Below, in pieces: positions 1-64,000 of a stretch of 64,000 nt of DNA (its first letter is position 1; each line of letters begins with the position of its first letter). The stretch comes from Flavobacteriales bacterium (GTDB lineage: Bacteria; Bacteroidota; Bacteroidia; Flavobacteriales; Flavobacteriaceae): positions 1 through 64,000 of the forward strand of contig QOQB01000004.1 in assembly GCA_003331305.1 (NCBI GenBank). The letters are read 5' to 3'. The notes under the pieces were generated by a model that was given only the letters and a program-made list of their open reading frames with translations, did not search any database and was not told the DNA's origin. The position numbers and the translations under genes were made by a program.

Positions 1-1280
1 ACCTAAATCCAGGGCTCACCATTGTTTTTAACGGAGAAAAATTTATTTCCAAAAACGGGCTTAAAGACCTGTTGGAAGACAACAACAACACAGAAGATTT
101 TCTGTATCCTGTCATTCACCTCAAAGGCAACGATATTGAAGTGGCCATTACGCATAGTAAAACCCAGTACAACGAAGAATACCACTCGTTTGTAAACGGA
201 CAGCACACCACTCAGGGAGGTACACACCAAACGGCGTTTCGAGAGGCATTGGTTAAAACCATCCGTGAATTTTATGGAAAACAATATGACTCCTCTGATA
301 TTCGGAAGTCCGTCATTTCTGCGATTAGTATTAAGGTCATGGAACCTGTATTTGAGTCGCAAACCAAAACCAAATTGGGCTCTACCGAAATGGGCGGAAG
401 CTTGCCTACGGTACGAACCTACATCAATGATTTTGTAGGGAAGCAATTGGATAATTTTCTGCATAAAAATGCACCAACTGCAGAGGCGTTGCAACGTAAG
501 ATTTTACAAGCCGAGAAGGAACGCAAAGAACTTTCGGGTATCCGCAAGTTGGCACGTGAACGTGCCAAAAAAGCAAGTTTACACAATAAAAAACTGCGAG
601 ATTGTCGCGTGCATTTGGGTGATATCAAAAAAGACCGTCGTTTGGAATCCACACTATTTATTACGGAGGGCGACTCGGCAAGTGGTTCCATTACCAAGTC
701 AAGAGATGTGAATACCCAAGCGGTGTTTAGTCTTCGTGGAAAACCTTTGAATTCGTATGGTATGTCCAAAAAAATCGTATACGAAAACGAAGAATTCAAC
801 CTGTTACAAGCCGCTTTGAACATTGAAGAATCCATGGAGGATTTACGCTACAACAATATCGTTATTGCTACGGACGCTGACGTAGATGGTATGCACATTC
901 GGTTGTTACTCATTACTTTCTTTTTACAGTTTTTTCCAGAGCTTATCAAAGACGGACACTTGTATATTTTGCAAACGCCACTGTTCCGTGTGCGTAACAA
1001 AAAGAAAACCATTTACTGTTACTCAGAGCAAGAACGCGTTAATGCCTTAACGGAACTAGGAAAACAAGCTGAGATCACACGATTTAAAGGATTAGGTGAA
1101 ATTTCGCCTGACGAATTCACGCATTTTATAGGGGATGATATTCGTCTTGATCCTGTGATGTTGGATAAAAACATGACCATCGATGAGCTGTTATCGTTTT
1201 ATATGGGCAAAAACACGCCGAAGCGACAAGAGTTTATCATTGATAACCTTAAAGTTGAGTTAGATAAAGTAGAAGCATGA
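1..1280 (+). CDS. parE: DNA topoisomerase IV subunit B, C-terminal part (5' end outside window)
   Basis: Subunit B of the type II topoisomerase that decatenates daughter chromosomes; it carries the ATPase and TOPRIM parts. The frame is open from position 3 ([11 protein letters not shown]...), so the track start at 72 (TTG) is not the true start and the N-terminal ATPase is cut by the window edge. Visible are the transducer end, the TOPRIM motifs EGDSASGS and TDADVDGMH (acidic metal ligands), and the C-terminal region. The stop overlaps the parC start (ATGA), so the two are translationally coupled. Adjacency to a ParC-type A subunit with a short acidic tail favours ParE over GyrB. Confidence 0.95.
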
Positions 1281-3862
1281 ACGACGAGCTACATCCTTCC
1301 TCTGGCGACCAGTTGATTCGCGTTACTGGCATGTACAAAGACTGGTTTTTGGACTACGCTTCGTATGTGATTCTGGAGCGTGCCGTACCGGCTATTGAAG
1401 ACGGATTTAAACCTGTACAACGCCGTATTCTGCACTCCATGAAGAACTTAGACGACGGGCGTTATAACAAGGTTGCCAATATTGTAGGGCATACCATGCA
1501 GTACCATCCGCATGGCGATGCCTCTATCTCCGATGCCATGGTGCAGATTGGACAAAAAGATTTGCTCATCGACATGCAAGGAAACTGGGGAAATATCCTA
1601 ACGGGAGATTCAGCAGCTGCATCCAGATATATTGAAGCACGCTTATCCAAATTTGCCATGGATGTGGTGTATAGCCCAAAAGTTACGCAATGGCAACTGT
1701 CATATGATGGACGTAAAAAAGAGCCGATTCACTTGCCTGTAAAATTCCCCATGCTATTGGCGCAAGGTGGAGAGGGGATTGCTGTAGGACTTTCCACCAA
1801 AATATTACCACATAATTTTAATGAGCTTATAGACGCTTCCATTAAGCACTTACAAGGCAAACGCTTTACGCTTGTACCTGATTTTCCAACAGGCGGCATA
1901 ATGGATGCCGACAACTATAACGATGGCTTACGAGGAGGTAAAATTCGAGTGCGCGCTCGCATTGCCCAACAGGACAAACAAACTTTAATAATATCTGAAA
2001 TTCCGTTTTCAACTACCACATCTTCGCTGATAGATTCCATTCTCAAGGCAAACGAAAAAGGGAAAATTAAGATTAAAAAGATTGAAGATAATACTGCAGC
2101 AGCTGTTGAAATAAAAATTGTGCTTCCACCCAATGTTTCTCCCGACAAAACCATAGACGCCCTCTTTGCATTTACAGCTTGTGAAACGTCTATATCTCCT
2201 TTGGGTTGTGTGATTGAGGACAACAAACCCAATTTTATTGGCGTGTCGGAGATGTTGCGTCGTTCTACCGACCATACGCTAGAACTTCTGCGCGCAGAAC
2301 TCGAAGTAAAACAAGAAGAGCTGGAAGAGCAGTGGCATTTTGCATCCTTGGAGCGCATTTTTATTGAAAACCGTATTTATCGGGACATTGAGGAAGTAGA
2401 AACGTGGGAAGGTGTACTGAAAGCCATACATGAGGGACTTGCACCACATGTAATTCACTTAAAACGTGCCGTTACAGATGATGATGTGGTGCGCCTAACG
2501 GAAATCCGTATTAAGCGTATTTCGAAATTTGATTTAGACAAGGCACAGCAAAAAATCGAGGCGTTAGAGGCTGAATTAGACCAAGTAGCCTACGATTTAG
2601 CACATATCATCGAATTCGCGATAGCTTACTTCAAACGTCTTAAAAAAACCTATGGTGTAGACAAACAACGCAAAACGGAACTTAGCGTTTTTGCAGATGT
2701 AGATGCGCGGAAGGTTGTGATACGAAATACCAAGCTATACGTGAGCAGAGAAGAGGGATTTGTAGGGACTTCGTTACGTAAAGATGAATACGTTGCCGAT
2801 TGCGCTGACATTGACGATGTGATTGTATTTACGGCTGATGGTAAAATGATGGTCACCAAAGTGGATACCAAAACTTTTGTTGGTAAACACATCATACATG
2901 TAGCCGTATTTAAAAAGAAAGACAATCGCACGATTTACAACATGATTTACCAAGACGGTCGTGGCGGTACATCGTATATCAAACGTTTTGCCGTTACTGG
3001 AATTACTAGAGATAAACACTATGATCTCACGAATGGAAAAGCACAATCTAAGGTACATTATTTTTCTTCCAATCCGAATGGGGAAGCTGAAATTGTTACC
3101 GTGCATTTACGCCAAAACGGTTCTATCAAAAAACTAAAGTGGGATGTAGATTTTGCTGATCTAGTAATCAAGAGTAGAGGAGTTCGTGGAAATACGGTAA
3201 CCAAATACCCCATTAAACGTGTGGATTTAAAAGAAGAAGGAGTGTCAACACTTAAGCCAAGAAAGATTTGGTATGACGACTCCGTTCAACGCCTTAACGC
3301 GGACGAACGCGGACGTTTGCTTGGTGCATTTAAAGGCGAAGACCGTATATTGGTGGTTACCGAATCTGGTGTGGTAAAGACCCAAATACCAGATTTAAGT
3401 ATGCATTTTCCACCTGATATGATGGTCTTAGAAAAATGGGAGCCTAAAAAGGCACTATCCACCATTTATTTTGATGGAGCAAAAGACCGTTACTTCGGTA
3501 AACGCTTTTTTATTGAGTTACCCGACAAAGAAGAACAGTTTTTAAAAGAAGGCACAAAAATCAAATTGGAATGGTTTTCTTCGGATTGGCGACCTGTATG
3601 TACGCTTCATTTTGTGAAGCCAAGGGGTGGAGAAGTAAAACCTCCACAGCAACTTATTTTTGAAGATTTTATACTTCCAAAGGGAATCAAAGCCATGGGA
3701 AATCAGCTAACGACAGATAAGCTAAAACGCATTGAGGCTAGCGATCCACTACCATACACGCCAGAGTCCGAGTTAGAAGCAAATGAAATTGAGACTGAGG
3801 TCGAAGAAGTAAAGCCTGTAGACGATAACGATAAAGACGGGCAAATCAGCTTAGAGCTTTAA
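1277..3862 (+). CDS. parC: DNA topoisomerase IV subunit A
   Basis: Breakage-reunion subunit of topoisomerase IV, acting with ParE on chromosome decatenation. The protein has 861 residues. The winged-helix region contains SRYIEARLS, whose Tyr (about residue 118) is the DNA-linking residue by family comparison. A coiled-coil tower follows at about 330-470, then a C-terminal pinwheel-like region and an acidic tail ([16 protein letters not shown]). The ATG overlaps the parE stop by 4 bases. The gene ends tail to tail with terC, the two stop codons sharing 4 bases, so there is no room for an intergenic terminator. Confidence 0.96.
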
Positions 3863-4638
3863 GAAACAATTTTATTCTTTCGAAATCGCATATTGAGAAA
3901 CTCTACTAATAGTGAAAAGGCAATAGCAAAATACAAGTATCCTTTTGGAATTGCGCCAACACTTGTGCCAAGAACTTCTAAGTGTGACAGGTGCGCCCCT
4001 TCTGCGATAAGCATAAACCCGATCAGGATAAGGAACGAAAGTGCTAAAATCTGCAGCGAAGGATGCTTGTGAACAAAGCGCGTAACAGGATGAGCAAACA
4101 CCATCATAGCGAGTATAGAAACTACAACGGCAATAACCATGATCCAAATGGCCCCATCCAGACCGCTGGTTATGCCCACTGCAGTCAAAATAGAATCTAC
4201 AGAGAACACGGCATCTATTAAAATAATCTGAATTAGAATTTTACTCATAGTATTTGCCGCTTTATTCTCTACGCTTTTACTTTTTTCACCTGCATGATCA
4301 ATCTTTTCATGAATTTCTTTTGTGCTTTTGTAGAGTAAAAAGAGTCCCCCTGCAAATAAGATAAGCGATTGTCCATTTACGGCTACATGCATAAACGAGT
4401 TGGAAATCTCAAAAAGCGTGGATTGCATAGCAATCAGCCATGAAATTGCAAAGAGAAGAATAATGCGTAAAACAAGGGCTAGAAGTAATCCTATGTTGGT
4501 AGCGGATTTACGTTTTTCTACAGGTAGTTTCCCAACAACGATAGATATAAACACGATGTTATCTATTCCTAATATAATTTCCAAAAAAGTAAGAGTCAAC
4601 AGTGAAGAAATCGCTTCAGGAGTAAAAAGAAAGTCCAT
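3859..4638 (-). CDS. TerC family integral membrane protein
   Basis: Multi-pass membrane protein of 259 residues in the TerC family, members of which are linked to tellurite resistance and, in other bacteria, to metal (manganese) export. The two family motifs with acidic residues in helices are present: LEIILGIDNIVF near residue 20 and DAVFSVDSILTAVGI near 140. About seven hydrophobic helices are visible, with a charged loop (EKIDHAGEKSKSVE) in the middle. It is the last gene of a reverse three-gene run (XRE regulator, lipoprotein, terC), and its ATG directly follows the stop of the lipoprotein gene. The transported ion is not evident from the sequence. Confidence 0.9.
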   Translation of the reverse strand: MDFLFTPEAISSLLTLTFLEIILGIDNIVFISIVVGKLPVEKRKSATNIGLLLALVLRIILLFAISWLIAMQSTLFEISNSFMHVAVNGQSLILFAGGLFLLYKSTKEIHEKIDHAGEKSKSVENKAANTMSKILIQIILIDAVFSVDSILTAVGITSGLDGAIWIMVIAVVVSILAMMVFAHPVTRFVHKHPSLQILALSFLILIGFMLIAEGAHLSHLEVLGTSVGAIPKGYLYFAIAFSLLVEFLNMRFRKNKIVS

Positions 4639-5016
4639 TTAGTTGCTCAGTTTAGTTACCATACCACGTTGCTTATTAGCACTGTCGCCCACTAAATTAT
4701 ACTCAAACGTGTACGTGTTTTCTTTAGTGGTGAGAATTTTCATGTGCACTGCTTTTGAATCTTGATAGGTGAGTGGTCGCATTTTTTTAACAATACATTC
4801 GCAATCATTTAGCCACCTTACAGATGAGCTGTCAACTCTGTTCATGTAGTAATCGACTTCAATACTGTCGGTTCGGGTAAACGTTGTCGTGAGAGTATCG
4901 CCCAAAATAACAGAAGTGAATGAAAAGGTTCCGTTTTGAAATTCCTTACAGCTCCGCTCTGGCGTAAAACACGCGGTAAAAGTTAGGAGTAGAATAAAAA
5001 GTATGAGATTTCTCAT
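4639..5016 (-). CDS. Small putative lipoprotein of unknown function
   Basis: The 125-residue protein starts with a hydrophobic signal segment ending LLLTFTAC, a lipobox with Cys about residue 16. The mature part is short, polar and predicted beta-rich; it contains a CEC motif (DCECIVKK) and a further Cys (SCKEF). Similar small proteins beside parE/parC in flavobacteria are sometimes labelled topoisomerase IV, which looks like a misannotation (recollection, not checked). Its stop abuts terC, and 12 bases separate it from the upstream XRE gene. Function unknown. Confidence 0.7.
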   Translation of the reverse strand: MRNLILFILLLTFTACFTPERSCKEFQNGTFSFTSVILGDTLTTTFTRTDSIEVDYYMNRVDSSSVRWLNDCECIVKKMRPLTYQDSKAVHMKILTTKENTYTFEYNLVGDSANKQRGMVTKLSN

Positions 5017-5028
5017 ACCCCAAAAATA

Positions 5029-5436
5029 TCACTTTTTATTGGTGTATGTACTACAGGTACCGTCGGTATAGAAAACAGTGACGCGTTCCACTTCTTGATC
5101 ATCAAGCACGGGGTGGCGCGGAGTATTATGTTGTTGAGGTTGTTTAGGTTGATCAATGTTCGGCTGCTCTGGTTGATTGTTTTGCTCAGAAGCAAATAAT
5201 GTTGGTGCGTCAATAGCACTTTGGGTATTCGTAGCTTCTCTGCCCAAGATCAACCAATCGGAATGAAGGGTAGGGAAGGCGTGAAGAACTTTTAAAACAA
5301 AATCTAAGCTCGGTTTGTTTCGTCCCGATAAGATGTGAGAAATAGAAGACCGCTGCACACCAATTTTATCGGCAAATGCGGCAGAACTCAACTCACTATC
5401 ATCAATTACTTTTCTAATGCGTTCAATTAAAGACAT
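5029..5436 (-). CDS. XRE-family helix-turn-helix transcriptional regulator
   Basis: DNA-binding regulator of 135 residues. The N-terminal HTH (about residues 1-65) reads AFADKIGVQRSSISHILSGR, typical of the Cro/C1 family. A Gln/Pro/Asn-rich linker follows (about 80-105), then a short C-terminal module with VERVTVFYTDGT. The track start at 5481 adds 15 untypical residues; the ATG at 5434-5436 (MSLIERIRKV) fits the family and is used here. It is divergent from the M14 peptidase gene across 254 bases rich in TGTAAA/TTTACA sites, and I infer it binds there and controls itself and the M14 gene. It heads the operon with the lipoprotein and terC. Confidence 0.85.
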   Translation of the reverse strand: MSLIERIRKVIDDSELSSAAFADKIGVQRSSISHILSGRNKPSLDFVLKVLHAFPTLHSDWLILGREATNTQSAIDAPTLFASEQNNQPEQPNIDQPKQPQQHNTPRHPVLDDQEVERVTVFYTDGTCSTYTNKK

Positions 5437-5658
5437 GGTTACATTTGTATATTTAGATTTGTAAATCACCTTTATATTCAAATGTAAGCATTAATCTATA
5501 ATAATTAATATTAAATCAAAGCTTTTAAAAAATTTATTTAAAATACATATTTACAGTAAGTTAAATAAATTTAGTATTAAAATTAACGAAAATGTATTCA
5601 GATGTAAACATTTAGCATAACAGTTTGTTTACAAAGGTAATTTTTCGTTGTTTATAAT

Positions 5659-5680
5659 TGTAAACATGTTAAAGTTTACA
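5659..5680. promoter_or_regulatory. Inverted repeat, likely operator
   Basis: Perfect 7-base arms TGTAAAC and GTTTACA are separated by 8 bases. The right arm overlaps the -7 element of the M14 promoter, so a bound repressor would block transcription. Assignment to the XRE protein is inference from position. Confidence 0.6.
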
Positions 5681-5684
5681 TTTG
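5677..5684 (+). promoter_or_regulatory. Promoter -7 element of the M14 gene
   Basis: TACATTTG matches the Bacteroidota consensus TAnnTTTG. A TTG lies 16 bases upstream (5658-5660). The ATG at 5691 is only 6 bases downstream, so the transcript is probably leaderless or nearly so. Confidence 0.55.
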
Positions 5685-5690
5685 CAAACG

Positions 5691-6782
5691 ATGAATGATT
5701 TTTTAGAAACACAAGCTTTTCTTGCATCCCGGGATGTAGACGGTCGGTATGTTAATGGTAAGACAATTGTTCCCCTATTAAATTCATTTGGTGCGATTAA
5801 AATTGGGGAAAGTGTTGTTAAACGCTCCATTCACGCCATTGATATGGGAAATGGCCCTATTAAAATTTTAATTTGGTCACAAATGCACGGGAATGAGTCT
5901 ACTGCCACCAAAGCCCTGTTCGATGCTTTGTGTTATTTACAGGAAAACCCCTTGTTTCTAACACCTTTTACGCTTAAAATAATACCTATGCTTAATCCTG
6001 ATGGTGCAGCTGCCTACACGCGCGCTAATGCGAACAGCATTGATCTTAATAGAGATGCCATAAATCAATCGCAGCCAGAGTCAAAGTTACTAGTTGATAT
6101 ATTTCATGCATTTAATCCAGATTATTGCTTTAACCTTCACGATCAGCGCACCATTTTTGGGGTGAACGGCAATCCTTGTATGCTATCGTTTCTTTCTCCA
6201 GCGGCCGATGAACCAAAAAACATAACCCCACACCGAGAAAAAGCCATGGGTGTCATTGGGTATATCCAAAATGCACTGCAAGAACATATCCCAAATCAGG
6301 TTGGTCGCTATGACGACACGTTTAACCCAAATTGCTTGGGCGATTTTTTCACTCAACAGGGTACACCAACACTTTTGTTTGAGGCGGGCCAGGTAGGGCA
6401 GGACTATGCAAGAAAAGAAACACGTAAGTGGTATGGTTTTTCGATTTTAAAAGCGCTCCAGTGTATTTCTCTCAACCTATACATGCTACCTATTTACCAT
6501 AAAATTCCTGAAGTGGAAAAGTCTTTTGTTGACGTTTTAATTCAAAATTTAACTTATCAAGAAAATCAGATTGATATTGCTTTGAGATATGTTGAAGTAC
6601 TTGACGGTAACCAAATAAATTTTATCCCTGTAATCCATAAAATGGGTAAGTTAGACTCGCTAATTGGACATAGAAATATTGATGTTTCGAACAAGACATT
6701 TCATTTTGTTAACACTATCTCCATTGAATCTAATGCAGTTTGGTTAGCCGATTTGTTAAATTTAACACATTATTCACATTAA
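5691..6782 (+). CDS. M14 family zinc carboxypeptidase-like protein
   Basis: Metallo-carboxypeptidase/aspartoacylase-like enzyme of 363 residues. Zinc ligand motif HGNE (QMHGNESTATKAL, about residue 65), substrate-binding NPDGA and DLNRD (about 105-125), third zinc ligand in NLHDQR (about 148), and a probable catalytic Glu in LLFEAGQVG (about 230) are all present, so it looks active. There is no signal peptide, so it is probably cytoplasmic. The track start (TTG 5682) lies inside the promoter; ATG 5691 is used. It is divergent from an XRE regulator and followed by an Lrp regulator. The substrate is unknown: peptide, amidated amino acid or cell-wall fragment are all possible. Confidence 0.85.
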   Translation: MNDFLETQAFLASRDVDGRYVNGKTIVPLLNSFGAIKIGESVVKRSIHAIDMGNGPIKILIWSQMHGNESTATKALFDALCYLQENPLFLTPFTLKIIPMLNPDGAAAYTRANANSIDLNRDAINQSQPESKLLVDIFHAFNPDYCFNLHDQRTIFGVNGNPCMLSFLSPAADEPKNITPHREKAMGVIGYIQNALQEHIPNQVGRYDDTFNPNCLGDFFTQQGTPTLLFEAGQVGQDYARKETRKWYGFSILKALQCISLNLYMLPIYHKIPEVEKSFVDVLIQNLTYQENQIDIALRYVEVLDGNQINFIPVIHKMGKLDSLIGHRNIDVSNKTFHFVNTISIESNAVWLADLLNLTHYSH

Positions 6783-6844
6783 AATTTAGCTTTAGAGGCA
6801 TAATATTCAACGATTTTTTGTTTTCTTTGCTGAAAATTTAAATA

Positions 6845-7324
6845 ATGAATCGCTTTAAGCTCGATGACATTGATCATCAAATCCTAGATATTCTTATCGA
6901 TAATATGCGTACTCCTTTTACGGATATAGCAAAACGTTTATTAATCTCAGCAGGTACTGTTCACGTTCGTGTACGTAAAATGGAAGAAGCTGGTATCATC
7001 AAGGGATCCTCGATTGCGTTAGACTACACCAAAATGGGATATTCTTTTATTGCTTATGTGGGTATTTATCTCGAAAAAACACATCAAACAAAATACGTTT
7101 TAGAACGCCTTAGAGAGATCCCGTATGTAACGGTTGCTCATATCACAACGGGTAAGTTTAATATTTACTGTAAACTACGCGCAAAGTCTACAGAGCATGC
7201 AAAAGAGATCATTTTCAAAATAGATGACATTGACGGTATTTTACGCACCGAGACAATGATTTCGCTTGAGGAAAGTATCAACGATAAAAAAAGATTAATG
7301 CATACAATTTTTAACGATTTATAA
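6845..7324 (+). CDS. Lrp/AsnC family transcriptional regulator
   Basis: Regulator of 159 residues with an N-terminal winged HTH (LDDIDHQILDILIDNMRTPFTD, about residues 5-60) and a C-terminal RAM ligand-binding domain (about 65-150), the standard Lrp architecture. Such proteins sense amino acids and control their metabolism. It is followed by PEP carboxylase after only 6 bases, so the two are probably co-transcribed, which would link amino acid sensing to anaplerosis (inference). The ATG at 6845 gives the normal family N-terminus. Confidence 0.9.
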   Translation: MNRFKLDDIDHQILDILIDNMRTPFTDIAKRLLISAGTVHVRVRKMEEAGIIKGSSIALDYTKMGYSFIAYVGIYLEKTHQTKYVLERLREIPYVTVAHITTGKFNIYCKLRAKSTEHAKEIIFKIDDIDGILRTETMISLEESINDKKRLMHTIFNDL

Positions 7325-7330
7325 AAACTT

Positions 7331-9904
7331 GTGAATTCACGCACCAAATTAGAACGCTTTGAAAGCAGTGTTCTCTCGAAGTTCAAACTTTACGATAGTA
7401 TATTTTCAACATTACCTTATTCCAAAATCACGAATACAGCAACATTATTACCGCTTTTTGCGGCAAGCTGTGTTGATGGGTATGAAAACGGAGAAGACCC
7501 CAAAACAATAGTTGAGGGTTTTTTTTCACGCTATTTTCCTGATTTTAGTAACGCCCAACAAACCGACTTGCTTTTTCGTTTTATTCAGTTTATTGAGCGT
7601 AGGGTAGTTCTTTTCGATGCTGTAGAAGATGCTGCATTTAGCCGCATCAACAATATGAGCGGAATAGGTACGCTTAGAAACCTAAAAGAAGAGGCACAGT
7701 CCAAACAAAAAACTTCTGAACTCAAAGAGCTTTTACAAGAAATTAATGTACGCCCTGTACTAACCGCACACCCAACGCAATTTTATCCCGGATCGGTTTT
7801 AGGAATTATTACAGACTTGGGAAAAAGTATTCAGAAAAATGACTCTCAAGAAATTAAGTTATTACTCGCACAGTTAGGGCGAACACCGTTTTTTAAGAAG
7901 AAAAAGCCCACCCCTTTGGACGAAGCACGAAGTTTAATTTGGTATTTGAGTAACGTTTTTTATCCTGCGATAGGTGAAATTCAATCTTATGTGCAACGTC
8001 ATATTTTTCAAGACGAATCATTGTCTAGTGAAACCGTAAAACTTGGATTCTGGCCAGGAGGTGATCGTGATGGTAATCCGTTTGTAACTACCGAAATTAC
8101 ACGAAAAACCGCTCAATTGCTTCGTAGCAGTGTCATTCGAAATTATTATCGCGATATAAGAAAACTTCGCAGAAGACTGACTTTTGCGGGCGTAGAGGAA
8201 GCCGTTTTGAACGTTGAGAAAAAACTTTATAATAGCATATTTAAACTTGAAGAAGCTCCTGATATTTCATTGTCAGATTTAAAATCAGAATTAAATTCCA
8301 TTCTCAATAAGATTGAAGAAGATTACCATGGCCTTTTTTCAAATGAATTACGCGACTTTATTGCTAAGGTAAATGTCTTCGGGTATCATTTCGCAAGCCT
8401 GGATATACGTCAGGATTCTAGGGTACATCATGATGCTTTTTTGACATTGTTAAATCAAACCAATAAAATCGGTATCACAGATTCGTCTTTTGATTACAAA
8501 AACGCATCGGAAAAGGAGCGAATTTCTTTCTTAACTTCATTGACAGGAGATGTTGACCCTGATACATTTGAGGACGAAACTGTTCGAAAGGCATTGGGTT
8601 CAATTCGCGCTATGAAAGAGATTCAACAAACCAATGGCGAGGCTGGAAGCAATCGATACATTATCAGTAACAATCAAACGGCACAAAATATATTTGAAGT
8701 ATTTGCCATGATTCGTTTGAGTGACTGGACGAATCCAGCAGTTGATGTAGTTCCGTTGTTTGAAACGATTCCTGATTTGAAAATTGCACTTGAGGTAATG
8801 GATAAAGTGTATTCAAATCCTGTTTATCGAGAGCATTTGTCTAAGCGAGGAAACAAGCAGACTATCATGTTAGGTTTTTCTGACGGTACTAAAGATGGTG
8901 GTTATTTGATGGCTAATTGGAGTATTTTTAAAGCCAAAGAAGAACTTACTGCAATTTCACGCAAACACGGCATAAAAGTGACCTTTTTCGACGGTCGTGG
9001 AGGGCCGCCAGCTCGCGGTGGTGGAAACACACATCAATTTTACGCATCTATGGGGTCTAGCATTGAGGCCGACGAAATTCAATTAACTGTTCAGGGACAA
9101 ACCATCAGTTCAAATTTTGGTACCTATGACTCTTGCCGTTACAATTTAGAGCAATTACTAAGCTCAGGTATTTCGAATAGATTGTTTGCAGACAAAACGA
9201 CTAATTTGGATGACGAGGATAGGGCGACAATGAATGCGTTAGCTGATATCAGTTATGAGGCTTACAAAGATTTTAAAGCGCACCCAAAATTTTTGCCTTA
9301 CCTAGAACATATGAGCACGCTGCAGTACTATGCCAAAACAAATATTGGTTCCAGACCTTCGAAGCGTAAATCAAGTAAATCACTAGATTTTTCTGCGTTG
9401 CGCGCCATACCATTTGTAGGAAGTTGGAGTCAGTTAAAACAAAATGTTCCTGGTTTCTATGGAGTGGGTACTGCTCTGGAAGCCCTAGACAAAGCGGGTG
9501 ATTTTGACAAAGCACTAAAATTATATCAAAATAATGCGTTCTTCAGAACCTTGATTTCAAACTCCATGATGAGTTTGCAGAAATCGTTCTTTAAGCTTAC
9601 CGCATATATGGAACAAGATCCTGAGTACGGGGCATTTTGGAAAATAATTTACGAAGAATTCCTTCGTTCAAAAAAGTATATTTTAATGCTGACGGGACTG
9701 GAAAACTTAATGCAGGACCAACCTGCAGGAAAGGCTTCCATTACAATTCGTGAGGAGATTGTACAACCGCTGCTTACCATTCAACAATACGCATTGCTTA
9801 ACATTCAACAAAATAGCTTGGATGATGCAGGTCGTGAGGTCATGGAAAAGATGGTAACGCGATCGTTGTTTGGAAATATTAATGCGAGTAGAAACTCTGC
9901 TTAG
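7331..9904 (+). CDS. ppc: Phosphoenolpyruvate carboxylase
   Basis: Carboxylates PEP to oxaloacetate, replenishing the TCA cycle. The protein has 857 residues with catalytic motifs TAHPTQ (His about 147), GFWPGGDRDGNPFVT (about 240) and FDGRGGPPARGGG (about 553). The first and last differ slightly from the E. coli forms (TAHPTE, FHGRGG), and the C-terminus is RNSA instead of RNTG; I take these as lineage features. The start is GTG at 7331, six bases after the Lrp stop. The end is tail to tail with aroB, the stops overlapping by 4 bases. Confidence 0.95.
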   Translation: MNSRTKLERFESSVLSKFKLYDSIFSTLPYSKITNTATLLPLFAASCVDGYENGEDPKTIVEGFFSRYFPDFSNAQQTDLLFRFIQFIERRVVLFDAVEDAAFSRINNMSGIGTLRNLKEEAQSKQKTSELKELLQEINVRPVLTAHPTQFYPGSVLGIITDLGKSIQKNDSQEIKLLLAQLGRTPFFKKKKPTPLDEARSLIWYLSNVFYPAIGEIQSYVQRHIFQDESLSSETVKLGFWPGGDRDGNPFVTTEITRKTAQLLRSSVIRNYYRDIRKLRRRLTFAGVEEAVLNVEKKLYNSIFKLEEAPDISLSDLKSELNSILNKIEEDYHGLFSNELRDFIAKVNVFGYHFASLDIRQDSRVHHDAFLTLLNQTNKIGITDSSFDYKNASEKERISFLTSLTGDVDPDTFEDETVRKALGSIRAMKEIQQTNGEAGSNRYIISNNQTAQNIFEVFAMIRLSDWTNPAVDVVPLFETIPDLKIALEVMDKVYSNPVYREHLSKRGNKQTIMLGFSDGTKDGGYLMANWSIFKAKEELTAISRKHGIKVTFFDGRGGPPARGGGNTHQFYASMGSSIEADEIQLTVQGQTISSNFGTYDSCRYNLEQLLSSGISNRLFADKTTNLDDEDRATMNALADISYEAYKDFKAHPKFLPYLEHMSTLQYYAKTNIGSRPSKRKSSKSLDFSALRAIPFVGSWSQLKQNVPGFYGVGTALEALDKAGDFDKALKLYQNNAFFRTLISNSMMSLQKSFFKLTAYMEQDPEYGAFWKIIYEEFLRSKKYILMLTGLENLMQDQPAGKASITIREEIVQPLLTIQQYALLNIQQNSLDDAGREVMEKMVTRSLFGNINASRNSA

Positions 9905-10962
9905 CTATCAGCTTCCGCATAAAAATCAAATGATTTTTGGATAAGTTCGTCTGGTACCGATTGGTTCCAGATGGGTTTTCCTATTGTTTTGAGCAAAACA
10001 AAAAGTACATTTCCATTTTCATTTTTCTTATCATGAGTAAGTAGTCCTATTACCTCACTAATGGTTGTTGCATCAAAGGCAACATTTGGATAAATATCGC
10101 CAAAAACAGTCTTAATACGCTTGGCATCGTCAATAGGTAATCCAGTAAGCTCTGCTGAAAGAAAGGCTTCTAATACCATTCCTATTGCAATAGCTTCCCC
10201 GTGAAGCAATCGTGTTTTACCAGGCGTTACTAAAAAATGAGATTCAATGGCATGTCCTAGGGTATGACCAAAATTTAAAATCTTACGAAGCCCATGCTCA
10301 TATGGGTCTTCGTTTACAACCTCGGCTTTTACACGGACAGAATGATAAATATGGGGTAGTATTTCTTGTCGACTTAAAAATGAACTGAGCGTATCAAAAT
10401 ATTCAGGCTCATGAATAAGTCCATGCTTTAACATTTCGGCATAACCACTGCGATACTCGTGTTCTGGAAGTGTTTCCAGATAATCTGTTTCAACAAGAAC
10501 CATTTTAGGTTCTTCGATGACACCGACTTGATTTTTTAAGGCCCCTAAATCAATACCAGTTTTTCCACCTACAGAGGCATCTACCATAGCCAATAGCGAG
10601 GTTGGAATATTGATAAAGTCAATGCCGCGCTTAAATGTACAGGCTACAAACCCGCCCAAATCAGTGACCACGCCACCACCAAGGTTAATAAGTAAACTTT
10701 TCCTATCTGCACCCAAATCAGAAAGCGATTCCCAAAGCGACACACAGGTTCTAATGTGTTTGTGCTCTTCTCCTGCAGGCATTTGGAGCATTGTGAATTC
10801 AAAATCAACATGACTTTTAAAACGCGGTAGGCAATGCGTTTGTGTGTTGGTGTCAGTTAACACAAAAACATTAGAGTAGTGGTGTGTGTTTACCCAGCTG
10901 TTAAGTGTGTCTGCACACGCATCACCAAAAATGATTTCGCTATGTTTTGTTTTCAGTCGCAT
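9901..10962 (-). CDS. aroB: 3-dehydroquinate synthase
   Basis: Second step of the shikimate pathway: DAHP to 3-dehydroquinate, NAD- and metal-dependent. The 353-residue protein has the NAD-binding GGGVVTDLGGFVA (about 95), substrate motif PTSLLAMVDASVGGKTGID (about 125), and metal ligands in EYRSGYAEMLKHG and NFGHTLGHAIE plus HGEAIAIGM. Start ATG 10962, with a TACTTTCG -7 element 9 bases upstream. It converges on ppc and is divergent from proline dehydrogenase. It is separate from aroC, which lies about 34 kb away in this window. Confidence 0.96.
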   Translation of the reverse strand: MRLKTKHSEIIFGDACADTLNSWVNTHHYSNVFVLTDTNTQTHCLPRFKSHVDFEFTMLQMPAGEEHKHIRTCVSLWESLSDLGADRKSLLINLGGGVVTDLGGFVACTFKRGIDFINIPTSLLAMVDASVGGKTGIDLGALKNQVGVIEEPKMVLVETDYLETLPEHEYRSGYAEMLKHGLIHEPEYFDTLSSFLSRQEILPHIYHSVRVKAEVVNEDPYEHGLRKILNFGHTLGHAIESHFLVTPGKTRLLHGEAIAIGMVLEAFLSAELTGLPIDDAKRIKTVFGDIYPNVAFDATTISEVIGLLTHDKKNENGNVLFVLLKTIGKPIWNQSVPDELIQKSFDFYAEADS

Positions 10963-10971
10963 AAGCGAAGA

Positions 10972-10979
10972 CGAAAGTA
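10972..10979 (-). promoter_or_regulatory. Promoter -7 element of aroB
   Basis: On the minus strand this reads TACTTTCG, one base off TAnnTTTG, and is 9 bases before the aroB ATG. A short or absent leader is expected. Confidence 0.45.
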
Positions 10980-11001
10980 CTGCTTTTGTGTTTTATTTTC
11001 C

Positions 11002-11009
11002 TAATTTTG
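11002..11009 (+). promoter_or_regulatory. Promoter -7 element of proline dehydrogenase
   Basis: TAATTTTG matches TAnnTTTG. It is 31 bases before the TTG start at 11041 and divergent from the aroB promoter. Confidence 0.45.
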
Positions 11010-11040
11010 GACATAGGAACTCAAATTTAAATGTGAGCAG

Positions 11041-12195
11041 TTGACACCCACTACTTCATATTACCCACATAAGACAACCTCAGATTTGCGTGCTTCATTG
11101 GTTCTGTTTCAGTTGTTGTCGTTCCCTTTCTTTGTACGTATAGCTTTATTTGCATGGCGTTTGATTGACTTTTTTCGGATTCCACTGTCTCCTTTTATTC
11201 GCTTAACAGGCTACTATCAATTTTGCGCAGGAAAAGACGTAACGTCATGTGCTGAAATTACATCACGTATGGCAGATTTTAAGGTTAAAAGTGTGTTAGA
11301 TTATGCTAACGAGCACAGTGAAAATGAAACGGATTTTGATCAAAACACATCGGCAATTTTACAAACGATACGCGCGGCAGCGAAAAGCAACGTATATCCT
11401 TTTGCTGTATTAAAACCTACAGCTATTGGATCCTTTTTGCTGTTTGAAAAAAAATCAAATGGTATTTCATTTAATGACGCTGAAGTAATTGCTTGGAAGC
11501 AAATAAAAAGTCGTCTTGAGAGCTGCGCTTCTTTGGCGGCAAAATCCGGTATTGTTTTAATGGTTGATGCAGAAGAGAGCTGGATTCAACTGGGTGTAGA
11601 TGCGTTGGTTTTACCCGTATTGAAACGTTTCAATACGGAACGCGTAGTTGTCGCCATTACGCTACAGTTTTATCTTAAGGGAACTTTTGATACCTACAAG
11701 CAACTTATTGATGATGCATCACAATACTCTTTAGGAGTGAAGCTGGTAAGAGGCGCATATATAGAAAAAGAAAATAAGCGCGCTAAAAGCCTTGGCATTT
11801 CCTCACCTGTTTGTGATACAAAGGCTCAAACGGATAATCAATACCGTCAAGCGTTGGCACTTGGTCTTGAAAATTTGCCTAAACACTTGTGTATTATTGC
11901 CACACACAATGAGCCAGATATTCAATGGGTAACGCAATCGTGTAAGCAAAATAATATATTGCTTAATCATAAAAATCTTTGGTTTAGCCAATTATATGGA
12001 ATGCGAGATTATATTTCCTTTTCTCTCGCTTCATTGGGAGCAAATGTATTTAAGTATGTCCCTTTTGGTCCGCTTAGACAGTCCATTCCTTATTTGATGA
12101 GGCGTGCTATTGAGAATAGTTCGGTAAAGTCACAAACAACTCTTGAAAGGAAGATGCTGAAGGAAGAGATAGCAAGGAGAAAAACTAACGCTTAA
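11041..12195 (+). CDS. Proline dehydrogenase
   Basis: FAD-dependent oxidation of proline to pyrroline-5-carboxylate, the first step of proline catabolism, probably membrane-associated. The 384-residue protein is the stand-alone ProDH form, not the long PutA fusion. Barrel motifs include MVDAEESW (about 177), VKLVRGAYIEKENKRA (about 240), IATHNEPD (about 290), QLYGMRD (about 318) and YVPFGPLRQSIPYLMRRAIEN (about 343). No in-frame ATG lies upstream before a stop, so TTG 11041 is taken as start, supported by the promoter element just before it. The 3' end overlaps the opposite DUF4258-like gene by 11 bases. Confidence 0.92.
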   Translation: MTPTTSYYPHKTTSDLRASLVLFQLLSFPFFVRIALFAWRLIDFFRIPLSPFIRLTGYYQFCAGKDVTSCAEITSRMADFKVKSVLDYANEHSENETDFDQNTSAILQTIRAAAKSNVYPFAVLKPTAIGSFLLFEKKSNGISFNDAEVIAWKQIKSRLESCASLAAKSGIVLMVDAEESWIQLGVDALVLPVLKRFNTERVVVAITLQFYLKGTFDTYKQLIDDASQYSLGVKLVRGAYIEKENKRAKSLGISSPVCDTKAQTDNQYRQALALGLENLPKHLCIIATHNEPDIQWVTQSCKQNNILLNHKNLWFSQLYGMRDYISFSLASLGANVFKYVPFGPLRQSIPYLMRRAIENSSVKSQTTLERKMLKEEIARRKTNA

Positions 12196-12508
12196 AAATA
12201 ACAATGTCGGTGCAATTCTCAACTGAAAAAAGGCTGTCATCAACTTTCATTACATAGACGTTGCATGAATCAATGCCAATAGTACTCTCACTGAAGCGGA
12301 CGTCAGCATTTTTAAACCATTGAACCGTATCAGTAATGGTATAGAAATTATCTTGAAATATCCATTCTTTCTTTTGAATATCACTTTTAACTCTGGCAGA
12401 GGGCGCATAATTACACTGTGTGCGTTTTCCATTAAAAAAGAAAAACAGGAAAACTAAACCAACAGAAAATCCGCCTAAATAATATCCCAATCGCTTTATA
12501 AAACTCAT
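12185..12508 (-). CDS. DUF4258-like small membrane-anchored protein
   Basis: The 107-residue protein has one N-terminal hydrophobic helix (about residues 8-26, YYLGGFSVGLVFLFFFF) and a soluble domain with two spaced Cys (IDSCNVYV, VENCTDIV). The domain resembles DUF4258 proteins that often sit beside tsaE in flavobacteria (recollection). Its start overlaps the tsaE stop by 4 bases, so it is translated with tsaE and porX. Function unknown. Confidence 0.65.
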   Translation of the reverse strand: MSFIKRLGYYLGGFSVGLVFLFFFFNGKRTQCNYAPSARVKSDIQKKEWIFQDNFYTITDTVQWFKNADVRFSESTIGIDSCNVYVMKVDDSLFSVENCTDIVIFKR

Positions 12509-12909
12509 ATAAATGTTATTTTACGTGTGGTGGCATCTATGGTCTCAATACGAATAGTGTGATGTGCTTTTGGTATATATGCCATGCCAATTTCAGGCCA
12601 TTCGATAAAACAATAGCTGCCTGAATAGAGGTATTCTTCAAAGCCAAATTGTACTAATTCTTCTGAGTGTTCGATTCGATACAAATCCAAATGGTAAGCC
12701 GTTTCAAAAGGCAATTGTACTTCGTTAGCAATACCGAAAGTAGGACTTGACACTTGATCAATAGCTTTTAGTGCCGTTAAAATTGCTTTAACAAGCGTAG
12801 TTTTTCCAGCACCTAAATCTCCTTTTAGTAACACAATTTTATGTGTTAAAAGAGAGATAAGCCCATTCGCAAATACATCTAGACGTTCAAGTGTTACCTC
12901 TTTGACCAT
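12505..12909 (-). CDS. tsaE: tRNA threonylcarbamoyladenosine biosynthesis protein TsaE
   Basis: ATPase of the TsaBDE complex that makes the t6A modification of ANN-decoding tRNAs. The 134-residue protein has Walker A GDLGAGKTT (about residue 30), SSPTFGI (about 55), YHLDLYRIE (about 70) and FIEWPE (about 100), all family marks. The track start at 12957 adds 16 unrelated residues; ATG 12909 (MVKEVTLERL) is chosen. It is 14 bases downstream of porX and overlaps the next gene by 4 bases, so the three form one reverse operon. Confidence 0.92.
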   Translation of the reverse strand: MVKEVTLERLDVFANGLISLLTHKIVLLKGDLGAGKTTLVKAILTALKAIDQVSSPTFGIANEVQLPFETAYHLDLYRIEHSEELVQFGFEEYLYSGSYCFIEWPEIGMAYIPKAHHTIRIETIDATTRKITFI

Positions 12910-12923
12910 GAGGCAAAAATACG

Positions 12924-14468
12924 CTACTTGGGAGAAAATACGGCAAAAGGAATACACATCTCTTCCAAAGAGATTCCCCCATGCTGATAGGAGTTTTTAA
13001 AGTAATTTACAAAATGGTGGTATCTGTTGGGATAAATAAGGTAATAATTGTCTTTTGCAAAAGCGAAAGAGCTGCTCATATTAATACTGGGTAATCCAAT
13101 ACTTTTTGGGTCAGATACCATAAAAACATGTTTGTCCTCTGTTTTTAATCTTCGACCCGTTTTATATCTAATGTTTGAACTCGTTTCCCTGTCCCCAATG
13201 ATTTTGGCAGGCTGCTCTACATTGATGGTACCATGGTCGGTGGTGATGATGAGTTGATACCCTTTTTGTTGGGCTGTTTTGATAATATCCAGTAGAACAG
13301 TGTTTTGAAACCAACTTTTTGTTAAAGACCGATAGGCTTTATCGGTGCTTGCCAACTCTTTTATCACTTCCATTTCAGTTTTGGAGTGTGAAATCATATC
13401 AACAAAATTGTAAACTACAGCCTTAAGGGAAGAGGCAGTTTCAGCTTTTATGATATCCAAAAACTTGCTTGCCTCATGTGGTCGGTTAATTTTAGTGTAC
13501 GAATGCGGTTGATCTATGCCCAATCGCTTTAATTGCGCGCCTAGAAAATCCGCTTCATGTAAGTTTTTACCTCCCTCATCCACATCATTTTTCCACCATT
13601 GCGGATGTTGGGCTTCCATTTCAGAAGGAAGTAAGCCTGAAAAAAAGGCATTACGAGCATACTGTGTAGCTGTAGGTAATAGACTAAAGTATGCTGTTTC
13701 AAAATCCAAACTGTAATATGGAGAGATATTGGGCAATATGCTTTTAAATTGGTCATAGCGCAGGTTGTCTATAACCAGCAGTAAGGTAGGTTTTGATTCT
13801 AGACGTGGTGCAACTAACTGTTTAAACGCTTGATGAGAAAAGGCATGTGCGTTATCTTCAAAGAGTAGTGTAGCGTAATTTTTTTCAATAAAGCGCGAGA
13901 ATGTTAGATTAGCCTCTGTTTTTTGATAATGAAAAATCTCTTGAAGTTCAGGGGAATCAATGGTGTCTAATTCCATTTCCCAAAAAAGAATTTTTTGGTA
14001 CAGCTCACTCCAATCATCTAATGAGTGTGCTTGCATGAGTAAGGCGTTTAGCTCTTGAAATGAACGTTGGTAACTCGAAATGGTTTTTTCAGTAACCAAT
14101 TTTGTTGCATCTAAATTTTTTTTTAGCGCTAGTAATATTTGATTTGGGTTTACTGGCTTTATGAGGTAATCTGCAATTTTTGCACCAATAGCTTCCTCCA
14201 TGATGTTCTCCTCTTCGCTTTTAGTAATCATTATGATGGGCAGAGAGGGCCTTAATTGCTTGAGTTCGTCTAGCACTTCCAAACCAGACATACCAGGCAT
14301 ATTTTCATCCAACAGAACCACATCAAAATGCTGTTCTTTTACGAGCATAATGGCGTCTTGACCACTATGCGCTTTGTGTACATTATATCCTTTTTGAGAA
14401 AGGAAAATAACATGGGCTTGAAGCAAATCTATTTCGTCATCAATCCATAAAAGTTCAATCGGCTGCAT
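12924..14468 (-). CDS. porX: PorX: response regulator with PglZ phosphodiesterase domain (type IX secretion regulator)
   Basis: Two-domain regulator of the type IX secretion system, paired elsewhere in the genome with the sensor kinase PorY by family knowledge. The 514-residue protein has a CheY-like receiver (1-120) with acidic WIDDE, phospho-acceptor Asp54 in LLDENMPG, MITKSE and Lys in YLIKPVN. A linker and a PglZ domain of the alkaline phosphatase fold follow (about 200-514), with ID and Thr motifs LLVIDNLRYD and ATQYARNAFF and metal ligands in TTDHGT. ATG 14468 is used because the upstream 48 residues of the track ORF are not family sequence. It is divergent from an HD phosphohydrolase with a gap of 30 bases or fewer. 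Confidence 0.93.
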   Translation of the reverse strand: MQPIELLWIDDEIDLLQAHVIFLSQKGYNVHKAHSGQDAIMLVKEQHFDVVLLDENMPGMSGLEVLDELKQLRPSLPIIMITKSEEENIMEEAIGAKIADYLIKPVNPNQILLALKKNLDATKLVTEKTISSYQRSFQELNALLMQAHSLDDWSELYQKILFWEMELDTIDSPELQEIFHYQKTEANLTFSRFIEKNYATLLFEDNAHAFSHQAFKQLVAPRLESKPTLLLVIDNLRYDQFKSILPNISPYYSLDFETAYFSLLPTATQYARNAFFSGLLPSEMEAQHPQWWKNDVDEGGKNLHEADFLGAQLKRLGIDQPHSYTKINRPHEASKFLDIIKAETASSLKAVVYNFVDMISHSKTEMEVIKELASTDKAYRSLTKSWFQNTVLLDIIKTAQQKGYQLIITTDHGTINVEQPAKIIGDRETSSNIRYKTGRRLKTEDKHVFMVSDPKSIGLPSINMSSSFAFAKDNYYLIYPNRYHHFVNYFKNSYQHGGISLEEMCIPFAVFSPK

Positions 14469-14473
14469 ATGCG

Positions 14474-14481
14474 TATCTTTG
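14474..14481 (+). promoter_or_regulatory. Promoter -7 element of the HD phosphohydrolase gene
   Basis: TATCTTTG matches TAnnTTTG. If used, transcription starts downstream of the ATG at 14469, which would make the TTG at 14499 the real start of the HD gene. Confidence 0.45.
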
Positions 14482-14498
14482 GGCGTAATTTTATTAAG

Positions 14499-15716
14499 TT
14501 GAAGCTTACCCAATACAACGACCCAATTTACGGATTTATTGCAATCCCAACTCCACTTATTGGCAAACTTGTCAATCATCCCTTTGTGCAGAGGCTTCGT
14601 CGTATCAAGCAAATGGGGCTTTCCTTTTTAGTATTCCCATCTGCAGAGCATACACGATTTCAACATGCCCTGGGTGCAATGCATTTGGCCACTAAGACTG
14701 TTCAAGCGTTGCGCCAGCAACAAATTGAAATAAGCGACACTGAAGCCGAAGCATTGTACGTCTGTATGCTGCTGCACGACCTTGGACATGGACCCTTTTC
14801 GCACGCCTTAGAGCATGTGTTATTCCCCAAGAATACGCATGAGGATATGTCGATTGCTCTTATGAAAAAACTTAATGTAGAGTTTGATGGAAAACTTGAC
14901 CTGGCAATAGAAATGTTTACAAACACCTATTCGCGTATTTTTTTCAATCAATTAATTGCATCACACATCGACCTTGATAGATTAGATTATCTTAAACGCG
15001 ATAGTTTTTACTCTGGAGTTACAGAAGGAAACATAAACTCTGAGCGCCTAATTTCGATGATGATGGTGCAAGACAATCGATTGGTTTTCAATACCAAAGC
15101 AGTTTATTCTATTGAGAAGTTTTTGTTGGCAAGAAGAATGATGTATTGGTCGGTTTACCTGCATAAAACCAGCTTTGTTGCCGAAGAACTTCTGGTACGC
15201 TTTTTTAAACGGGCGTTGGCGTTAATTCAATCTGGTAAAGAGGTAATAGTGAGCTCGTCTTTAGCATATTTTTTACATCATATTGATGGAGCGATTGATA
15301 AAAAAATAGATTCTTTTGTTCGATTAGATGACGCTGATGTATGGATGATGCTAAAAAGTGCCTGCACTAATGACGATGTTGTTTTGTCAACCCTGGCTAA
15401 AATGCTTTTGGATCGAAAGCTTCCAAAAATTAAGCTAGCCTATGAACCCTTTTCCGAAAATCAAATAAAGGAAAGACAGCTTGCTATTTCATCAAAATAC
15501 GGTTTGTCTAAAGCGGAGGCGACTTACTTTGTGTTCTCCGAAAGCTTAGAAATTCAAGGGTATATCCAGAAGGGAAATCCGATTCAATTATGTAATCAAA
15601 ATGGTGAATGTTCTTTATTTGATACTTCACCAGATACAATACACGTCCATTCACTGACTAAGAAAGACACCAAGTACTTCTTGGCTTACCCTAAGGGTGA
15701 CGGATATTTTTCTTAA
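14499..15716 (+). CDS. HD-domain phosphohydrolase
   Basis: Metal-dependent phosphohydrolase of the HD superfamily, dGTPase-like branch, about 405 residues. Motifs are HTRFQHALGAMH (about 45), the HD pair LLHDLGHGPFSHALEH (about 90) and DLDRLDYLKRDS (about 160). The ORF track starts at ATG 14469, which abuts the porX start with zero gap and lies before a TAnnTTTG element; TTG 14499 gives MKLTQYNDPIYGF, the usual family N-terminus, and is preferred. The nucleotide substrate is unknown. It is followed by lpxD after 10 bases. Confidence 0.85.
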   Translation: MKLTQYNDPIYGFIAIPTPLIGKLVNHPFVQRLRRIKQMGLSFLVFPSAEHTRFQHALGAMHLATKTVQALRQQQIEISDTEAEALYVCMLLHDLGHGPFSHALEHVLFPKNTHEDMSIALMKKLNVEFDGKLDLAIEMFTNTYSRIFFNQLIASHIDLDRLDYLKRDSFYSGVTEGNINSERLISMMMVQDNRLVFNTKAVYSIEKFLLARRMMYWSVYLHKTSFVAEELLVRFFKRALALIQSGKEVIVSSSLAYFLHHIDGAIDKKIDSFVRLDDADVWMMLKSACTNDDVVLSTLAKMLLDRKLPKIKLAYEPFSENQIKERQLAISSKYGLSKAEATYFVFSESLEIQGYIQKGNPIQLCNQNGECSLFDTSPDTIHVHSLTKKDTKYFLAYPKGDGYFS

Positions 15717-15721
15717 TTTTG
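15714..15721 (+). promoter_or_regulatory. Promoter -7 element of lpxD
   Basis: TAATTTTG matches TAnnTTTG, overlaps the stop codon of the HD gene, and is 5 bases before the lpxD ATG. It suggests a leaderless lipid A operon transcript. Confidence 0.5.
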
Positions 15722-15726
15722 CACCT

Positions 15727-16755
15727 ATGAATTTTACCGCCTCTCAAATAGCCGAGCTGGTTTCTGGAACGGTTGAGGGAAATATTAATACAAAGGTTAA
15801 CAGGCTTTCCAAGATTGAGGAGGGTACTGAAGGTAGTTTGTCCTTCTTGGCAAACCCAAAATACACTCCTTTCTTATATACCACTGATGCCTCTATAACT
15901 TTAGTCAGCGATTCTTTTGTTCCTGAAAAAGAATTTAAAACCACATTGATTCGAGTTTCTGATCCATATGAAGCATTTTCGAAGTTACTAGAGCATTACA
16001 ACCAAATTCAAAAACAGCATTCATCTGAAATTGCCCAAACAGCAATTATTTCTGAAGCTGCAACCATTGCAAAAACTGTTTTTATTGGGGATTACTCGCA
16101 AATTGGGGCAAAAACTTCTCTAAAAGATCACGTTGTCATTCATCCACAAGTATACATAGGAAATAATGTTTCTATTGGAGAAAACACGGTTATACATACT
16201 GGGGCTAGAATTCATGACGACTCCGTCATAGGTAATAATTGCGTTATCCACAGCAATGCGGTTGTTGGTGCCGATGGATTTGGTTGGGCGCCAAATGAGA
16301 ACGGAAGTTATGACAAGGTTCCTCAAACAGGGAATGTGATTCTTGGTGATTTCGTTGATATCGGGGCAAATACGACTATTGATCGCGCAACATTGGGTTC
16401 TACAAAAATTGGGAAAGGAGTAAAATTAGACAATCTCATTCAAATTGGCCACAATGTAGAAATTGGCGAGCACACGGTAATTGCTGCTCAAACAGGTGTA
16501 GCGGGATCCACTAAAATTGGAACTCATTGTCAAATTGGTGGTCAAGTTGGCATCAGTGGACACTTGACTATTGGAAATCAAGTTGGTATACAGGCTAAAT
16601 CGGGAATTTTAAAAAATATTAAAGATAATTCTAAAATAATGGGATATCCAGCTTTTGAGTATTCCGCTTTTAATAAAGCGTATGTGCATTTTCGTAATTT
16701 GCACACCCATATTACAGATTTACAAACCCTAAAAAAGAAGCTTAACCATGAGTAA
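15727..16755 (+). CDS. lpxD: UDP-3-O-(3-hydroxyacyl)glucosamine N-acyltransferase
   Basis: Third step of lipid A synthesis: N-acylation of UDP-3-O-acyl-glucosamine with 3-hydroxyacyl-ACP. The 342-residue protein has an N-terminal uridine-binding domain (1-100), then a left-handed beta helix of hexapeptide repeats (about 100-310, e.g. IGNNVSIGENTVIH) with the catalytic His region GHNVEIGEH. The track start at 15697 is upstream of the promoter element; ATG 15727 is used. It overlaps lpxC/fabZ by 8 bases. Confidence 0.95.
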   Translation: MNFTASQIAELVSGTVEGNINTKVNRLSKIEEGTEGSLSFLANPKYTPFLYTTDASITLVSDSFVPEKEFKTTLIRVSDPYEAFSKLLEHYNQIQKQHSSEIAQTAIISEAATIAKTVFIGDYSQIGAKTSLKDHVVIHPQVYIGNNVSIGENTVIHTGARIHDDSVIGNNCVIHSNAVVGADGFGWAPNENGSYDKVPQTGNVILGDFVDIGANTTIDRATLGSTKIGKGVKLDNLIQIGHNVEIGEHTVIAAQTGVAGSTKIGTHCQIGGQVGISGHLTIGNQVGIQAKSGILKNIKDNSKIMGYPAFEYSAFNKAYVHFRNLHTHITDLQTLKKKLNHE

Positions 16756-18148
16756 GCAAACCACCATTTCTAAACCCATTTCTTTGAGCGGTGTTGGTAT
16801 TCACACAGGTAAAGAAGTTACATTAACGTTTAAACCTGCCCCTGCAAATCACGGATATTCATTTTGTAGAGTTGATTTGGAAGGCATGCCTATAATTGAG
16901 GCAAACGCTAATCTTGTTGTAAACACCCAACGCGGAACAAATTTGCAAAAAAACGGAGTTAGTATTCAAACCTCTGAGCATGTTTTAGCTGCCCTTGTAG
17001 GTTTGGAAATTGATAACATTTTAATTGAGTTAGATGCTTCTGAACCACCAATAATGGACGGGTCATCAAAGTATTTTGTAGATGCCTTGTTGAAGGCTGG
17101 TATATCTGAACAAGATGCCGAACGCTACGAATATGTTGTACACGAAAACATTTCATTTGTTGATGAAGAAACGGGAAGTGAAATAACAGTTATTCCTAGC
17201 AATTCATATCAAGTCACCACCATGGTAGATTTCGGCACAAAGGTGCTTGGAACGCAAAACGCAACTCTAAAAAAGATTTCTGATTTTAAAGACGAATTTG
17301 CACATGCTCGAACATTTAGTTTTTTGCATGAAATTGAAGCCCTTCTTGAAGATGGGCTCATAAAAGGAGGTGATTTGAACAATGCTATTGTGTATGTAGA
17401 CAAAGAGCTTTCAGAAGAAACCATGCAAAAACTATGTGCTGCATTTAATAGAGATTCAATTGCTGTTAAACCGAATGGTATTTTAGACAACCTTACGCTT
17501 AAATACCCCAATGAAGCAGCACGACATAAACTACTTGATGTCATTGGTGATTTGGCATTGGTGGGGTGTCGCATTCGTGGAAAGGTTATTGCTAATAAAC
17601 CAGGGCATGAAATAAATACAAATTTTGCAAAAAAGCTGGCTAAGATCATCAAACAGGAGAAGCGAAACCGCATTCCAATGTTTGACCTTAATGCTGAGCC
17701 ACTAATGGATGTAAATGCCATTATGAAGGTAATTCCACACCGACCTCCATTTTTGTTAGTTGATAAAATTTTAGAACTCAGCGATACACATATCGTGGGA
17801 ATGAAAAGCATTACAATGAATGAGCCATACTTTGAAGGACATTTTCCTGGTCAGCCTGTGATGCCTGGTGTACTTCAGATTGAGTCCATGGCGCAAGCTG
17901 GTGGCGTTTTAGTTTTGAACACTGTTCCTGATCCAGAAAACTACCTTACTTTTTTTATGAAAATTGAAAATGCTAAGTTCAAATACCCAGTAGTCCCAGG
18001 AGACACCTTAGTCTTTAAAATGGAATTATTATCGCCGATAAGACGTGGAATATGCCATATGCAAGCCACTGCTTATTCGAGAGGAAGAATAACAACAGAG
18101 GCCGAAATGATGGCACAAATTGTAAGAAAAGATCAAGTAAAAGTATGA
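16748..18148 (+). CDS. lpxC/fabZ: Bifunctional UDP-3-O-acyl-GlcNAc deacetylase / 3-hydroxyacyl-ACP dehydratase
   Basis: A 466-residue fusion. The LpxC part (about 1-305) is the zinc deacetylase committing to lipid A; motifs include SEHVLAALVGLEIDN, MDGSS and the late zinc site KLLDVIGDLALVG with KPGHEIN. The FabZ part (about 315-466) is a hot-dog dehydratase of fatty acid elongation, with IPHRPPFLLVDKI and the catalytic FEGHFPGQPVMPGVLQIE. The fusion ties together two enzymes competing for 3-hydroxyacyl-ACP and is a known Bacteroidota arrangement. The stop overlaps the lpxA start (ATGA). Confidence 0.96.
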   Translation: MSKQTTISKPISLSGVGIHTGKEVTLTFKPAPANHGYSFCRVDLEGMPIIEANANLVVNTQRGTNLQKNGVSIQTSEHVLAALVGLEIDNILIELDASEPPIMDGSSKYFVDALLKAGISEQDAERYEYVVHENISFVDEETGSEITVIPSNSYQVTTMVDFGTKVLGTQNATLKKISDFKDEFAHARTFSFLHEIEALLEDGLIKGGDLNNAIVYVDKELSEETMQKLCAAFNRDSIAVKPNGILDNLTLKYPNEAARHKLLDVIGDLALVGCRIRGKVIANKPGHEINTNFAKKLAKIIKQEKRNRIPMFDLNAEPLMDVNAIMKVIPHRPPFLLVDKILELSDTHIVGMKSITMNEPYFEGHFPGQPVMPGVLQIESMAQAGGVLVLNTVPDPENYLTFFMKIENAKFKYPVVPGDTLVFKMELLSPIRRGICHMQATAYSRGRITTEAEMMAQIVRKDQVKV

Positions 18149-18927
18149 ATCAGCCGTTAGCATATGTGCATTCCAACGCCAAGATTGCCAAGAATGTGGT
18201 TATTGAACCCTTTACAACTATTGATAAAAATGTTGTTATAGGCGAGGGTACATGGATAGGTCCAAATGTAACCATAATGGAAGGCGCTCGAATTGGAAAA
18301 AATTGCAATATTTTTCCTGGAGCTGTCATTAGCGCAGTTCCTCAAGACCTAAAGTTTAATGGAGAAAATACAACTGCAGAAATTGGCGACAATACAACTA
18401 TAAGAGAATGTGTTACCATTAATCGCGGCACAAACTCTAGAGGAAAAACTAGTATAGGGAGCAATTGTCTCATAATGGCATATTCTCACGTGGCTCATGA
18501 TTGCATTGTTGGAGATTATTGTATTTTTTCGAACAACAGTACACTTGCTGGGCACATTACTGTGGGTACACACGTTATTTTGGCTGGTATGACTGCCGTT
18601 CACCAATTTTGTTCTATTGGAGATCACGCATTTGTGGCTGGGGGATCTTTGGTACGTAAAGATATTCCACCTTTTGTAAAAGCAGCAAGAGAACCGCTTT
18701 CCTATGCAGGAGTTAACTCTGTTGGTCTTCGACGAAGAGGCTTTGATTCTAATAAAATCAAAGAGATACAAAGCATATACCGAATTCTTTATCAAAAGAA
18801 CTTTAACAATTCTCAAGCCACACAAATTATTGAAGCTGAAATGGAAGCATCTACAGAACGGGACGATATTCTACAATTTATCAGACAATCACAACGTGGT
18901 ATCATGAAAGGGTATTTACAAAACTAA
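18145..18927 (+). CDS. lpxA: UDP-N-acetylglucosamine O-acyltransferase
   Basis: First step of lipid A synthesis. The 260-residue protein is mostly hexapeptide-repeat beta helix (about 5-190) with catalytic His in AYSHVAHDCIVGD (about 120) and the later HQFCSIGDHAFVAGGS, then a helical C-terminus. The track start at 18052 runs back into lpxC/fabZ in another frame; ATG 18145 (MNQPLAYVHSNA) is the family start and overlaps the previous stop. It is followed by efp after 2 bases. Confidence 0.95.
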   Translation: MNQPLAYVHSNAKIAKNVVIEPFTTIDKNVVIGEGTWIGPNVTIMEGARIGKNCNIFPGAVISAVPQDLKFNGENTTAEIGDNTTIRECVTINRGTNSRGKTSIGSNCLIMAYSHVAHDCIVGDYCIFSNNSTLAGHITVGTHVILAGMTAVHQFCSIGDHAFVAGGSLVRKDIPPFVKAAREPLSYAGVNSVGLRRRGFDSNKIKEIQSIYRILYQKNFNNSQATQIIEAEMEASTERDDILQFIRQSQRGIMKGYLQN

Positions 18928-18929
18928 TT

Positions 18930-19496
18930 ATGGCAACAACATCAGATATTCGCAAAGGGCTTTGCATCCATTTCAATAATGACATATATAAAGTAATTGA
19001 ATTTTTGCACGTAAAACCTGGAAAGGGCCCAGCTTTTGTCCGTACAAAACTAAAAAGCGTTACTTCAGGTAAGGTAGTGGACAATACTTTTTCTGCTGGA
19101 CATAAAATTGAAGACGTACGTGTAGAGACACGAAAATATCAATTTTTATATGCTGAGGCAGATATGTATCATTTTATGAATAAGGAAGATTACAATCAAA
19201 TCGAACTTCAAGAAAGCATCCTAGATCAACCCAAGTTGATGAAAGAAGGAGAGGTTGTCACGATTATGATTAATACCGAAGATAGTAGCCCACTTTCTGT
19301 AGAAATGCCAGCAAGTGTTATTTTAGAAATTACACACGCTGAACCAGGTGTTAAAGGAAATACAGCCACCAATGCCACCAAACCAGCAACTGCAGAAACG
19401 GGTGCTAAAATCAACGTCCCGCTTTTTATTAATGAGGGAGACAAAATAAAAGTAGACACCGAAAAGGGAACATATATAGAACGAGTTAAATCATAA
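18930..19496 (+). CDS. efp: Translation elongation factor P
   Basis: Rescues ribosomes stalled on consecutive prolines. The 188-residue protein has the normal three OB-like domains. The loop entering the P-site reads KPGKGPAFV, so the tip residue is Lys, the form modified by lysylation-type enzymes in other bacteria; no modification gene is seen nearby. It sits in a tight run lpxA-efp-sucD with gaps of 1-2 bases. Confidence 0.96.
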   Translation: MATTSDIRKGLCIHFNNDIYKVIEFLHVKPGKGPAFVRTKLKSVTSGKVVDNTFSAGHKIEDVRVETRKYQFLYAEADMYHFMNKEDYNQIELQESILDQPKLMKEGEVVTIMINTEDSSPLSVEMPASVILEITHAEPGVKGNTATNATKPATAETGAKINVPLFINEGDKIKVDTEKGTYIERVKS

Positions 19497-19497
19497 C

Positions 19498-20370
19498 ATG
19501 AGCGTATTAGTAAACAAAACATCCAAAATAATTGTACAAGGATTCACAGGAAGTGAAGGAACATTTCATGCCGGTCAAATGATTGATTACGGCACCAATA
19601 TTGTTGGTGGCGTTACACCAGGAAAAGGCGGACAAATACACCTTGATAAACCTGTTTTTAACACGGTTGCTGATGCGGTTAAAAAAGTACAGGCAGACAC
19701 ATCTATCATTTTTGTACCACCAGCCTTTGCCGCTGACGCCATAATGGAAGCTGCTGAAGCGGGTATTAAAGTTATTATTACCATTACGGAGGGTATCCCT
19801 GTAAACGATATGGCTAAGGTTATGCAATATCTTAAAGACAAAGATTGTCGAATGGTGGGACCAAATTGTCCTGGTGTTATTTCGCCACAGGAAGCTAAAG
19901 TGGGTATTATGCCCGGTTTTGTATTCAAAAAAGGAAAAGTAGGAATCGTTTCGAAATCAGGAACACTTACATACGAAGCTGCTGATCAAGTGGTAAAAGA
20001 AGGTTTTGGTATTACAACGGCCATTGGTATTGGAGGAGATCCCATTATTGGAACGACAACAAAAGATGCCGTTCAATTGCTTATGGAGGATGATGAAACG
20101 GAGTGCATTGTCATGATTGGCGAAATTGGCGGGCAGCTTGAAGCCGATGCTGCAAACTGGATTAAAGCGCAAGGAAACCCAAAGCCTGTTGTTGGTTTTA
20201 TCGCTGGTGAAACGGCACCTAAAGGACGTACTATGGGTCACGCTGGGGCTATTGTAGGCGGTGCTGAAGATACTGCTAAAGCCAAAAAAGCAATTATGAA
20301 AGCTTGTGGAATTCACGTGGTAGATTCACCTGCCGCTATTGGAAAAACAGTTGCTAAAGCATTAGCATAA
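19498..20370 (+). CDS. sucD: Succinate-CoA ligase subunit alpha
   Basis: Alpha subunit of succinyl-CoA synthetase of the TCA cycle, making ATP or GTP. The 290-residue protein has the CoA-binding Rossmann domain (QGFTGSEGTFHAGQMI, GGVTPGKGG), the ligase domain, and the phosphorylated His in GRTMGHAGAIVGG (about 245). sucC is not in the window, so the two subunits are unlinked here. Start ATG 19498, one base after the efp stop. Confidence 0.96.
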   Translation: MSVLVNKTSKIIVQGFTGSEGTFHAGQMIDYGTNIVGGVTPGKGGQIHLDKPVFNTVADAVKKVQADTSIIFVPPAFAADAIMEAAEAGIKVIITITEGIPVNDMAKVMQYLKDKDCRMVGPNCPGVISPQEAKVGIMPGFVFKKGKVGIVSKSGTLTYEAADQVVKEGFGITTAIGIGGDPIIGTTTKDAVQLLMEDDETECIVMIGEIGGQLEADAANWIKAQGNPKPVVGFIAGETAPKGRTMGHAGAIVGGAEDTAKAKKAIMKACGIHVVDSPAAIGKTVAKALA

Positions 20371-20372
20371 CT

Positions 20373-21119
20373 ATGGAGTTAGTCAAAGGAAAAAACATTC
20401 TTATTACCGGTGCCAGTAGAGGCATTGGTAAAGGTATTGCTCAGACGTTTGCGCAACACGGCGCAAATGTTGCCTTTACCTACAGCTCATCTGCAGGCCC
20501 TGCTGAAGAATTAGAACAGGAATTAACCGCATTGGGCGTAAAGGCAAAAGCTTACCAATCAAACGCAGCCAATTTTGAATCTGCGCAACAGCTAGCAAGC
20601 GACGTGCTTGAAGAGTTTGGCAGTATTGATGTGCTGATAAATAATGCAGGTATTACCAAAGACAATCTGTTGATGCGCATCTCTGAAGAAGATTTTGATA
20701 AAGTTATTGAAGTAAACTTGAAATCTGTTTTTAATATGACCAAAGCGGTACAGCGCACCATGCTAAAGCAACGTCACGGAAGTCTCATTCACATGAGCTC
20801 TGTGGTGGGTGTAAAAGGAAATGCAGGTCAGTCAAATTATGCAGCGTCAAAAGCGGGTATTATTGGTTTTTCAAAATCAATTGCATTGGAGCTCGGCTCA
20901 AGGAATATTCGCTCGAACGTAATTGCGCCAGGTTTTATAGAAACAGAAATGACAGGAAAACTTCCTGAAGACGTAGTTGCACAATGGCGTGATGGTATTC
21001 CGCTAAAGCGTGGCGGTTCACCTGATGATGTTGCCAACGCTTGTTTATTTTTAGCCTCCGATTTATCTGCGTATATTACAGGACAAGTCTTAAACGTTGA
21101 CGGCGGTATGTTAACCTAA
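20373..21119 (+). CDS. fabG: 3-oxoacyl-[acyl-carrier-protein] reductase
   Basis: NADPH-dependent short-chain reductase of fatty acid elongation, 248 residues. Motifs: TGASRGIGKG (cofactor, about 13), NNAGITKDNLLMR (about 90), and the catalytic Ser-Tyr-Lys in MSSVVGVKGNAGQSNYAASKAG (about 140-160). The C-terminal YITGQVLNVDGGM is standard. Two bases after sucD. The context with lpxC/fabZ supports a lipid role over a general SDR. Confidence 0.92.
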   Translation: MELVKGKNILITGASRGIGKGIAQTFAQHGANVAFTYSSSAGPAEELEQELTALGVKAKAYQSNAANFESAQQLASDVLEEFGSIDVLINNAGITKDNLLMRISEEDFDKVIEVNLKSVFNMTKAVQRTMLKQRHGSLIHMSSVVGVKGNAGQSNYAASKAGIIGFSKSIALELGSRNIRSNVIAPGFIETEMTGKLPEDVVAQWRDGIPLKRGGSPDDVANACLFLASDLSAYITGQVLNVDGGMLT

Positions 21120-21129
21120 TTTTTAAATC

Positions 21130-21948
21130 ATGAATAAAATTCCAAAACTCGGACTACCAGTAATAGTCATTATTTTAGTAAGTATTATTTTTATTTCAAA
21201 ATCCTCTGTGAACATCGGTTCTGGTGAAGCAGGAGTATTATTTAAAACTTTCGGAGGGGGTGTTGTTACTGACAAAGCACCTTTAAGTGAAGGTTTCCAC
21301 ATCATTGCACCGTGGAATCGCGTGTATATTTACAATATTAAGCAACAGGAAGAATTTGAAAGTGGCATGCGTGTACTTTCTTCTAATGGCTTAGAAATAT
21401 CGTTGGATGTTTCGGTATTGTATCAGCCAAAAATTGACGAGTTGGGCTTGTTGCACAAAACCAAAGGCGAAAATTATCTGAATATTGTTATTGCGCCTGA
21501 AATTCGTGCCGTAGCACGTTCGGTAATTGGACGCTATACACCAGAGCAATTATACTCTACAAAGCGAGATGCCATTCAAAATGAAATTTTTGAAGAAACC
21601 AGACGAAAAGTAGAAGAACAGCACGTACAACTAAACTCGGTTTTGGTTCGTGATGTTACACTTCCTAATTCTATAAAAGAAGCCATTCAGCGTAAACTTA
21701 CTCAAGAACAAGAATCATTGGAATATGAATTCCGATTAGAAAAAGCACGTCAAGAAGCTGAGAAAGTACGTATTGATGCAGAAGGAAAGGCTATAGCAAA
21801 CCGTATTTTAGCTGCATCGCTTACACCAAATATTCTTAAAGAAAAAGGAATCGAAGCCACACTAAAACTTGCCGAATCACCAAATTCTAAAGTAGTGATT
21901 GTAGGTAATGGAAAAGATGGGTTACCACTAATTTTAGGAAATCAGTAA
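21130..21948 (+). CDS. Prohibitin/SPFH-domain membrane protein
   Basis: The 272-residue protein has one N-terminal membrane helix (about 9-26, LPVIVIILVSIIFIS), an SPFH/band-7 domain (about 30-195) and a charged coiled coil (about 170-220, LEKARQEAEKVRIDAEGKA), as in prohibitins. Such proteins form membrane ring scaffolds that influence proteases and membrane organisation. Ten bases after fabG, and last in the forward run before the his leader. Confidence 0.9.
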   Translation: MNKIPKLGLPVIVIILVSIIFISKSSVNIGSGEAGVLFKTFGGGVVTDKAPLSEGFHIIAPWNRVYIYNIKQQEEFESGMRVLSSNGLEISLDVSVLYQPKIDELGLLHKTKGENYLNIVIAPEIRAVARSVIGRYTPEQLYSTKRDAIQNEIFEETRRKVEEQHVQLNSVLVRDVTLPNSIKEAIQRKLTQEQESLEYEFRLEKARQEAEKVRIDAEGKAIANRILAASLTPNILKEKGIEATLKLAESPNSKVVIVGNGKDGLPLILGNQ

Positions 21949-21966
21949 GATTTGAAAAAAAAGTGT

Positions 21967-21974
21967 GATATTTG
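21967..21974 (+). promoter_or_regulatory. Probable promoter -7 element of the his operon
   Basis: GATATTTG is one base off TAnnTTTG and is 7 bases before the leader peptide ATG, the expected place for the his leader promoter. Confidence 0.4.
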
Positions 21975-21981
21975 CAATCTA

Positions 21982-22035
21982 ATGAAAACAACACATACAC
22001 ACCACCACGTAAAGTCATCGTTTCAAACGAACTAG
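21982..22035 (+). CDS. hisL: his operon leader peptide (17 aa)
   Basis: A 17-residue ORF too short for the track: MKTTHTHHHVKSSFQTN. Four of residues 5-9 are His (HTHHH). A stop (TAG) follows at 22033-22035. It lies between a promoter-like element and an intrinsic terminator upstream of hisG, the classic arrangement for ribosome-mediated attenuation: low charged tRNA-His stalls the ribosome on the His codons and frees the downstream RNA to form an antiterminator. Confidence 0.85.
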   Translation: MKTTHTHHHVKSSFQTN

Positions 22036-22070
22036 GTGAGGTGTATCCATAACCGACTAACCCGTTTGAA
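22022..22070 (+). promoter_or_regulatory. his antiterminator pairing
   Basis: TTCAAACG (22022-22029, end of the leader ORF) is exactly complementary to CGTTTGAA (22063-22070), which is the left arm of the terminator. Pairing of the two would prevent terminator formation. The segments share the same sequence family, as expected for a genuine attenuator. Confidence 0.7.
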
Positions 22071-22090
22071 GCAACTCAAACGGGTTTTTT
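22059..22090 (+). terminator. his attenuator terminator
   Basis: An 11-base stem AACCCGTTTGA / TCAAACGGGTT with loop AGCAAC is followed by a run of T. It lies 11 bases before the hisG ATG, so it can only work as a regulated terminator of the his operon. Confidence 0.85.
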
Positions 22091-22100
22091 TGTATCAATT

Positions 22101-22964
22101 ATGAAGAAAGAAAACATACGTATTGCCATTCAAAAGTCAGGAAGACTTAACGAAGATTCTTTGAAATTACTCAAGGATTGTGGCATTTCAATCAATAATG
22201 GAAAAGACCAACTCAAAACTACTGCGTCAAATTTCCCTATGGAAATTTACTATTTACGCAATGGAGACATTCCACAATACCTCCGTGATGGAGTAGTGGA
22301 TTTGGCTATTGTTGGAGAAAATCTATTAATTGAAAAAGGCGAGGACATTAGCATATTAGAAAATTTAGGCTTCTCAAAATGCCGTGTTTCTATTGCGGTT
22401 CCTAAAGAAGCTGCATACAACGGTATTGAAGACTTAACAGGAAAACGCATCGCTACCTCTTACCCAAAAACCGTACAAAAACACCTTTCACAATGGGGTA
22501 TCGAAGCTGATTTACACATCATCAACGGCTCGGTAGAAATTGCACCAAACATTGGACTTTCAGATGCTATCTGTGACATTGTTTCTAGCGGCTCTACGTT
22601 GTTTAAAAACAACCTTAAAGAGGTTGAAGTATTATTTAAATCAGAGGCTGTTTTGGTTAGTGCTGATGCCTTATCTGATGTAAAAAAAGATATACTGAAA
22701 ACCTTTTTGTTCCGTATTCGTGCGGTTTTGGCAGGTAAAAACTCACGTTATGTGATTATGAACGTTCCAAACGATGCCATCTCACATATTTCAAATATTC
22801 TACCTGTACTCAAAAGCCCAACGATAATGCCGTTAGTCGAAGAAGGATGGAGTTCGTTGCACTCGGTTGTAAATAAAAATACATTTTGGGAAATGGTAGA
22901 CGAGTTAAAAGCAGCAGGCGCTCGTGATATTTTAGTATGTCCAATCGAACGAATTATTCAGTAA
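22101..22964 (+). CDS. hisG: ATP phosphoribosyltransferase (long form)
   Basis: First, feedback-controlled step of histidine synthesis: ATP plus PRPP. The 287-residue protein is the long HisG with a C-terminal regulatory domain (about 210-287), so no HisZ partner is needed and none is present. Motifs RIAIQKSGRLNEDS (about 7), DLAIVGENLL and the PRPP loop DIVSSGSTLFKNNL (about 165). It is the first structural gene behind the attenuator. Its stop shares one base with the hisD start. Confidence 0.96.
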   Translation: MKKENIRIAIQKSGRLNEDSLKLLKDCGISINNGKDQLKTTASNFPMEIYYLRNGDIPQYLRDGVVDLAIVGENLLIEKGEDISILENLGFSKCRVSIAVPKEAAYNGIEDLTGKRIATSYPKTVQKHLSQWGIEADLHIINGSVEIAPNIGLSDAICDIVSSGSTLFKNNLKEVEVLFKSEAVLVSADALSDVKKDILKTFLFRIRAVLAGKNSRYVIMNVPNDAISHISNILPVLKSPTIMPLVEEGWSSLHSVVNKNTFWEMVDELKAAGARDILVCPIERIIQ

Positions 22965-24250
22965 TGCGTATTGTAAGCAATCCAGACCGGAATAATTGGG
23001 AAACGTTGACAAAACGCCCAACTGCAGATTTTGCTGCAGTTGAACCTATTGTAGACGAAGTTTTTGCTGCAGTTAAAGTAAATGGCGACACGGCTGCTCG
23101 TGTATACAGCCAAAAGTTTGATAAGGTTACTGTGGATAATTTTATTGTTTCTCAAGAAGAGCTGTCAAAAGCAAAAAGCGAATTGGCTCCTAAACTTGTT
23201 AGTGCTATTGATATAGCTTACGCTAATATTTATGCTTTTCATAAAGCACAACAAACTGATCCGATAGTAGTTGAAACTACGGCAGGCGTTTCGTGTTGGC
23301 AGGTCAAAAAACCTATCGAAAAAGTTGGGATTTATATTCCCGGTGGCACAGCGCCATTATTTTCAACTGTACTGATGCTTGCCATTCCAGCACAGATTGC
23401 TGGTTGCCAACAAATTGTGCTTTGCACGCCACCAAGCGCATCAGGTATTCCTGCGGCGATTCGTTATGCTGCATTTAAGTGTGGTGTTACCATAGTTGCC
23501 CAACTAGGCGGTATTCAAGCTATAGCTGCCATGACATTTGGAACAGCATCTATTCCAAAAGTGTATAAAATTTTTGGTCCTGGTAATCAATTTGTTACTG
23601 TAGCCAAGCAAAAAGCCACCCAGTTTCAAACGGCAATCGATATGCCCGCCGGACCTTCAGAATTGTTGGTTGTTGCAGATGCTTCAGCAAACCCTGCCTA
23701 TGTAGCAGCAGATTTGCTGTCACAAGCTGAACACGGCGTTGACAGTCAAGTCATTTTGGTTGCAATAGATAAATCATTAATCAAGTCTGTTCAAGAAGAG
23801 TTACTAAAACAATTACAACGCTTACCTCGAAAGGAAATTGCAGAAAAGGCACTTGACAACTCACTGACTGTTCTTTTTGATGAGGAATCAATAGCATTAG
23901 ATTTTATCAATACATACGGTCCAGAACACTATATTGTTTGTGCCGAAAACGAGGCTGTTTTTGTTGATGGTATTCTAAATGCAGGTTCGGTATTTATTGG
24001 AAATTACACGCCTGAAAGTGCGGGTGATTATGCTTCTGGTACCAACCACACACTTCCTACCAATGGCTATACCAAACAATATAGCGGCGTAAATCTCGAT
24101 GCATTTACAAAAGCGATTACCTATCAGCGGATCAGTGCAGATGGCATTCAAAAACTTGGACCGAGTATTGAAGCAATGGCAGAGGCGGAAGGGCTATTTG
24201 CACACAAAAACGCCGTAACCCTTCGTTTAAATGATTTAAACAATGGCTAA
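22964..24250 (+). CDS. hisD: Histidinol dehydrogenase
   Basis: Last two oxidations, histidinol to histidine, with NAD and zinc. The 428-residue protein contains KVGIYIPGGTAPL (about 105), KIFGPGNQFV, DMPAGPSELLVVAD (about 225), LSQAEHG (zinc) and TYGPEHYIV with NHTLPTNG. ATG 22964 (MRIVSNPDRNNW) is chosen; the track start 22937 lies inside hisG. It overlaps hisC by 8 bases. Confidence 0.96.
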   Translation: MRIVSNPDRNNWETLTKRPTADFAAVEPIVDEVFAAVKVNGDTAARVYSQKFDKVTVDNFIVSQEELSKAKSELAPKLVSAIDIAYANIYAFHKAQQTDPIVVETTAGVSCWQVKKPIEKVGIYIPGGTAPLFSTVLMLAIPAQIAGCQQIVLCTPPSASGIPAAIRYAAFKCGVTIVAQLGGIQAIAAMTFGTASIPKVYKIFGPGNQFVTVAKQKATQFQTAIDMPAGPSELLVVADASANPAYVAADLLSQAEHGVDSQVILVAIDKSLIKSVQEELLKQLQRLPRKEIAEKALDNSLTVLFDEESIALDFINTYGPEHYIVCAENEAVFVDGILNAGSVFIGNYTPESAGDYASGTNHTLPTNGYTKQYSGVNLDAFTKAITYQRISADGIQKLGPSIEAMAEAEGLFAHKNAVTLRLNDLNNG

Positions 24251-25295
24251 GGTTTTTAATTTAGCTGATTGGGCACGCCCCGAAATGTTGGCATTAAAGC
24301 CCTACACTTCGGCACGGGATACCTTTACCGCTGCGGAAGGGGAGTGGACGTTTTTAGACGCAAATGAAAACCCTAACGCCACAGAGGTAAATCGTTATCC
24401 AGATCCAAATCAAACGGAACTAAAAAAAGTGATTGCCAATCTCCGTGGATGTGATCAAGACCAGCTTTTAATCGGAAACGGCAGCGATGAAGTCTTAGAT
24501 CTTATTATCAGAGCATTCTGCACGCCCTACAAAGACGACATGCTTATTATGCCACCAACATATGGCATGTATGCCGTATTGGCTGATATCAATAGCATAG
24601 GCATGATTAAAGTGCCGCTTGATGCAACTTTCCAGCTTAGACCTAAAGAAATTCTTGCTGCGGTAACGCCAAATACAAAAGCTATATTCTTTTGCAGTCC
24701 TAACAACCCAAGTGGGAATGCTTTTAATTCTGATGATATTCAAATATTGTTGGAGGAGTTTGATGGAATTGTAGTAATAGACGAAGCATATATAGACTTC
24801 ACTGATTTTTCAAGTTGGTCAATAAAACTATCCAATTATCCCAACCTGATTGTAACGCAAACGCTTTCCAAAGCTTTTGGCTTAGCGGGTTTGCGTTTGG
24901 GAATTGCCATTGCCAGTTCTGAAATTATTGCTTTGTTAAAGCGCATCAAGCCGCCTTATAACATCAACAGTCTTAGCCAGGAAAATGCCATGGAAGTCCT
25001 TCGTGACACAAAAACAGTAAATACACAAATAGCAGAAAGCATTTCGGAACGAAAGCGATTAGCGCAAGAATTAAACACATTTTCATGGGTCGTCAAAACA
25101 TACCCATCAGACGCCAATTTTTTACTTGTCAAAGTTGATGATGCCGCAAAACGATATACAGAATTATTAGACCAACACATTGTTACACGGGATCGTTCTT
25201 CGCAAGAAAATTGCGAAAATTGTATCCGATTTAGCGTGGGGACACCACAAGAAAATGACAAACTTATTGCAGCATGTAAATCATTATCCGAATGA
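24243..25295 (+). CDS. hisC: Histidinol-phosphate aminotransferase
   Basis: PLP-dependent transamination of imidazole acetol phosphate, 350 residues. Class I/II aminotransferase marks: DANENP (about 38), [20 protein letters not shown] (about 142), DEAYIDF (about 180) and the PLP Lys in [16 protein letters not shown] (about 215). It overlaps hisD by 8 and hisB by 4 bases. Confidence 0.95.
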
Positions 25296-26416
25296 AAAAA
25301 GTATTGTTTATTGACAGAGACGGCACTTTGGCATTAGAGCCAACAGACTTCCAACTGGATGCCATGGATAAACTTGAATTCTATCCAGGTGTGTTTCAAT
25401 ATTTGGGACGTATTGCCAAAGAGATGGACTTCGAATTGGTCATGGTTACCAATCAAGATGGGCTGGGAACAGCCAGTTTCCCAGAAGAAACCTTTTGGCC
25501 TACACACGATTTTATGCTAACGTCCCTTAAAAACGAAGGCGTTGTTTTTGATCAAGTCTTTATAGACAAAAGCATGCCCGAGGACAATGCACCCACACGA
25601 AAGCCCAAAACAGGCATGTTGACGGCATATTTGGACACTACTGAATATGATTTGGCGAACTCTTTTGTTATTGGAGATAGAATGAGCGATATGGAATTGG
25701 CGCAAAATCTTGGTGCAAAAGGAATTTTGCTTCAATACGACACACGTATGGCTCAAGATATTTCTGCGGAACTACAAGCGGTTATTTCATTGCAAATCCA
25801 ATCCTGGGAAGGGGTTTATACCCTTTTAAAAGCAGGGGAGAGACGTGCTACACATGAACGCACTACGAAAGAAACAGATATTAAAATAGAACTCAATTTG
25901 GACGGTACTGGACAAAGCACTATCGATACAGGTATTGTCTTTTTTGATCATATGTTAGACCAGTTAGCACGCCACGGCGGTGTTGATATTACACTTACGA
26001 CCAAAGGCGATTTGGAAGTCGATGAGCACCACACTATTGAAGATACAGCCATTGCTTTAGGAGAGGCTTTTGGGCAAGCGATAGGAAATAAGCTTGGCAT
26101 AGAGCGCTATGGTTTTTGTTTGCCTATGGACGATTGTTTGGCGCAAGTAGCCATTGATTTTGGCGGACGTGCATGGCTCATGTGGGATGCGAAATTTAAA
26201 CGCGAAATGATTGGAAAAATGCCAACAGAAATGTTTTTCCACTTCTTTAAATCCTTTGCTGATGGTGCCAAAGCAAACCTTAATATTAAAGCGGAAGGCC
26301 ACAACGAACACCACAAAATTGAAGCAATTTTTAAGGCGTTTGCCAAGGCGATAAAAATGGCCATCAAACGCGATGCTGAAAAATTAGTATTGCCATCAAC
26401 TAAAGGTCAGCTATGA
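25292..26416 (+). CDS. hisB: Bifunctional histidinol-phosphatase / imidazoleglycerol-phosphate dehydratase
   Basis: A fusion of 374 residues. The N-terminal HAD phosphatase (about 1-165) has [12 protein letters not shown] with both catalytic Asp, TNQDG, and [10 protein letters not shown]. The C-terminal dehydratase (about 185-374) has [29 protein letters not shown] and [19 protein letters not shown], the metal-binding His sets. It carries two non-consecutive steps in one protein. Overlaps hisC and hisH by 4 bases each. Confidence 0.96.
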
Positions 26417-26991
26417 AAGTAGTTATTATCGATTACGGCGCAGGCAATATCCAGAGTATTCGTTTCGCATTGGAGCGTTTGGGTGCTACGGCTGTACTAT
26501 CCCATGATGCTGATGAAATTCGTCAGGCATCCCATATTATTTTTCCTGGGGTGGGCGAGGCGAGTTCAGCCATGAAAAAGTTGCAGGATACAGGGTTGGA
26601 CTCTGTTATTCCGACGCTCAAGCAACCTTTATTGGGTATATGCTTGGGTATGCAATTGATGTGTCACGCATCAGAAGAAGGGAACACAAAAGGCTTGGGG
26701 ATTTTTGATACTGAGGTCGTTCGCTTTAACACCAATTTAAACGTGCCACATATGGGATGGAATATGGTTAATGGCACAGGAAAGCTATTTTCGGATATTG
26801 CACAAAACAGCCATTTTTATTTAGTACATAGTTATTACGCTAAATGCTGCAATCACACAAATGCAACCTGTACGTATGACCTGCCGTTTAGTGCGGCATT
26901 GGCACGCGACAATTTTCACGGCACCCAATTTCACCCTGAAAAAAGTGGTGATGTGGGCGCACAACTATTACAAAATTTTTTAAACCTATGA
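26413..26991 (+). CDS. hisH: Imidazole glycerol phosphate synthase, glutamine amidotransferase subunit
   Basis: Supplies ammonia from glutamine to HisF. The 192-residue class I amidotransferase has DYGAGNIQS (about 7), the Cys nucleophile in [10 protein letters not shown] (about 78), and the His-Glu pair in [10 protein letters not shown] (about 177). Overlaps hisB and hisA by 4 bases each. Confidence 0.96.
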
Positions 26992-27716
26992 TTCTCGTAC
27001 CGGCAATAGACATCATCAACGGGCAATGTGTCCGCCTTACCAAAGGCGATTACGGCTCCAAAAAAGTATATAACGAATTTCCTGTGGAAGTGGCCAAAGC
27101 CTTTGAAGGGGCTGGACTAACACATGTGCATGTTGTTGACTTAGATGGTGCACGCGCCAAACATATTGTAAATGCAAAGGTGCTGGAACAAATTGCCACG
27201 CAAACGTCCTTACAAGTCGATTTTGGCGGTGGAATTAAAACGGAAACCGATTTACAAACGGCATTCGATTGTGGCGCTTCACAAGTTACACTGGGCAGCG
27301 TTGCGGTTATCGAACCTGAATTGGTACGTGAATGGCTAGAGAAATTTGGTGCGGAGCAACTTATTTTAGGGGCCGATGCCAAAAACAGACGGATTGCCAC
27401 ACACGGTTGGGAACAAGATTCGGGATTAGATGTTATAGACTTTATAATAGAATATGCGCAAAAAGGGTTCGAATATGTACTTTGCACAGACGTTGCCAAG
27501 GATGGTATGCTGGCAGGGCCATCGTTGGAGTTGTATTATGAAATCTTAGAACAGTTACCTGAACTTTCATTGATTGCTTCGGGTGGCGTAACCTCTATGG
27601 ACGATATTTATCAGTGTGCAGAATTGGGTTGTACCGCCGCCATTATTGGAAAGGCTATTTATGAGAACAAACTGTCTCTAAAGGAGTTGGAACGCTATCA
27701 AACGGAACAAATGTAA
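26988..27716 (+). CDS. hisA: ProFAR isomerase
   Basis: Isomerises phosphoribosyl-formimino-AICAR ribotide. TIM barrel of 242 residues with twin phosphate motifs: N-terminal [26 protein letters not shown] (about 80) and C-terminal [13 protein letters not shown] (about 166) with [11 protein letters not shown]. One base separates it from hisF. Confidence 0.95.
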
Positions 27717-27717
27717 T

Positions 27718-28470
27718 ATGCTTACCAAACGAATTATTCCGTGTTTAGATATCAAAGATGGCCGCACTGTGAAGGGCGTAAACTTTGTTTCGCTTCGTGA
27801 TGCGGGTGATCCCGTGGAATTGGCGCAACGCTATGCCGATGAAGGCGCGGACGAGCTGGTATTTTTAGATATCTCTGCTTCTGAAGAAAAGCGCAAGACC
27901 TTAGCGAAATTGGTACGTAACGTGGCATATGCGATTGATATTCCGTTTACCGTGGGTGGTGGTATAAGCTCGGTGGAAGATGTAGGCATTTTGTTGGAAA
28001 ACGGTGCGGATAAAGTATCCATTAATTCTGCTGCTGTTCGCCGACCAGAGCTTATAAGCGAACTGGCACAAAAATTTGGTACACAATGTATAGTCGTTGC
28101 AATTGATGCCAAACAAATTGAAAACGTGTGGGTGGTACATCTGGTAGGTGGAAAAGTGCCTACGGAGCGCAAACTTTTTGAGTGGGCAGCTGAAGCTGTA
28201 GAAAGAGGTGCAGGCGAACTCTTGTTTACCTCCATGGATCACGATGGTACGAAGCAAGGCTTTGCCAACAAAGCCCTAAAACAACTTAGCGAAACCGTTT
28301 CGGTTCCCGTAATCGCTTCAGGTGGTGCAGGTAATGTACAACATTTTATAGATACCTTTGCACTAGGAAACGCAGATGCTGCTTTGGCAGCCAGTGTCTT
28401 TCACTTTAAAGAAATAAGCATACCTGAATTAAAATCCGATCTACGAAACAATAAAATTCCCGTACGATGA
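27718..28470 (+). CDS. hisF: Imidazole glycerol phosphate synthase, cyclase subunit
   Basis: Cyclase partner of HisH, yielding imidazole glycerol phosphate and AICAR. TIM barrel of 250 residues with catalytic Asp in [16 protein letters not shown] (about 11), FTVGGGIS (about 79), and the second Asp in [11 protein letters not shown] (about 175), plus [11 protein letters not shown]. Overlaps hisIE by 4 bases. Confidence 0.96.
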
Positions 28471-29060
28471 CTATAGATTACAGTAAACACCCTGACGGAT
28501 TAGTCCCTGCCATAGTGCAAGATGCAAAGACAAGGACTGTCCTTATGCTCGGCTATATGAATGCCGATGCCGTTGCGAAAACACAAGAAACCAAACAGGT
28601 GACGTTTTTTAGCCGTAGCAAAAACCGCCTATGGACAAAAGGGGAGGAGAGCGGTCATTTTTTAACCTTGGTTGAAATGGCAGTAGATTGCGACAAAGAC
28701 ACCTTACTGATTCAAGCTACACCAAACGGCCCAACATGCCACAAAGGGGATGATACTTGTTGGGGAAAGGAAAACACAGCTAGCTACGGTTTTTTATCTG
28801 CCTTAGAAACCATTATTGCAGACCGTAAAAACAACCCTACAGACAAAAGCTATGTGGCAAGCCTATTTGCCAAAGGCATTAATAAAATTGCGCAAAAAGT
28901 AGGCGAAGAAGCCGTTGAAACCGTGATTGAAGCCAAAGACAATGACGAAGGCTTATTCCTAAACGAAAGCGCTGATTTACTCTTTCACTTGCTAATTTTA
29001 CTGCAAGCCAAAGGGTTTTCTTTACAAGATGTAGTAAATGTGTTGGAGAAAAGGCAATAG
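28467..29060 (+). CDS. hisIE: Bifunctional phosphoribosyl-AMP cyclohydrolase / phosphoribosyl-ATP pyrophosphatase
   Basis: Fusion of 197 residues doing steps 2 and 3. The HisI part (about 1-105) has metal-binding [11 protein letters not shown] and [12 protein letters not shown]; the HisE part (about 110-197) has [14 protein letters not shown]. It is the last his gene. The stop codon lies inside two AGGCAAT heptamers (29052-29065) related to the repeat at 58356, so the last residues are encoded by repeat sequence. Confidence 0.96.
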
Positions 29061-29065
29061 GCAAT
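29052..29065. repeat. Two AGGCAAT heptamers at the hisIE end
   Basis: AGGCAATAGGCAAT spans the hisIE stop. The same heptamer appears in the longer array at 58356-58453. Confidence 0.6.
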
Positions 29066-29195
29066 AATAATTTGTTTTTAGCCATTAAAACACCATCACT
29101 CTTTTTTTTATATTTTTATGCAGTAACAATTTTTCAAGTGTGTCGTTAATATGCATAGTAGATTGTTTGCCTTAATTTATTTTACTTACTTTTTT

Positions 29196-31103
29196 ATGAA
29201 ACGATTATTTTTTACCCGAACTAACCTTTTCTTATTGATTTCCATTGTAATTCTTCAGGGATGTGCCAGTCTTAATTTGGCTTCGAAAAAAAGCAATATC
29301 ATTGAAACATACATAGACCTAAATGCAGTTGACAACGATCAACTTGTAGTCTCTTTAAACCCGGGTTCATTCCCAAAAGGCGAAGTAACGTTTTACATGC
29401 CTAGCGTAATACCAGGAACTTACGAATACACTGACTTTGGGCGATTTGTGTCAAACTTCAAAGCATTTGACAAGAATAATCAACTTATAGATGTAGTCAA
29501 GGAGGGAAAAAACACCTGGAAAATTGCAGAAGGTAAAAAGCTAGATCGCGTTTCCTATGTCATTGACGACACTTTTGACAGTCCCGAAGGAAAAAAGATT
29601 TACCCAATGGGCGGTACCAAAATTGAGAAAGACGAAGTGTTCTTGCTTAATTTGCATGGTTTTGTAGGTTATTTTAAAGGAGGTAAAGAATGGTCGTATC
29701 GCGTAACAATTGATTCACCAGCTGACTTGGTTCCGTTTTCGTCCCTGGAATCTGTGAGTCACACGGCAACACAAGATGTTTTTCTAGCAGGTCGTTACTT
29801 CAATATTATTGACGATCCAATTTTATATACCAACGATGACAGTATTTCCTTTTCACTTGAAGATATTGAAGTAAATCTCGCTGTTTATTCGCCAACAGGC
29901 GCACACAAAGCAGCTGATTTTAAAGAAACAATAGAAACGATGATGCAAGCACAAAAACGTTTCTTAGGGGACGCGAATGCTACCAAAAGCTATGACATTT
30001 TGCTCTTGTTAATGAGTATGGAAGAATTGCAGCAATTTGGTGGTGTACAAGGTGCACTTGAGCATCACACGTCTACGACGGTTGTTTTTTATGAAGGAAT
30101 TGACACCGAATCGTTAAAAGAGTATCTGGTGGATGTGGTGTCTCACGAGTTTTTCCATACACTAACGCCTTTAAACGTTCACTCCGAGCAAATTCATTAC
30201 TTCAATTATAACGAAGGTATCATGTCGCAACACCTGTGGATGTATGAAGGGACTACGGAATATTTTGCCAATCTTTTCCAAGTGCAGCAAGAACTTATAG
30301 ACGAAAATGATTTTTATGGCCGTATGTCAGATAAAATTTCAAGTGCCAAGCGTTACGATGACACTATGCCATTTACGGTAATGAGCACGAATATTGTTGA
30401 AGAACCTTACCAATCCAATTACCAAAATGTATATTATAAAGGCGCTTTGATTAATATGTGCTTGGATATTATCATCCGTGAGCAGAGTGGGGGAGCACGT
30501 GGTTTTTTGGATGTAATGCAAGCTTTGGCAAAAAAATACGGAGTAGATACACCTTTTACTGACGACAAACTCTTTGATGAAATCATAGCCATGACTTATC
30601 CAGAAGTAGGCGATTTTATTAAGACCTATATTCAAGGCGAAACACCTATTCCCTATACAGAATTTTTAGAGAAAGCAGGCGTTACCATTTCAGAAACAGA
30701 CCAAGAATTACCGAGTATTATCATGGTTGCTCCACAACAGCCCTTTATTGCTCCGCAACCCAACGAAGCTGGAACAAGGGATTTGGTTGTAACGGGATTA
30801 AATAACCGCCTTAGTGAAATTGGTTTTCAAGAAGGCGATCTGTTACGCGTGTTTAATGGTGAAGAAATTCCTGCGCTTACTCAAGAAAACATGGGTGCTT
30901 TAAATAATTTGTTTGGTACCTCTTTTGGTTGGACAGCCGACCAAGAGGTTACGTTTGAAGTAGAACGCGCAGGCACACCCGTAACACTTAGCGGAACTGT
31001 AGGAGTGGCAATTACTCCAGCAAAAGGGATCTCGGCAATGGAAAACGCCACACCAGCGCAAATGGCTTTGCGAAACGTTTGGTTGCATGGAAAAGAGGAG
31101 TAG
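29196..31103 (+). CDS. M61 family metallopeptidase with PDZ domain, lipoprotein
   Basis: Probable glycyl-aminopeptidase-type enzyme of 635 residues, anchored in the envelope. The signal segment ends ILQGC (lipobox Cys about 23). The N-terminal beta domain (about 35-200) precedes the thermolysin-like catalytic domain with HEFFH (zinc; VSHEFFHTLTPLN, about 320) and the Glu ligand in YEGTTEYFANL. A C-terminal PDZ-like domain (about 530-625) has GFQEGDLLRVFNGEEI. The track start 29151 gives 15 extra residues; ATG 29196 gives a normal signal peptide. It stands alone after the his operon. Confidence 0.88.
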   Translation: MKRLFFTRTNLFLLISIVILQGCASLNLASKKSNIIETYIDLNAVDNDQLVVSLNPGSFPKGEVTFYMPSVIPGTYEYTDFGRFVSNFKAFDKNNQLIDVVKEGKNTWKIAEGKKLDRVSYVIDDTFDSPEGKKIYPMGGTKIEKDEVFLLNLHGFVGYFKGGKEWSYRVTIDSPADLVPFSSLESVSHTATQDVFLAGRYFNIIDDPILYTNDDSISFSLEDIEVNLAVYSPTGAHKAADFKETIETMMQAQKRFLGDANATKSYDILLLLMSMEELQQFGGVQGALEHHTSTTVVFYEGIDTESLKEYLVDVVSHEFFHTLTPLNVHSEQIHYFNYNEGIMSQHLWMYEGTTEYFANLFQVQQELIDENDFYGRMSDKISSAKRYDDTMPFTVMSTNIVEEPYQSNYQNVYYKGALINMCLDIIIREQSGGARGFLDVMQALAKKYGVDTPFTDDKLFDEIIAMTYPEVGDFIKTYIQGETPIPYTEFLEKAGVTISETDQELPSIIMVAPQQPFIAPQPNEAGTRDLVVTGLNNRLSEIGFQEGDLLRVFNGEEIPALTQENMGALNNLFGTSFGWTADQEVTFEVERAGTPVTLSGTVGVAITPAKGISAMENATPAQMALRNVWLHGKEE

Positions 31104-31200
31104 AAAGGATTTTGTTCCTATAAAAACTTCATTATGTTTTGTGTCTTCATATGTGATCTACAAGCTATGTAAGATTTACAGTAAACCTCCCTTTATTATT

Positions 31201-31220
31201 TGTTTAGCATAGGCTAAACA
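31201..31220. promoter_or_regulatory. Perfect inverted repeat upstream of a lipoprotein gene
   Basis: TGTTTAGC-atag-GCTAAACA: 8-base perfect arms, 4-base spacer, 30 bases before the ATG at 31251. No T-run follows, so it is more likely an operator than a terminator. The binding protein is unknown. Confidence 0.45.
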
Positions 31221-31250
31221 TCTACTTTAGGCACCACTAAATCTTACATC

Positions 31251-31649
31251 ATGAAATTCTTTATATTCTACGTCTTTTTTGCTGCCTTTTTCTCATGTGA
31301 TAATGAAAATAAAACAGCACACCCGTTGGTTGGCTTATGGCAAGTACAGCAAATCTTTCAACAAGGTAACGAGTTGGAACTTGATAAATGTGCGTTACTC
31401 ACAACTTCCGAATTCAAAACTGGAGGTATTTTTTTTGAAAAAAGATATTCGGAGCGTATTCTTGGGTGTTCTTTAAATAATGAAAGTGGTACCTGGTCTG
31501 AAACCAGTGAAAATACAGTGCGCCTATCCTTTGATAACCGAGTAACAGCCTATCAAAATACCAAATTTATTATTGATGATAACATGATGACCTTAACGGA
31601 TGGGGATGGCTCTGAAACTTTTGCCATTGTGTTTAAGAAAGTAGAATGA
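31251..31649 (+). CDS. Small lipocalin-like lipoprotein
   Basis: The 132-residue protein has a short signal segment with lipobox FFSC (Cys about 16), then a beta-rich domain. HPLVGLWQVQQIFQQGNELELDKC and the final MTLTDGDGSETFAIVFKK resemble lipocalin-like domains common in flavobacterial lipoproteins. Function unknown. It is preceded by a palindromic site and followed after 33 bases by the DUF2461 gene. Confidence 0.65.
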   Translation: MKFFIFYVFFAAFFSCDNENKTAHPLVGLWQVQQIFQQGNELELDKCALLTTSEFKTGGIFFEKRYSERILGCSLNNESGTWSETSENTVRLSFDNRVTAYQNTKFIIDDNMMTLTDGDGSETFAIVFKKVE

Positions 31650-31682
31650 CTTAGAGCGCAATTGTTTTAATATATTTACAAC

Positions 31683-32351
31683 ATGCAGCTATCATCAGAC
31701 ATCTTTTCTTTTTTTAAAAAACTCGAAAAAAACAACAATCGTGAGTGGTTTGAACAACACAAACCCGAGTTTAAGGCGTTGGAAACTACGGTTAAGCAGT
31801 TTGGCGAAGCCCTGAAAGACCAACTCAACCAACACGATAGCATTGACCGCTTTAAGCTGTTTCGTGTGTACCGTGATGTGCGCTTTTCCAAAGATAAAAC
31901 ACCCTATAAAATACATTTTGGCCTTACATGGCACCGCACCAAACCCGAATACAGAGGCGGCTATTACCTGCACCTAAAACCCAACGATATCTTTTTGGCC
32001 TGTGGGTTTTGGGATCCCAACCCGGCAGACCTAAAGCGTATTCGACAAGAAATAGACATGGACGCTGATGAGTACCGCAACATCATTAACGAACCTAACT
32101 TTAAACGCATTTGGGGCAAACTCCAAGGCGATGCCGTAAAAACCGCACCCAAAGGCTATGCCAAAGACCACCCAAACATTGATTTACTTCGCCATAAGCA
32201 GCATATCTTTATGGTACGCTATACAGAGGAAGATGTTGCCGCCGCAGACTTTTTAGACCGCTTAGACACCGCCCTACAAGCCGTACGCCCCTTTGTGGAC
32301 TATATGAGTGCCGTGCTGACCACCAATGCTGATGGGGAAAGTTTGGTTTAA
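31683..32351 (+). CDS. DUF2461 family protein
   Basis: Conserved protein of 222 residues (TIGR02453/DUF2461) of unknown biochemical role, probably cytoplasmic. Family marks: FFKKLEKNNNREWFEQHKPEF at the N-terminus, FRVYRDVRFSKDKTPYK (about 60) and GYYLHLKPNDIFLACGFW (about 96). Its stop overlaps the opposite 61-residue gene by 4 bases. Codons look more C-ending than in neighbours by eye. Confidence 0.88.
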   Translation: MQLSSDIFSFFKKLEKNNNREWFEQHKPEFKALETTVKQFGEALKDQLNQHDSIDRFKLFRVYRDVRFSKDKTPYKIHFGLTWHRTKPEYRGGYYLHLKPNDIFLACGFWDPNPADLKRIRQEIDMDADEYRNIINEPNFKRIWGKLQGDAVKTAPKGYAKDHPNIDLLRHKQHIFMVRYTEEDVAAADFLDRLDTALQAVRPFVDYMSAVLTTNADGESLV

Positions 32352-32533
32352 TATTTTTTCTTTATACGTTTGCTATTAGCCCACGCCAATACCAAGGTAA
32401 TAATCAAAAAGACGCGCGTATCTTTCAATACAAAAGCTTCTTGATTGTATTCGGATATGCCCCAAGTTGCTAATAAGGCAGCACCATATAAAAGAACAAA
32501 GGTTTTGATAAAAGTGTAGGTAGTGGGTTTCAT
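32348..32533 (-). CDS. Small membrane protein, unknown function (61 aa)
   Basis: ATG at 32533 (MKPTTYTFIK) gives 61 residues with two hydrophobic helices (FVLLYGAALLATWGI and VFLIITLVLAWA) and a basic C-terminus (KRIKKKY). The track start 32584 would run into the upstream 37-residue ORF. It is the last of a reverse row of tiny membrane proteins, 10 bases after the previous one. Confidence 0.6.
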   Translation of the reverse strand: MKPTTYTFIKTFVLLYGAALLATWGISEYNQEAFVLKDTRVFLIITLVLAWANSKRIKKKY

Positions 32534-32543
32534 GGGTGTTGTT

Positions 32544-32657
32544 TTATAATTTATAATCGTCTTTATTTCTAAAAATATAGTCAACCAAAAAGTTTAGCGC
32601 TTTTACAATAACAAAATAAACAACAACGAGAATAGCTAAAAGAATGAGTATGCCCAT
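32544..32657 (-). CDS. Tiny single-helix membrane protein (37 aa), not in ORF track
   Basis: ATG 32657 to TAA 32544 encodes a protein starting MGILILLAILVVVYFVIV, one strong hydrophobic helix followed by a short charged tail (FRNKDDYKL). It is in the same strand and close row as the flanking small membrane proteins. The sequence is too short to assign a family; reality as a gene rests on the strong helix-plus-charged-tail layout and gene spacing. Confidence 0.45.
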   Translation of the reverse strand: MGILILLAILVVVYFVIVKALNFLVDYIFRNKDDYKL

Positions 32658-32723
32658 ATCAATATTTAATAACAGTTTTGTAAAAGAGCCAGTGAAAAAA
32701 AACAGTCATGGATCGAAAGTTTA

Positions 32724-32897
32724 TTAGCCTGTAATCAGGGGTAGAATGACAATCAATGCAACAATAGGCAAAATGAGCCAAAACAGCAGCTCAAGTAATG
32801 CCATGCATCCGGGAAGGGCATAAAATTTATATTCATACTTTTCTTTTATCGCCAAGTACACAATATAAAAAACCGCAATTCCAAATAATACTTCCAT
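32724..32897 (-). CDS. Small two-helix membrane protein (57 aa), not in ORF track
   Basis: ATG 32897 to TAA 32724. The N-terminal helix (MEVLFGIAVFYIVYLAI) is followed by a charged KEKYEYKFY stretch, then a long hydrophobic C-terminal half (MALLELLFWLILPIVALIVILPLI). This topology is unlikely by chance. It is in line with the other small reverse genes, with a terminator just upstream at 32930. Function unknown. Confidence 0.55.
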   Translation of the reverse strand: MEVLFGIAVFYIVYLAIKEKYEYKFYALPGCMALLELLFWLILPIVALIVILPLITG

Positions 32898-32929
32898 AAG
32901 CAAGGGAACAATATTAAAAAAAGCGATAA

Positions 32930-32955
32930 AAAATGCCCAATTTCTTGGGCATTTT
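32930..32955 (-). terminator. Intrinsic terminator
   Basis: An 11-base stem AAAATGCCCAA / TTGGGCATTTT with loop TTTC sits just past the stop of the 127-residue gene on the minus strand and is followed there by T residues. It could act in both directions. Confidence 0.75.
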
Positions 32956-32969
32956 AATCTGTGGGGTTT

Positions 32970-33353
32970 TTACTTGCTTTTACCTATGGTAAAGCCTACC
33001 ACACCGCCCATAAGAGCAGTGGAAACAACAGCAATAAGCACATCGGTGATAAACCGCTCAATATCCAAGTCTCCCATGGAAGAGGACATAAAGAAATTCA
33101 TACTAACGGCATACAGTAGTCCCATAATCAGGCCTACTTTTGCTCCAGCTCTAAAGCTACCGATATGCGCCCATCGGCTGTAAACAATCGAAAATATAAG
33201 GACATAAAATAAGCAGCCTAAAAAAATATACAGCATAGATTGCCCTTCACTTTCAGGGTATAAATCCGTAAAAAGGGTGCCGTAAAATAACCATCCGAGT
33301 GCAAAATACACGATGGTTCCTATAATTGTCGAATAAATAATAGATTTGTTCAT
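32970..33353 (-). CDS. Four-helix membrane protein, unknown function
   Basis: The 127-residue protein has four hydrophobic segments (about 5-24, 42-60, 72-92, 103-123) with little soluble sequence. FYGTLFTDLYP after the first helix and GLIMGLLYAVSMNFFM in the third recall DUF1761-type proteins, but the match is uncertain. It ends at a clear terminator, so it forms its own unit separate from the tiny proteins downstream. Confidence 0.7.
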   Translation of the reverse strand: MNKSIIYSTIIGTIVYFALGWLFYGTLFTDLYPESEGQSMLYIFLGCLFYVLIFSIVYSRWAHIGSFRAGAKVGLIMGLLYAVSMNFFMSSSMGDLDIERFITDVLIAVVSTALMGGVVGFTIGKSK

Positions 33354-33440
33354 TTTTGATAATTTGATACTAAATTATATGTTTTATTCATAAAAAAAGA
33401 ACAAAACAGGAAAAACAATAATAATTATTCAAATATTAAC

Positions 33441-33857
33441 CTAGATAACTTTTACTTCATCTTGAGGCACCAAAAGCTGCATTTGATCTTGAAGTCTGGC
33501 AATGACCAAATTCATCATACGCTTGTTGAGTTTGGATGAATTGGAAATATAGTGTTGGTATTCATCTATAGTAAACTGGCCAATCAACATACCTTTTAAC
33601 GAATTGCGAAACTTCTGGTCTTTGCAAACGGCTGTTTCAATATATTGAAGCCTTTTATCCAATGAAAGCTCATGGAATACGCCTTTGTGTTTGTTGGCAT
33701 AATTGATAAAAGCCGCTAGGAGCAAAGGGTTTTGCAGTTTGAGAATGGGACGCATGGTAGCGTTTTGAAAACGCTCTTCATCTGACATGTTATCAAACGT
33801 TTGATGCTTTTTTATTTCGGGGCGAATGCGAAGTAGGTCGTTGTGCCTGTCATTCAT
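33441..33857 (-). CDS. Conserved flavobacterial protein, unknown function
   Basis: The 138-residue, helix-rich, soluble protein reads MNDRHNDLLRIRPEI at the start and contains RNSLKGMLIGQFTIDEYQHY (about 90). Close relatives in flavobacteria are often labelled glyoxalase (recollection), but no vicinal-oxygen-chelate metal pattern is visible, so I do not use that name. It is a single gene with no evident operon partner. Confidence 0.7.
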   Translation of the reverse strand: MNDRHNDLLRIRPEIKKHQTFDNMSDEERFQNATMRPILKLQNPLLLAAFINYANKHKGVFHELSLDKRLQYIETAVCKDQKFRNSLKGMLIGQFTIDEYQHYISNSSKLNKRMMNLVIARLQDQMQLLVPQDEVKVI

Positions 33858-34018
33858 TGTAAAGAAATATTTGTTAAAAATAATTCAGATATATGTGCTG
33901 TTCTTGTTTCTATTTTTTTGTTTTCCATAGTTTTTTAACAACCACATGAGTTAAACTAAAGGTAATCATTTCTTAACATAATTTTATTTAAATTGAAATT
34001 TTTAATAATTTGATCAAA

Positions 34019-34948
34019 ATGAAAACTAAACTAACAATACTAATTTTAGCTATAAGCACCATGCTTGTGGCGCAAAAAAAGAAAAACGGAGCCATTTATA
34101 TAAAACATCCTGCAAATCAGGTTGTATTAGATTTTTTAGCAGCTTTTTCTCAAAACGACAGCGTGGCTGTTGCAAACCTAATAGCTGATGATTACAAAGG
34201 CTATGATGGTCTAAACATGAATCCCGACAAAGAAGCAAGTACAAAATCGGATATTTTAAATGCAATGAAAAACTGGAATAACTTGGTGTCGCATTTAAAC
34301 ATTGAGCACACATCAAGTGGATATCCCGACGCCATTGAATATAACGACACAGAATTCTCGGGAGGTACTTGGGTGTATGCGTGGGAAAAATATACTGGAA
34401 TGCATACTAAAACAGGTGTCAAGCTTAACATGCCTGCGCATTTTCAATACGTTGTAAATGATGAGAATAAAATTGTGTTTAGTCGCTCATATATGAACAA
34501 GAATCCATTTACTGCCATCTACAGAAACTCCAATAAGGTTGTTGGAGGTACTGTGTATTCACACCACGAAAACATCAATAAGGTTAGAAAAATGATGCAT
34601 TCGTATCAGTTTAATGACATGGTGGGAGCTTATGAATACTATAACGAAGACACCAATTTTAAATGGGGTAGCATGGACTGGGACGCTGATCCTGTTGATT
34701 TAGAGGCTGCTAAAGCATCTGATAAAGAGTTTATGTCAAATTTTACTATTAATAGTATGAATAACTCTTGGATTGAATATCAAGAAATGGAGCTTGGTGG
34801 GAATTTTGTAGAAAGTTTTTGGCGCGTTAATGTCACTAGAAAAACGGATAATAAAAATATTGTTTTCGGGCTCTATATGACACATCAATTTAATGACGAA
34901 AACGAAATTACAAAAGTTCGTAACTTATTTAATGCCGCAGCATTATAA
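34019..34948 (+). CDS. Secreted NTF2/SnoaL-like protein, unknown function
   Basis: The 309-residue protein starts with a signal peptide (MKTKLTILILAISTMLVA). The track start (TTG 34010) is three codons upstream; ATG 34019 is used. Two repeated halves are visible: HPANQVVLDFLAAFSQNDSVAVANLIADDYKGYDG (about 30) and a weaker C-terminal one, both resembling SnoaL-like cone folds, with Trp-rich patches. It probably acts in the periplasm or outside; the ligand is unknown. A terminator follows. Confidence 0.7.
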   Translation: MKTKLTILILAISTMLVAQKKKNGAIYIKHPANQVVLDFLAAFSQNDSVAVANLIADDYKGYDGLNMNPDKEASTKSDILNAMKNWNNLVSHLNIEHTSSGYPDAIEYNDTEFSGGTWVYAWEKYTGMHTKTGVKLNMPAHFQYVVNDENKIVFSRSYMNKNPFTAIYRNSNKVVGGTVYSHHENINKVRKMMHSYQFNDMVGAYEYYNEDTNFKWGSMDWDADPVDLEAAKASDKEFMSNFTINSMNNSWIEYQEMELGGNFVESFWRVNVTRKTDNKNIVFGLYMTHQFNDENEITKVRNLFNAAAL

Positions 34949-34960
34949 TAAACTAATATA

Positions 34961-34986
34961 AGACCCTTGTTATTAGGGTCTTTTTA
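34961..34986 (+). terminator. Intrinsic terminator
   Basis: Stem AGACCCT / AGGGTCT with a 7-base loop followed by TTTTT, 12 bases after the stop of the SnoaL-like gene. Confidence 0.75.
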
Positions 34987-35047
34987 ATAAATTTATATTG
35001 AATGATAATTTATGTTATGTTAAATTATATTTGAATCCTAAATTTAC

Positions 35048-35055
35048 TAATTTCG
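35048..35055 (+). promoter_or_regulatory. Promoter -7 element of ald
   Basis: TAATTTCG, one base off TAnnTTTG, 25 bases before the ald ATG and after the preceding terminator. Confidence 0.45.
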
Positions 35056-35080
35056 TTATACTCAATTTAAATATACCCCT

Positions 35081-36184
35081 ATGACGATTGGAATTCCAAA
35101 AGAAATCAAAAACAATGAGTTTCGCGTGAGCTTAACACCCGCACAAGTGTCTGCCCTTGCGTTGTCACATAAAGTTATTGTACAACAAAGTGCTGGATTG
35201 GGTTCTGGTTTTGTTGATACTGCCTACCTTGAAGCTGGCGCATCTATGGCAAACACTATCGAGGAAGTGTACTCGCTAGCGGATCTCATTGTAAAGGTAA
35301 AAGAACCATTGGCTAAAGAATTTCCATTAATTCAGGCAAAACATACCATTTTCACTTATTTCCATTTTGCTTCTTCCGAAGCACTTACCCTAGCCATGAA
35401 ACAAAGTGGCGCAATTTGTATTGCTTACGAGACCATTGAAGACGACAATGGCAGTCTACCTCTTCTTACTCCTATGTCTGAAGTGGCTGGACGTTTAGCA
35501 GGACAACAAGCCGCCAAATACTTAGAGAAACCCCAAGGTGGTAGCGGTATCCTCATTGGTGGTGTTACTGGTGTGCCACCTGCTAAAGCTATGGTTTTAG
35601 GAGGTGGTGTTGTGGGTACTAATGCCACAGATGTACTTGTGGGCATGGGCGCAGACGTCACCCTTTTTGATATAAACGAAAAACGCCTTGATGAATTGGT
35701 ATCCCATTTTAATGGAAAAATTAACCCGATGTTGGCTACCAAAGAAAATATTGGAGCATACCTTCCTCTTGCTGACGTTGTTATTGGCGCTGTGCTGGTA
35801 AAAGGCGCCAAAGCACCAAAGCTTATTTCCAAAGACATGCTATCGCTGATGCGTCCGAAATCTGTACTGGTAGATGTTGCTGTTGATCAAGGCGGATGTT
35901 TTGAAACCACAAAGGCAACAACTCACGGAAATCCCACATATACAGTAGATGGAATTCTGCATTATGCAGTTGCTAATATGCCAGGTGCAGTACCACAGAC
36001 ATCCACCAAAGCGTTGTCAAAGGCTACTTTTCCATACCTTATGGAGTTGATTTCAACACCTGTAAACCGCTTAGATCATAACTTTAAAAAAGGTATTAAT
36101 ATATACAAAGGGCATATTACAAACAAAGAAGTTGCCAATGCATTTCAACTTCCCTACACTCCTTTGTCAAATATTTTGGACTAA
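35081..36184 (+). CDS. ald: Alanine dehydrogenase
   Basis: NAD-dependent oxidative deamination of alanine to pyruvate, 367 residues. Family motifs: MTIGIPKEIKNNEFRVSLTP (N-terminus), YFHFASS with catalytic His about 96, and the Rossmann motif VLGGGVVGTNATDVLVGMGADVTLFD (about 170), then AVDQGGCFETT (about 267). It has its own promoter and is followed after 16 bases by an oxygenase gene. A cytoplasmic route for using alanine as nitrogen or carbon source. Confidence 0.94.
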   Translation: MTIGIPKEIKNNEFRVSLTPAQVSALALSHKVIVQQSAGLGSGFVDTAYLEAGASMANTIEEVYSLADLIVKVKEPLAKEFPLIQAKHTIFTYFHFASSEALTLAMKQSGAICIAYETIEDDNGSLPLLTPMSEVAGRLAGQQAAKYLEKPQGGSGILIGGVTGVPPAKAMVLGGGVVGTNATDVLVGMGADVTLFDINEKRLDELVSHFNGKINPMLATKENIGAYLPLADVVIGAVLVKGAKAPKLISKDMLSLMRPKSVLVDVAVDQGGCFETTKATTHGNPTYTVDGILHYAVANMPGAVPQTSTKALSKATFPYLMELISTPVNRLDHNFKKGINIYKGHITNKEVANAFQLPYTPLSNILD

Positions 36185-36200
36185 TGCCTATCTTGCAGGT

Positions 36201-37151
36201 ATGAATAGTATTCCTTCTTTAAACCTTCAAAATTTCACATCTGGAACCCAAACACAACGGGATCAATTTGTTTCTGATTTGGGCCGTGCCTATGAAGAAA
36301 TTGGCTTTGTTGCTATTTCAGGACATTTCTTATCCGAATCACTCATAGATGAACTGTACAAACAGGTTAAAGCATTTTTTGATTTACCAGAAGCAGTAAA
36401 AAAGAAATATGAAATTGCAGGCGGCGGCGGTCAGCGAGGGTATACTCCTTTTGGAAAAGAACATGCCAAAGGTAAAACTGCAGGCGACTTAAAAGAGTTT
36501 TGGCATTTTGGTCAATATGCGGAAGTGGCCGAAGAACTCAAGCCACACTACCCCCCTAATGTCTTGGTCAAAGAAATTCCTGCTTTTAACGAAGTTGGCA
36601 AAGCTACTTTTGAGGCACTAGAAAAGACAGGTACTGCGCTATTGCAGGCCATAGCACTTCACTTAGGTTTGGACACCCATTATTTTGATGATTTTGTTGC
36701 CACGGGCAATAGCATCCTCCGTCCTATCCATTATCCACCCATACAATCTGCACCTAAAGACGCAGAACGAGCTGCCGCTCATGGAGATATCAATCTAATA
36801 ACCCTACTCATGGGTGCCCATGGAAAAGGATTACAAGTTTTGAACAGGGATAACGAATGGATTGACGCCATTGCGGGTCAAAATGAACTTATGGTTAATG
36901 TGGGCGATATGCTATCGCGGCATACCAACAATGCATTAAAGTCTACCATACACCGCGTGGTTAATCCACCAAAAAAATTGTGGGGAACATCGCGTTATTC
37001 TATTCCGTTTTTTATGCATCCTGTTGCCACGATGCCTTTAAACGTTTTATCACATTGTATATCCGAGCAAAATCCCAAGCAGTTTGAGGACATTACGGCA
37101 GGAAAATTTCTTCGGGAACGACTTATAGATCTTGGACTACTCAAAAAATAA
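36201..37151 (+). CDS. Isopenicillin-N-synthase-like Fe(II) oxygenase
   Basis: Double-stranded beta-helix non-heme iron oxygenase of 316 residues. Iron ligands are in AAHGDINLITLL (His, Asp, about 193) and LKSTIHRVVNP (His, about 248), with the Arg-x-Ser of co-substrate binding in SRYSIPFFMHP (about 262). The N-terminal DIOX_N domain has IGFVAISGH. The track start 36132 overlaps ald; ATG 36201 is used. The substrate is unknown; no antibiotic genes are nearby, so the family name should not be read as function. Its stop overlaps the start of the SUI1 gene. Confidence 0.88.
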   Translation: MNSIPSLNLQNFTSGTQTQRDQFVSDLGRAYEEIGFVAISGHFLSESLIDELYKQVKAFFDLPEAVKKKYEIAGGGGQRGYTPFGKEHAKGKTAGDLKEFWHFGQYAEVAEELKPHYPPNVLVKEIPAFNEVGKATFEALEKTGTALLQAIALHLGLDTHYFDDFVATGNSILRPIHYPPIQSAPKDAERAAAHGDINLITLLMGAHGKGLQVLNRDNEWIDAIAGQNELMVNVGDMLSRHTNNALKSTIHRVVNPPKKLWGTSRYSIPFFMHPVATMPLNVLSHCISEQNPKQFEDITAGKFLRERLIDLGLLKK

Positions 37152-37486
37152 TGGCAAAGCTGAAGGATTTATCTGATTTGAAAAAGCTTTTTCCGGAGGC
37201 GGAAGGAGCCTATGTTCCTGAACCAGAAGCACCAAAAGAGAAGCTTAAACAACACTTAGAAGCCCATTTTAGCAATAAAGGTCGTGGAGGGAAAACGGTA
37301 ACTGTTATCAAGGGTTTCGTAGGGTCAGATGTAGAACTTAAGACGTTAGCAAAAAAAATTAAACAGCACTGTAGCGTTGGCGGAAGCGTGAAAGACAACG
37401 AGATCATCATTCAAGGGAACGTACGCGACAAAGTCATGAAAATGCTTCAAAACGAAGGGCATCATGTAAAACGAGTTGGTGGTTAA
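37151..37486 (+). CDS. SUI1/YciH family translation factor
   Basis: The 111-residue protein has the eIF1/SUI1 core in its C-terminal half: GGKTVTVIKGFVGSDVELKTLAKKIKQHCSVGGSVKD, then IIIQGNVRDKVMKML. Bacterial YciH modulates initiation fidelity. The first 35 residues are a charged extension. It overlaps the oxygenase stop by one base and precedes the acyl-CoA ligase by 9 bases. Confidence 0.92.
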   Translation: MAKLKDLSDLKKLFPEAEGAYVPEPEAPKEKLKQHLEAHFSNKGRGGKTVTVIKGFVGSDVELKTLAKKIKQHCSVGGSVKDNEIIIQGNVRDKVMKMLQNEGHHVKRVGG

Positions 37487-37495
37487 TTGTAACGT

Positions 37496-38728
37496 ATGAT
37501 TACAGCACTACAGAAAATCGTAATAAACCCTAAAAGTACATTCCTCCTTTTTGACGAAACCCAACATCACCTTTTTTTAAACTATGCTGTACCGCTTATT
37601 CAAGCAGGAATAAGCGTTGGGCCAGTGTCGACGTCCATTGTTAAATCCTTAGGTTTGAAAGTTGAAAAAACAACCATTGAAGGGGTTTACACGGTTTCCT
37701 ATGAGATTTTGAATCCATCGATACTCTGTTTTTCTAGTGGAGCTAAAAACAATCAAAAAGGTATTGTTAGATCGTTTGAAAGTTGGCAAAATAGTTTTGC
37801 ATTAATCCAAAATGAAATCACGGATTACCCGAATGCGAAGGGAGTTGTTGTTGGCGCACTCCCCTACTCACTTTCCTTATTCGGTGCAGTGGAGTCGCTT
37901 CAACGCAAGCAACAGCCCAAAGTGTTTCCAAATCATGATTTAAGACATTTTACAGGACTTGAATCCAATGAAAACTACATCATGTGGATGACCCCTTTTC
38001 ACGCATCGTTTTTCGCTAAGGCTTTAGCCAAAAAGCAAATGCTTCCTGTAACTTCCGTACGATACCTTTTTGTAGGAGGCGCAGGCTTTCTTAATTCGCA
38101 ACGCAGCGTGTTACAACAAGTGTTTCCAAACGCAAAAATATACAGCTTCTATGGCGCGTCTGAAACCAGTTTTATTGCTATCAAACACCCTTGCGACTCA
38201 AGCAAAAGTGTTGGTGTTATTTGCAAAGGGGTGCAAGTCTCCATTTTGGATGACCATCTCAAAAAAGTCCCCAATAATACCAAAGGAACAATTTGGATTA
38301 ATACCCAAGATAGGTTTACTTCATATTTTCAAAAGTCACTGAAAGTAAACACGTTAAATAGTTTTGTTTCAACAAATGATATCGGTTTTGTAGATAATCA
38401 AAACCGTCTCTTTTTTACAGGAAGATCCGATCGTTATACCTCAATAAGCGGACATATTATTGATATCTACACCATAGAGGTGTGGTTTAAAGAAATGTTA
38501 ACTATTGAAACGCTTGCGATATTACCACAACCCAACACGCAAAAAGAAAATGAACTCGTCTTATTGACAACAGATCATATAGCCTCTGAAATTTGGCATT
38601 CGATTAAAAAAGCAGGTCACGATGCATTGGGCGCGCAAGGCGTTCCAAAAAAATGGGTACATTGTCCTTCATGGCCGGTATTGGCAAATGGAAAAACAGA
38701 TTTAAAAACACTTAAAAAATGGCTATAA
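37496..38728 (+). CDS. Short AMP-binding acyl-CoA ligase-like protein
   Basis: Adenylate-forming (ANL) enzyme of 410 residues, about 70-130 shorter than typical ligases. Motifs: a weak A3 P-loop FSSGAKNNQKGI (about 79; usually SGTTGxPKG), A5 YGASE (about 219), A7/A8 TNDIGFVDNQNRLFFTGRSDR (about 288), and the A10 Lys in LANGKTDLKTLKKWL at the very end. So the core is intact but the N-terminus is reduced. It overlaps the thiolase by 10 bases. B. subtilis yhfT-yhfS and S. aureus vraA-vraB are similar ligase-thiolase pairs (recollection). Substrate unknown. Confidence 0.78.
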   Translation: MITALQKIVINPKSTFLLFDETQHHLFLNYAVPLIQAGISVGPVSTSIVKSLGLKVEKTTIEGVYTVSYEILNPSILCFSSGAKNNQKGIVRSFESWQNSFALIQNEITDYPNAKGVVVGALPYSLSLFGAVESLQRKQQPKVFPNHDLRHFTGLESNENYIMWMTPFHASFFAKALAKKQMLPVTSVRYLFVGGAGFLNSQRSVLQQVFPNAKIYSFYGASETSFIAIKHPCDSSKSVGVICKGVQVSILDDHLKKVPNNTKGTIWINTQDRFTSYFQKSLKVNTLNSFVSTNDIGFVDNQNRLFFTGRSDRYTSISGHIIDIYTIEVWFKEMLTIETLAILPQPNTQKENELVLLTTDHIASEIWHSIKKAGHDALGAQGVPKKWVHCPSWPVLANGKTDLKTLKKWL

Positions 38729-39846
38729 ACTCCCATAAAGTCTTTCTTATAGCAGCTGCGCGAACAACTGTAGCACCTGTGGGAGGTTTTTTGCGTAATA
38801 CCTCTATTGAAGACATGGCTGCAGCCGTCATTCGTGAAAACCTTAGTCAATTAAAAATGGATACTTCTGAAGTCGACGACGTGATCGTTTCTAATGCCCT
38901 CGGAGGTGGTGGAAATATTGCACGACTTTGTGCCCTTAAAGCAGGGTTCTCATCTGAACTTCTAGGTAATTCAATAGATCGGCAATGTGTTGGCGGTTTG
39001 GACGCTATTATTCAAGCAGCAAAACAAATTCAAAGTGGTCAAGCAAACCTTATTCTAGCTGGTGGCGCAGAATCGTTCTCGCTTCGACCAGAACGACACT
39101 ACCCAAGCAAATGGAATGGAGACCTCATATCACTAGAAAGACCCCCTTTTTACCCAACCGATGATCCAACCACCCCCTTGGGAGATGCTATACAAGGCTT
39201 GAAACAAACCCATCAAATTAGTGATACGCAAGAATATGAATGGGTTCATGAAAGTCACAAAAAATCCGTAGCGCATAAAGCTATCGCTGAAGGCGAAATT
39301 GTAGCACTAACACCAAACGACCCTATTGACCCATTTGCAAGAGAAATTAGCAAAGAAACCTATCAAAAAGCTAATTCAACCTTTGGACATACACATCCAT
39401 GTAACACCGCTCCAAAAGCTGATGGTGCTGCTTTTGTAGCGGTGGCTTCGGAAAAAATGGTAAAAAAAATTAAACCTGCGCATTGTATTGAAATTATAGA
39501 TGGGTTTACGCTTGGCGGCGATCCTGAATCGTTTCCTATTCTACCTGCTAAGGCCATGAAACAAATGGTGAAGCATAACAATTTGAATTGGACCGATATT
39601 GGTCAAATCGAACTCATGGAAGCTTATGCGATTCAATCCATTTTATGTGCCAAATACAGCGGCGCCCCAATAGAAAAAATTAATCCGTTTGGTGGTGCTA
39701 TTTCAAGAGGTCATCCTATTGGTGCTTCTGGGGCAATCTTAGCAGTACGACTTTTTCATGCGCTTAAAGCCCCCCATAGAATAGGTTTGGCCGCTATTGC
39801 AGGCGCTGGTGGGTTGGCAAGCGTCCTCCTGCTAAAAAAAACGTAA
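38719..39846 (+). CDS. Atypical thiolase (acetyl-CoA C-acyltransferase family)
   Basis: Thiolase-fold enzyme of 375 residues. The acyl-accepting Cys is present in DRQCVGGLDAI (Cys90; usual NRxCxSG), and the His motif is NPFGGAISRGHPIGASGA (about 330). The C-terminal CxGxG motif that normally gives the second catalytic Cys is absent: the sequence reads GLAAIAGAGGLASV with no Cys. This suggests altered chemistry, perhaps condensation-only or acyl transfer, rather than ordinary beta-oxidation thiolysis (inference). It overlaps the ligase by 10 bases; its stop directly abuts ung. Confidence 0.85.
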   Translation: MAINSHKVFLIAAARTTVAPVGGFLRNTSIEDMAAAVIRENLSQLKMDTSEVDDVIVSNALGGGGNIARLCALKAGFSSELLGNSIDRQCVGGLDAIIQAAKQIQSGQANLILAGGAESFSLRPERHYPSKWNGDLISLERPPFYPTDDPTTPLGDAIQGLKQTHQISDTQEYEWVHESHKKSVAHKAIAEGEIVALTPNDPIDPFAREISKETYQKANSTFGHTHPCNTAPKADGAAFVAVASEKMVKKIKPAHCIEIIDGFTLGGDPESFPILPAKAMKQMVKHNNLNWTDIGQIELMEAYAIQSILCAKYSGAPIEKINPFGGAISRGHPIGASGAILAVRLFHALKAPHRIGLAAIAGAGGLASVLLLKKT

Positions 39847-40512
39847 TTACCAATTAATTGGCTTGCTACCCTGCTGCCATAAGTAATCATTTGCTTTGCT
39901 AAAATGGTTATTGCCAAACCACAATCCACGGTTTGCACTTAACGGCGAAGGATGCCCTGCCTCCAATACCAAATGCTTGGAACGGTCAATGTGTTTTCCT
40001 TTTTTTTTGGCGTAATTTCCCCAAAGCATAAACACGACACCTGTTTTAATTTCAGAGAGCGAGGAAATAATGGCATCTGTAAATTGCTCCCAACCTCTAT
40101 TTTGGTGACTTCCAGGCTGCCCAGCACGTACACTAAGTGTGGCATTTAGCAACATTACGCCTTGCGATGCCCATGTTGTTAGGGTACCACTTTTTGGGTA
40201 GGGCTTTCCAATATCTCTCTCTAATTCTTTAAAAATATTAATGAGTGATGGCGGGTGTGCCACTCCTTCGGGAACAGAGAACGATAAGCCATGAGCTTGT
40301 CCCAAGCCGTGATAGGGGTCTTGTCCTAAAATAACTACACGTGTGCTATAAAAAGGAGTAGAATCCAACGCATTAAAAATATCTTTTGCGGGTGGAAAAC
40401 ACTTAAATTGCTGGTATTCTTGACGTACAAAATCGGTAAGCTCTTTAAAATAAGTTGCACTAAGCTGCGCTTCCAATTGATTTTGCCAAGATTTTTCTAA
40501 TCTAACCTGCAT
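39847..40512 (-). CDS. ung: Uracil-DNA glycosylase
   Basis: Removes uracil from DNA at the start of base excision repair. The 221-residue family 1 enzyme has GQDPYHG (catalytic Asp, about 66), LLNATLSVR, VFMLWGNYAKKK and the DNA-intercalating loop HPSPLSANRG (about 188). It converges with the thiolase with zero spacing and is divergent from mutS2 across 44 bases, pairing two DNA repair or recombination genes. Confidence 0.96.
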   Translation of the reverse strand: MQVRLEKSWQNQLEAQLSATYFKELTDFVRQEYQQFKCFPPAKDIFNALDSTPFYSTRVVILGQDPYHGLGQAHGLSFSVPEGVAHPPSLINIFKELERDIGKPYPKSGTLTTWASQGVMLLNATLSVRAGQPGSHQNRGWEQFTDAIISSLSEIKTGVVFMLWGNYAKKKGKHIDRSKHLVLEAGHPSPLSANRGLWFGNNHFSKANDYLWQQGSKPINW

Positions 40513-40521
40513 GAAAAAAGC

Positions 40522-40529
40522 TATTTTTG
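40522..40529 (+). promoter_or_regulatory. Promoter -7 element of mutS2
   Basis: TATTTTTG matches TAnnTTTG and is 27 bases before the mutS2 ATG in the ung-mutS2 divergent gap. Confidence 0.45.
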
Positions 40530-40556
40530 TGATGCCTCAAGGTAGAAAAAATTAGA

Positions 40557-42728
40557 ATGAAAATAATTGCGCAGAAAACGCTTGATGATTTAGAATTTGG
40601 AGTTGTCTTGGAGCAAGCAGCTGCTCGTTGTGCCACAGATTCGGGAAAGCTAGAGATGATGGAAACCACTCCACATACAAGCTTTCATGTAGTACATGGA
40701 GCTCTATCGCGCACACACGAATACTTAAATTCATTTTCAGAAGAAAAGTCTATACCAAATCATGGGTTTGAAGACGTAACTCAAGAAATTTCATTGCTGT
40801 CGGTAGAAAACAGTAAAATTGAAGTTGAGGGGTTTAGACGATTGCTGCTACTTTCAGAAACAACTAACACACTACTAGTGTTTCTAAAAAAAAACAAAGA
40901 GCATTACCCCAATCTATATAAGGCGTGTAATGGACAATCTCCTGTAAAAGAAATCCCTGCGGAAATTCATCGTATCATAGATAAATTCGGTGAGTTAAAA
41001 GACCGAGCATCTGATAAGCTATTTAGTATCCGAAGACAGATGAATGGAGTACGTTCTAAAATAAGTCAGAGCTTTGGTGCGGCACTCAGCACGTATCAAG
41101 GTTCTGGTTTTTTGGATGAAATTCGAGAAACGGTTATTGGTAGTAGACGTGTATTGGCAGTAAAAGCCATGTATCGTCGTAAGGTAAAAGGAGTAATTCA
41201 TGGCAGTAGTAAAACGGGAAGTATAGTATACATTGAACCACAAACAACCTTGCAATACACCCAAGAACTTCAAAACTTAGTGTATGATGAAAAAGAAGAA
41301 ATCGATGCCATCCTTCGTTCGTTAACTGATTTTATGCGACCGTTTGAAGCTGATTTTAAAACCTTTTCTAGTTTTTTAACCTTGATAGATTTGCATGCTG
41401 CAAAAGCACACTATGCAAGAGACATGAGGGCTGTGCTTCCGATGCTCTCGGAAAAACAGGAAATTGACATAAAAAATGCGTACCACCCGCTACTCTATTT
41501 GAGTAACAAACGAAAAAAGAATCCAACCTACCCACAAGATATTCACCTGCACCCTAATAATCGTATCATGCTTATTTCAGGTCCTAATGCCGGTGGCAAG
41601 AGTATTACTTTAAAAACCATTGGACTGTTGCAGCTGATGCTACAAAGTGGTTTTTTAATTCCCGTTGACGAGCAAAGTCACATAGGGGTTTTTGAGCGAA
41701 TATTAACGGATATTGGCGACAATCAATCTATTGAAAATGAATTGAGTACATACAGTTACCGTTTAAAAAATATGCAACGGTTCTTAAAGAAGTGCGATGC
41801 TAAAACCCTGTTTTTGATTGATGAGTTTGGAACAGGATCTGATCCCGAATTGGGAGGCGCATTAGCAGAAATATTTTTAGAAGTTTTTTATGATCGTGAG
41901 TCTTTTGGCGCTATTACTACACACTACTCCAACCTAAAACTTCTTGCCAACGAGCTCCCGCATATGACCAATGCCAATATGCAGTTTGATGGTAGAAGCT
42001 TGCAACCCACTTTTCATTTGGTTTCAGGCGAGGCAGGGAGTTCATTTACATTTGAAGTAGCAGAAAAGAATGGTATTCCGTATAGCCTTATCAACAGAGC
42101 TAAAAAGAAAATTGAACGTGGCAAAGTGCGCTTTGATGCCAGTATTGCTAAGCTTCAAAAAGAACGTGCCACAATGAGTAAAAACTCTAAAGAATTACAA
42201 GAGGCATCGATCAAAAACAAAAAGGAAAACGAAAAGCTAGAAACACTCAACGCAAAAGTAAAGGTGAAACTAGAGCGCTATCAAGAGCTATACGATCAAG
42301 AGCAGCGCATGATTGTTTTGGGTAATAAGGTGAATGATGCCGCAGAGCGCTATTTTATTAATAATAAAAAACGTCCTTTGATTGCGGATCTACTCCGTGT
42401 TGTAGAGGAGGAAAACGCCAAACGAAAACGCAAATCAGTTGCAGAACACAAAAAAGAGCTAAAACAGAAAAAAGCATTAAAAGCGGAAGTATCCAAAAAA
42501 GTTGAAGTAGTTCGCGAGGAAAAAAAGAAAAAACCAACACAAAAACCCAAAGAAACGCATCGTCCAAAAGTCACGTTTATAGTTGGTGATAAAGTACGGA
42601 TGTACGATGGAAAGGCTGTAGGTACTATTGATACATTGGAAAAAAAGAAAGCCATTGTTAATTATGGTGTTTTTACTACCCAGGTCAATGTTGAGGCGCT
42701 AGAACTAGTAGAACGTAAGAAAAAGTGA
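40557..42728 (+). CDS. mutS2: MutS2-family ATPase lacking an Smr domain
   Basis: The 723-residue protein has the MutS2 lever and clamp (about 1-300), Walker A GPNAGGKSITLKT (about 342), Walker B LFLIDEFGTGSDPELGG (about 420), a long charged coiled coil (about 520-655) and a short C-terminal domain (VGDKVRMYDGKAVGTIDTLEKKK, about 672). The nuclease Smr domain that ends most MutS2 proteins is not present; sequence stops at LVERKKK. Classic MutS2 suppresses recombination or acts on collided ribosomes; this one likely lacks the nuclease activity. The stop overlaps the next start (GTGA). Confidence 0.92.
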   Translation: MKIIAQKTLDDLEFGVVLEQAAARCATDSGKLEMMETTPHTSFHVVHGALSRTHEYLNSFSEEKSIPNHGFEDVTQEISLLSVENSKIEVEGFRRLLLLSETTNTLLVFLKKNKEHYPNLYKACNGQSPVKEIPAEIHRIIDKFGELKDRASDKLFSIRRQMNGVRSKISQSFGAALSTYQGSGFLDEIRETVIGSRRVLAVKAMYRRKVKGVIHGSSKTGSIVYIEPQTTLQYTQELQNLVYDEKEEIDAILRSLTDFMRPFEADFKTFSSFLTLIDLHAAKAHYARDMRAVLPMLSEKQEIDIKNAYHPLLYLSNKRKKNPTYPQDIHLHPNNRIMLISGPNAGGKSITLKTIGLLQLMLQSGFLIPVDEQSHIGVFERILTDIGDNQSIENELSTYSYRLKNMQRFLKKCDAKTLFLIDEFGTGSDPELGGALAEIFLEVFYDRESFGAITTHYSNLKLLANELPHMTNANMQFDGRSLQPTFHLVSGEAGSSFTFEVAEKNGIPYSLINRAKKKIERGKVRFDASIAKLQKERATMSKNSKELQEASIKNKKENEKLETLNAKVKVKLERYQELYDQEQRMIVLGNKVNDAAERYFINNKKRPLIADLLRVVEEENAKRKRKSVAEHKKELKQKKALKAEVSKKVEVVREEKKKKPTQKPKETHRPKVTFIVGDKVRMYDGKAVGTIDTLEKKKAIVNYGVFTTQVNVEALELVERKKK

Positions 42729-43096
42729 ATCAAGCCGTTGTTTTTTATGATAGTGAGTGTTTTATGTGTAGCACTTTTGTAAAACGTATTATCCGCTATG
42801 ATGTAAATCAACACTTTCAGTTTGCCTCTCTTTCTTCCAATTATGCAAAAGAACTACAACTCCCAAGTGAAACCGTAGTGGTTGTCGTAAACAAAAGAAG
42901 GCTAACAGAACAACATGCTGTAAGATACATTGTCAAGCTACTTCCAAAAGCTAAATGGACTTTATTCTTTTTTTGGATAACCCCTAACCGAATGCAAAAT
43001 TGGATATATACTCTTGTGGCAAAAAACAGAAAACGCATTTTTGGAAGCACTCAATGTGGATTAGCACAAGAGCATAAAAATCGATTTATTTCTTAA
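42725..43096 (+). CDS. DCC family thiol-disulfide oxidoreductase
   Basis: The 123-residue protein belongs to DUF393 (DCC): the N-terminal motif YDSECFMCSTFV gives DxxCxxC, followed by a thioredoxin-like arrangement and a hydrophobic WTLFFFWI segment. The start is GTG 42725, overlapping the mutS2 stop by 4 bases. The 3' end overlaps the opposite symporter by 11 bases. Probably a small redox protein; partners unknown. Confidence 0.85.
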   Translation: MNQAVVFYDSECFMCSTFVKRIIRYDVNQHFQFASLSSNYAKELQLPSETVVVVVNKRRLTEQHAVRYIVKLLPKAKWTLFFFWITPNRMQNWIYTLVAKNRKRIFGSTQCGLAQEHKNRFIS

Positions 43097-44390
43097 GGTA
43101 ATTATCGTCCCAATTTTTAGCTTTAGGTGTACCTAGCTTGCCCAACCATTTGGCTACTAACATAGATACAGAGGCATCACCAGTTACGTTTACGGCAGTG
43201 CGGCACATATCCAATGGTCTATCTACAGCAAAAATAAGTGCCAGTCCCGCTTCAGGAATACCAGCCTGCGCCAAAACAATTACAAGCATTACCATGCCTG
43301 CGCCTGGCACGGCAGCAGAACCGATAGACGCTAAGGTTGCTGTGGCAATAATGCCCAATTGCGCTGAAAGACTTAAATCCATACCAAACGCTTGTGCAAT
43401 AAAAACAGCGGCTACCGCTTGATATAAACTTGTACCGTCCATATTAATGGTTGCACCAATAGGCAATACAAAACTGCTTATGTCTTCTTCAACTCCTAAA
43501 TGCTCTTGTACCCGTTCCATAGTCACGGGAAGTGTTGCAGCAGATGAGCTTGTAGAAAAGGCTAATAGCTGAGCAGGAGAAATTCCCCTGAGGAAAAAAC
43601 CAAAGGACTTTCGTGTGAATAATCGTACGAGTACGATGTAAAACAATATCATGAGCAGCAAGCCAACGAGGACTGTTACCGTATACAAACCAAGAGCTTT
43701 AAATAAATCTGCTGAAGGTGCTTCAGCTATTAGGGCTGCGAGTAAAGCAAAAACGCCATAGGGTGCAGCTAACATAATTATATCAATAAGTTTAAGAATA
43801 ACCTCGTTAAGTGCATCAAAAAAGTCTTTTACAGCTTTTGCTTTTTTCTTAGGAATAAGGACCAATCCAATACCAAAAAAGATAGCAAAAAAGATAACCT
43901 GCAACATATTGCCATTGTCTTGCATGGCAGTAAAAATGTTAGACGGCACTAGATCAACCAAAGCCTGTAATGGACCTGCCTCTTGTTGGGCCACCGCTAC
44001 GGATTGCTTCGCTGCAGCATCTGAAGCGTAGGCAGATAGCAACTCTTTTCTAGTTTCGTCTGAAAGCGTATTTCCAGGCTGAATAATATTCACAATGGTA
44101 AGCCCAATAGTTACTGCAGTTAAAGTTGTCAGTAAATACATGCCTATGGTGCGACCCCCCATACTTGAAAGCTGGGCAATATTTTTTAAGTCTGATACCC
44201 CTTTGACAAGCGAGGCAAGAATTAAAGGAACAGCTATAAGCTTTAAGGAATTGATGAAAATTGTACCAAGAGGTTTAATCCAATCAATAACCAATTGCTT
44301 TCCCCAATCAAACTGGCTAAATAACAAACCAAAAAGAACGCCAAAAAACATTCCTAATAAAATCTGCCAATGGAGCGCTAGTTTTCGCAT
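43086..44390 (-). CDS. Dicarboxylate/amino acid:cation symporter
   Basis: Transporter of the DAACS (SLC1) family, 434 residues with about eight membrane helices and two re-entrant loops. The HP1 serine-rich loop FSTSSSAATLPVT (about 280), NMDGTSLYQAVAAVFIAQ (about 314, cation site) and DRPLDMCRTAVNVTGDA (about 388, substrate Asp/Arg/Asn) are present. Likely substrates are glutamate, aspartate or C4-dicarboxylates. It follows aroC after one base on the same strand. Confidence 0.93.
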   Translation of the reverse strand: MRKLALHWQILLGMFFGVLFGLLFSQFDWGKQLVIDWIKPLGTIFINSLKLIAVPLILASLVKGVSDLKNIAQLSSMGGRTIGMYLLTTLTAVTIGLTIVNIIQPGNTLSDETRKELLSAYASDAAAKQSVAVAQQEAGPLQALVDLVPSNIFTAMQDNGNMLQVIFFAIFFGIGLVLIPKKKAKAVKDFFDALNEVILKLIDIIMLAAPYGVFALLAALIAEAPSADLFKALGLYTVTVLVGLLLMILFYIVLVRLFTRKSFGFFLRGISPAQLLAFSTSSSAATLPVTMERVQEHLGVEEDISSFVLPIGATINMDGTSLYQAVAAVFIAQAFGMDLSLSAQLGIIATATLASIGSAAVPGAGMVMLVIVLAQAGIPEAGLALIFAVDRPLDMCRTAVNVTGDASVSMLVAKWLGKLGTPKAKNWDDNYLKK

Positions 44391-44391
44391 A

Positions 44392-45456
44392 TCACAATTT
44401 AGAATTTCTATTCCGAAGTGTAAAGTCTGCCAATACCAAAGCTGTCATGGCTTCAACAATAGGTACCGCTCTTGGTACTACACAAGGATCGTGCCTTCCT
44501 TTACCTTCCATGGTAACAGTTTCCCCCTTGTTGTCTATGGTTTCTTGAGATTGCATAATGGTTGCAACGGGCTTAAAAGCTACATTAAAATATATATCCA
44601 TTCCATTGCTAATGCCCCCTTGAACACCACCTGAATTATTGGTTTTTGTTGAGCCATCTTCGTTGTAAAGGTCGTTTTGCGCACTTCCACGAAGCGAGGC
44701 TCCAGCAAATCCGCTACCGTATTCAAACCCTTTTACGGCATTTATGGACAGCATCGCTTGGCCCAAAACTGCATGGAGTTTATCAAAGACAGGTTCGCCT
44801 AGTCCAACAGGTACGTTTTTGGCAATACATGTAACTACTCCCCCAACCGTATCACCTTCTTTTCGCACTTGCTTGATATAGGTTTCCATTTCTGCAGCCA
44901 TTTCTGCATCTGGACAGCGAACGGGATTTTGTTCGATATAAGAAAAATCTGATATGGCTCCTGGATTTGGTAGAGACAATTCCCCTACCTTGGATACAAA
45001 GGCTTGAATTTCAATAGGAGCAATAAGTTGTTTGGCAATACTTCCTGCAACAACTCTAGCGGCTGTTTCCCGAGCAGAGCTTCTACCACCACCACGATAA
45101 TCACGGAAACCGTATTTTTGATCGTAAACATAATCTGCATGAGAAGGTCGATAACTATCTTTAATGTGGGTGTAATCTTTTGATTTTTGATTCGTATTAT
45201 AGATAACAAAACCAATAGGTGTCCCTGTAGACTTGCCTTCAAAAACACCAGAATAAATCTCAACCGTATCGGGTTCTTTACGTTGGGTAACTATCGCTGA
45301 TTGCCCTGGCCTTCTTCTATCCAAATCTTTTTGAATCGTATTTATATCAACAGGAACTCCTGCTGGGCAACCATCGATAACACCTCCAAGTGCTGGCCCG
45401 TGGGATTCTCCAAAAGTTGTAAGCGTAAAAGATTTGCCAAAGGTATTTCCTGCCAT
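44392..45456 (-). CDS. aroC: Chorismate synthase
   Basis: Final step of the shikimate pathway, reduced-flavin dependent. The 354-residue protein has [18 protein letters not shown] (about 13), RRPGQS (about 48), the [19 protein letters not shown] stretch (about 120) and [13 protein letters not shown] (about 275), with catalytic His residues in the first motif and near [19 protein letters not shown] element lies 14 bases upstream of the ATG. One base before the symporter gene. Confidence 0.96.
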
Positions 45457-45470
45457 CTGCTAAATTTTCA

Positions 45471-45478
45471 CAAAAATA
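45471..45478 (-). promoter_or_regulatory. Promoter -7 element of aroC
   Basis: On the minus strand TATTTTTG matches TAnnTTTG, 14 bases before the aroC ATG. Confidence 0.5.
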
Positions 45479-45566
45479 CAATTTATATGCTGTACATTTA
45501 CTTGTGTTTTTTTTTGATGCACATCAGTATTGTCAAAAGAGTTCTTCTTTACCATTACTTTTTTGC

Positions 45567-45574
45567 TAAATTTG
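45567..45574 (+). promoter_or_regulatory. Promoter -7 element of the TlpA-like gene
   Basis: TAAATTTG matches TAnnTTTG, 16 bases before the ATG at 45591. Confidence 0.5.
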
Positions 45575-45590
45575 CCTAAAATTTATCGCT

Positions 45591-46724
45591 ATGCGTTTGT
45601 TAACCCTAATTGCCCTGGCTGCTTTTTTGACCTCATGTCAAACTAGTGAGTATACCCTCAATATTTCAGCTGATATTGATGATGATAATCAAATTTTCCT
45701 CATTGCTTTGGATGATTCTAATCAGCCCCAAACGCTTGATACCTTGGCTATTCAAGGCGGTGTAGCTAGTTATTCAAACAGCATCGAGTTACCAGAAATG
45801 CATTATTTATTGCTAGAGGGCAATCGTGATGTAGTTCCAGTTGTGCTTGAGCCTGGCGAAATTACAGTTGAAATTTATAAAGACAGCATCCGTTCTTCAA
45901 AAGCGAGTGGTACAAAATCCAATAAGGAGTTTAAAAGGTACATATCTGAAACCACTCCCCTTATTGATGATTTATTTGGTATTCAGAATGAAATGCGAAA
46001 TGCCATGATATCTAAAGACAGCTTGGCTTTTGTTGATTTACAGGAACAACTAAGCGATATGCAAGCAAAGTTCACTGACTTTCAAGTGAATTATGTTACC
46101 GAAAATTCCGAATCTTATATTTCCACGCTAATCTTAGAGCAACTCATCCTAAACAAGGGTGTTGAGACGGATGAAGCCCAAAGTATTTTTAGTGCGTTTG
46201 ATGCCACAATCAAAAAAACAAAATCAGGCATTAAAATCAAAAACATGCTTTTTTTGGAAAATGAGAATAATGATACTGAATCAGAAGATGGAAAAGAGAC
46301 CGATGTTAGTGTTGGGTCAATTGCTCCTGATTTTTCTGCACCCAACCTAAACGGAACTCCGCAAAGCCTGTACACATCCCTTGGAAAATATACTCTCGTT
46401 GATTTTTGGGCATCTTGGTGTGGTCCGTGTCGCACAGAAAGCCCCAAACTAGTACAAACATACAATGCCTTTAAAGATAAAGGGCTAACTATTTTAAGTG
46501 TATCATTAGATAAAAACGATGCAAACTGGAGAAAAGCTATCGAGAATGATAAATTAGATTGGAATCATGTTTCATACCTTAAAAGATGGGACGATCCTAT
46601 TGCTGAAATGTATGGCGTAACTTCCATTCCACAATTGTTCTTACTTGATGAAAATGGTAAAGTTGTCGCTAAAGATAATTACATCAGTGATATACTACCT
46701 CAAATTAAAGAGAATCTTCTTTAG
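45591..46724 (+). CDS. TlpA-like thioredoxin lipoprotein with DUF4369-type N-terminus
   Basis: Periplasmic disulfide reductase-like lipoprotein, 377 residues. The signal ends FLTSC (lipobox Cys about 16). The N-terminal DUF4369-like beta domain (about 22-115) is followed by a helical linker and a TlpA/AhpC-TSA thioredoxin domain (about 240-377) with active site WASWCGPC (about 282) and the cis-Pro loop TSIPQLFLLDENG. Such proteins keep envelope cysteines reduced, for example for cytochrome maturation; the exact partner is unknown. It is followed by the lipid A acyltransferase after 24 bases. Confidence 0.9.
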   Translation: MRLLTLIALAAFLTSCQTSEYTLNISADIDDDNQIFLIALDDSNQPQTLDTLAIQGGVASYSNSIELPEMHYLLLEGNRDVVPVVLEPGEITVEIYKDSIRSSKASGTKSNKEFKRYISETTPLIDDLFGIQNEMRNAMISKDSLAFVDLQEQLSDMQAKFTDFQVNYVTENSESYISTLILEQLILNKGVETDEAQSIFSAFDATIKKTKSGIKIKNMLFLENENNDTESEDGKETDVSVGSIAPDFSAPNLNGTPQSLYTSLGKYTLVDFWASWCGPCRTESPKLVQTYNAFKDKGLTILSVSLDKNDANWRKAIENDKLDWNHVSYLKRWDDPIAEMYGVTSIPQLFLLDENGKVVAKDNYISDILPQIKENLL

Positions 46725-46748
46725 TTTGCGCAAAGCGCATTATAGTTA

Positions 46749-47630
46749 ATGAAACGTCTGGTTTTTATTACAGTAGCGCCGCTACTTTTTATTGTCTCCA
46801 AACTACCTTTTTGGTTGCTTTATCAGCTATCGAATCTGTTTTATGTACTTATTTACCATATCGTAGGGTATCGAAAAAACGTAGTTCGAAAAAATCTGAC
46901 GCTTTGTGGTTTTGCAGACTCCCCTGACGAACTAAAAAATACCGAACGTAAATTTTATCGTTTTTTATGTGACTTATTCTTGGAGGCTATCAAGGTCAAA
47001 GGAATGTCAAAAAAACAAATGCTCAAAAGATTTACGGTTACAAATCCAGAGCTCGTTGAGAGTTTTGCCAAACAAGGAAAATCGGTTTTTGTCATGACAG
47101 GACACTATGCCAACTTTGAGTGGCTTTTGGCCTTAGGATATTACGTTTCGTTAAAGCCCGTTGCTATCTACGCGCCTTTGCAAAATCAGTATTTTGATAA
47201 TTACTTTAAGCGCGTACGATCAAAGCACAACTCTGCATTGATTTCTAAGAATAAATTTGTAGAAGAATTTGCCATTTCAAAACGTGAGAATAAATTGAAT
47301 TTAGTAGGTTTTGCGGCTGATCAATCCCCTAGAAATAGGAGTAAAAATTACTACCGTACTTTTTTTGGACATGAAGTACCTGTTTTTACAGGCGCAGAAC
47401 GCTTAGGGAAACGCTTTGACGTTCCTGTGGTTATGGCTAAGGTAAAGCGCGTTAAGCGTGGGTATTATGAAACTACGTTTAATGTACTTGCTGAAAACCC
47501 GAGTGAAGTAGCTGATTATCAGGTTACAGATATGTTTTATGAGGCACTAGAAGAACAAATCAGGGAGGATCCAACGCAATATTTTTGGACACACAATCGC
47601 TTTAAGCTGATGCGACAAAAGCAGCAATAG
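46749..47630 (+). CDS. Lipid A biosynthesis late acyltransferase (LpxL/HtrB family)
   Basis: Transfers an acyl chain to lipid A on the inner membrane. The 293-residue protein has an N-terminal hydrophobic segment (PLLFIVSKLPFWLLYQL), the catalytic HX4E motif in MTGHYANFEWLLALG (about 117), and FAADQSPRNR (about 195). It converges with glmM, the two coding ends overlapping by 29 bases, so the last 9 codons share DNA with glmM. Confidence 0.92.
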   Translation: MKRLVFITVAPLLFIVSKLPFWLLYQLSNLFYVLIYHIVGYRKNVVRKNLTLCGFADSPDELKNTERKFYRFLCDLFLEAIKVKGMSKKQMLKRFTVTNPELVESFAKQGKSVFVMTGHYANFEWLLALGYYVSLKPVAIYAPLQNQYFDNYFKRVRSKHNSALISKNKFVEEFAISKRENKLNLVGFAADQSPRNRSKNYYRTFFGHEVPVFTGAERLGKRFDVPVVMAKVKRVKRGYYETTFNVLAENPSEVADYQVTDMFYEALEEQIREDPTQYFWTHNRFKLMRQKQQ

Positions 47631-48990
47631 CCGTTTCTATTTTTTCTACTTGAGCTTGTATTCGTTGATTATTTTGTGCTTCTGCGTAAAGGCGAATGAT
47701 AGGTTCCGTATTCGATTTACGCAAATGAATCCATGAATCATCAAAGTCAATTTTTACGCCGTCAATGGTGGTAACTCGCTCGTTTTTAAATGTATCCGCA
47801 ACGGCTAAAAGCAAGGCATCTGTGTCCCATGCTTCAGATAACTGAATTTTTTTCTTAGCCATAACATAGTTACTATATCGTTTTTTTAGATTGGAAACGG
47901 TTTCGTCTTCCTTCGCTAAAAAACTTAAAAACAACGCAATGCCAACAAGGGCATCTCTACCATAATGCAACTTAGGTAAAATAATTCCTCCGTTTCCTTC
48001 ACCACCAACAACGGCATTTACGGCTTTCATCTTTTCCACCACATGCACCTCACCTACTGCGCTGGCGTGATACTCTACGCCATGTTGTTGCGCCAAATCA
48101 GCCAAGGCTCTACTTGAAGACAGGTTTGAAACCACATCCCCTTTGTGATGTGCAAGCACATAGTCTGCACAAGTCACCAAGGTATATTCCTCGCCAAAAA
48201 GCATTCCTTTTTCGTCCATAAACACTAATCGATCAACGTCAGGGTCAACAGCAATACCCAAGTGTGCGTCACTATCCAAAACTGCCGTTGTCAAATCCGT
48301 TAAATGTTCTCTTAATGGCTCAGGGTTATGTGGAAAGTGACCGTTTGGCGTACAATGAATTTTAGTCGTTTTTACCCCTAATTTGTCCAACAACATGGGC
48401 ACGGCCACACCTCCAGAAGAATTTACTCCGTCCACTACTACCGAAAATTGGGCACGCTGAATCGCATCAACATCAACCAAGTCTAAGGCTAAAATCGCAT
48501 CAATATGCGCTAAAAGGGCATCGTCAACCGTTGCTATGGTACCAAGATGATCCACCGAAGCAAAATCATAAGACTGTGCCTCTAGGTTTTGCATAAGGGC
48601 TTTGCCGTCATCGCTGCTGATGAACTCTCCTTTGCTGTTAAGTAATTTTAATGCATTCCATTGTTTTGGGTTATGACTCGCTGTAAGGATAATACCGCCT
48701 TGCGCATGTTGACGCACCACTTCCATTTCTACGGTGGGTGTTGTGGAAAGCCCCACATCAATCACATTGATTCCCAAGCCGATAAGCGTTTGTTGTACCA
48801 ATTGCTGCACCATAGGGCCTGAGATACGCGCATCACGTCCCACGACAACCGTACAGGCGGTGTTTGTGGTTGAAGTCAACCAACTGCCATAAGCTGCCGC
48901 AAAAGCAACAACATCTACAGGTGTAAGGTTGTTTTTAACTTCGCCACCTATGGTGCCACGAATTCCCGAAACAGACGCAATTAAAGTCAT
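47602..48990 (-). CDS. glmM: Phosphoglucosamine mutase
   Basis: Interconverts glucosamine-6-P and glucosamine-1-P for UDP-GlcNAc, feeding both peptidoglycan and lipid A. The 462-residue alpha-D-phosphohexomutase has the phosphoserine loop TASHNPKQWNALKLL (about 100), metal loop DPDVDR (about 245), sugar loop GEGNGGIILP (about 332) and phosphate loop RKSNTEPIIRLYAE (about 430). The sugar loop differs from E. coli GlmM (GEQSGH), so a broader or other hexose specificity cannot be excluded. TATATTTG promoter 13 bases upstream. Confidence 0.88.
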   Translation of the reverse strand: MTLIASVSGIRGTIGGEVKNNLTPVDVVAFAAAYGSWLTSTTNTACTVVVGRDARISGPMVQQLVQQTLIGLGINVIDVGLSTTPTVEMEVVRQHAQGGIILTASHNPKQWNALKLLNSKGEFISSDDGKALMQNLEAQSYDFASVDHLGTIATVDDALLAHIDAILALDLVDVDAIQRAQFSVVVDGVNSSGGVAVPMLLDKLGVKTTKIHCTPNGHFPHNPEPLREHLTDLTTAVLDSDAHLGIAVDPDVDRLVFMDEKGMLFGEEYTLVTCADYVLAHHKGDVVSNLSSSRALADLAQQHGVEYHASAVGEVHVVEKMKAVNAVVGGEGNGGIILPKLHYGRDALVGIALFLSFLAKEDETVSNLKKRYSNYVMAKKKIQLSEAWDTDALLLAVADTFKNERVTTIDGVKIDFDDSWIHLRKSNTEPIIRLYAEAQNNQRIQAQVEKIETAIAAFVASA

Positions 48991-49003
48991 ACTTTTGTTT
49001 TAG

Positions 49004-49011
49004 CAAATATA
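49004..49011 (-). promoter_or_regulatory. Promoter -7 element of glmM
   Basis: On the minus strand TATATTTG matches TAnnTTTG, 13 bases before the glmM ATG. Confidence 0.5.
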
Positions 49012-49028
49012 CGCATAAGCTCGAACCG

Positions 49029-49616
49029 ATGAACTATTTATCACACCTTGCCCTAGCCTATCCCAACACGGGATTAGTGGTAGGTAATTTTATCGGCGAC
49101 CATGTGAGGAATAAAGATTTACCTACGTTTTCTTCAGCTATTCAAGCGGGTATTGCCATGCACAGAAGCATTGACATTTTTACAGATAAACACGATGTTA
49201 CCATAGCACTACGGCGGTTGCTATTTGCTACACACCGCCATTTGGCACGTGTGCTTGTAGATGTGTATTACGATCATTTTTTAGCAAAACATTTTGATGT
49301 ATACCACGATATGCCGCTCTCGGAATTTATTGCAAAGATGCAGCCCATACTTCAAAAATACGAATCCGTTTTACCGCATACCGCACAGCGTTATTTGGCG
49401 GGAATGGTTTCACAGGATTGGTTGGCAAAATACCAAACCCAAGAGGGCATTGCGTATATTCTACAAAAAATGGCACGTCGCAGCGGGTTGACTGAACTTG
49501 CAGATGGTGCAAAAAGCTTAGCAATACATTACGATACCTTACATAATGGGTTTGCCCGTTTTTATCCCGATTTGCAATTGCATTGTCTTCATATTAAAAA
49601 AAGGAAGTCTTCATAG
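49029..49616 (+). CDS. Acyl carrier protein phosphodiesterase (AcpH, DUF479)
   Basis: Removes the phosphopantetheine arm from holo-ACP in characterised relatives. The 195-residue protein has the family start MNYLSHLALAYPNTGLVVGNFIGDHVR, then AGIAMHRSIDIFTDKH (about 45) and VDVYYDHFLAKHF (about 78), His/Asp-rich motifs of the HD-like fold. It is divergent from glmM and 37 bases upstream of uvrA. Confidence 0.9.
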   Translation: MNYLSHLALAYPNTGLVVGNFIGDHVRNKDLPTFSSAIQAGIAMHRSIDIFTDKHDVTIALRRLLFATHRHLARVLVDVYYDHFLAKHFDVYHDMPLSEFIAKMQPILQKYESVLPHTAQRYLAGMVSQDWLAKYQTQEGIAYILQKMARRSGLTELADGAKSLAIHYDTLHNGFARFYPDLQLHCLHIKKRKSS

Positions 49617-49635
49617 TTTTTATTAAAATATCGCC

Positions 49636-49643
49636 TATATTCG
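49636..49643 (+). promoter_or_regulatory. Promoter -7 element of uvrA
   Basis: TATATTCG, one base off TAnnTTTG, 10 bases before the ATG at 49654. Confidence 0.4.
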
Positions 49644-49653
49644 AAGATTGACT

Positions 49654-52479
49654 ATGGAAGATGCTATTGTTGTACAAGGAACACGTGTACACAACCTAAA
49701 AGATATTGATGTTACCATTCCAAGGAACGAGCTGGTCGTAATTACCGGTCTTTCGGGAAGTGGGAAATCGTCTTTGGCTTTTGATACCATTTATGCCGAG
49801 GGGCAACGCCGCTATATTGAAACCTTTTCTGCCTATGCACGGCAGTTTTTGGGCGGACTTGAACGTCCCGACGTAGATAAAATAGATGGCTTGTCTCCCG
49901 TAATTGCGATTGAGCAAAAAACAACTGGAAAAAGCCCTCGATCAACCGTAGGAACCATTACCGAAGTGTATGATTTTTTGCGCTTGCTTTTTGCACGAGC
50001 AGCAGACGCCTACAGTTTTCAATCCAATGAAAAAATGGTGCAATACACAGATGCCGAAATTCAGGAAACTATTTTAAATACCTATTTGGACAAAAAAATT
50101 GCCATCCTTGCTCCCGTTGTACAATCTCGAAAAGGGCATTACCGTGAACTCTTTGCCTCTATTACCAAACAAGGATTTACGCGTGTGCGCACCGACGGCG
50201 AGTTTGTAGAGCTCACGCCAAATTTTAAAGTAGATCGTTATAAAATACACGACATTGAAATTGTCATTGACCGACTAGCCGTTAAGGAAAATGAAAACGA
50301 CAGCAAGCGATTAGCCGCTTCAATTGAAACGGCCATGTACCATGGCAACGATATGCTCATGGTATATGATTTTGATACAGATAAAGCCCGTTTTTTTAGT
50401 CGGAAATTGATGTGTCCAAGCACCGGTATTTCCTATGCCGAGCCTGAGCCTAATACCTTTTCATTTAATTCTCCAAAAGGCATGTGTCCTTCCTGTAACG
50501 GCTTAGGGTTAAAACATGTTGTAAACCACAAAAAGATAATTCCCGACGACAGTGTTTCTATCAAGTTGGGTGGTATTGCACCCATCGGCCCAGAAAAAAG
50601 CAATTGGACGTTTAAGCAAATGAATAGTATCGCAGAGCGCTATCGCTTTTCATTAACAGACCCGATAAAAACTATTCCTAAAGAAGCGTTAGATGTTGTT
50701 TTACATGGCGGAAAGGAACGTTTTTCGGTAGCCTCTAAAACATTGGGTATCACAAGAGAATACAGCATTGATTACGATGGGGTAATTCCTTTTTTGGAGC
50801 ATCAATATAGCGAAGGGCACACGAGCGCACTTAAACGCTGGGCAAAGGGATTTATGGACGAAATCTCTTGTCCAGACTGTAACGGTTCACGACTTAGAAA
50901 AGAGTCACTCTTCTTTAGAATTGACAACAAAAGTATAGCTGATCTTACGCAAATGGATATTGCTGCCTTACACAAGTGGGTAAAGGGAATCAGCAAAAAA
51001 CTAAGCAAAAAACAACGTGCCATTGCCCATGAAGTATTGTTAGAAATTGAAAAACGTTTATCATTCCTGCTAGACGTCGGTTTAGATTATTTATCACTTA
51101 ACCGAAGTGCAAAATCGCTTTCTGGTGGTGAAGCACAGCGCATCAGATTAGCGACCCAAATTGGTGCGCAACTAGTCGGAGTACTTTACATTCTAGATGA
51201 ACCCAGTATTGGTCTTCATCAGCGTGACAATGAAAAACTGATTGAGTCGCTCATGCAGTTGCGCGACATTGGAAACTCTGTAATTGTGGTAGAGCACGAC
51301 AAAGACATCATGCTTAAGTCGGATTATTTGATTGATATGGGACCTGGTGCAGGAAGGCATGGTGGTAAAGTTGTAGCGGCTTCTTCACCAAAGAAAATAA
51401 AAACCCTAAAAACCGATACCGCAGATTATCTTACAGGTAAAAAACAAATTGAAATTCCCGCCAATAGAAGAAAAGGGAATGGTAAAAAACTAACGCTCAA
51501 AGGATGTACCGGAAACAACCTAAAAAATGTGACGTTAACACTCCCGTTGGGTAGTATGATTGGCGTAACGGGTGTTTCGGGTAGTGGAAAATCGACCTTA
51601 ATTAACGAAACACTATACCCTATTTTAAACCAATACTTTTTTAAGGCCGTTAAAAAACCACTCCCCTACGCCTCCTTAAAAGGCTTAGAACATATCGATA
51701 AAGTTATTGATATCAATCAAGCGCCAATTGGCAGAACGCCAAGAAGTAATCCTGTAACCTACACTGGTGTTTTTGGAGAAATTCGTCAATTATTTACCAA
51801 AACCCCCGAGGCAATGATTCGCGGATACAAACCCGGTCGTTTTAGTTTTAATGTCAAAGGTGGTAGATGTGAGACCTGTCAAGGTGCAGGAGTAAAGACC
51901 ATTGAAATGAATTTCTTGCCAGATGTATATGTGCAATGTGACGATTGCTACGGCAAACGATTTAACAGAGAGACTTTGGAAATACGTTATCGAAATAAAA
52001 ATATAAGCGATGTGTTGGAGATGACCATAAATGACGCTTGTCGCTTTTTTGAACCCTATCCAAAAATTTATCGGAAACTAAAAACGATACAAGATGTGGG
52101 GCTAGGTTATATTACCCTTGGACAACAATCTACTACGCTCTCAGGTGGCGAAGCACAACGTATTAAACTGGCTACAGAACTTTCGAAAAAGGACACAGGC
52201 AAAACACTTTATATCTTAGATGAGCCCACTACTGGCCTGCATTTTGAAGACATTAGAGTGTTGATGAATGTTTTAAACAAGTTGGTAGACAAAGGAAATA
52301 CCATGATTATCATTGAACATAATTTGGACGTCATCAAACAAATGGACTATATTGTAGACATTGGCCCCGAAGGTGGATTAAAAGGTGGAGAAATCTGCTG
52401 TACAGGGACACCGGAAAAGGTTTCGCAACACAAAACAAGTCATACAGCGCGATTTTTGCGCCAAGAACTAAAATTATAA
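49654..52479 (+). CDS. uvrA: Excinuclease ABC subunit A
   Basis: DNA damage recognition ATPase of nucleotide excision repair, 941 residues. Both ABC halves are complete: Walker [15 protein letters not shown] (about 33) and [14 protein letters not shown] (about 640), signatures LSGGEAQRI twice, and a third zinc site CETCQGAG...CDDCYGKR (about 745). In the first zinc module the leading pair reads MCPSTGISY, with only one Cys where CxxC is usual, while the later pair CPSC is intact. ATG 49654 is used rather than TTG 49648. Followed by a LOG-family gene after 5 bases. Confidence 0.95.
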
Positions 52480-52484
52480 TTCCG

Positions 52485-53159
52485 ATGGAAAAAGCATGGA
52501 CAGAAATGAAGTCTAGTAACTCCTGGTTGCTGTTTAAAATCATGGGGGAATTCGTAAATGGATTTGAACAAATGGGACTTATTGGTCCATGTGTCTCTAT
52601 TTTTGGTTCGGCACGAACACAACCAGACCACCCTGTTTATACGCAAACAGTTGCTATTGCTGAAAAAATAGTACAACACGGATTTGGAGTCATTACTGGT
52701 GGTGGTCCTGGTCTAATGGAAGCGGCTAATAAAGGAGCTCAACAAGGAGGTGGAACCTCTGTGGGGCTTAATATTGAATTGCCTTTTGAACAAAAAGACA
52801 ATCCATATATCGATAAAGACAAGCTTATAAACTTCGATTATTTCTTTGTAAGAAAAGTAATGTTTATCAAATATGCGCAAGCCTTTGTTGTTATGCCAGG
52901 TGGTTTTGGGACTCTAGATGAACTTTTTGAAGCATTAACCTTGATTCAAACAAAAAAAATAACGAAATTTCCAATTGTACTATTTGGATCTGATTTTTGG
53001 TCTGGTATGATAGATTGGATAAAAAAAACACTTTTAGACGAGTATGAAAATATCAGTTCTGAAGATTTAGATTTAATTAAAGTTGTGGATGATGTAGATG
53101 AAGCTGTTGCACATGTAGTGCAATTCCATACCAAAAACACTTTTACTCCAAATTTCTAA
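52485..53159 (+). CDS. LOG/TIGR00730 family protein (nucleoside monophosphate phosphoribohydrolase-like)
   Basis: Rossmann-fold protein of 224 residues. The family motifs GGGPGLMEAANKGA (about 68) and PGGFGTLDELFEALTLIQ (about 128) are both present; LOG proteins with these motifs hydrolyse nucleoside 5'-monophosphates to base and ribose-5-P. An N-terminal helical extension of about 30 residues precedes the fold. It sits between uvrA and the M1-like gene with gaps of 5 and 0 bases. Confidence 0.9.
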   Translation: MEKAWTEMKSSNSWLLFKIMGEFVNGFEQMGLIGPCVSIFGSARTQPDHPVYTQTVAIAEKIVQHGFGVITGGGPGLMEAANKGAQQGGGTSVGLNIELPFEQKDNPYIDKDKLINFDYFFVRKVMFIKYAQAFVVMPGGFGTLDELFEALTLIQTKKITKFPIVLFGSDFWSGMIDWIKKTLLDEYENISSEDLDLIKVVDDVDEAVAHVVQFHTKNTFTPNF

Positions 53160-55898
53160 ATGCACAAAAAACTTCTTGCTTTTTATTTCCTCTCAAGCAT
53201 TGCTTTTGCCTATTCGCAACAAAGCTACGTTTTGGATGTTGTGTGGGACGGATTTTCTACTAACCTAAACATATCCCAAGAGGTTGCTTGGACAAACACA
53301 AGCAATGTTGGTGTAAATAAAGTTGTATTATTAGATTGGAATCATGCCTATGCATCAGAAAGAAGTCCACTAGGAAAGTTTTTGGCTACGGAATATGATT
53401 ATAAATTGATTCGTACAAGCAAGCAAAAACGCGGGTTTACTACCATTGCAACAATTCGCAATCAAAATGAAACTCTTAGTTGGATGAGAAAGGAGTCGGC
53501 AATCGATATCGTTGAAGTGACACTGCCAAAAACAATTGCACCTAATGCGCATTTCGTTTTCACAGTTCATTACACAGTGCAGTTACCAAATGCAGCTGTT
53601 TTTAAGTATGGAGCTTCAAATAATGAGCTTCATGCCCAACATTGGCACTTAGTGTTGGCCATGCAAAATCAAGATGGTACATGGAAAAAGGAAAGCAATT
53701 TAGGGTTTGGTCGACCTAAAAGTGAAAATACCAAAACTTCCTACCGATTTGATGTACCTGACTCGGTTAGGGTTTTGCTTCCAGCTAATAAAAACCAACC
53801 CCAATCGCCTCTTCTTTTGACTAGAAAAGATACCTACAAACGCATTCCGTTTGGAAAATCTGAACTTATATCAGATATGCTTCCCATTAATGGTGCTACC
53901 GATTTTAAGTACAAATTATCTCGTATTTCAACCTTTATAGAACATACTTTTCCAAATGATAAACCCCAAGTATTTTGGGCGCTTCAAAAAGATTATGCAC
54001 AAAAACCTCTTTTATCCTTAGAGTCAATTCCACAGTTTTTAGGCGCCTTTGATAAAAATCAGGTTGTTGAATTAAAATTATTAAAAGCTATTTTGGAGCA
54101 ATGTGTTCAAAATCGATATAGTAACCTAAATAAAAACACGACCTGGATATCAGATGGGTTACCTTATTATCTGTGGCAACAGTATGTGAGCTCCAATTAT
54201 CCAAATTTAAGAATGACGGGCAGCCTTAATTCGTGGCCTGTCATCAAAAATTATCACTTTACTCAAGCACCATATTACAGAAGTTGGGAGATTGCGGCTA
54301 ACGTATCGGGAAATAAAAACAGAGGACAGTCTCTTGTCACCCCAAAAGATAAACTTACCCGTTACAACCGACGCCTGGCAAATCCATACAGAGCAGCATT
54401 GGCATTATTATATTTGGACGCATATGTGGGGGAAACTACGGTTTTAAACGCTGTAAAGGCGTTGCCAAAAAACAAACCAATTGATACTTTTTTAAGAAAA
54501 GAAATAGCTGACAACACAGACAAACCCATTGACTGGTTTTTTGAACATTATATCAAGCAAAACAACAATGGGGATTTATCCATTTCAGCAAAAAAAATAG
54601 ACGATCAGCAATACAAAATAACGGTTAGCAACACAAAAGAAGACGCTGCGATTCCTTTAACGATAAGACAGCAAAACGGCGTTCAATCTACAGCATGGAT
54701 TCCCAACGACCGTTTGCCATACACTCAAACTTACGACAGAAACAGCACACAGTCGCTAACGGTAAATAAAAATCATTTTATTCCTGAGTTATCGTTAAAC
54801 AACAATAGTTATGACTTGAATAAGAAAGTTTTTAGGAACAACTTACGTTTTAGGTTATTTCAAGACATACCACAAAGTGGCACATCCGTACTGTTATTAT
54901 CACCAGAGTTTGGATATAATGTTTATGATGGTTTTTTGACTGGATTAACTATTGGCAATAGTAGTATGCTCAGTAATAATTTTAGATTTAAAATTAGTCC
55001 TCAAATTGGCACTAAAAGCACTCAAGCCAATGGAATGGGATATGTGATTGGAAGTTTATATCACGATAATAAATCTCATTACCTTACCCGACTCACCCTT
55101 TTTGGTTCTTCCTACAATTATGCGCTTGACAAAAGATACAGCACCTTCACCCCTTCTGTTCAATTGTATTTTAGACCCAATGGCATTCAGCAAAAAGATC
55201 GCTCATACTTATTGTTTCGTCATGTTTCTGTACGTCTGCAAGACTTACCTGAAGATGATCCAAGAAGAAGCTACGGGGTAACTCTAGCAACCTTTTCGGC
55301 TAAAAAAGGAAATGCCCTACAAAACATAGCTTACAAAACAGAGTTGCAATGGGCTAGCGTTTTCAAAAAACTAAGTGCTGAAATAGAGTACATTACCTAT
55401 TATTTACCCAACAGAAGATTAGTAATTAGGACTTTTGTGGGTGGATTTTTACAGAACAATTCTAGTGACAGTTATTTTGACTACAACACCTCTCGCGTAA
55501 ATGATTATTTATTTCAATACGATTTATATGGTCGCTCCGAAAGTGAGGGCTTCTTTTCACAACAATACATAAAAGCTGAGGGAGCATTGCGTACCGCAGG
55601 AAGTGTAAGTGGTGCCAACAAATGGATGATTTCAGCACAGACTTCGACTACGCTGTGGCGTTGGATTGAGGGTTATGCGGAAATAGGATGGATAAAAAAT
55701 AAAGAACAAAAAGCACACACGCATTGGGGAACTGGTGTTACTTTTAACCTTATTCCAGACTTTTTTGAGGTGCATTTTCCATTATATGATGCGACAGGGA
55801 ATCTAGCGACAAAGTCAGGTTACACAAAACAAATTCGCTTTCAACTCTCCTTACGACCTGCTACACTCGTACAACTTTTTTCTAGAAGCTGGTTTTAA
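53160..55898 (+). CDS. M1 peptidase-like protein without zinc motif, with probable C-terminal beta-barrel
   Basis: The 912-residue protein begins with a signal peptide (MHKKLLAFYFLSSIAFAYSQ). The N-terminal part (about 20-470) resembles the M1 aminopeptidase fold, including TTWISDGLPYYLWQQYV (about 330), equivalent to the WLxEG segment, and a C-terminal helix with PIDWFFEHYIKQ. No HExxH occurs anywhere, so zinc catalysis is unlikely. From about 560 the sequence is alternating, aromatic-rich and repetitive (e.g. FRFKISPQIGT, IRFQLSLRP), ending LVQLFSRSWF with a terminal Phe, as in outer membrane beta-barrels. Surface role unknown. Confidence 0.72.
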   Translation: MHKKLLAFYFLSSIAFAYSQQSYVLDVVWDGFSTNLNISQEVAWTNTSNVGVNKVVLLDWNHAYASERSPLGKFLATEYDYKLIRTSKQKRGFTTIATIRNQNETLSWMRKESAIDIVEVTLPKTIAPNAHFVFTVHYTVQLPNAAVFKYGASNNELHAQHWHLVLAMQNQDGTWKKESNLGFGRPKSENTKTSYRFDVPDSVRVLLPANKNQPQSPLLLTRKDTYKRIPFGKSELISDMLPINGATDFKYKLSRISTFIEHTFPNDKPQVFWALQKDYAQKPLLSLESIPQFLGAFDKNQVVELKLLKAILEQCVQNRYSNLNKNTTWISDGLPYYLWQQYVSSNYPNLRMTGSLNSWPVIKNYHFTQAPYYRSWEIAANVSGNKNRGQSLVTPKDKLTRYNRRLANPYRAALALLYLDAYVGETTVLNAVKALPKNKPIDTFLRKEIADNTDKPIDWFFEHYIKQNNNGDLSISAKKIDDQQYKITVSNTKEDAAIPLTIRQQNGVQSTAWIPNDRLPYTQTYDRNSTQSLTVNKNHFIPELSLNNNSYDLNKKVFRNNLRFRLFQDIPQSGTSVLLLSPEFGYNVYDGFLTGLTIGNSSMLSNNFRFKISPQIGTKSTQANGMGYVIGSLYHDNKSHYLTRLTLFGSSYNYALDKRYSTFTPSVQLYFRPNGIQQKDRSYLLFRHVSVRLQDLPEDDPRRSYGVTLATFSAKKGNALQNIAYKTELQWASVFKKLSAEIEYITYYLPNRRLVIRTFVGGFLQNNSSDSYFDYNTSRVNDYLFQYDLYGRSESEGFFSQQYIKAEGALRTAGSVSGANKWMISAQTSTTLWRWIEGYAEIGWIKNKEQKAHTHWGTGVTFNLIPDFFEVHFPLYDATGNLATKSGYTKQIRFQLSLRPATLVQLFSRSWF

Positions 55899-55926
55899 TA
55901 GTCATTCAGGGTACGTGCATTTTTTG

Positions 55927-55934
55927 TAAATTTG
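55927..55934 (+). promoter_or_regulatory. Promoter -7 element of the E1 fusion gene
   Basis: TAAATTTG matches TAnnTTTG, 9 bases before the ATG at 55944, which also argues against the TTG start at 55932 in the track. Confidence 0.55.
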
Positions 55935-55943
55935 TTCCTTTCT

Positions 55944-58352
55944 ATGAAAAGTGTGAACCTTGCTTCGTCGAAGCTAACTTTCGAAGACTTTAAAAAAGAC
56001 ATTCTCAATGATTTCTATATTGTATCGTTGAGCAGACAAGTGAGCATTCTGGGGAGAAAAGAAGTGCTTTCTGGCAAGGGAAAGTTTGGCATTTTTGGTG
56101 ATGGTAAAGAACTCGCACAAATTGCCATGGCCAAAGTATTCCAAAATGGCGATTTTAGATCTGGGTATTACCGTGACCAAACCTTTATGATGGCTATTGG
56201 TGCTTTAAAACCCGAACATATTTTTGCAAGTGTTTATGGTCATGCTGACCCTGTTGCTGAACCCATGTCCTCAGGAAGGCAAATGGTTGGGCACTTTACT
56301 ACCGATTCTCTAGACAGCAACGGAAACTTACTTCCATTAGTTGAAACGAAAAACTCTTTTTCCGATGTGTCGTGTACAGCAGCTCAAATGCCACGATTAC
56401 TCGGTTTAGCGCATGCTTCAAAACTCTTTAGGAACGTGAATTCGATGAAAGACAAAAACCTTTCTAATGATGGAAATGAGGTTGCTTGGGGAACTATTGG
56501 CAACGCAAGTACTAGCGAGGGAATGTTTTTTGAAACACTAAATGCCGCTGGTGTTTTGCAAGTACCGATGGTCGTTAGCGTTTGGGACGATGGATATGGC
56601 ATTTCTGTTGACAATTCACACCAAACTGTTAAGGAAAGTATTTCAAAAGCTATGGCGGGTATGCAACGTGATGACAACGTCAAAGGCATTGAAATCATCG
56701 AGGTTGTGGGTTGGAACTATGCCGCTTTGATAGATGCTTACACACGCGCTAGTGATTTGGCACGAACAGAACACGTTCCTGTTTTGGTGCATGTAACCGA
56801 GGTTACACAACCCCTTGGACATTCCACTTCTGGATCTCACGAAAGGTATAAATCAAATGAGCGTTTAGAATGGGAAAAAGAATATGATTGCAATGCTACA
56901 TTTCGAAAATGGATTATTGCACAAAATATAGCTTCGGAGAACGAGCTAGTAGCAATTGAAGAAAAAGCTGCAAAAATGGCTAAAGAGGCCAAGACAACTT
57001 CTTGGGATAGGTATTTAGCTCCCATACATGCTGAGCGAAAAGAAGCGCAGGCTTTGGTGCAACAACTAACCAAAGAAGTTCCAGACGTAAACGCACTGTT
57101 ATCCTTAGCGTCATCTCTTACTAAGAAAACAATTGTTTATAGAAAGTCTATATATACCGCTGTTCGAGAAGCTCTGTTGTTGACTAACGCCAAGCACGTG
57201 CAAGCAAGGACTGCATTAAACAATTGGTGGAAAGCCAAGCAAAAAGAGACTCAAAAAGTATATAGTGATTCGCTCTATAATGAATTTGAGAACTCATCTC
57301 TAAACGTAAGTACAATACCAGCCAAATACGCAGACGACAATGCTTTAGTGGATGGACGTGTGGTACTTCGAAACAATTTTAATGCCCTGCTTAAAAAGCA
57401 CCCAAAAATGCTTGTTTTTGGAGAAGATAGTGGAAAAATTGGAGATGTAAATCAAGGACTGGAAGGACTTCAAGATATTTATGGTGAGGAACGCGTATCG
57501 GATCGAGGTATACGTGAGGCTACCATTTTAGGTGAAGGCATCGGAATGGCGTTTAGAGGCTTACGCCCTATTGCCGAAATTCAATATTTAGATTACGTGC
57601 TCTATGCATTACAACTCATGTCTGATGATTTAGCAACATTGCATTACCGTACTAGAGGAAAACAGGCTGCCCCGCTTATAGTCAGAACACGAGGACATCG
57701 TTTAGAGGGAATTTGGCACTCAGGTTCTCCTATGGGCGGATTGGTGAGTTTATTGCGAGGCATGTACATTTTAGTCCCACGTAATCTTACTCAAGCAAGC
57801 GGCATGTACAATACCTTATTACAAGGGCAAGACCCAGCACTTGTTGTTGAGCCTCTTAACGGCTATCGTCTTAAAGAAAAGCAACCTGAAAACTTAGGCG
57901 AGTTTACCATTCCCGTTGGAGTAGCTGAGCAGCTACGTACAGGTACAGATATCACCCTTGTGTCTTACGGTTCTACGTTGCGCTTGGTACAAATTGCGGC
58001 AGAAAAACTGGCAACAATGGGCATTAATGCTGAAATCATTGATGTACAATCGCTTATTCCACTTGACAAGACGGCCATTATTGGAGCAAGCGTCCAAAAA
58101 ACAAACCGCTTACTAATTGTTGATGAAGATATTCCTGGTGGTGGAAGTGCATACATTCTTAGTCAATTACTAGAAAAACAAAACATCTATCAGTATTTAG
58201 ATAGTCAACCCATGTTGTTGACCGCCAAGGAACACCGACCAGCCTACGGTACGGACGGAGACTATTTCTCTAAACCCTCAATTGAAGACATTGTTGAAAA
58301 AGTATATGCCATTATGCATGAGGCAAAACCAAGTCAGTTTCCTGCACTGTAG
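55944..58352 (+). CDS. 2-oxoacid dehydrogenase E1 component, fused alpha and beta subunits
   Basis: Thiamine-diphosphate decarboxylase of a branched-chain or pyruvate-type 2-oxoacid dehydrogenase complex, 802 residues. The alpha part (about 1-400) has the TPP signature GNASTSEGMFFETLNAAG...DDGYGIS and YRDQTFMMAIG. The beta part (about 455-802) has FGEDSGKIGDVNQGLEGLQ, SDRGIREATILGEGIGMA and QSLIPLD. Subunits are separate genes in most bacteria; the fusion is common in this phylum. E2 and E3 genes are not in the window. The family (2-oxoisovalerate type) fits branched-chain catabolism, but the substrate is not certain. Confidence 0.9.
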   Translation: MKSVNLASSKLTFEDFKKDILNDFYIVSLSRQVSILGRKEVLSGKGKFGIFGDGKELAQIAMAKVFQNGDFRSGYYRDQTFMMAIGALKPEHIFASVYGHADPVAEPMSSGRQMVGHFTTDSLDSNGNLLPLVETKNSFSDVSCTAAQMPRLLGLAHASKLFRNVNSMKDKNLSNDGNEVAWGTIGNASTSEGMFFETLNAAGVLQVPMVVSVWDDGYGISVDNSHQTVKESISKAMAGMQRDDNVKGIEIIEVVGWNYAALIDAYTRASDLARTEHVPVLVHVTEVTQPLGHSTSGSHERYKSNERLEWEKEYDCNATFRKWIIAQNIASENELVAIEEKAAKMAKEAKTTSWDRYLAPIHAERKEAQALVQQLTKEVPDVNALLSLASSLTKKTIVYRKSIYTAVREALLLTNAKHVQARTALNNWWKAKQKETQKVYSDSLYNEFENSSLNVSTIPAKYADDNALVDGRVVLRNNFNALLKKHPKMLVFGEDSGKIGDVNQGLEGLQDIYGEERVSDRGIREATILGEGIGMAFRGLRPIAEIQYLDYVLYALQLMSDDLATLHYRTRGKQAAPLIVRTRGHRLEGIWHSGSPMGGLVSLLRGMYILVPRNLTQASGMYNTLLQGQDPALVVEPLNGYRLKEKQPENLGEFTIPVGVAEQLRTGTDITLVSYGSTLRLVQIAAEKLATMGINAEIIDVQSLIPLDKTAIIGASVQKTNRLLIVDEDIPGGGSAYILSQLLEKQNIYQYLDSQPMLLTAKEHRPAYGTDGDYFSKPSIEDIVEKVYAIMHEAKPSQFPAL

Positions 58353-58355
58353 CAG

Positions 58356-58453
58356 AGGCAGTAGTAATTAGGCAGTAGTGATTAGGCATAAGGCAATAGT
58401 ATACAGGCAATAGGCAGTAGTGATTAGGCAGTAGAGATTAGAGATAAATAGTC
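58356..58453. repeat. Heptamer-phased imperfect tandem repeat
   Basis: About fourteen 7-base units in one phase, mostly AGGCAGT, AGGCAAT or AGGCATA alternating with AGTGATT-like units (AGGCAGT AGTAATT AGGCAGT AGTGATT AGGCATA AGGCAAT ...). Unit starts at 58356, 58370, 58384, 58391, 58405, 58412, 58426 and 58440 are all multiples of 7 apart. It fills the E1-holA convergent gap. A two-copy version occurs at 29052. Confidence 0.8.
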
Positions 58454-58466
58454 TTTGTGAGAACTA

Positions 58467-59468
58467 CTAAGCCACTTTACTAAGCAATTGCTGTAAGGCC
58501 TCCCCTTCCGAAATAGGAACAGCATCAACGCCTTTAGCTGCTAAATCCGCCTTTTTAATAACACCCAAAATAGGAACGATTGTCTTAAGCGGATAACGCC
58601 GTGCAGCCTGCTCGATTTCTTTGACAAAAAACGGATGAATACCCAATGCTTTTGCTGCCGTATCCGGGTTTTTTGAGGGTAAGCCGTGGTATGTCAATAA
58701 TTGCATATAAAACGCATACAAGCTATTGATGGTTCCCAATAGCGGATGTTGTTTTGGATGGCGTCCAAAGTAATGCACAATTTTATACGCCTGTGCCACA
58801 TTCCCCGCGCCTAAGGCTTTGCGCAACTCAAAGTTATTGTACTCTTTGCTAATACCTACATGTTGTTCAATATGATCGGATGAGATCGTGTCGCCCTCAT
58901 TAACAATAAGACAAAGTTTGTCTAATTGATTATTTAGCGTTCCTAAGTCCGCACCAACGCTTTCTGCCAGTACGGCCGCTGCTTTGTAGTCGATAGTACG
59001 ATTCGTAGCACGCACGCGCTGCTCTATCCACGAAGGCAATTTGTTGTCGTAAAGCTTTTTTGTTTCAACGATAGTACCGTTTTTCTGAATGGCTTTTGAG
59101 AGCTTTTTACGTTTGTCTAACTTTTTGTTTTTGTAGCATAGCACCAAAATTGTTGTGGGTTGCGGTTGCTCGGCATAAGCTGTTAGTTGCTCCATAGTAC
59201 GGCTGAGTTCATGCGCTTCACGGACTACCACCAATTGGTGGTCTGCCATCATAGGAAACCGCTTACATACCGAAACAATTTCTTCTATGGACGTATCTTT
59301 TCCATACAGTATGGTTTGATTAAAATCGCGTTGGTCTTCGGGCAACACGGTTTGGATTAGCAATTTGCTGATTTCGTCAATAAAAAAGGGCTCATTCCCC
59401 ATTAAAAAATAAATGGATGAGAAATTTCGCTGTGAAATAGCACTCTTTACCGATGCGTATGCGTCCAA
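58467..59468 (-). CDS. holA: DNA polymerase III subunit delta
   Basis: Clamp-loader subunit that opens the sliding clamp. The protein is 333 residues from TTG 59468 (MDAYASVKSAISQRNFSSIYFLMGNEPFFID), the usual family N-terminus; the track ORF to 59573 adds 35 unrelated residues and overlaps the divergent HsdR_N gene. Visible parts are the AAA-like N-terminal domain, KLYDNKLPSWIEQRV (about 130), SVGADLGTLNNQLDKL (about 170) and a C-terminal collar. GTG at 59486 is an alternative start. Confidence 0.88.
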   Translation of the reverse strand: MDAYASVKSAISQRNFSSIYFLMGNEPFFIDEISKLLIQTVLPEDQRDFNQTILYGKDTSIEEIVSVCKRFPMMADHQLVVVREAHELSRTMEQLTAYAEQPQPTTILVLCYKNKKLDKRKKLSKAIQKNGTIVETKKLYDNKLPSWIEQRVRATNRTIDYKAAAVLAESVGADLGTLNNQLDKLCLIVNEGDTISSDHIEQHVGISKEYNNFELRKALGAGNVAQAYKIVHYFGRHPKQHPLLGTINSLYAFYMQLLTYHGLPSKNPDTAAKALGIHPFFVKEIEQAARRYPLKTIVPILGVIKKADLAAKGVDAVPISEGEALQQLLSKVA

Positions 59469-59496
59469 TGAAAAATAATTTAGCACTTTTGTGGTT

Positions 59497-59946
59497 ATGC
59501 AACAGTTGGCATTTCCATCTTTTCGCTTTAAAACCAAAAGTAACGAAAACAAACGCACTATTTTTGATCCCATTCGAAAAAAGTTTGTGGTTCTTACACC
59601 CGAAGAATGGGTGCGTCAACATGTGGTGCACGACTTACTGCAAAAGGGCATTAGCAAAACACGCCTTAGTGTGGAAAAACAATTTGATGTGATGGGACAA
59701 CAAAAACGTTTTGATGTAGTCGTGGCGGGAAAAAATGCAACAATAGATTTATTGGTGGAATGCAAAGCACCCTCCATACAAATTACACAAGACACTTTTG
59801 ATCAGATTGCACGCTATCAATTGGCCTTAAATGCCTCTTTTTTGATGCTTACTAATGGAGTACAACATATATATTGTCAGATAGACAACGTGAATGAGAC
59901 CTATCAGTTTTTAGAAGAATTTCCGCTAAACCAACTGCATCTATGA
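59497..59946 (+). CDS. Orphan HsdR N-terminal (PD-D/ExK nuclease-like) domain protein
   Basis: Stand-alone protein of 149 residues resembling the N-terminal nuclease domain of type I restriction HsdR. The core QKRFDVVVAGKNATIDLLVECKAPS (about 77-100) provides the Asp and ExK of the PD-(D/E)xK fold, so catalysis is possible. No methylase, specificity or helicase part is nearby. Its place next to holA appears conserved in flavobacteria (recollection), suggesting a repair or replication role rather than restriction. ATG 59497 chosen over GTG 59491. Overlaps the glycosyltransferase by 4 bases. Confidence 0.82.
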   Translation: MQQLAFPSFRFKTKSNENKRTIFDPIRKKFVVLTPEEWVRQHVVHDLLQKGISKTRLSVEKQFDVMGQQKRFDVVVAGKNATIDLLVECKAPSIQITQDTFDQIARYQLALNASFLMLTNGVQHIYCQIDNVNETYQFLEEFPLNQLHL

Positions 59947-60893
59947 GTCTTGCCGTTGCCATACTGAATTACAACGGTGCCGATTTGTTAAAACGATTTT
60001 TACCTAGTGTACTGCAGCATTCGAATGCTGCTACCATTTATGTCATTGACAACGCCTCAACCGACCATTCAAAAGACCTTTTAGAGGCTGATTTCCCAAC
60101 GGTAAAATGGATTGGCTTAGACCAAAACTACGGCTATGCCGAGGGCTATAATATGGGGATTACCCAGATTGACGAAACCCTTATTTGCTTGTTAAACTCC
60201 GACGTTGAAGTAACAGCCAATTGGACTACTCAGATGGTCGCTCTTTTTGACGCGCAGCCCTTAGCGGCGATGGCGCAACCAAAAATTAAGGACCTAAACA
60301 ACCCAGATTATTTTGAATATGCAGGCGCAGCAGGCGGATATTTAGACCTTATGGGACTTCCCTATTGCCGTGGCAGAGTGGGCAAAACCTGTGAGCGGGA
60401 TACGGGGCAATACAACGATGCGGTACAAGTTACTTGGGCTAGCGGTGCTTGTTTGTTTGTTCGTAAAGAGGCATTTACCACACTCGGTGGTTTTGACCCT
60501 TCGTTTTTTATGCATTTTGAGGAAATTGATTTGTGCTTGCGCGCACAAGGAGCTGGTTATCAGGTTTGGGCAGTAGGCACTAGCGAAGTGCTGCATTTGG
60601 GTGGCGGTTCGTTAGCCGCAGAAAGCTCTCGGAAATTGTATTACAACATTCGCAATTCCTTATTGACCTATACCAAAAACCTAACCCTGCTCCCACTGCT
60701 ATGGCTTTATGTGGTACGTGCGGCTTTTGACACCACGCTCGTGTTGTATTTTATGATACAACTCAAGTTTGATCACATACGAGCCATTATGCGAGCTTAT
60801 GACGATTTTTCTATTTGTTTTCGTAAAGCTATCAAAGCCCGAAAACATACACTAAATCCGTTGCGTTGCTTTAGTGTTTTGGTGCGGTTTTAG
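59943..60893 (+). CDS. Glycosyltransferase family 2
   Basis: GT-A fold sugar transferase of 316 residues, rhamnosyltransferase-like. Motifs: VAILNYNGADLLKRFLPSV, YVIDNASTDHS (about 33), CLLNSDVEV (DxD-equivalent, about 82), WASGACLFVRKEAFTTLGGFD (about 165) and EIDLCLRAQGAGY (about 190). A hydrophobic C-terminal segment (LLPLLWLYVVRAAFD) suggests membrane association. It probably adds a sugar to a cell-surface glycan; no polysaccharide cluster is next to it. Confidence 0.88.
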   Translation: MSLAVAILNYNGADLLKRFLPSVLQHSNAATIYVIDNASTDHSKDLLEADFPTVKWIGLDQNYGYAEGYNMGITQIDETLICLLNSDVEVTANWTTQMVALFDAQPLAAMAQPKIKDLNNPDYFEYAGAAGGYLDLMGLPYCRGRVGKTCERDTGQYNDAVQVTWASGACLFVRKEAFTTLGGFDPSFFMHFEEIDLCLRAQGAGYQVWAVGTSEVLHLGGGSLAAESSRKLYYNIRNSLLTYTKNLTLLPLLWLYVVRAAFDTTLVLYFMIQLKFDHIRAIMRAYDDFSICFRKAIKARKHTLNPLRCFSVLVRF

Positions 60894-61090
60894 GTGGTTT
60901 GTTATTTTCATCGCTACAAGGCCACTTTATATACCCATATTTCACTAAAACAAAAGTTTGTAAATCTAGTTTTCTAAAATCCTACCTATAGTATTCAAAA
61001 CCACAGCTATTTACAATTCAAGTTACAACCAAGATTGGTCATGCTTCACAGACGCGCCCTCGCCTGCGTGTCTACCTTAAAAAAGTAAGA
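60894..61090. other. Intergenic region, convergent
   Basis: 197 bases between GT2 and the Kazal gene. One imperfect hairpin (AGACGCG / CGTGTCT, about 61050-61072) lacks a T-run. Nothing else stands out. Confidence 0.5.
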
Positions 61091-61300
61091 CTACTCGCAA
61101 GCGCCTTGTGTCCATTCCAAAACGCCTGCGGCATCGGCAGCGCAAGCATTGCCGTAAGTCGTGCCGTCACAACCACAAACAGGGTCGTATTCAAGGGTAC
61201 AAGCGGTATCGGGCTTGGGAGACGTCATACAAGTGCTTATAGCATCGTCTTCACATTGAAAGGAAAGGAGTAATAACCCGAAACAGATTAGCTTTTTCAT
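61091..61300 (-). CDS. Kazal-domain lipoprotein
   Basis: The 69-residue protein has a signal segment and lipobox LSFQC (Cys about 16), then one Kazal-type serine protease inhibitor domain: [35 protein letters not shown], with the typical PVCG-x-DG-x-TY-x-N-x-C core. Exposed on a membrane it may inhibit external proteases. It overlaps the upstream membrane hydroxylase gene by 4 bases, so the two are co-translated. Confidence 0.85.
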
Positions 61301-62136
61301 TCTGTAGTTGTAGGTTGTATGGTTGGTTTTTGATAGGGTTGAAACGGTTGTTTTAGCAGTGGCACTACCCTACTGTTCTCCGTTTCGTTGGGAAATACAT
61401 CTACGCCATACACAATTTTTTCTGCAGCCAAATGCATATAAGTCCCCAATAACCGATCCCAAATGGCAAAAATATTCCCAAAATTACTATCGGTATAGGG
61501 CAACACATAATGGTGGTGTACTTTATGCATATGTGGGGTTACAAGGATAAAGCTCAATACGGTATCTACCTTTTTAGGCAATTGGATATTGGCATGGTTA
61601 AACTGGCTAAGCACCACAGAAAGCGACTGATACAGCATCACAACGCCAATGGGCGTTCCCAATATAAAAACTGCAACTAGCGTAAATGTAAAGCGCACCA
61701 CACTCTCAAAGGGATGGTGGCGGTTGGCAGTCGTGGTATCTACATGATGATCGGAATGATGCACCAAATGCACCATCCAAAGCGGTTTAAGTCGGTGTTC
61801 GGTCCAGTGCGCCAAATAAGCCCCAATAAAATCAAGAAACAACACGCCCAAAAGCACATAGAGCCAAAACGGAAGGGAAACAAGGTGCAACAAACCAAAT
61901 TGGTTGGTGTTGACCCAATCAGCTGTGGTGAGCAACAAAAACGCCAAACTAAAATTTACCAATATAGAGGTTATGGTAAAAAAGAAATTGGGCAAGGCAT
62001 GCTGCCACTTTTTATAGGGTAAACGACGCAAGGGCAACAAGCCCTCAAGTAACCAAAAAAAGGAAATGCCACCTACCAAAATAATGCTGCGGTGTAAAGA
62101 GGGTATGGTTTCAAAATATAAAATTAGACTTTCCAC
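61297..62136 (-). CDS. Sterol desaturase/fatty acid hydroxylase family membrane protein
   Basis: Di-iron membrane enzyme of 279 residues with four or more helices. The His boxes are HWTEH (about 110), [11 protein letters not shown] (about 122) and HMHKVHHH (about 200), as in the fatty acid hydroxylase superfamily. Substrate unknown; lipid or carotenoid-type molecules are typical. The start is GTG 62136, supported by a TATCTTTG promoter element 4 bases upstream, implying a leaderless transcript with a GTG start. Operon with the Kazal lipoprotein. Confidence 0.9.
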
Positions 62137-62140
62137 TTCC

Positions 62141-62148
62141 CAAAGATA
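62141..62148 (-). promoter_or_regulatory. Promoter -7 element of the hydroxylase-Kazal operon
   Basis: On the minus strand TATCTTTG matches TAnnTTTG, 4 bases before the GTG start at 62136. Confidence 0.5.
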
Positions 62149-62159
62149 TTGATTTTGAG

Positions 62160-62300
62160 TTATTTACCGTTGAGCATCTGCTGAACAGTCTCGAGTGTAG
62201 TCATCAGTTTGATCTTATGAACAGAGTCTCTGTAGCGTCCCTTTTCAATACGTTGTTCTAAGGTTTCGATAAGCGCTGAAATGGTTTGATTCTCATTCAT
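62160..62300 (-). CDS. Small helical protein (46 aa), not in ORF track
   Basis: ATG 62300 to TAA 62160 encodes a soluble, charged, helix-prone protein (MNENQTISALIETLEQRIEK...TLETVQQMLNGK) with a heptad-like Leu/Ile pattern. A consensus TAAATTTG element lies 25 bases upstream on the minus strand, which supports expression. Function unknown; a small coiled-coil adaptor is possible. Confidence 0.55.
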   Translation of the reverse strand: MNENQTISALIETLEQRIEKGRYRDSVHKIKLMTTLETVQQMLNGK

Positions 62301-62325
62301 AAATAGGCTGATGTATATATTGGGG

Positions 62326-62333
62326 CAAATTTA
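62326..62333 (-). promoter_or_regulatory. Promoter -7 element of the 46-aa gene
   Basis: On the minus strand TAAATTTG matches TAnnTTTG, 25 bases before the ATG at 62300. Confidence 0.45.
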
Positions 62334-62395
62334 AAGTTTTATTGCTAAAGGAAGATATTAAAGCTAAATCGTACTTTTACCACGCAAAAAATACT

Positions 62396-63997
62396 ATGAG
62401 ACCATTTAAGTCATCTATCAATACCAAAAAAGCGAGTTACAAAGAGAACTACGCTGAGATGGAAAAATTGATTCAGGAGCTTGACGAACAATTGGCAAAA
62501 AGCCAAAATCAAGGGACTGAAGCCTCTATTGCCCGTGCGCGTAAGCGAGGTAAATTTTTGGCGCGAGAACGCATTACGCTATTGTTAGATAAAGACAGTC
62601 CTTTCTTAGAACTCATGCCGTTGGCGGGACTTACGCATCAGGGCGGATTTGGCCCTGGCGGCACAACTGTAGCGGGAATTGGCTATGTCAACAAACGCCT
62701 CTGTTTGATCAATGCTAACCTCGGTACCCGCAAAGGCGGTGCGGTAGATTATGCCACCAGTTTAAAAGTATTGCGATTGGGTGAAATTGCCCTAGAAAAC
62801 AAATTACCTACCATTAATATGGTCGAAAGCGGAGGCGCTAACCTCCCCGATCAAGACCGTGTATTTAACAATTACGGGGCGTCGTTTAGGGAAATGTCTA
62901 GACGCTCTAAACTGGGGATTCCTACCATTTCTATAGTATTTGGAAATGCCACCGCAGGTGGTGCTTACGTTCCGGGGATGTCAGATTATACCATCATGCA
63001 AAAAGATGCGGCAAAAGTATTTTTGGCGGGTCCGCCACTGGTAAAAATGGCAACCAATGAAATTGCTAACGATGAAGAACTCGGCGGAGCCTCTATGCAC
63101 AGCCGTATTTCGGGTGTAGCCGATTTTTTAGCAGACGATGAGCAAGATGCGATCAGCATTGCCAGAGATGTCGTTAAAACGCTAAAACCAGCGGAAACAC
63201 ATGCAGCACCAAGTAAGCCTGTTGTTCCACCAAGATACAGCGCAGATGAGCTTCTGGGTATTGTACCTGCAAACCTAAAACGTGCCATTGACATCAGAGA
63301 GGTTATTGTACGCATAGTAGACAATTCTGAGTTTACCGAATTTAAAACCAACTACGGCATTACCATGGTGTGCTGTTGGGCAAATATTGATGGATATCCT
63401 GTAGCGATTATTGCCAACAACGGCGTCATTTTTGCCGAGGCTGCACAAAAAGTAACGCAGTTTATCCAACTGGCAAACAAGTCCAATACACCTTTACTAT
63501 TTGTTCACAATACCACCGGCTTTATGGTAGGCAAACAGTATGAACAAAAAGGAATGATTAACAGCGGTGCGCAACTTATTCACGCGGTTTCTGGCAGTAC
63601 GGTTCCACATATTAGTTTACTGATTGGAAATTCATACGGTGCTGGGAATTACGCCATGTGCGGACGTTCGTTCCAACCCAGATTCTTGTTTTCATATCCA
63701 AATGTGCAATCTGGTGTTATGGGTGCAGAGCAAATTTCAGGAGTAATGGAAATTGTCAAACGGCAGTCGGCAGCGTCATTAAATAAAGCCGTTGATGAAA
63801 AGCAATTAAAGAAAGAAAAAGATGCCATGTTCCAAGATGCCCAACAAAAAGCAAGTGTGTGGCACGCCACATCTGAACTTTGGGACGACGGCGTTATTGA
63901 CCCACGACATACACGCAAGCACCTTAGTTTGTGTTTGGCTACGATAAACAATGCGCCTATTGATGGTAGCGATGCCTTTGGTGTATTTAGAATGTAA
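62396..63997 (+). CDS. Acyl-CoA carboxylase beta subunit (carboxyltransferase), methylcrotonyl-CoA type
   Basis: Biotin-dependent carboxyltransferase of 533 residues with N- and C-crotonase-like halves. Family marks: GKFLARERITLLLDKDSPFLEL (about 55), NATAGGAYVPGMSDY (about 185), VFLAGPPLVKMATNEI...ELGGASMH (about 210) and the second-half GNSYGAGNYAMCGR (about 410). The LAGPPLVK...GGA pattern resembles methylcrotonyl-CoA carboxylase, suggesting leucine breakdown, but geranyl or propionyl substrates cannot be excluded. ATG 62396 is preferred over TTG 62342. The biotin-carrying alpha subunit is not in the window and may follow. Confidence 0.88.
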   Translation: MRPFKSSINTKKASYKENYAEMEKLIQELDEQLAKSQNQGTEASIARARKRGKFLARERITLLLDKDSPFLELMPLAGLTHQGGFGPGGTTVAGIGYVNKRLCLINANLGTRKGGAVDYATSLKVLRLGEIALENKLPTINMVESGGANLPDQDRVFNNYGASFREMSRRSKLGIPTISIVFGNATAGGAYVPGMSDYTIMQKDAAKVFLAGPPLVKMATNEIANDEELGGASMHSRISGVADFLADDEQDAISIARDVVKTLKPAETHAAPSKPVVPPRYSADELLGIVPANLKRAIDIREVIVRIVDNSEFTEFKTNYGITMVCCWANIDGYPVAIIANNGVIFAEAAQKVTQFIQLANKSNTPLLFVHNTTGFMVGKQYEQKGMINSGAQLIHAVSGSTVPHISLLIGNSYGAGNYAMCGRSFQPRFLFSYPNVQSGVMGAEQISGVMEIVKRQSAASLNKAVDEKQLKKEKDAMFQDAQQKASVWHATSELWDDGVIDPRHTRKHLSLCLATINNAPIDGSDAFGVFRM

Positions 63998-64000
63998 TTA

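Follow-up and report, generated by a model that had tools for sequence, protein, structure and literature searches.

Leader-peptide attenuators and the his leader locus

The his attenuator of Escherichia coli and Salmonella (hisL; Rfam RF00514, His_leader) controls the his operon through a His-rich leader peptide and competing terminator and antiterminator folds. The locus described here, in a 64-kb stretch of Flavobacteriaceae DNA (the window, that is, all of the DNA analysed), has a His-rich leader of similar length and the same kind of competing folds, and very probably works as the enteric attenuator does. It differs in its simpler three-helix layout and in a TAnnTTTG promoter that almost touches the start codon. 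Its His codons number three to four in a cluster, against seven in a row in the enteric leader (PMC3896937). The RF00514 model (cut-off 49 bits) gave no hit with E ≤ 5 anywhere in the window, none of 20 relatives reached the gathering score and none of 41 Flavobacteriaceae genomes exceeded the cut-off; the E. coli positive control passes.

The sequence-only reading called this kind of control best known from Proteobacteria, which is fair, but attenuation has already been reported in Bacteroidota. The Rfam family Bacteroid-trp (RF01692; PMC2864571) is, like the his leader, an RNA with a leader peptide that belongs to an amino-acid operon of this phylum, but it senses Trp and has another sequence, and RF01692 does not match the his leader. 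In Flavobacterium psychrophilum, strong clues to leader-peptide attenuation upstream of amino-acid operons were described in 2021 (PMC9723704); these suggested attenuators come from the same bacterial family as the window, and the main text of that report gives neither operon names nor distribution. Translation of an attenuator's leader peptide in the absence of a Shine-Dalgarno sequence also has a precedent, the ilvBNC leader of Corynebacterium glutamicum, which has no ribosome binding site (as cited in PMC4046766); that case differs in phylum, operon and amino acid.

All window coordinates below refer to the forward strand. The first structural gene downstream of the leader is hisG (ATP phosphoribosyltransferase, 22101–22964), which scores above cut-off with the NCBIfam models TIGR00070 and TIGR03455. 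It is followed by the near-contiguous ORFs of hisD, hisC, hisB (bifunctional), hisH, hisA, hisF and hisIE (22937–29060), and NCBIfam assignments give a complete hisGDCBHAF-IE operon with the genes in that order. The gene upstream of the leader (21130–21948) is an SPFH/prohibitin-like ORF with a weak match to HflC.

The leader ORF and its promoter

The leader ORF hisL, defined from the sequence and by comparison with 80 related loci, occupies 21982–22035 and encodes MKTTHTHHHVKSSFQTN, followed by a stop. It has 17 codons, with ATG at 21982 and TAG at 22033–22035. Codon 5 (21994–21996) and codons 7, 8 and 9 (22000–22008) specify His, just as the sequence-only reading had it, and these control codons (21994–22008) are the predicted stall sites of a ribosome if charged tRNA-His is scarce. 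His thus takes four of the 17 codons of a short ORF ahead of an amino-acid operon, and this feature is conserved. The His triplet is CAC-CAC-CAC in the window and CAT-CAT-CAT in most relatives; the His codons vary synonymously, which indicates that selection acts on codon meaning. When both strands of the 64-kb window were scanned for a –7 box together with a short ORF that has a strong terminator after it, the his leader site was the only hit.

The putative promoter is a –7 box, GATATTTG (21967–21974), recognized from the sequence, by comparison and from the published consensus TAnnTTTG (PMC7366714; PMC9723704), with which it agrees in five of the six specified bases. The gap between box and leader ATG is 7 nt, and transcription would begin a few nucleotides before the ATG or at the ATG itself. 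Most Flavobacteriaceae loci have the box 7–8 nt ahead of the leader start. Of 78 non-redundant loci, 42 have a box with at least five of the six bases at a distance of 3–9 nt ahead of the leader start, the distribution peaking at 7–8 nt, while control bins of equal width farther upstream contain boxes in 10–25 loci. Longer gaps, of 10–20 nt or more, occur in some genera, Kordia for example, and in part of the class. By the published –7 spacing, a box only a few nucleotides before the start codon predicts a 5' UTR of a few nucleotides, and therefore nearly leaderless leader mRNAs. Leaderless mRNAs make up 5.5% in F. psychrophilum (PMC9723704), and 3.7% of 5' UTRs are shorter than 10 nt in Bacteroides thetaiotaomicron (PMC7366714). 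A –33 TTTG element was also sought at the his leader; its spacing was unsuitable and we do not claim one.

A single sequence gives moderate evidence for such a leader and conservation is decisive, since shuffling the intergenic region 3000 times with dinucleotides preserved produced an ORF of 10–30 codons with at least four His codons in 28 cases. This rate of about 1% lends something to a simpler explanation, in which the hairpin upstream of hisG would serve only as terminator of the preceding gene, hisG would have its own promoter and the His-rich ORF would be there by chance; the stem CCCGTTTGA/TCAAACGGG is, moreover, a common terminator sequence in Flavobacteriaceae. We regard this explanation as extremely improbable, as the 9 nt that separate the T-run from hisG contain nothing like a –7 box, the box that is present lies upstream of the leader, and the leader ORF and the antiterminator pairing are conserved class-wide.

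The terminator and its competing folds

The intrinsic terminator (22059–22091), identified from sequence and folding, has arms AACCCGTTTGA (22059–22069) and TCAAACGGGTT (22076–22086) that form 11 pairs around a 6-nt loop, followed by a run of seven T residues (22085–22091). An 11-bp stem with a T-run ahead of hisG had been read from the sequence before; the distance to hisG, given then as 11 bases, is counted here as 9 nt from the last T at 22091 to the ATG at 22101. The ATG lies 14 nt past the end of the terminator hairpin, formed by segments 3 and 4.

Segment 3, CGTTTGAAG (22063–22071), is common to terminator and antiterminator by sequence and folding. Its alternative partner is segment 2a, TTTCAAACG (22021–22029), which forms the 5' side of the antiterminator within the last leader codons and pairs with 22063–22071. 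The exact complementarity of the leader tail TTCAAACG (22022–22029) to CGTTTGAA (22063–22070) in the left arm of the terminator, pointed out in the sequence-only reading, holds. The 2a:3 and terminator pairings are mutually exclusive, and 2a:3 shows compensating changes. The spacing also suits a ribosome switch: a ribosome held at His7–9 would leave 22021–22029 free, and one that had moved on to the stop codon (22033) would cover it.

The third helix, 1:2b (21995–22046), comes from fold prediction and pairs 21995–22000 and 22003–22006 with 22035–22038 and 22041–22046. It joins the His-codon segment to sequence past the leader stop and is the predicted protector or pause hairpin. Its predicted free energy in the window, –15.0 kcal/mol, was equalled in none of 300 shuffles, and similar helices are found in most of the non-redundant relatives listed, in many of them at p ≤ 0.05. 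Neither this helix nor the promoter box 7 nt ahead of the start codon was part of the sequence-only reading.

In fold predictions for a ribosome stalled on the His codons and a terminator whose right arm is not yet made, the 2a:3 hairpin forms with –12.5 kcal/mol, and with the ribosome at the stop codon the terminator alone forms. In the full-length leader the terminator beats the antiterminator even when the 5' part is masked as by a stalled ribosome. The antiterminator would therefore depend on kinetics, that is, on the order of folding, because the terminator is the more stable of the two in the full-length fold.

The whole leader stretch is more stable than its shuffles (z = –2.9). A structured leader RNA would also suit an attenuator that senses a metabolite, a tRNA or a protein (a riboswitch, a T-box or the site of an RNA-binding protein), with the peptide incidental. 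Such a sensor is hardly credible here, as no Rfam riboswitch or T-box matches the window or 20 relatives, and the His residues persist while their codons change synonymously, as one would look for in a sensor that is translated. One match to the Rfam model ncr1575 (a Bacillus sRNA) scored 32.2 against 60 bits and is a chance alignment to the terminator.

Proposed mechanism

We conclude, with a probability of about 0.94, that the element controls the his operon by ribosome-mediated transcription attenuation. This was also the interpretation offered from the sequence, and it gains support from the conserved leader ORF, the competing pairings and the lack of a –7-like box between terminator and hisG. 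The parts are in place, their geometry is that of an attenuator, and they are conserved with compensating sequence changes between families. Transcription would begin immediately ahead of hisL, whose translation a ribosome would start at or very near the 5' end of the RNA. If charged tRNA-His were scarce, this ribosome would stall at His5 or at His7–9 and cover the RNA to about 22020, which would keep the 1:2b helix open and leave segment 2a free. Segment 2a would then pair with segment 3, the terminator would not form and RNA polymerase would continue into hisGDCBHAF-IE. With ample histidine, the ribosome would proceed to the stop codon at 22033 and cover approximately 22015–22047; with 2a hidden, segment 3 would pair with segment 4 and transcription would end at the T-run. 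If the leader were not translated at all, the 1:2b helix would be expected to favour termination.

Conservation in Flavobacteriaceae

A protein search gave 80 hisG loci, mostly from marine Flavobacteriaceae. All 80 have a His-containing leader ORF, with 2–6 His codons, 14–23 residues in the scan and a position 54–208 nt before hisG. Typical leader peptides are MRNKNTHHHFYTCPQAR and MKKNTHIHHLFTLSQAS. A few leaders, read by hand, have only two His codons, a count that speaks against attenuation; these include L008, L015, L022, L042, L046 and L061.

The Flavobacteriaceae form of the 2a:3 pairing is TCAARCG/CGTTTGA. In 44 family leaders the core 2a:3 positions almost always form standard pairs, even though the leader side alternates between A and G. 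A covariance model of the his leader, built from 44 aligned leaders, detects the element in 82 of 101 Flavobacteriaceae genera (E ≤ 1e-9), normally once per genome; the position before hisG was checked for some of them. Reverse-strand hits of the model are due to the palindromic terminator and were set aside, as were two secondary hits in other genomes (L150 and L151), plain terminators with the same stem that lie away from his genes. In both, CCCGTTTGA/TCAAACGGG serves as an everyday terminator stem of the Flavobacteriaceae. Conservation of segment 3 alone therefore proves little, because the CCCGTTTGA stem is found in unrelated terminators of the family as well.

Conservation across the class Bacteroidia

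Stretches upstream of hisG were also read in genomes of six more families of the class, and almost all contain a His-rich ORF. A further class sample covered 18 families with 30 hisG loci, a few already part of the first set; a His leader is present in 27 of these 30, where shuffles lead one to expect 1.2. Of the three misses, two lie on short truncated contigs with coordinates out of register, and one is a clear absence. This locus (L177, family f75) is a registered hisG locus with no His-rich leader, and his control may differ there. Outside the class, similar ORFs occur in a few families (f15, f22 and f33) and in many families there are none.

The sequences of 2a and 3 differ altogether across families and their pairing is retained: outside Flavobacteriaceae we find GGTAAGC/GCTTACC, CAGGTAG/CTACCTG, GGCAGG/CTTGCC and GCGCCGG/CCGGCG. 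In a non-redundant set of 47 sequences, the leader's own 2a:3 pairing has a mean of –11.8 kcal/mol, compared with –6.9 kcal/mol for cross-family swaps. Counted from the first base of the last His doublet, segment 2a begins after approximately 19–28 nt, and in most leaders its end is close to the stop codon, so the spacing is what control by a stalled versus a terminating ribosome requires. The absence of the His-rich ORF or of the two competing pairings from close relatives would have spoken against the sequence-only reading; both are present in close and in distant relatives.

Of the 126 leaders inspected, 112 have an intrinsic terminator. In some families the His leader is retained but no intrinsic terminator can be recognised (L099, L107, L109 and L111 of family f3; L106, L110 and L121 of f8; L129, L131, L132 and L137 of f22), and these leaders may represent a Rho-dependent or translational version. 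For the window, control might likewise be mainly translational, with the same leader and folds but with the 3:4 hairpin blocking initiation at hisG and not transcription. The stem is close to hisG in the window, with the hairpin end 14 nt before the start codon, and the families without a T-run terminator would agree with such control. Yet a T-run follows the stem in the window and in most relatives, and in a number of relatives the stem is several tens of nucleotides from hisG, which makes mainly translational control very unlikely.

Other leaders in the same genome

Two further leaders were noted in this genome. One precedes trpE on the minus strand (L147, G000:C13), starts at position 286 of the locus and comprises a box, an ORF and a terminator: the peptide MKNIKTKSLWWNSL, with tandem Trp, begins 5 nt after the –7 box TATATTTG and is followed by a strong terminator. 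It scores 36.1 bits with Rfam Bacteroid-trp, below the cut-off of 49. The other, a second hit of the his-leader covariance model (L146:357–480, G000:C16), is a Tyr/Phe-rich leader, MKTNTYYTSFYYFYNGR, which starts 8 nt after the –7 box TACATTTG, has a strong terminator and precedes a prephenate dehydratase gene. No leader was found before thrA or ilvB/ilvD or upstream of leuA in the same genome.

Implications for Bacteroidota

Lopatovskaya et al. reportedly made a comparative study of attenuation in 2010. The kind of control described here is textbook, and perhaps the instance too was already anticipated, by that survey or in the F. psychrophilum report (PMC9723704). The present analysis contributes the distribution over the class, the compensating pairings and a layout that is nearly leaderless. 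His attenuation is not mainly proteobacterial, as almost every sampled Bacteroidia genome with hisG has the predicted attenuator ahead of that gene, and a covariance model is now given for an element that Rfam lacks.

Ribosome-mediated attenuation needs a ribosome close behind RNA polymerase. The conservation of the attenuator is therefore indirect evidence that Bacteroidota coordinate transcription and translation. Bacteroidota also mostly do without Shine-Dalgarno sites, and the nearly leaderless layout offers a test bed for translation initiation in their absence. We tentatively suggest, at a little under even odds, that leader-peptide attenuation of his is ancestral to Bacteroidia and shares one design with the Trp and Tyr/Phe leaders: a nearly leaderless RNA on which the ribosome begins right at the 5' end. 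If so, the sensing ribosome would load as the RNA emerges, with no Shine-Dalgarno site, and working coordination of transcription and translation would be required in Bacteroidota.
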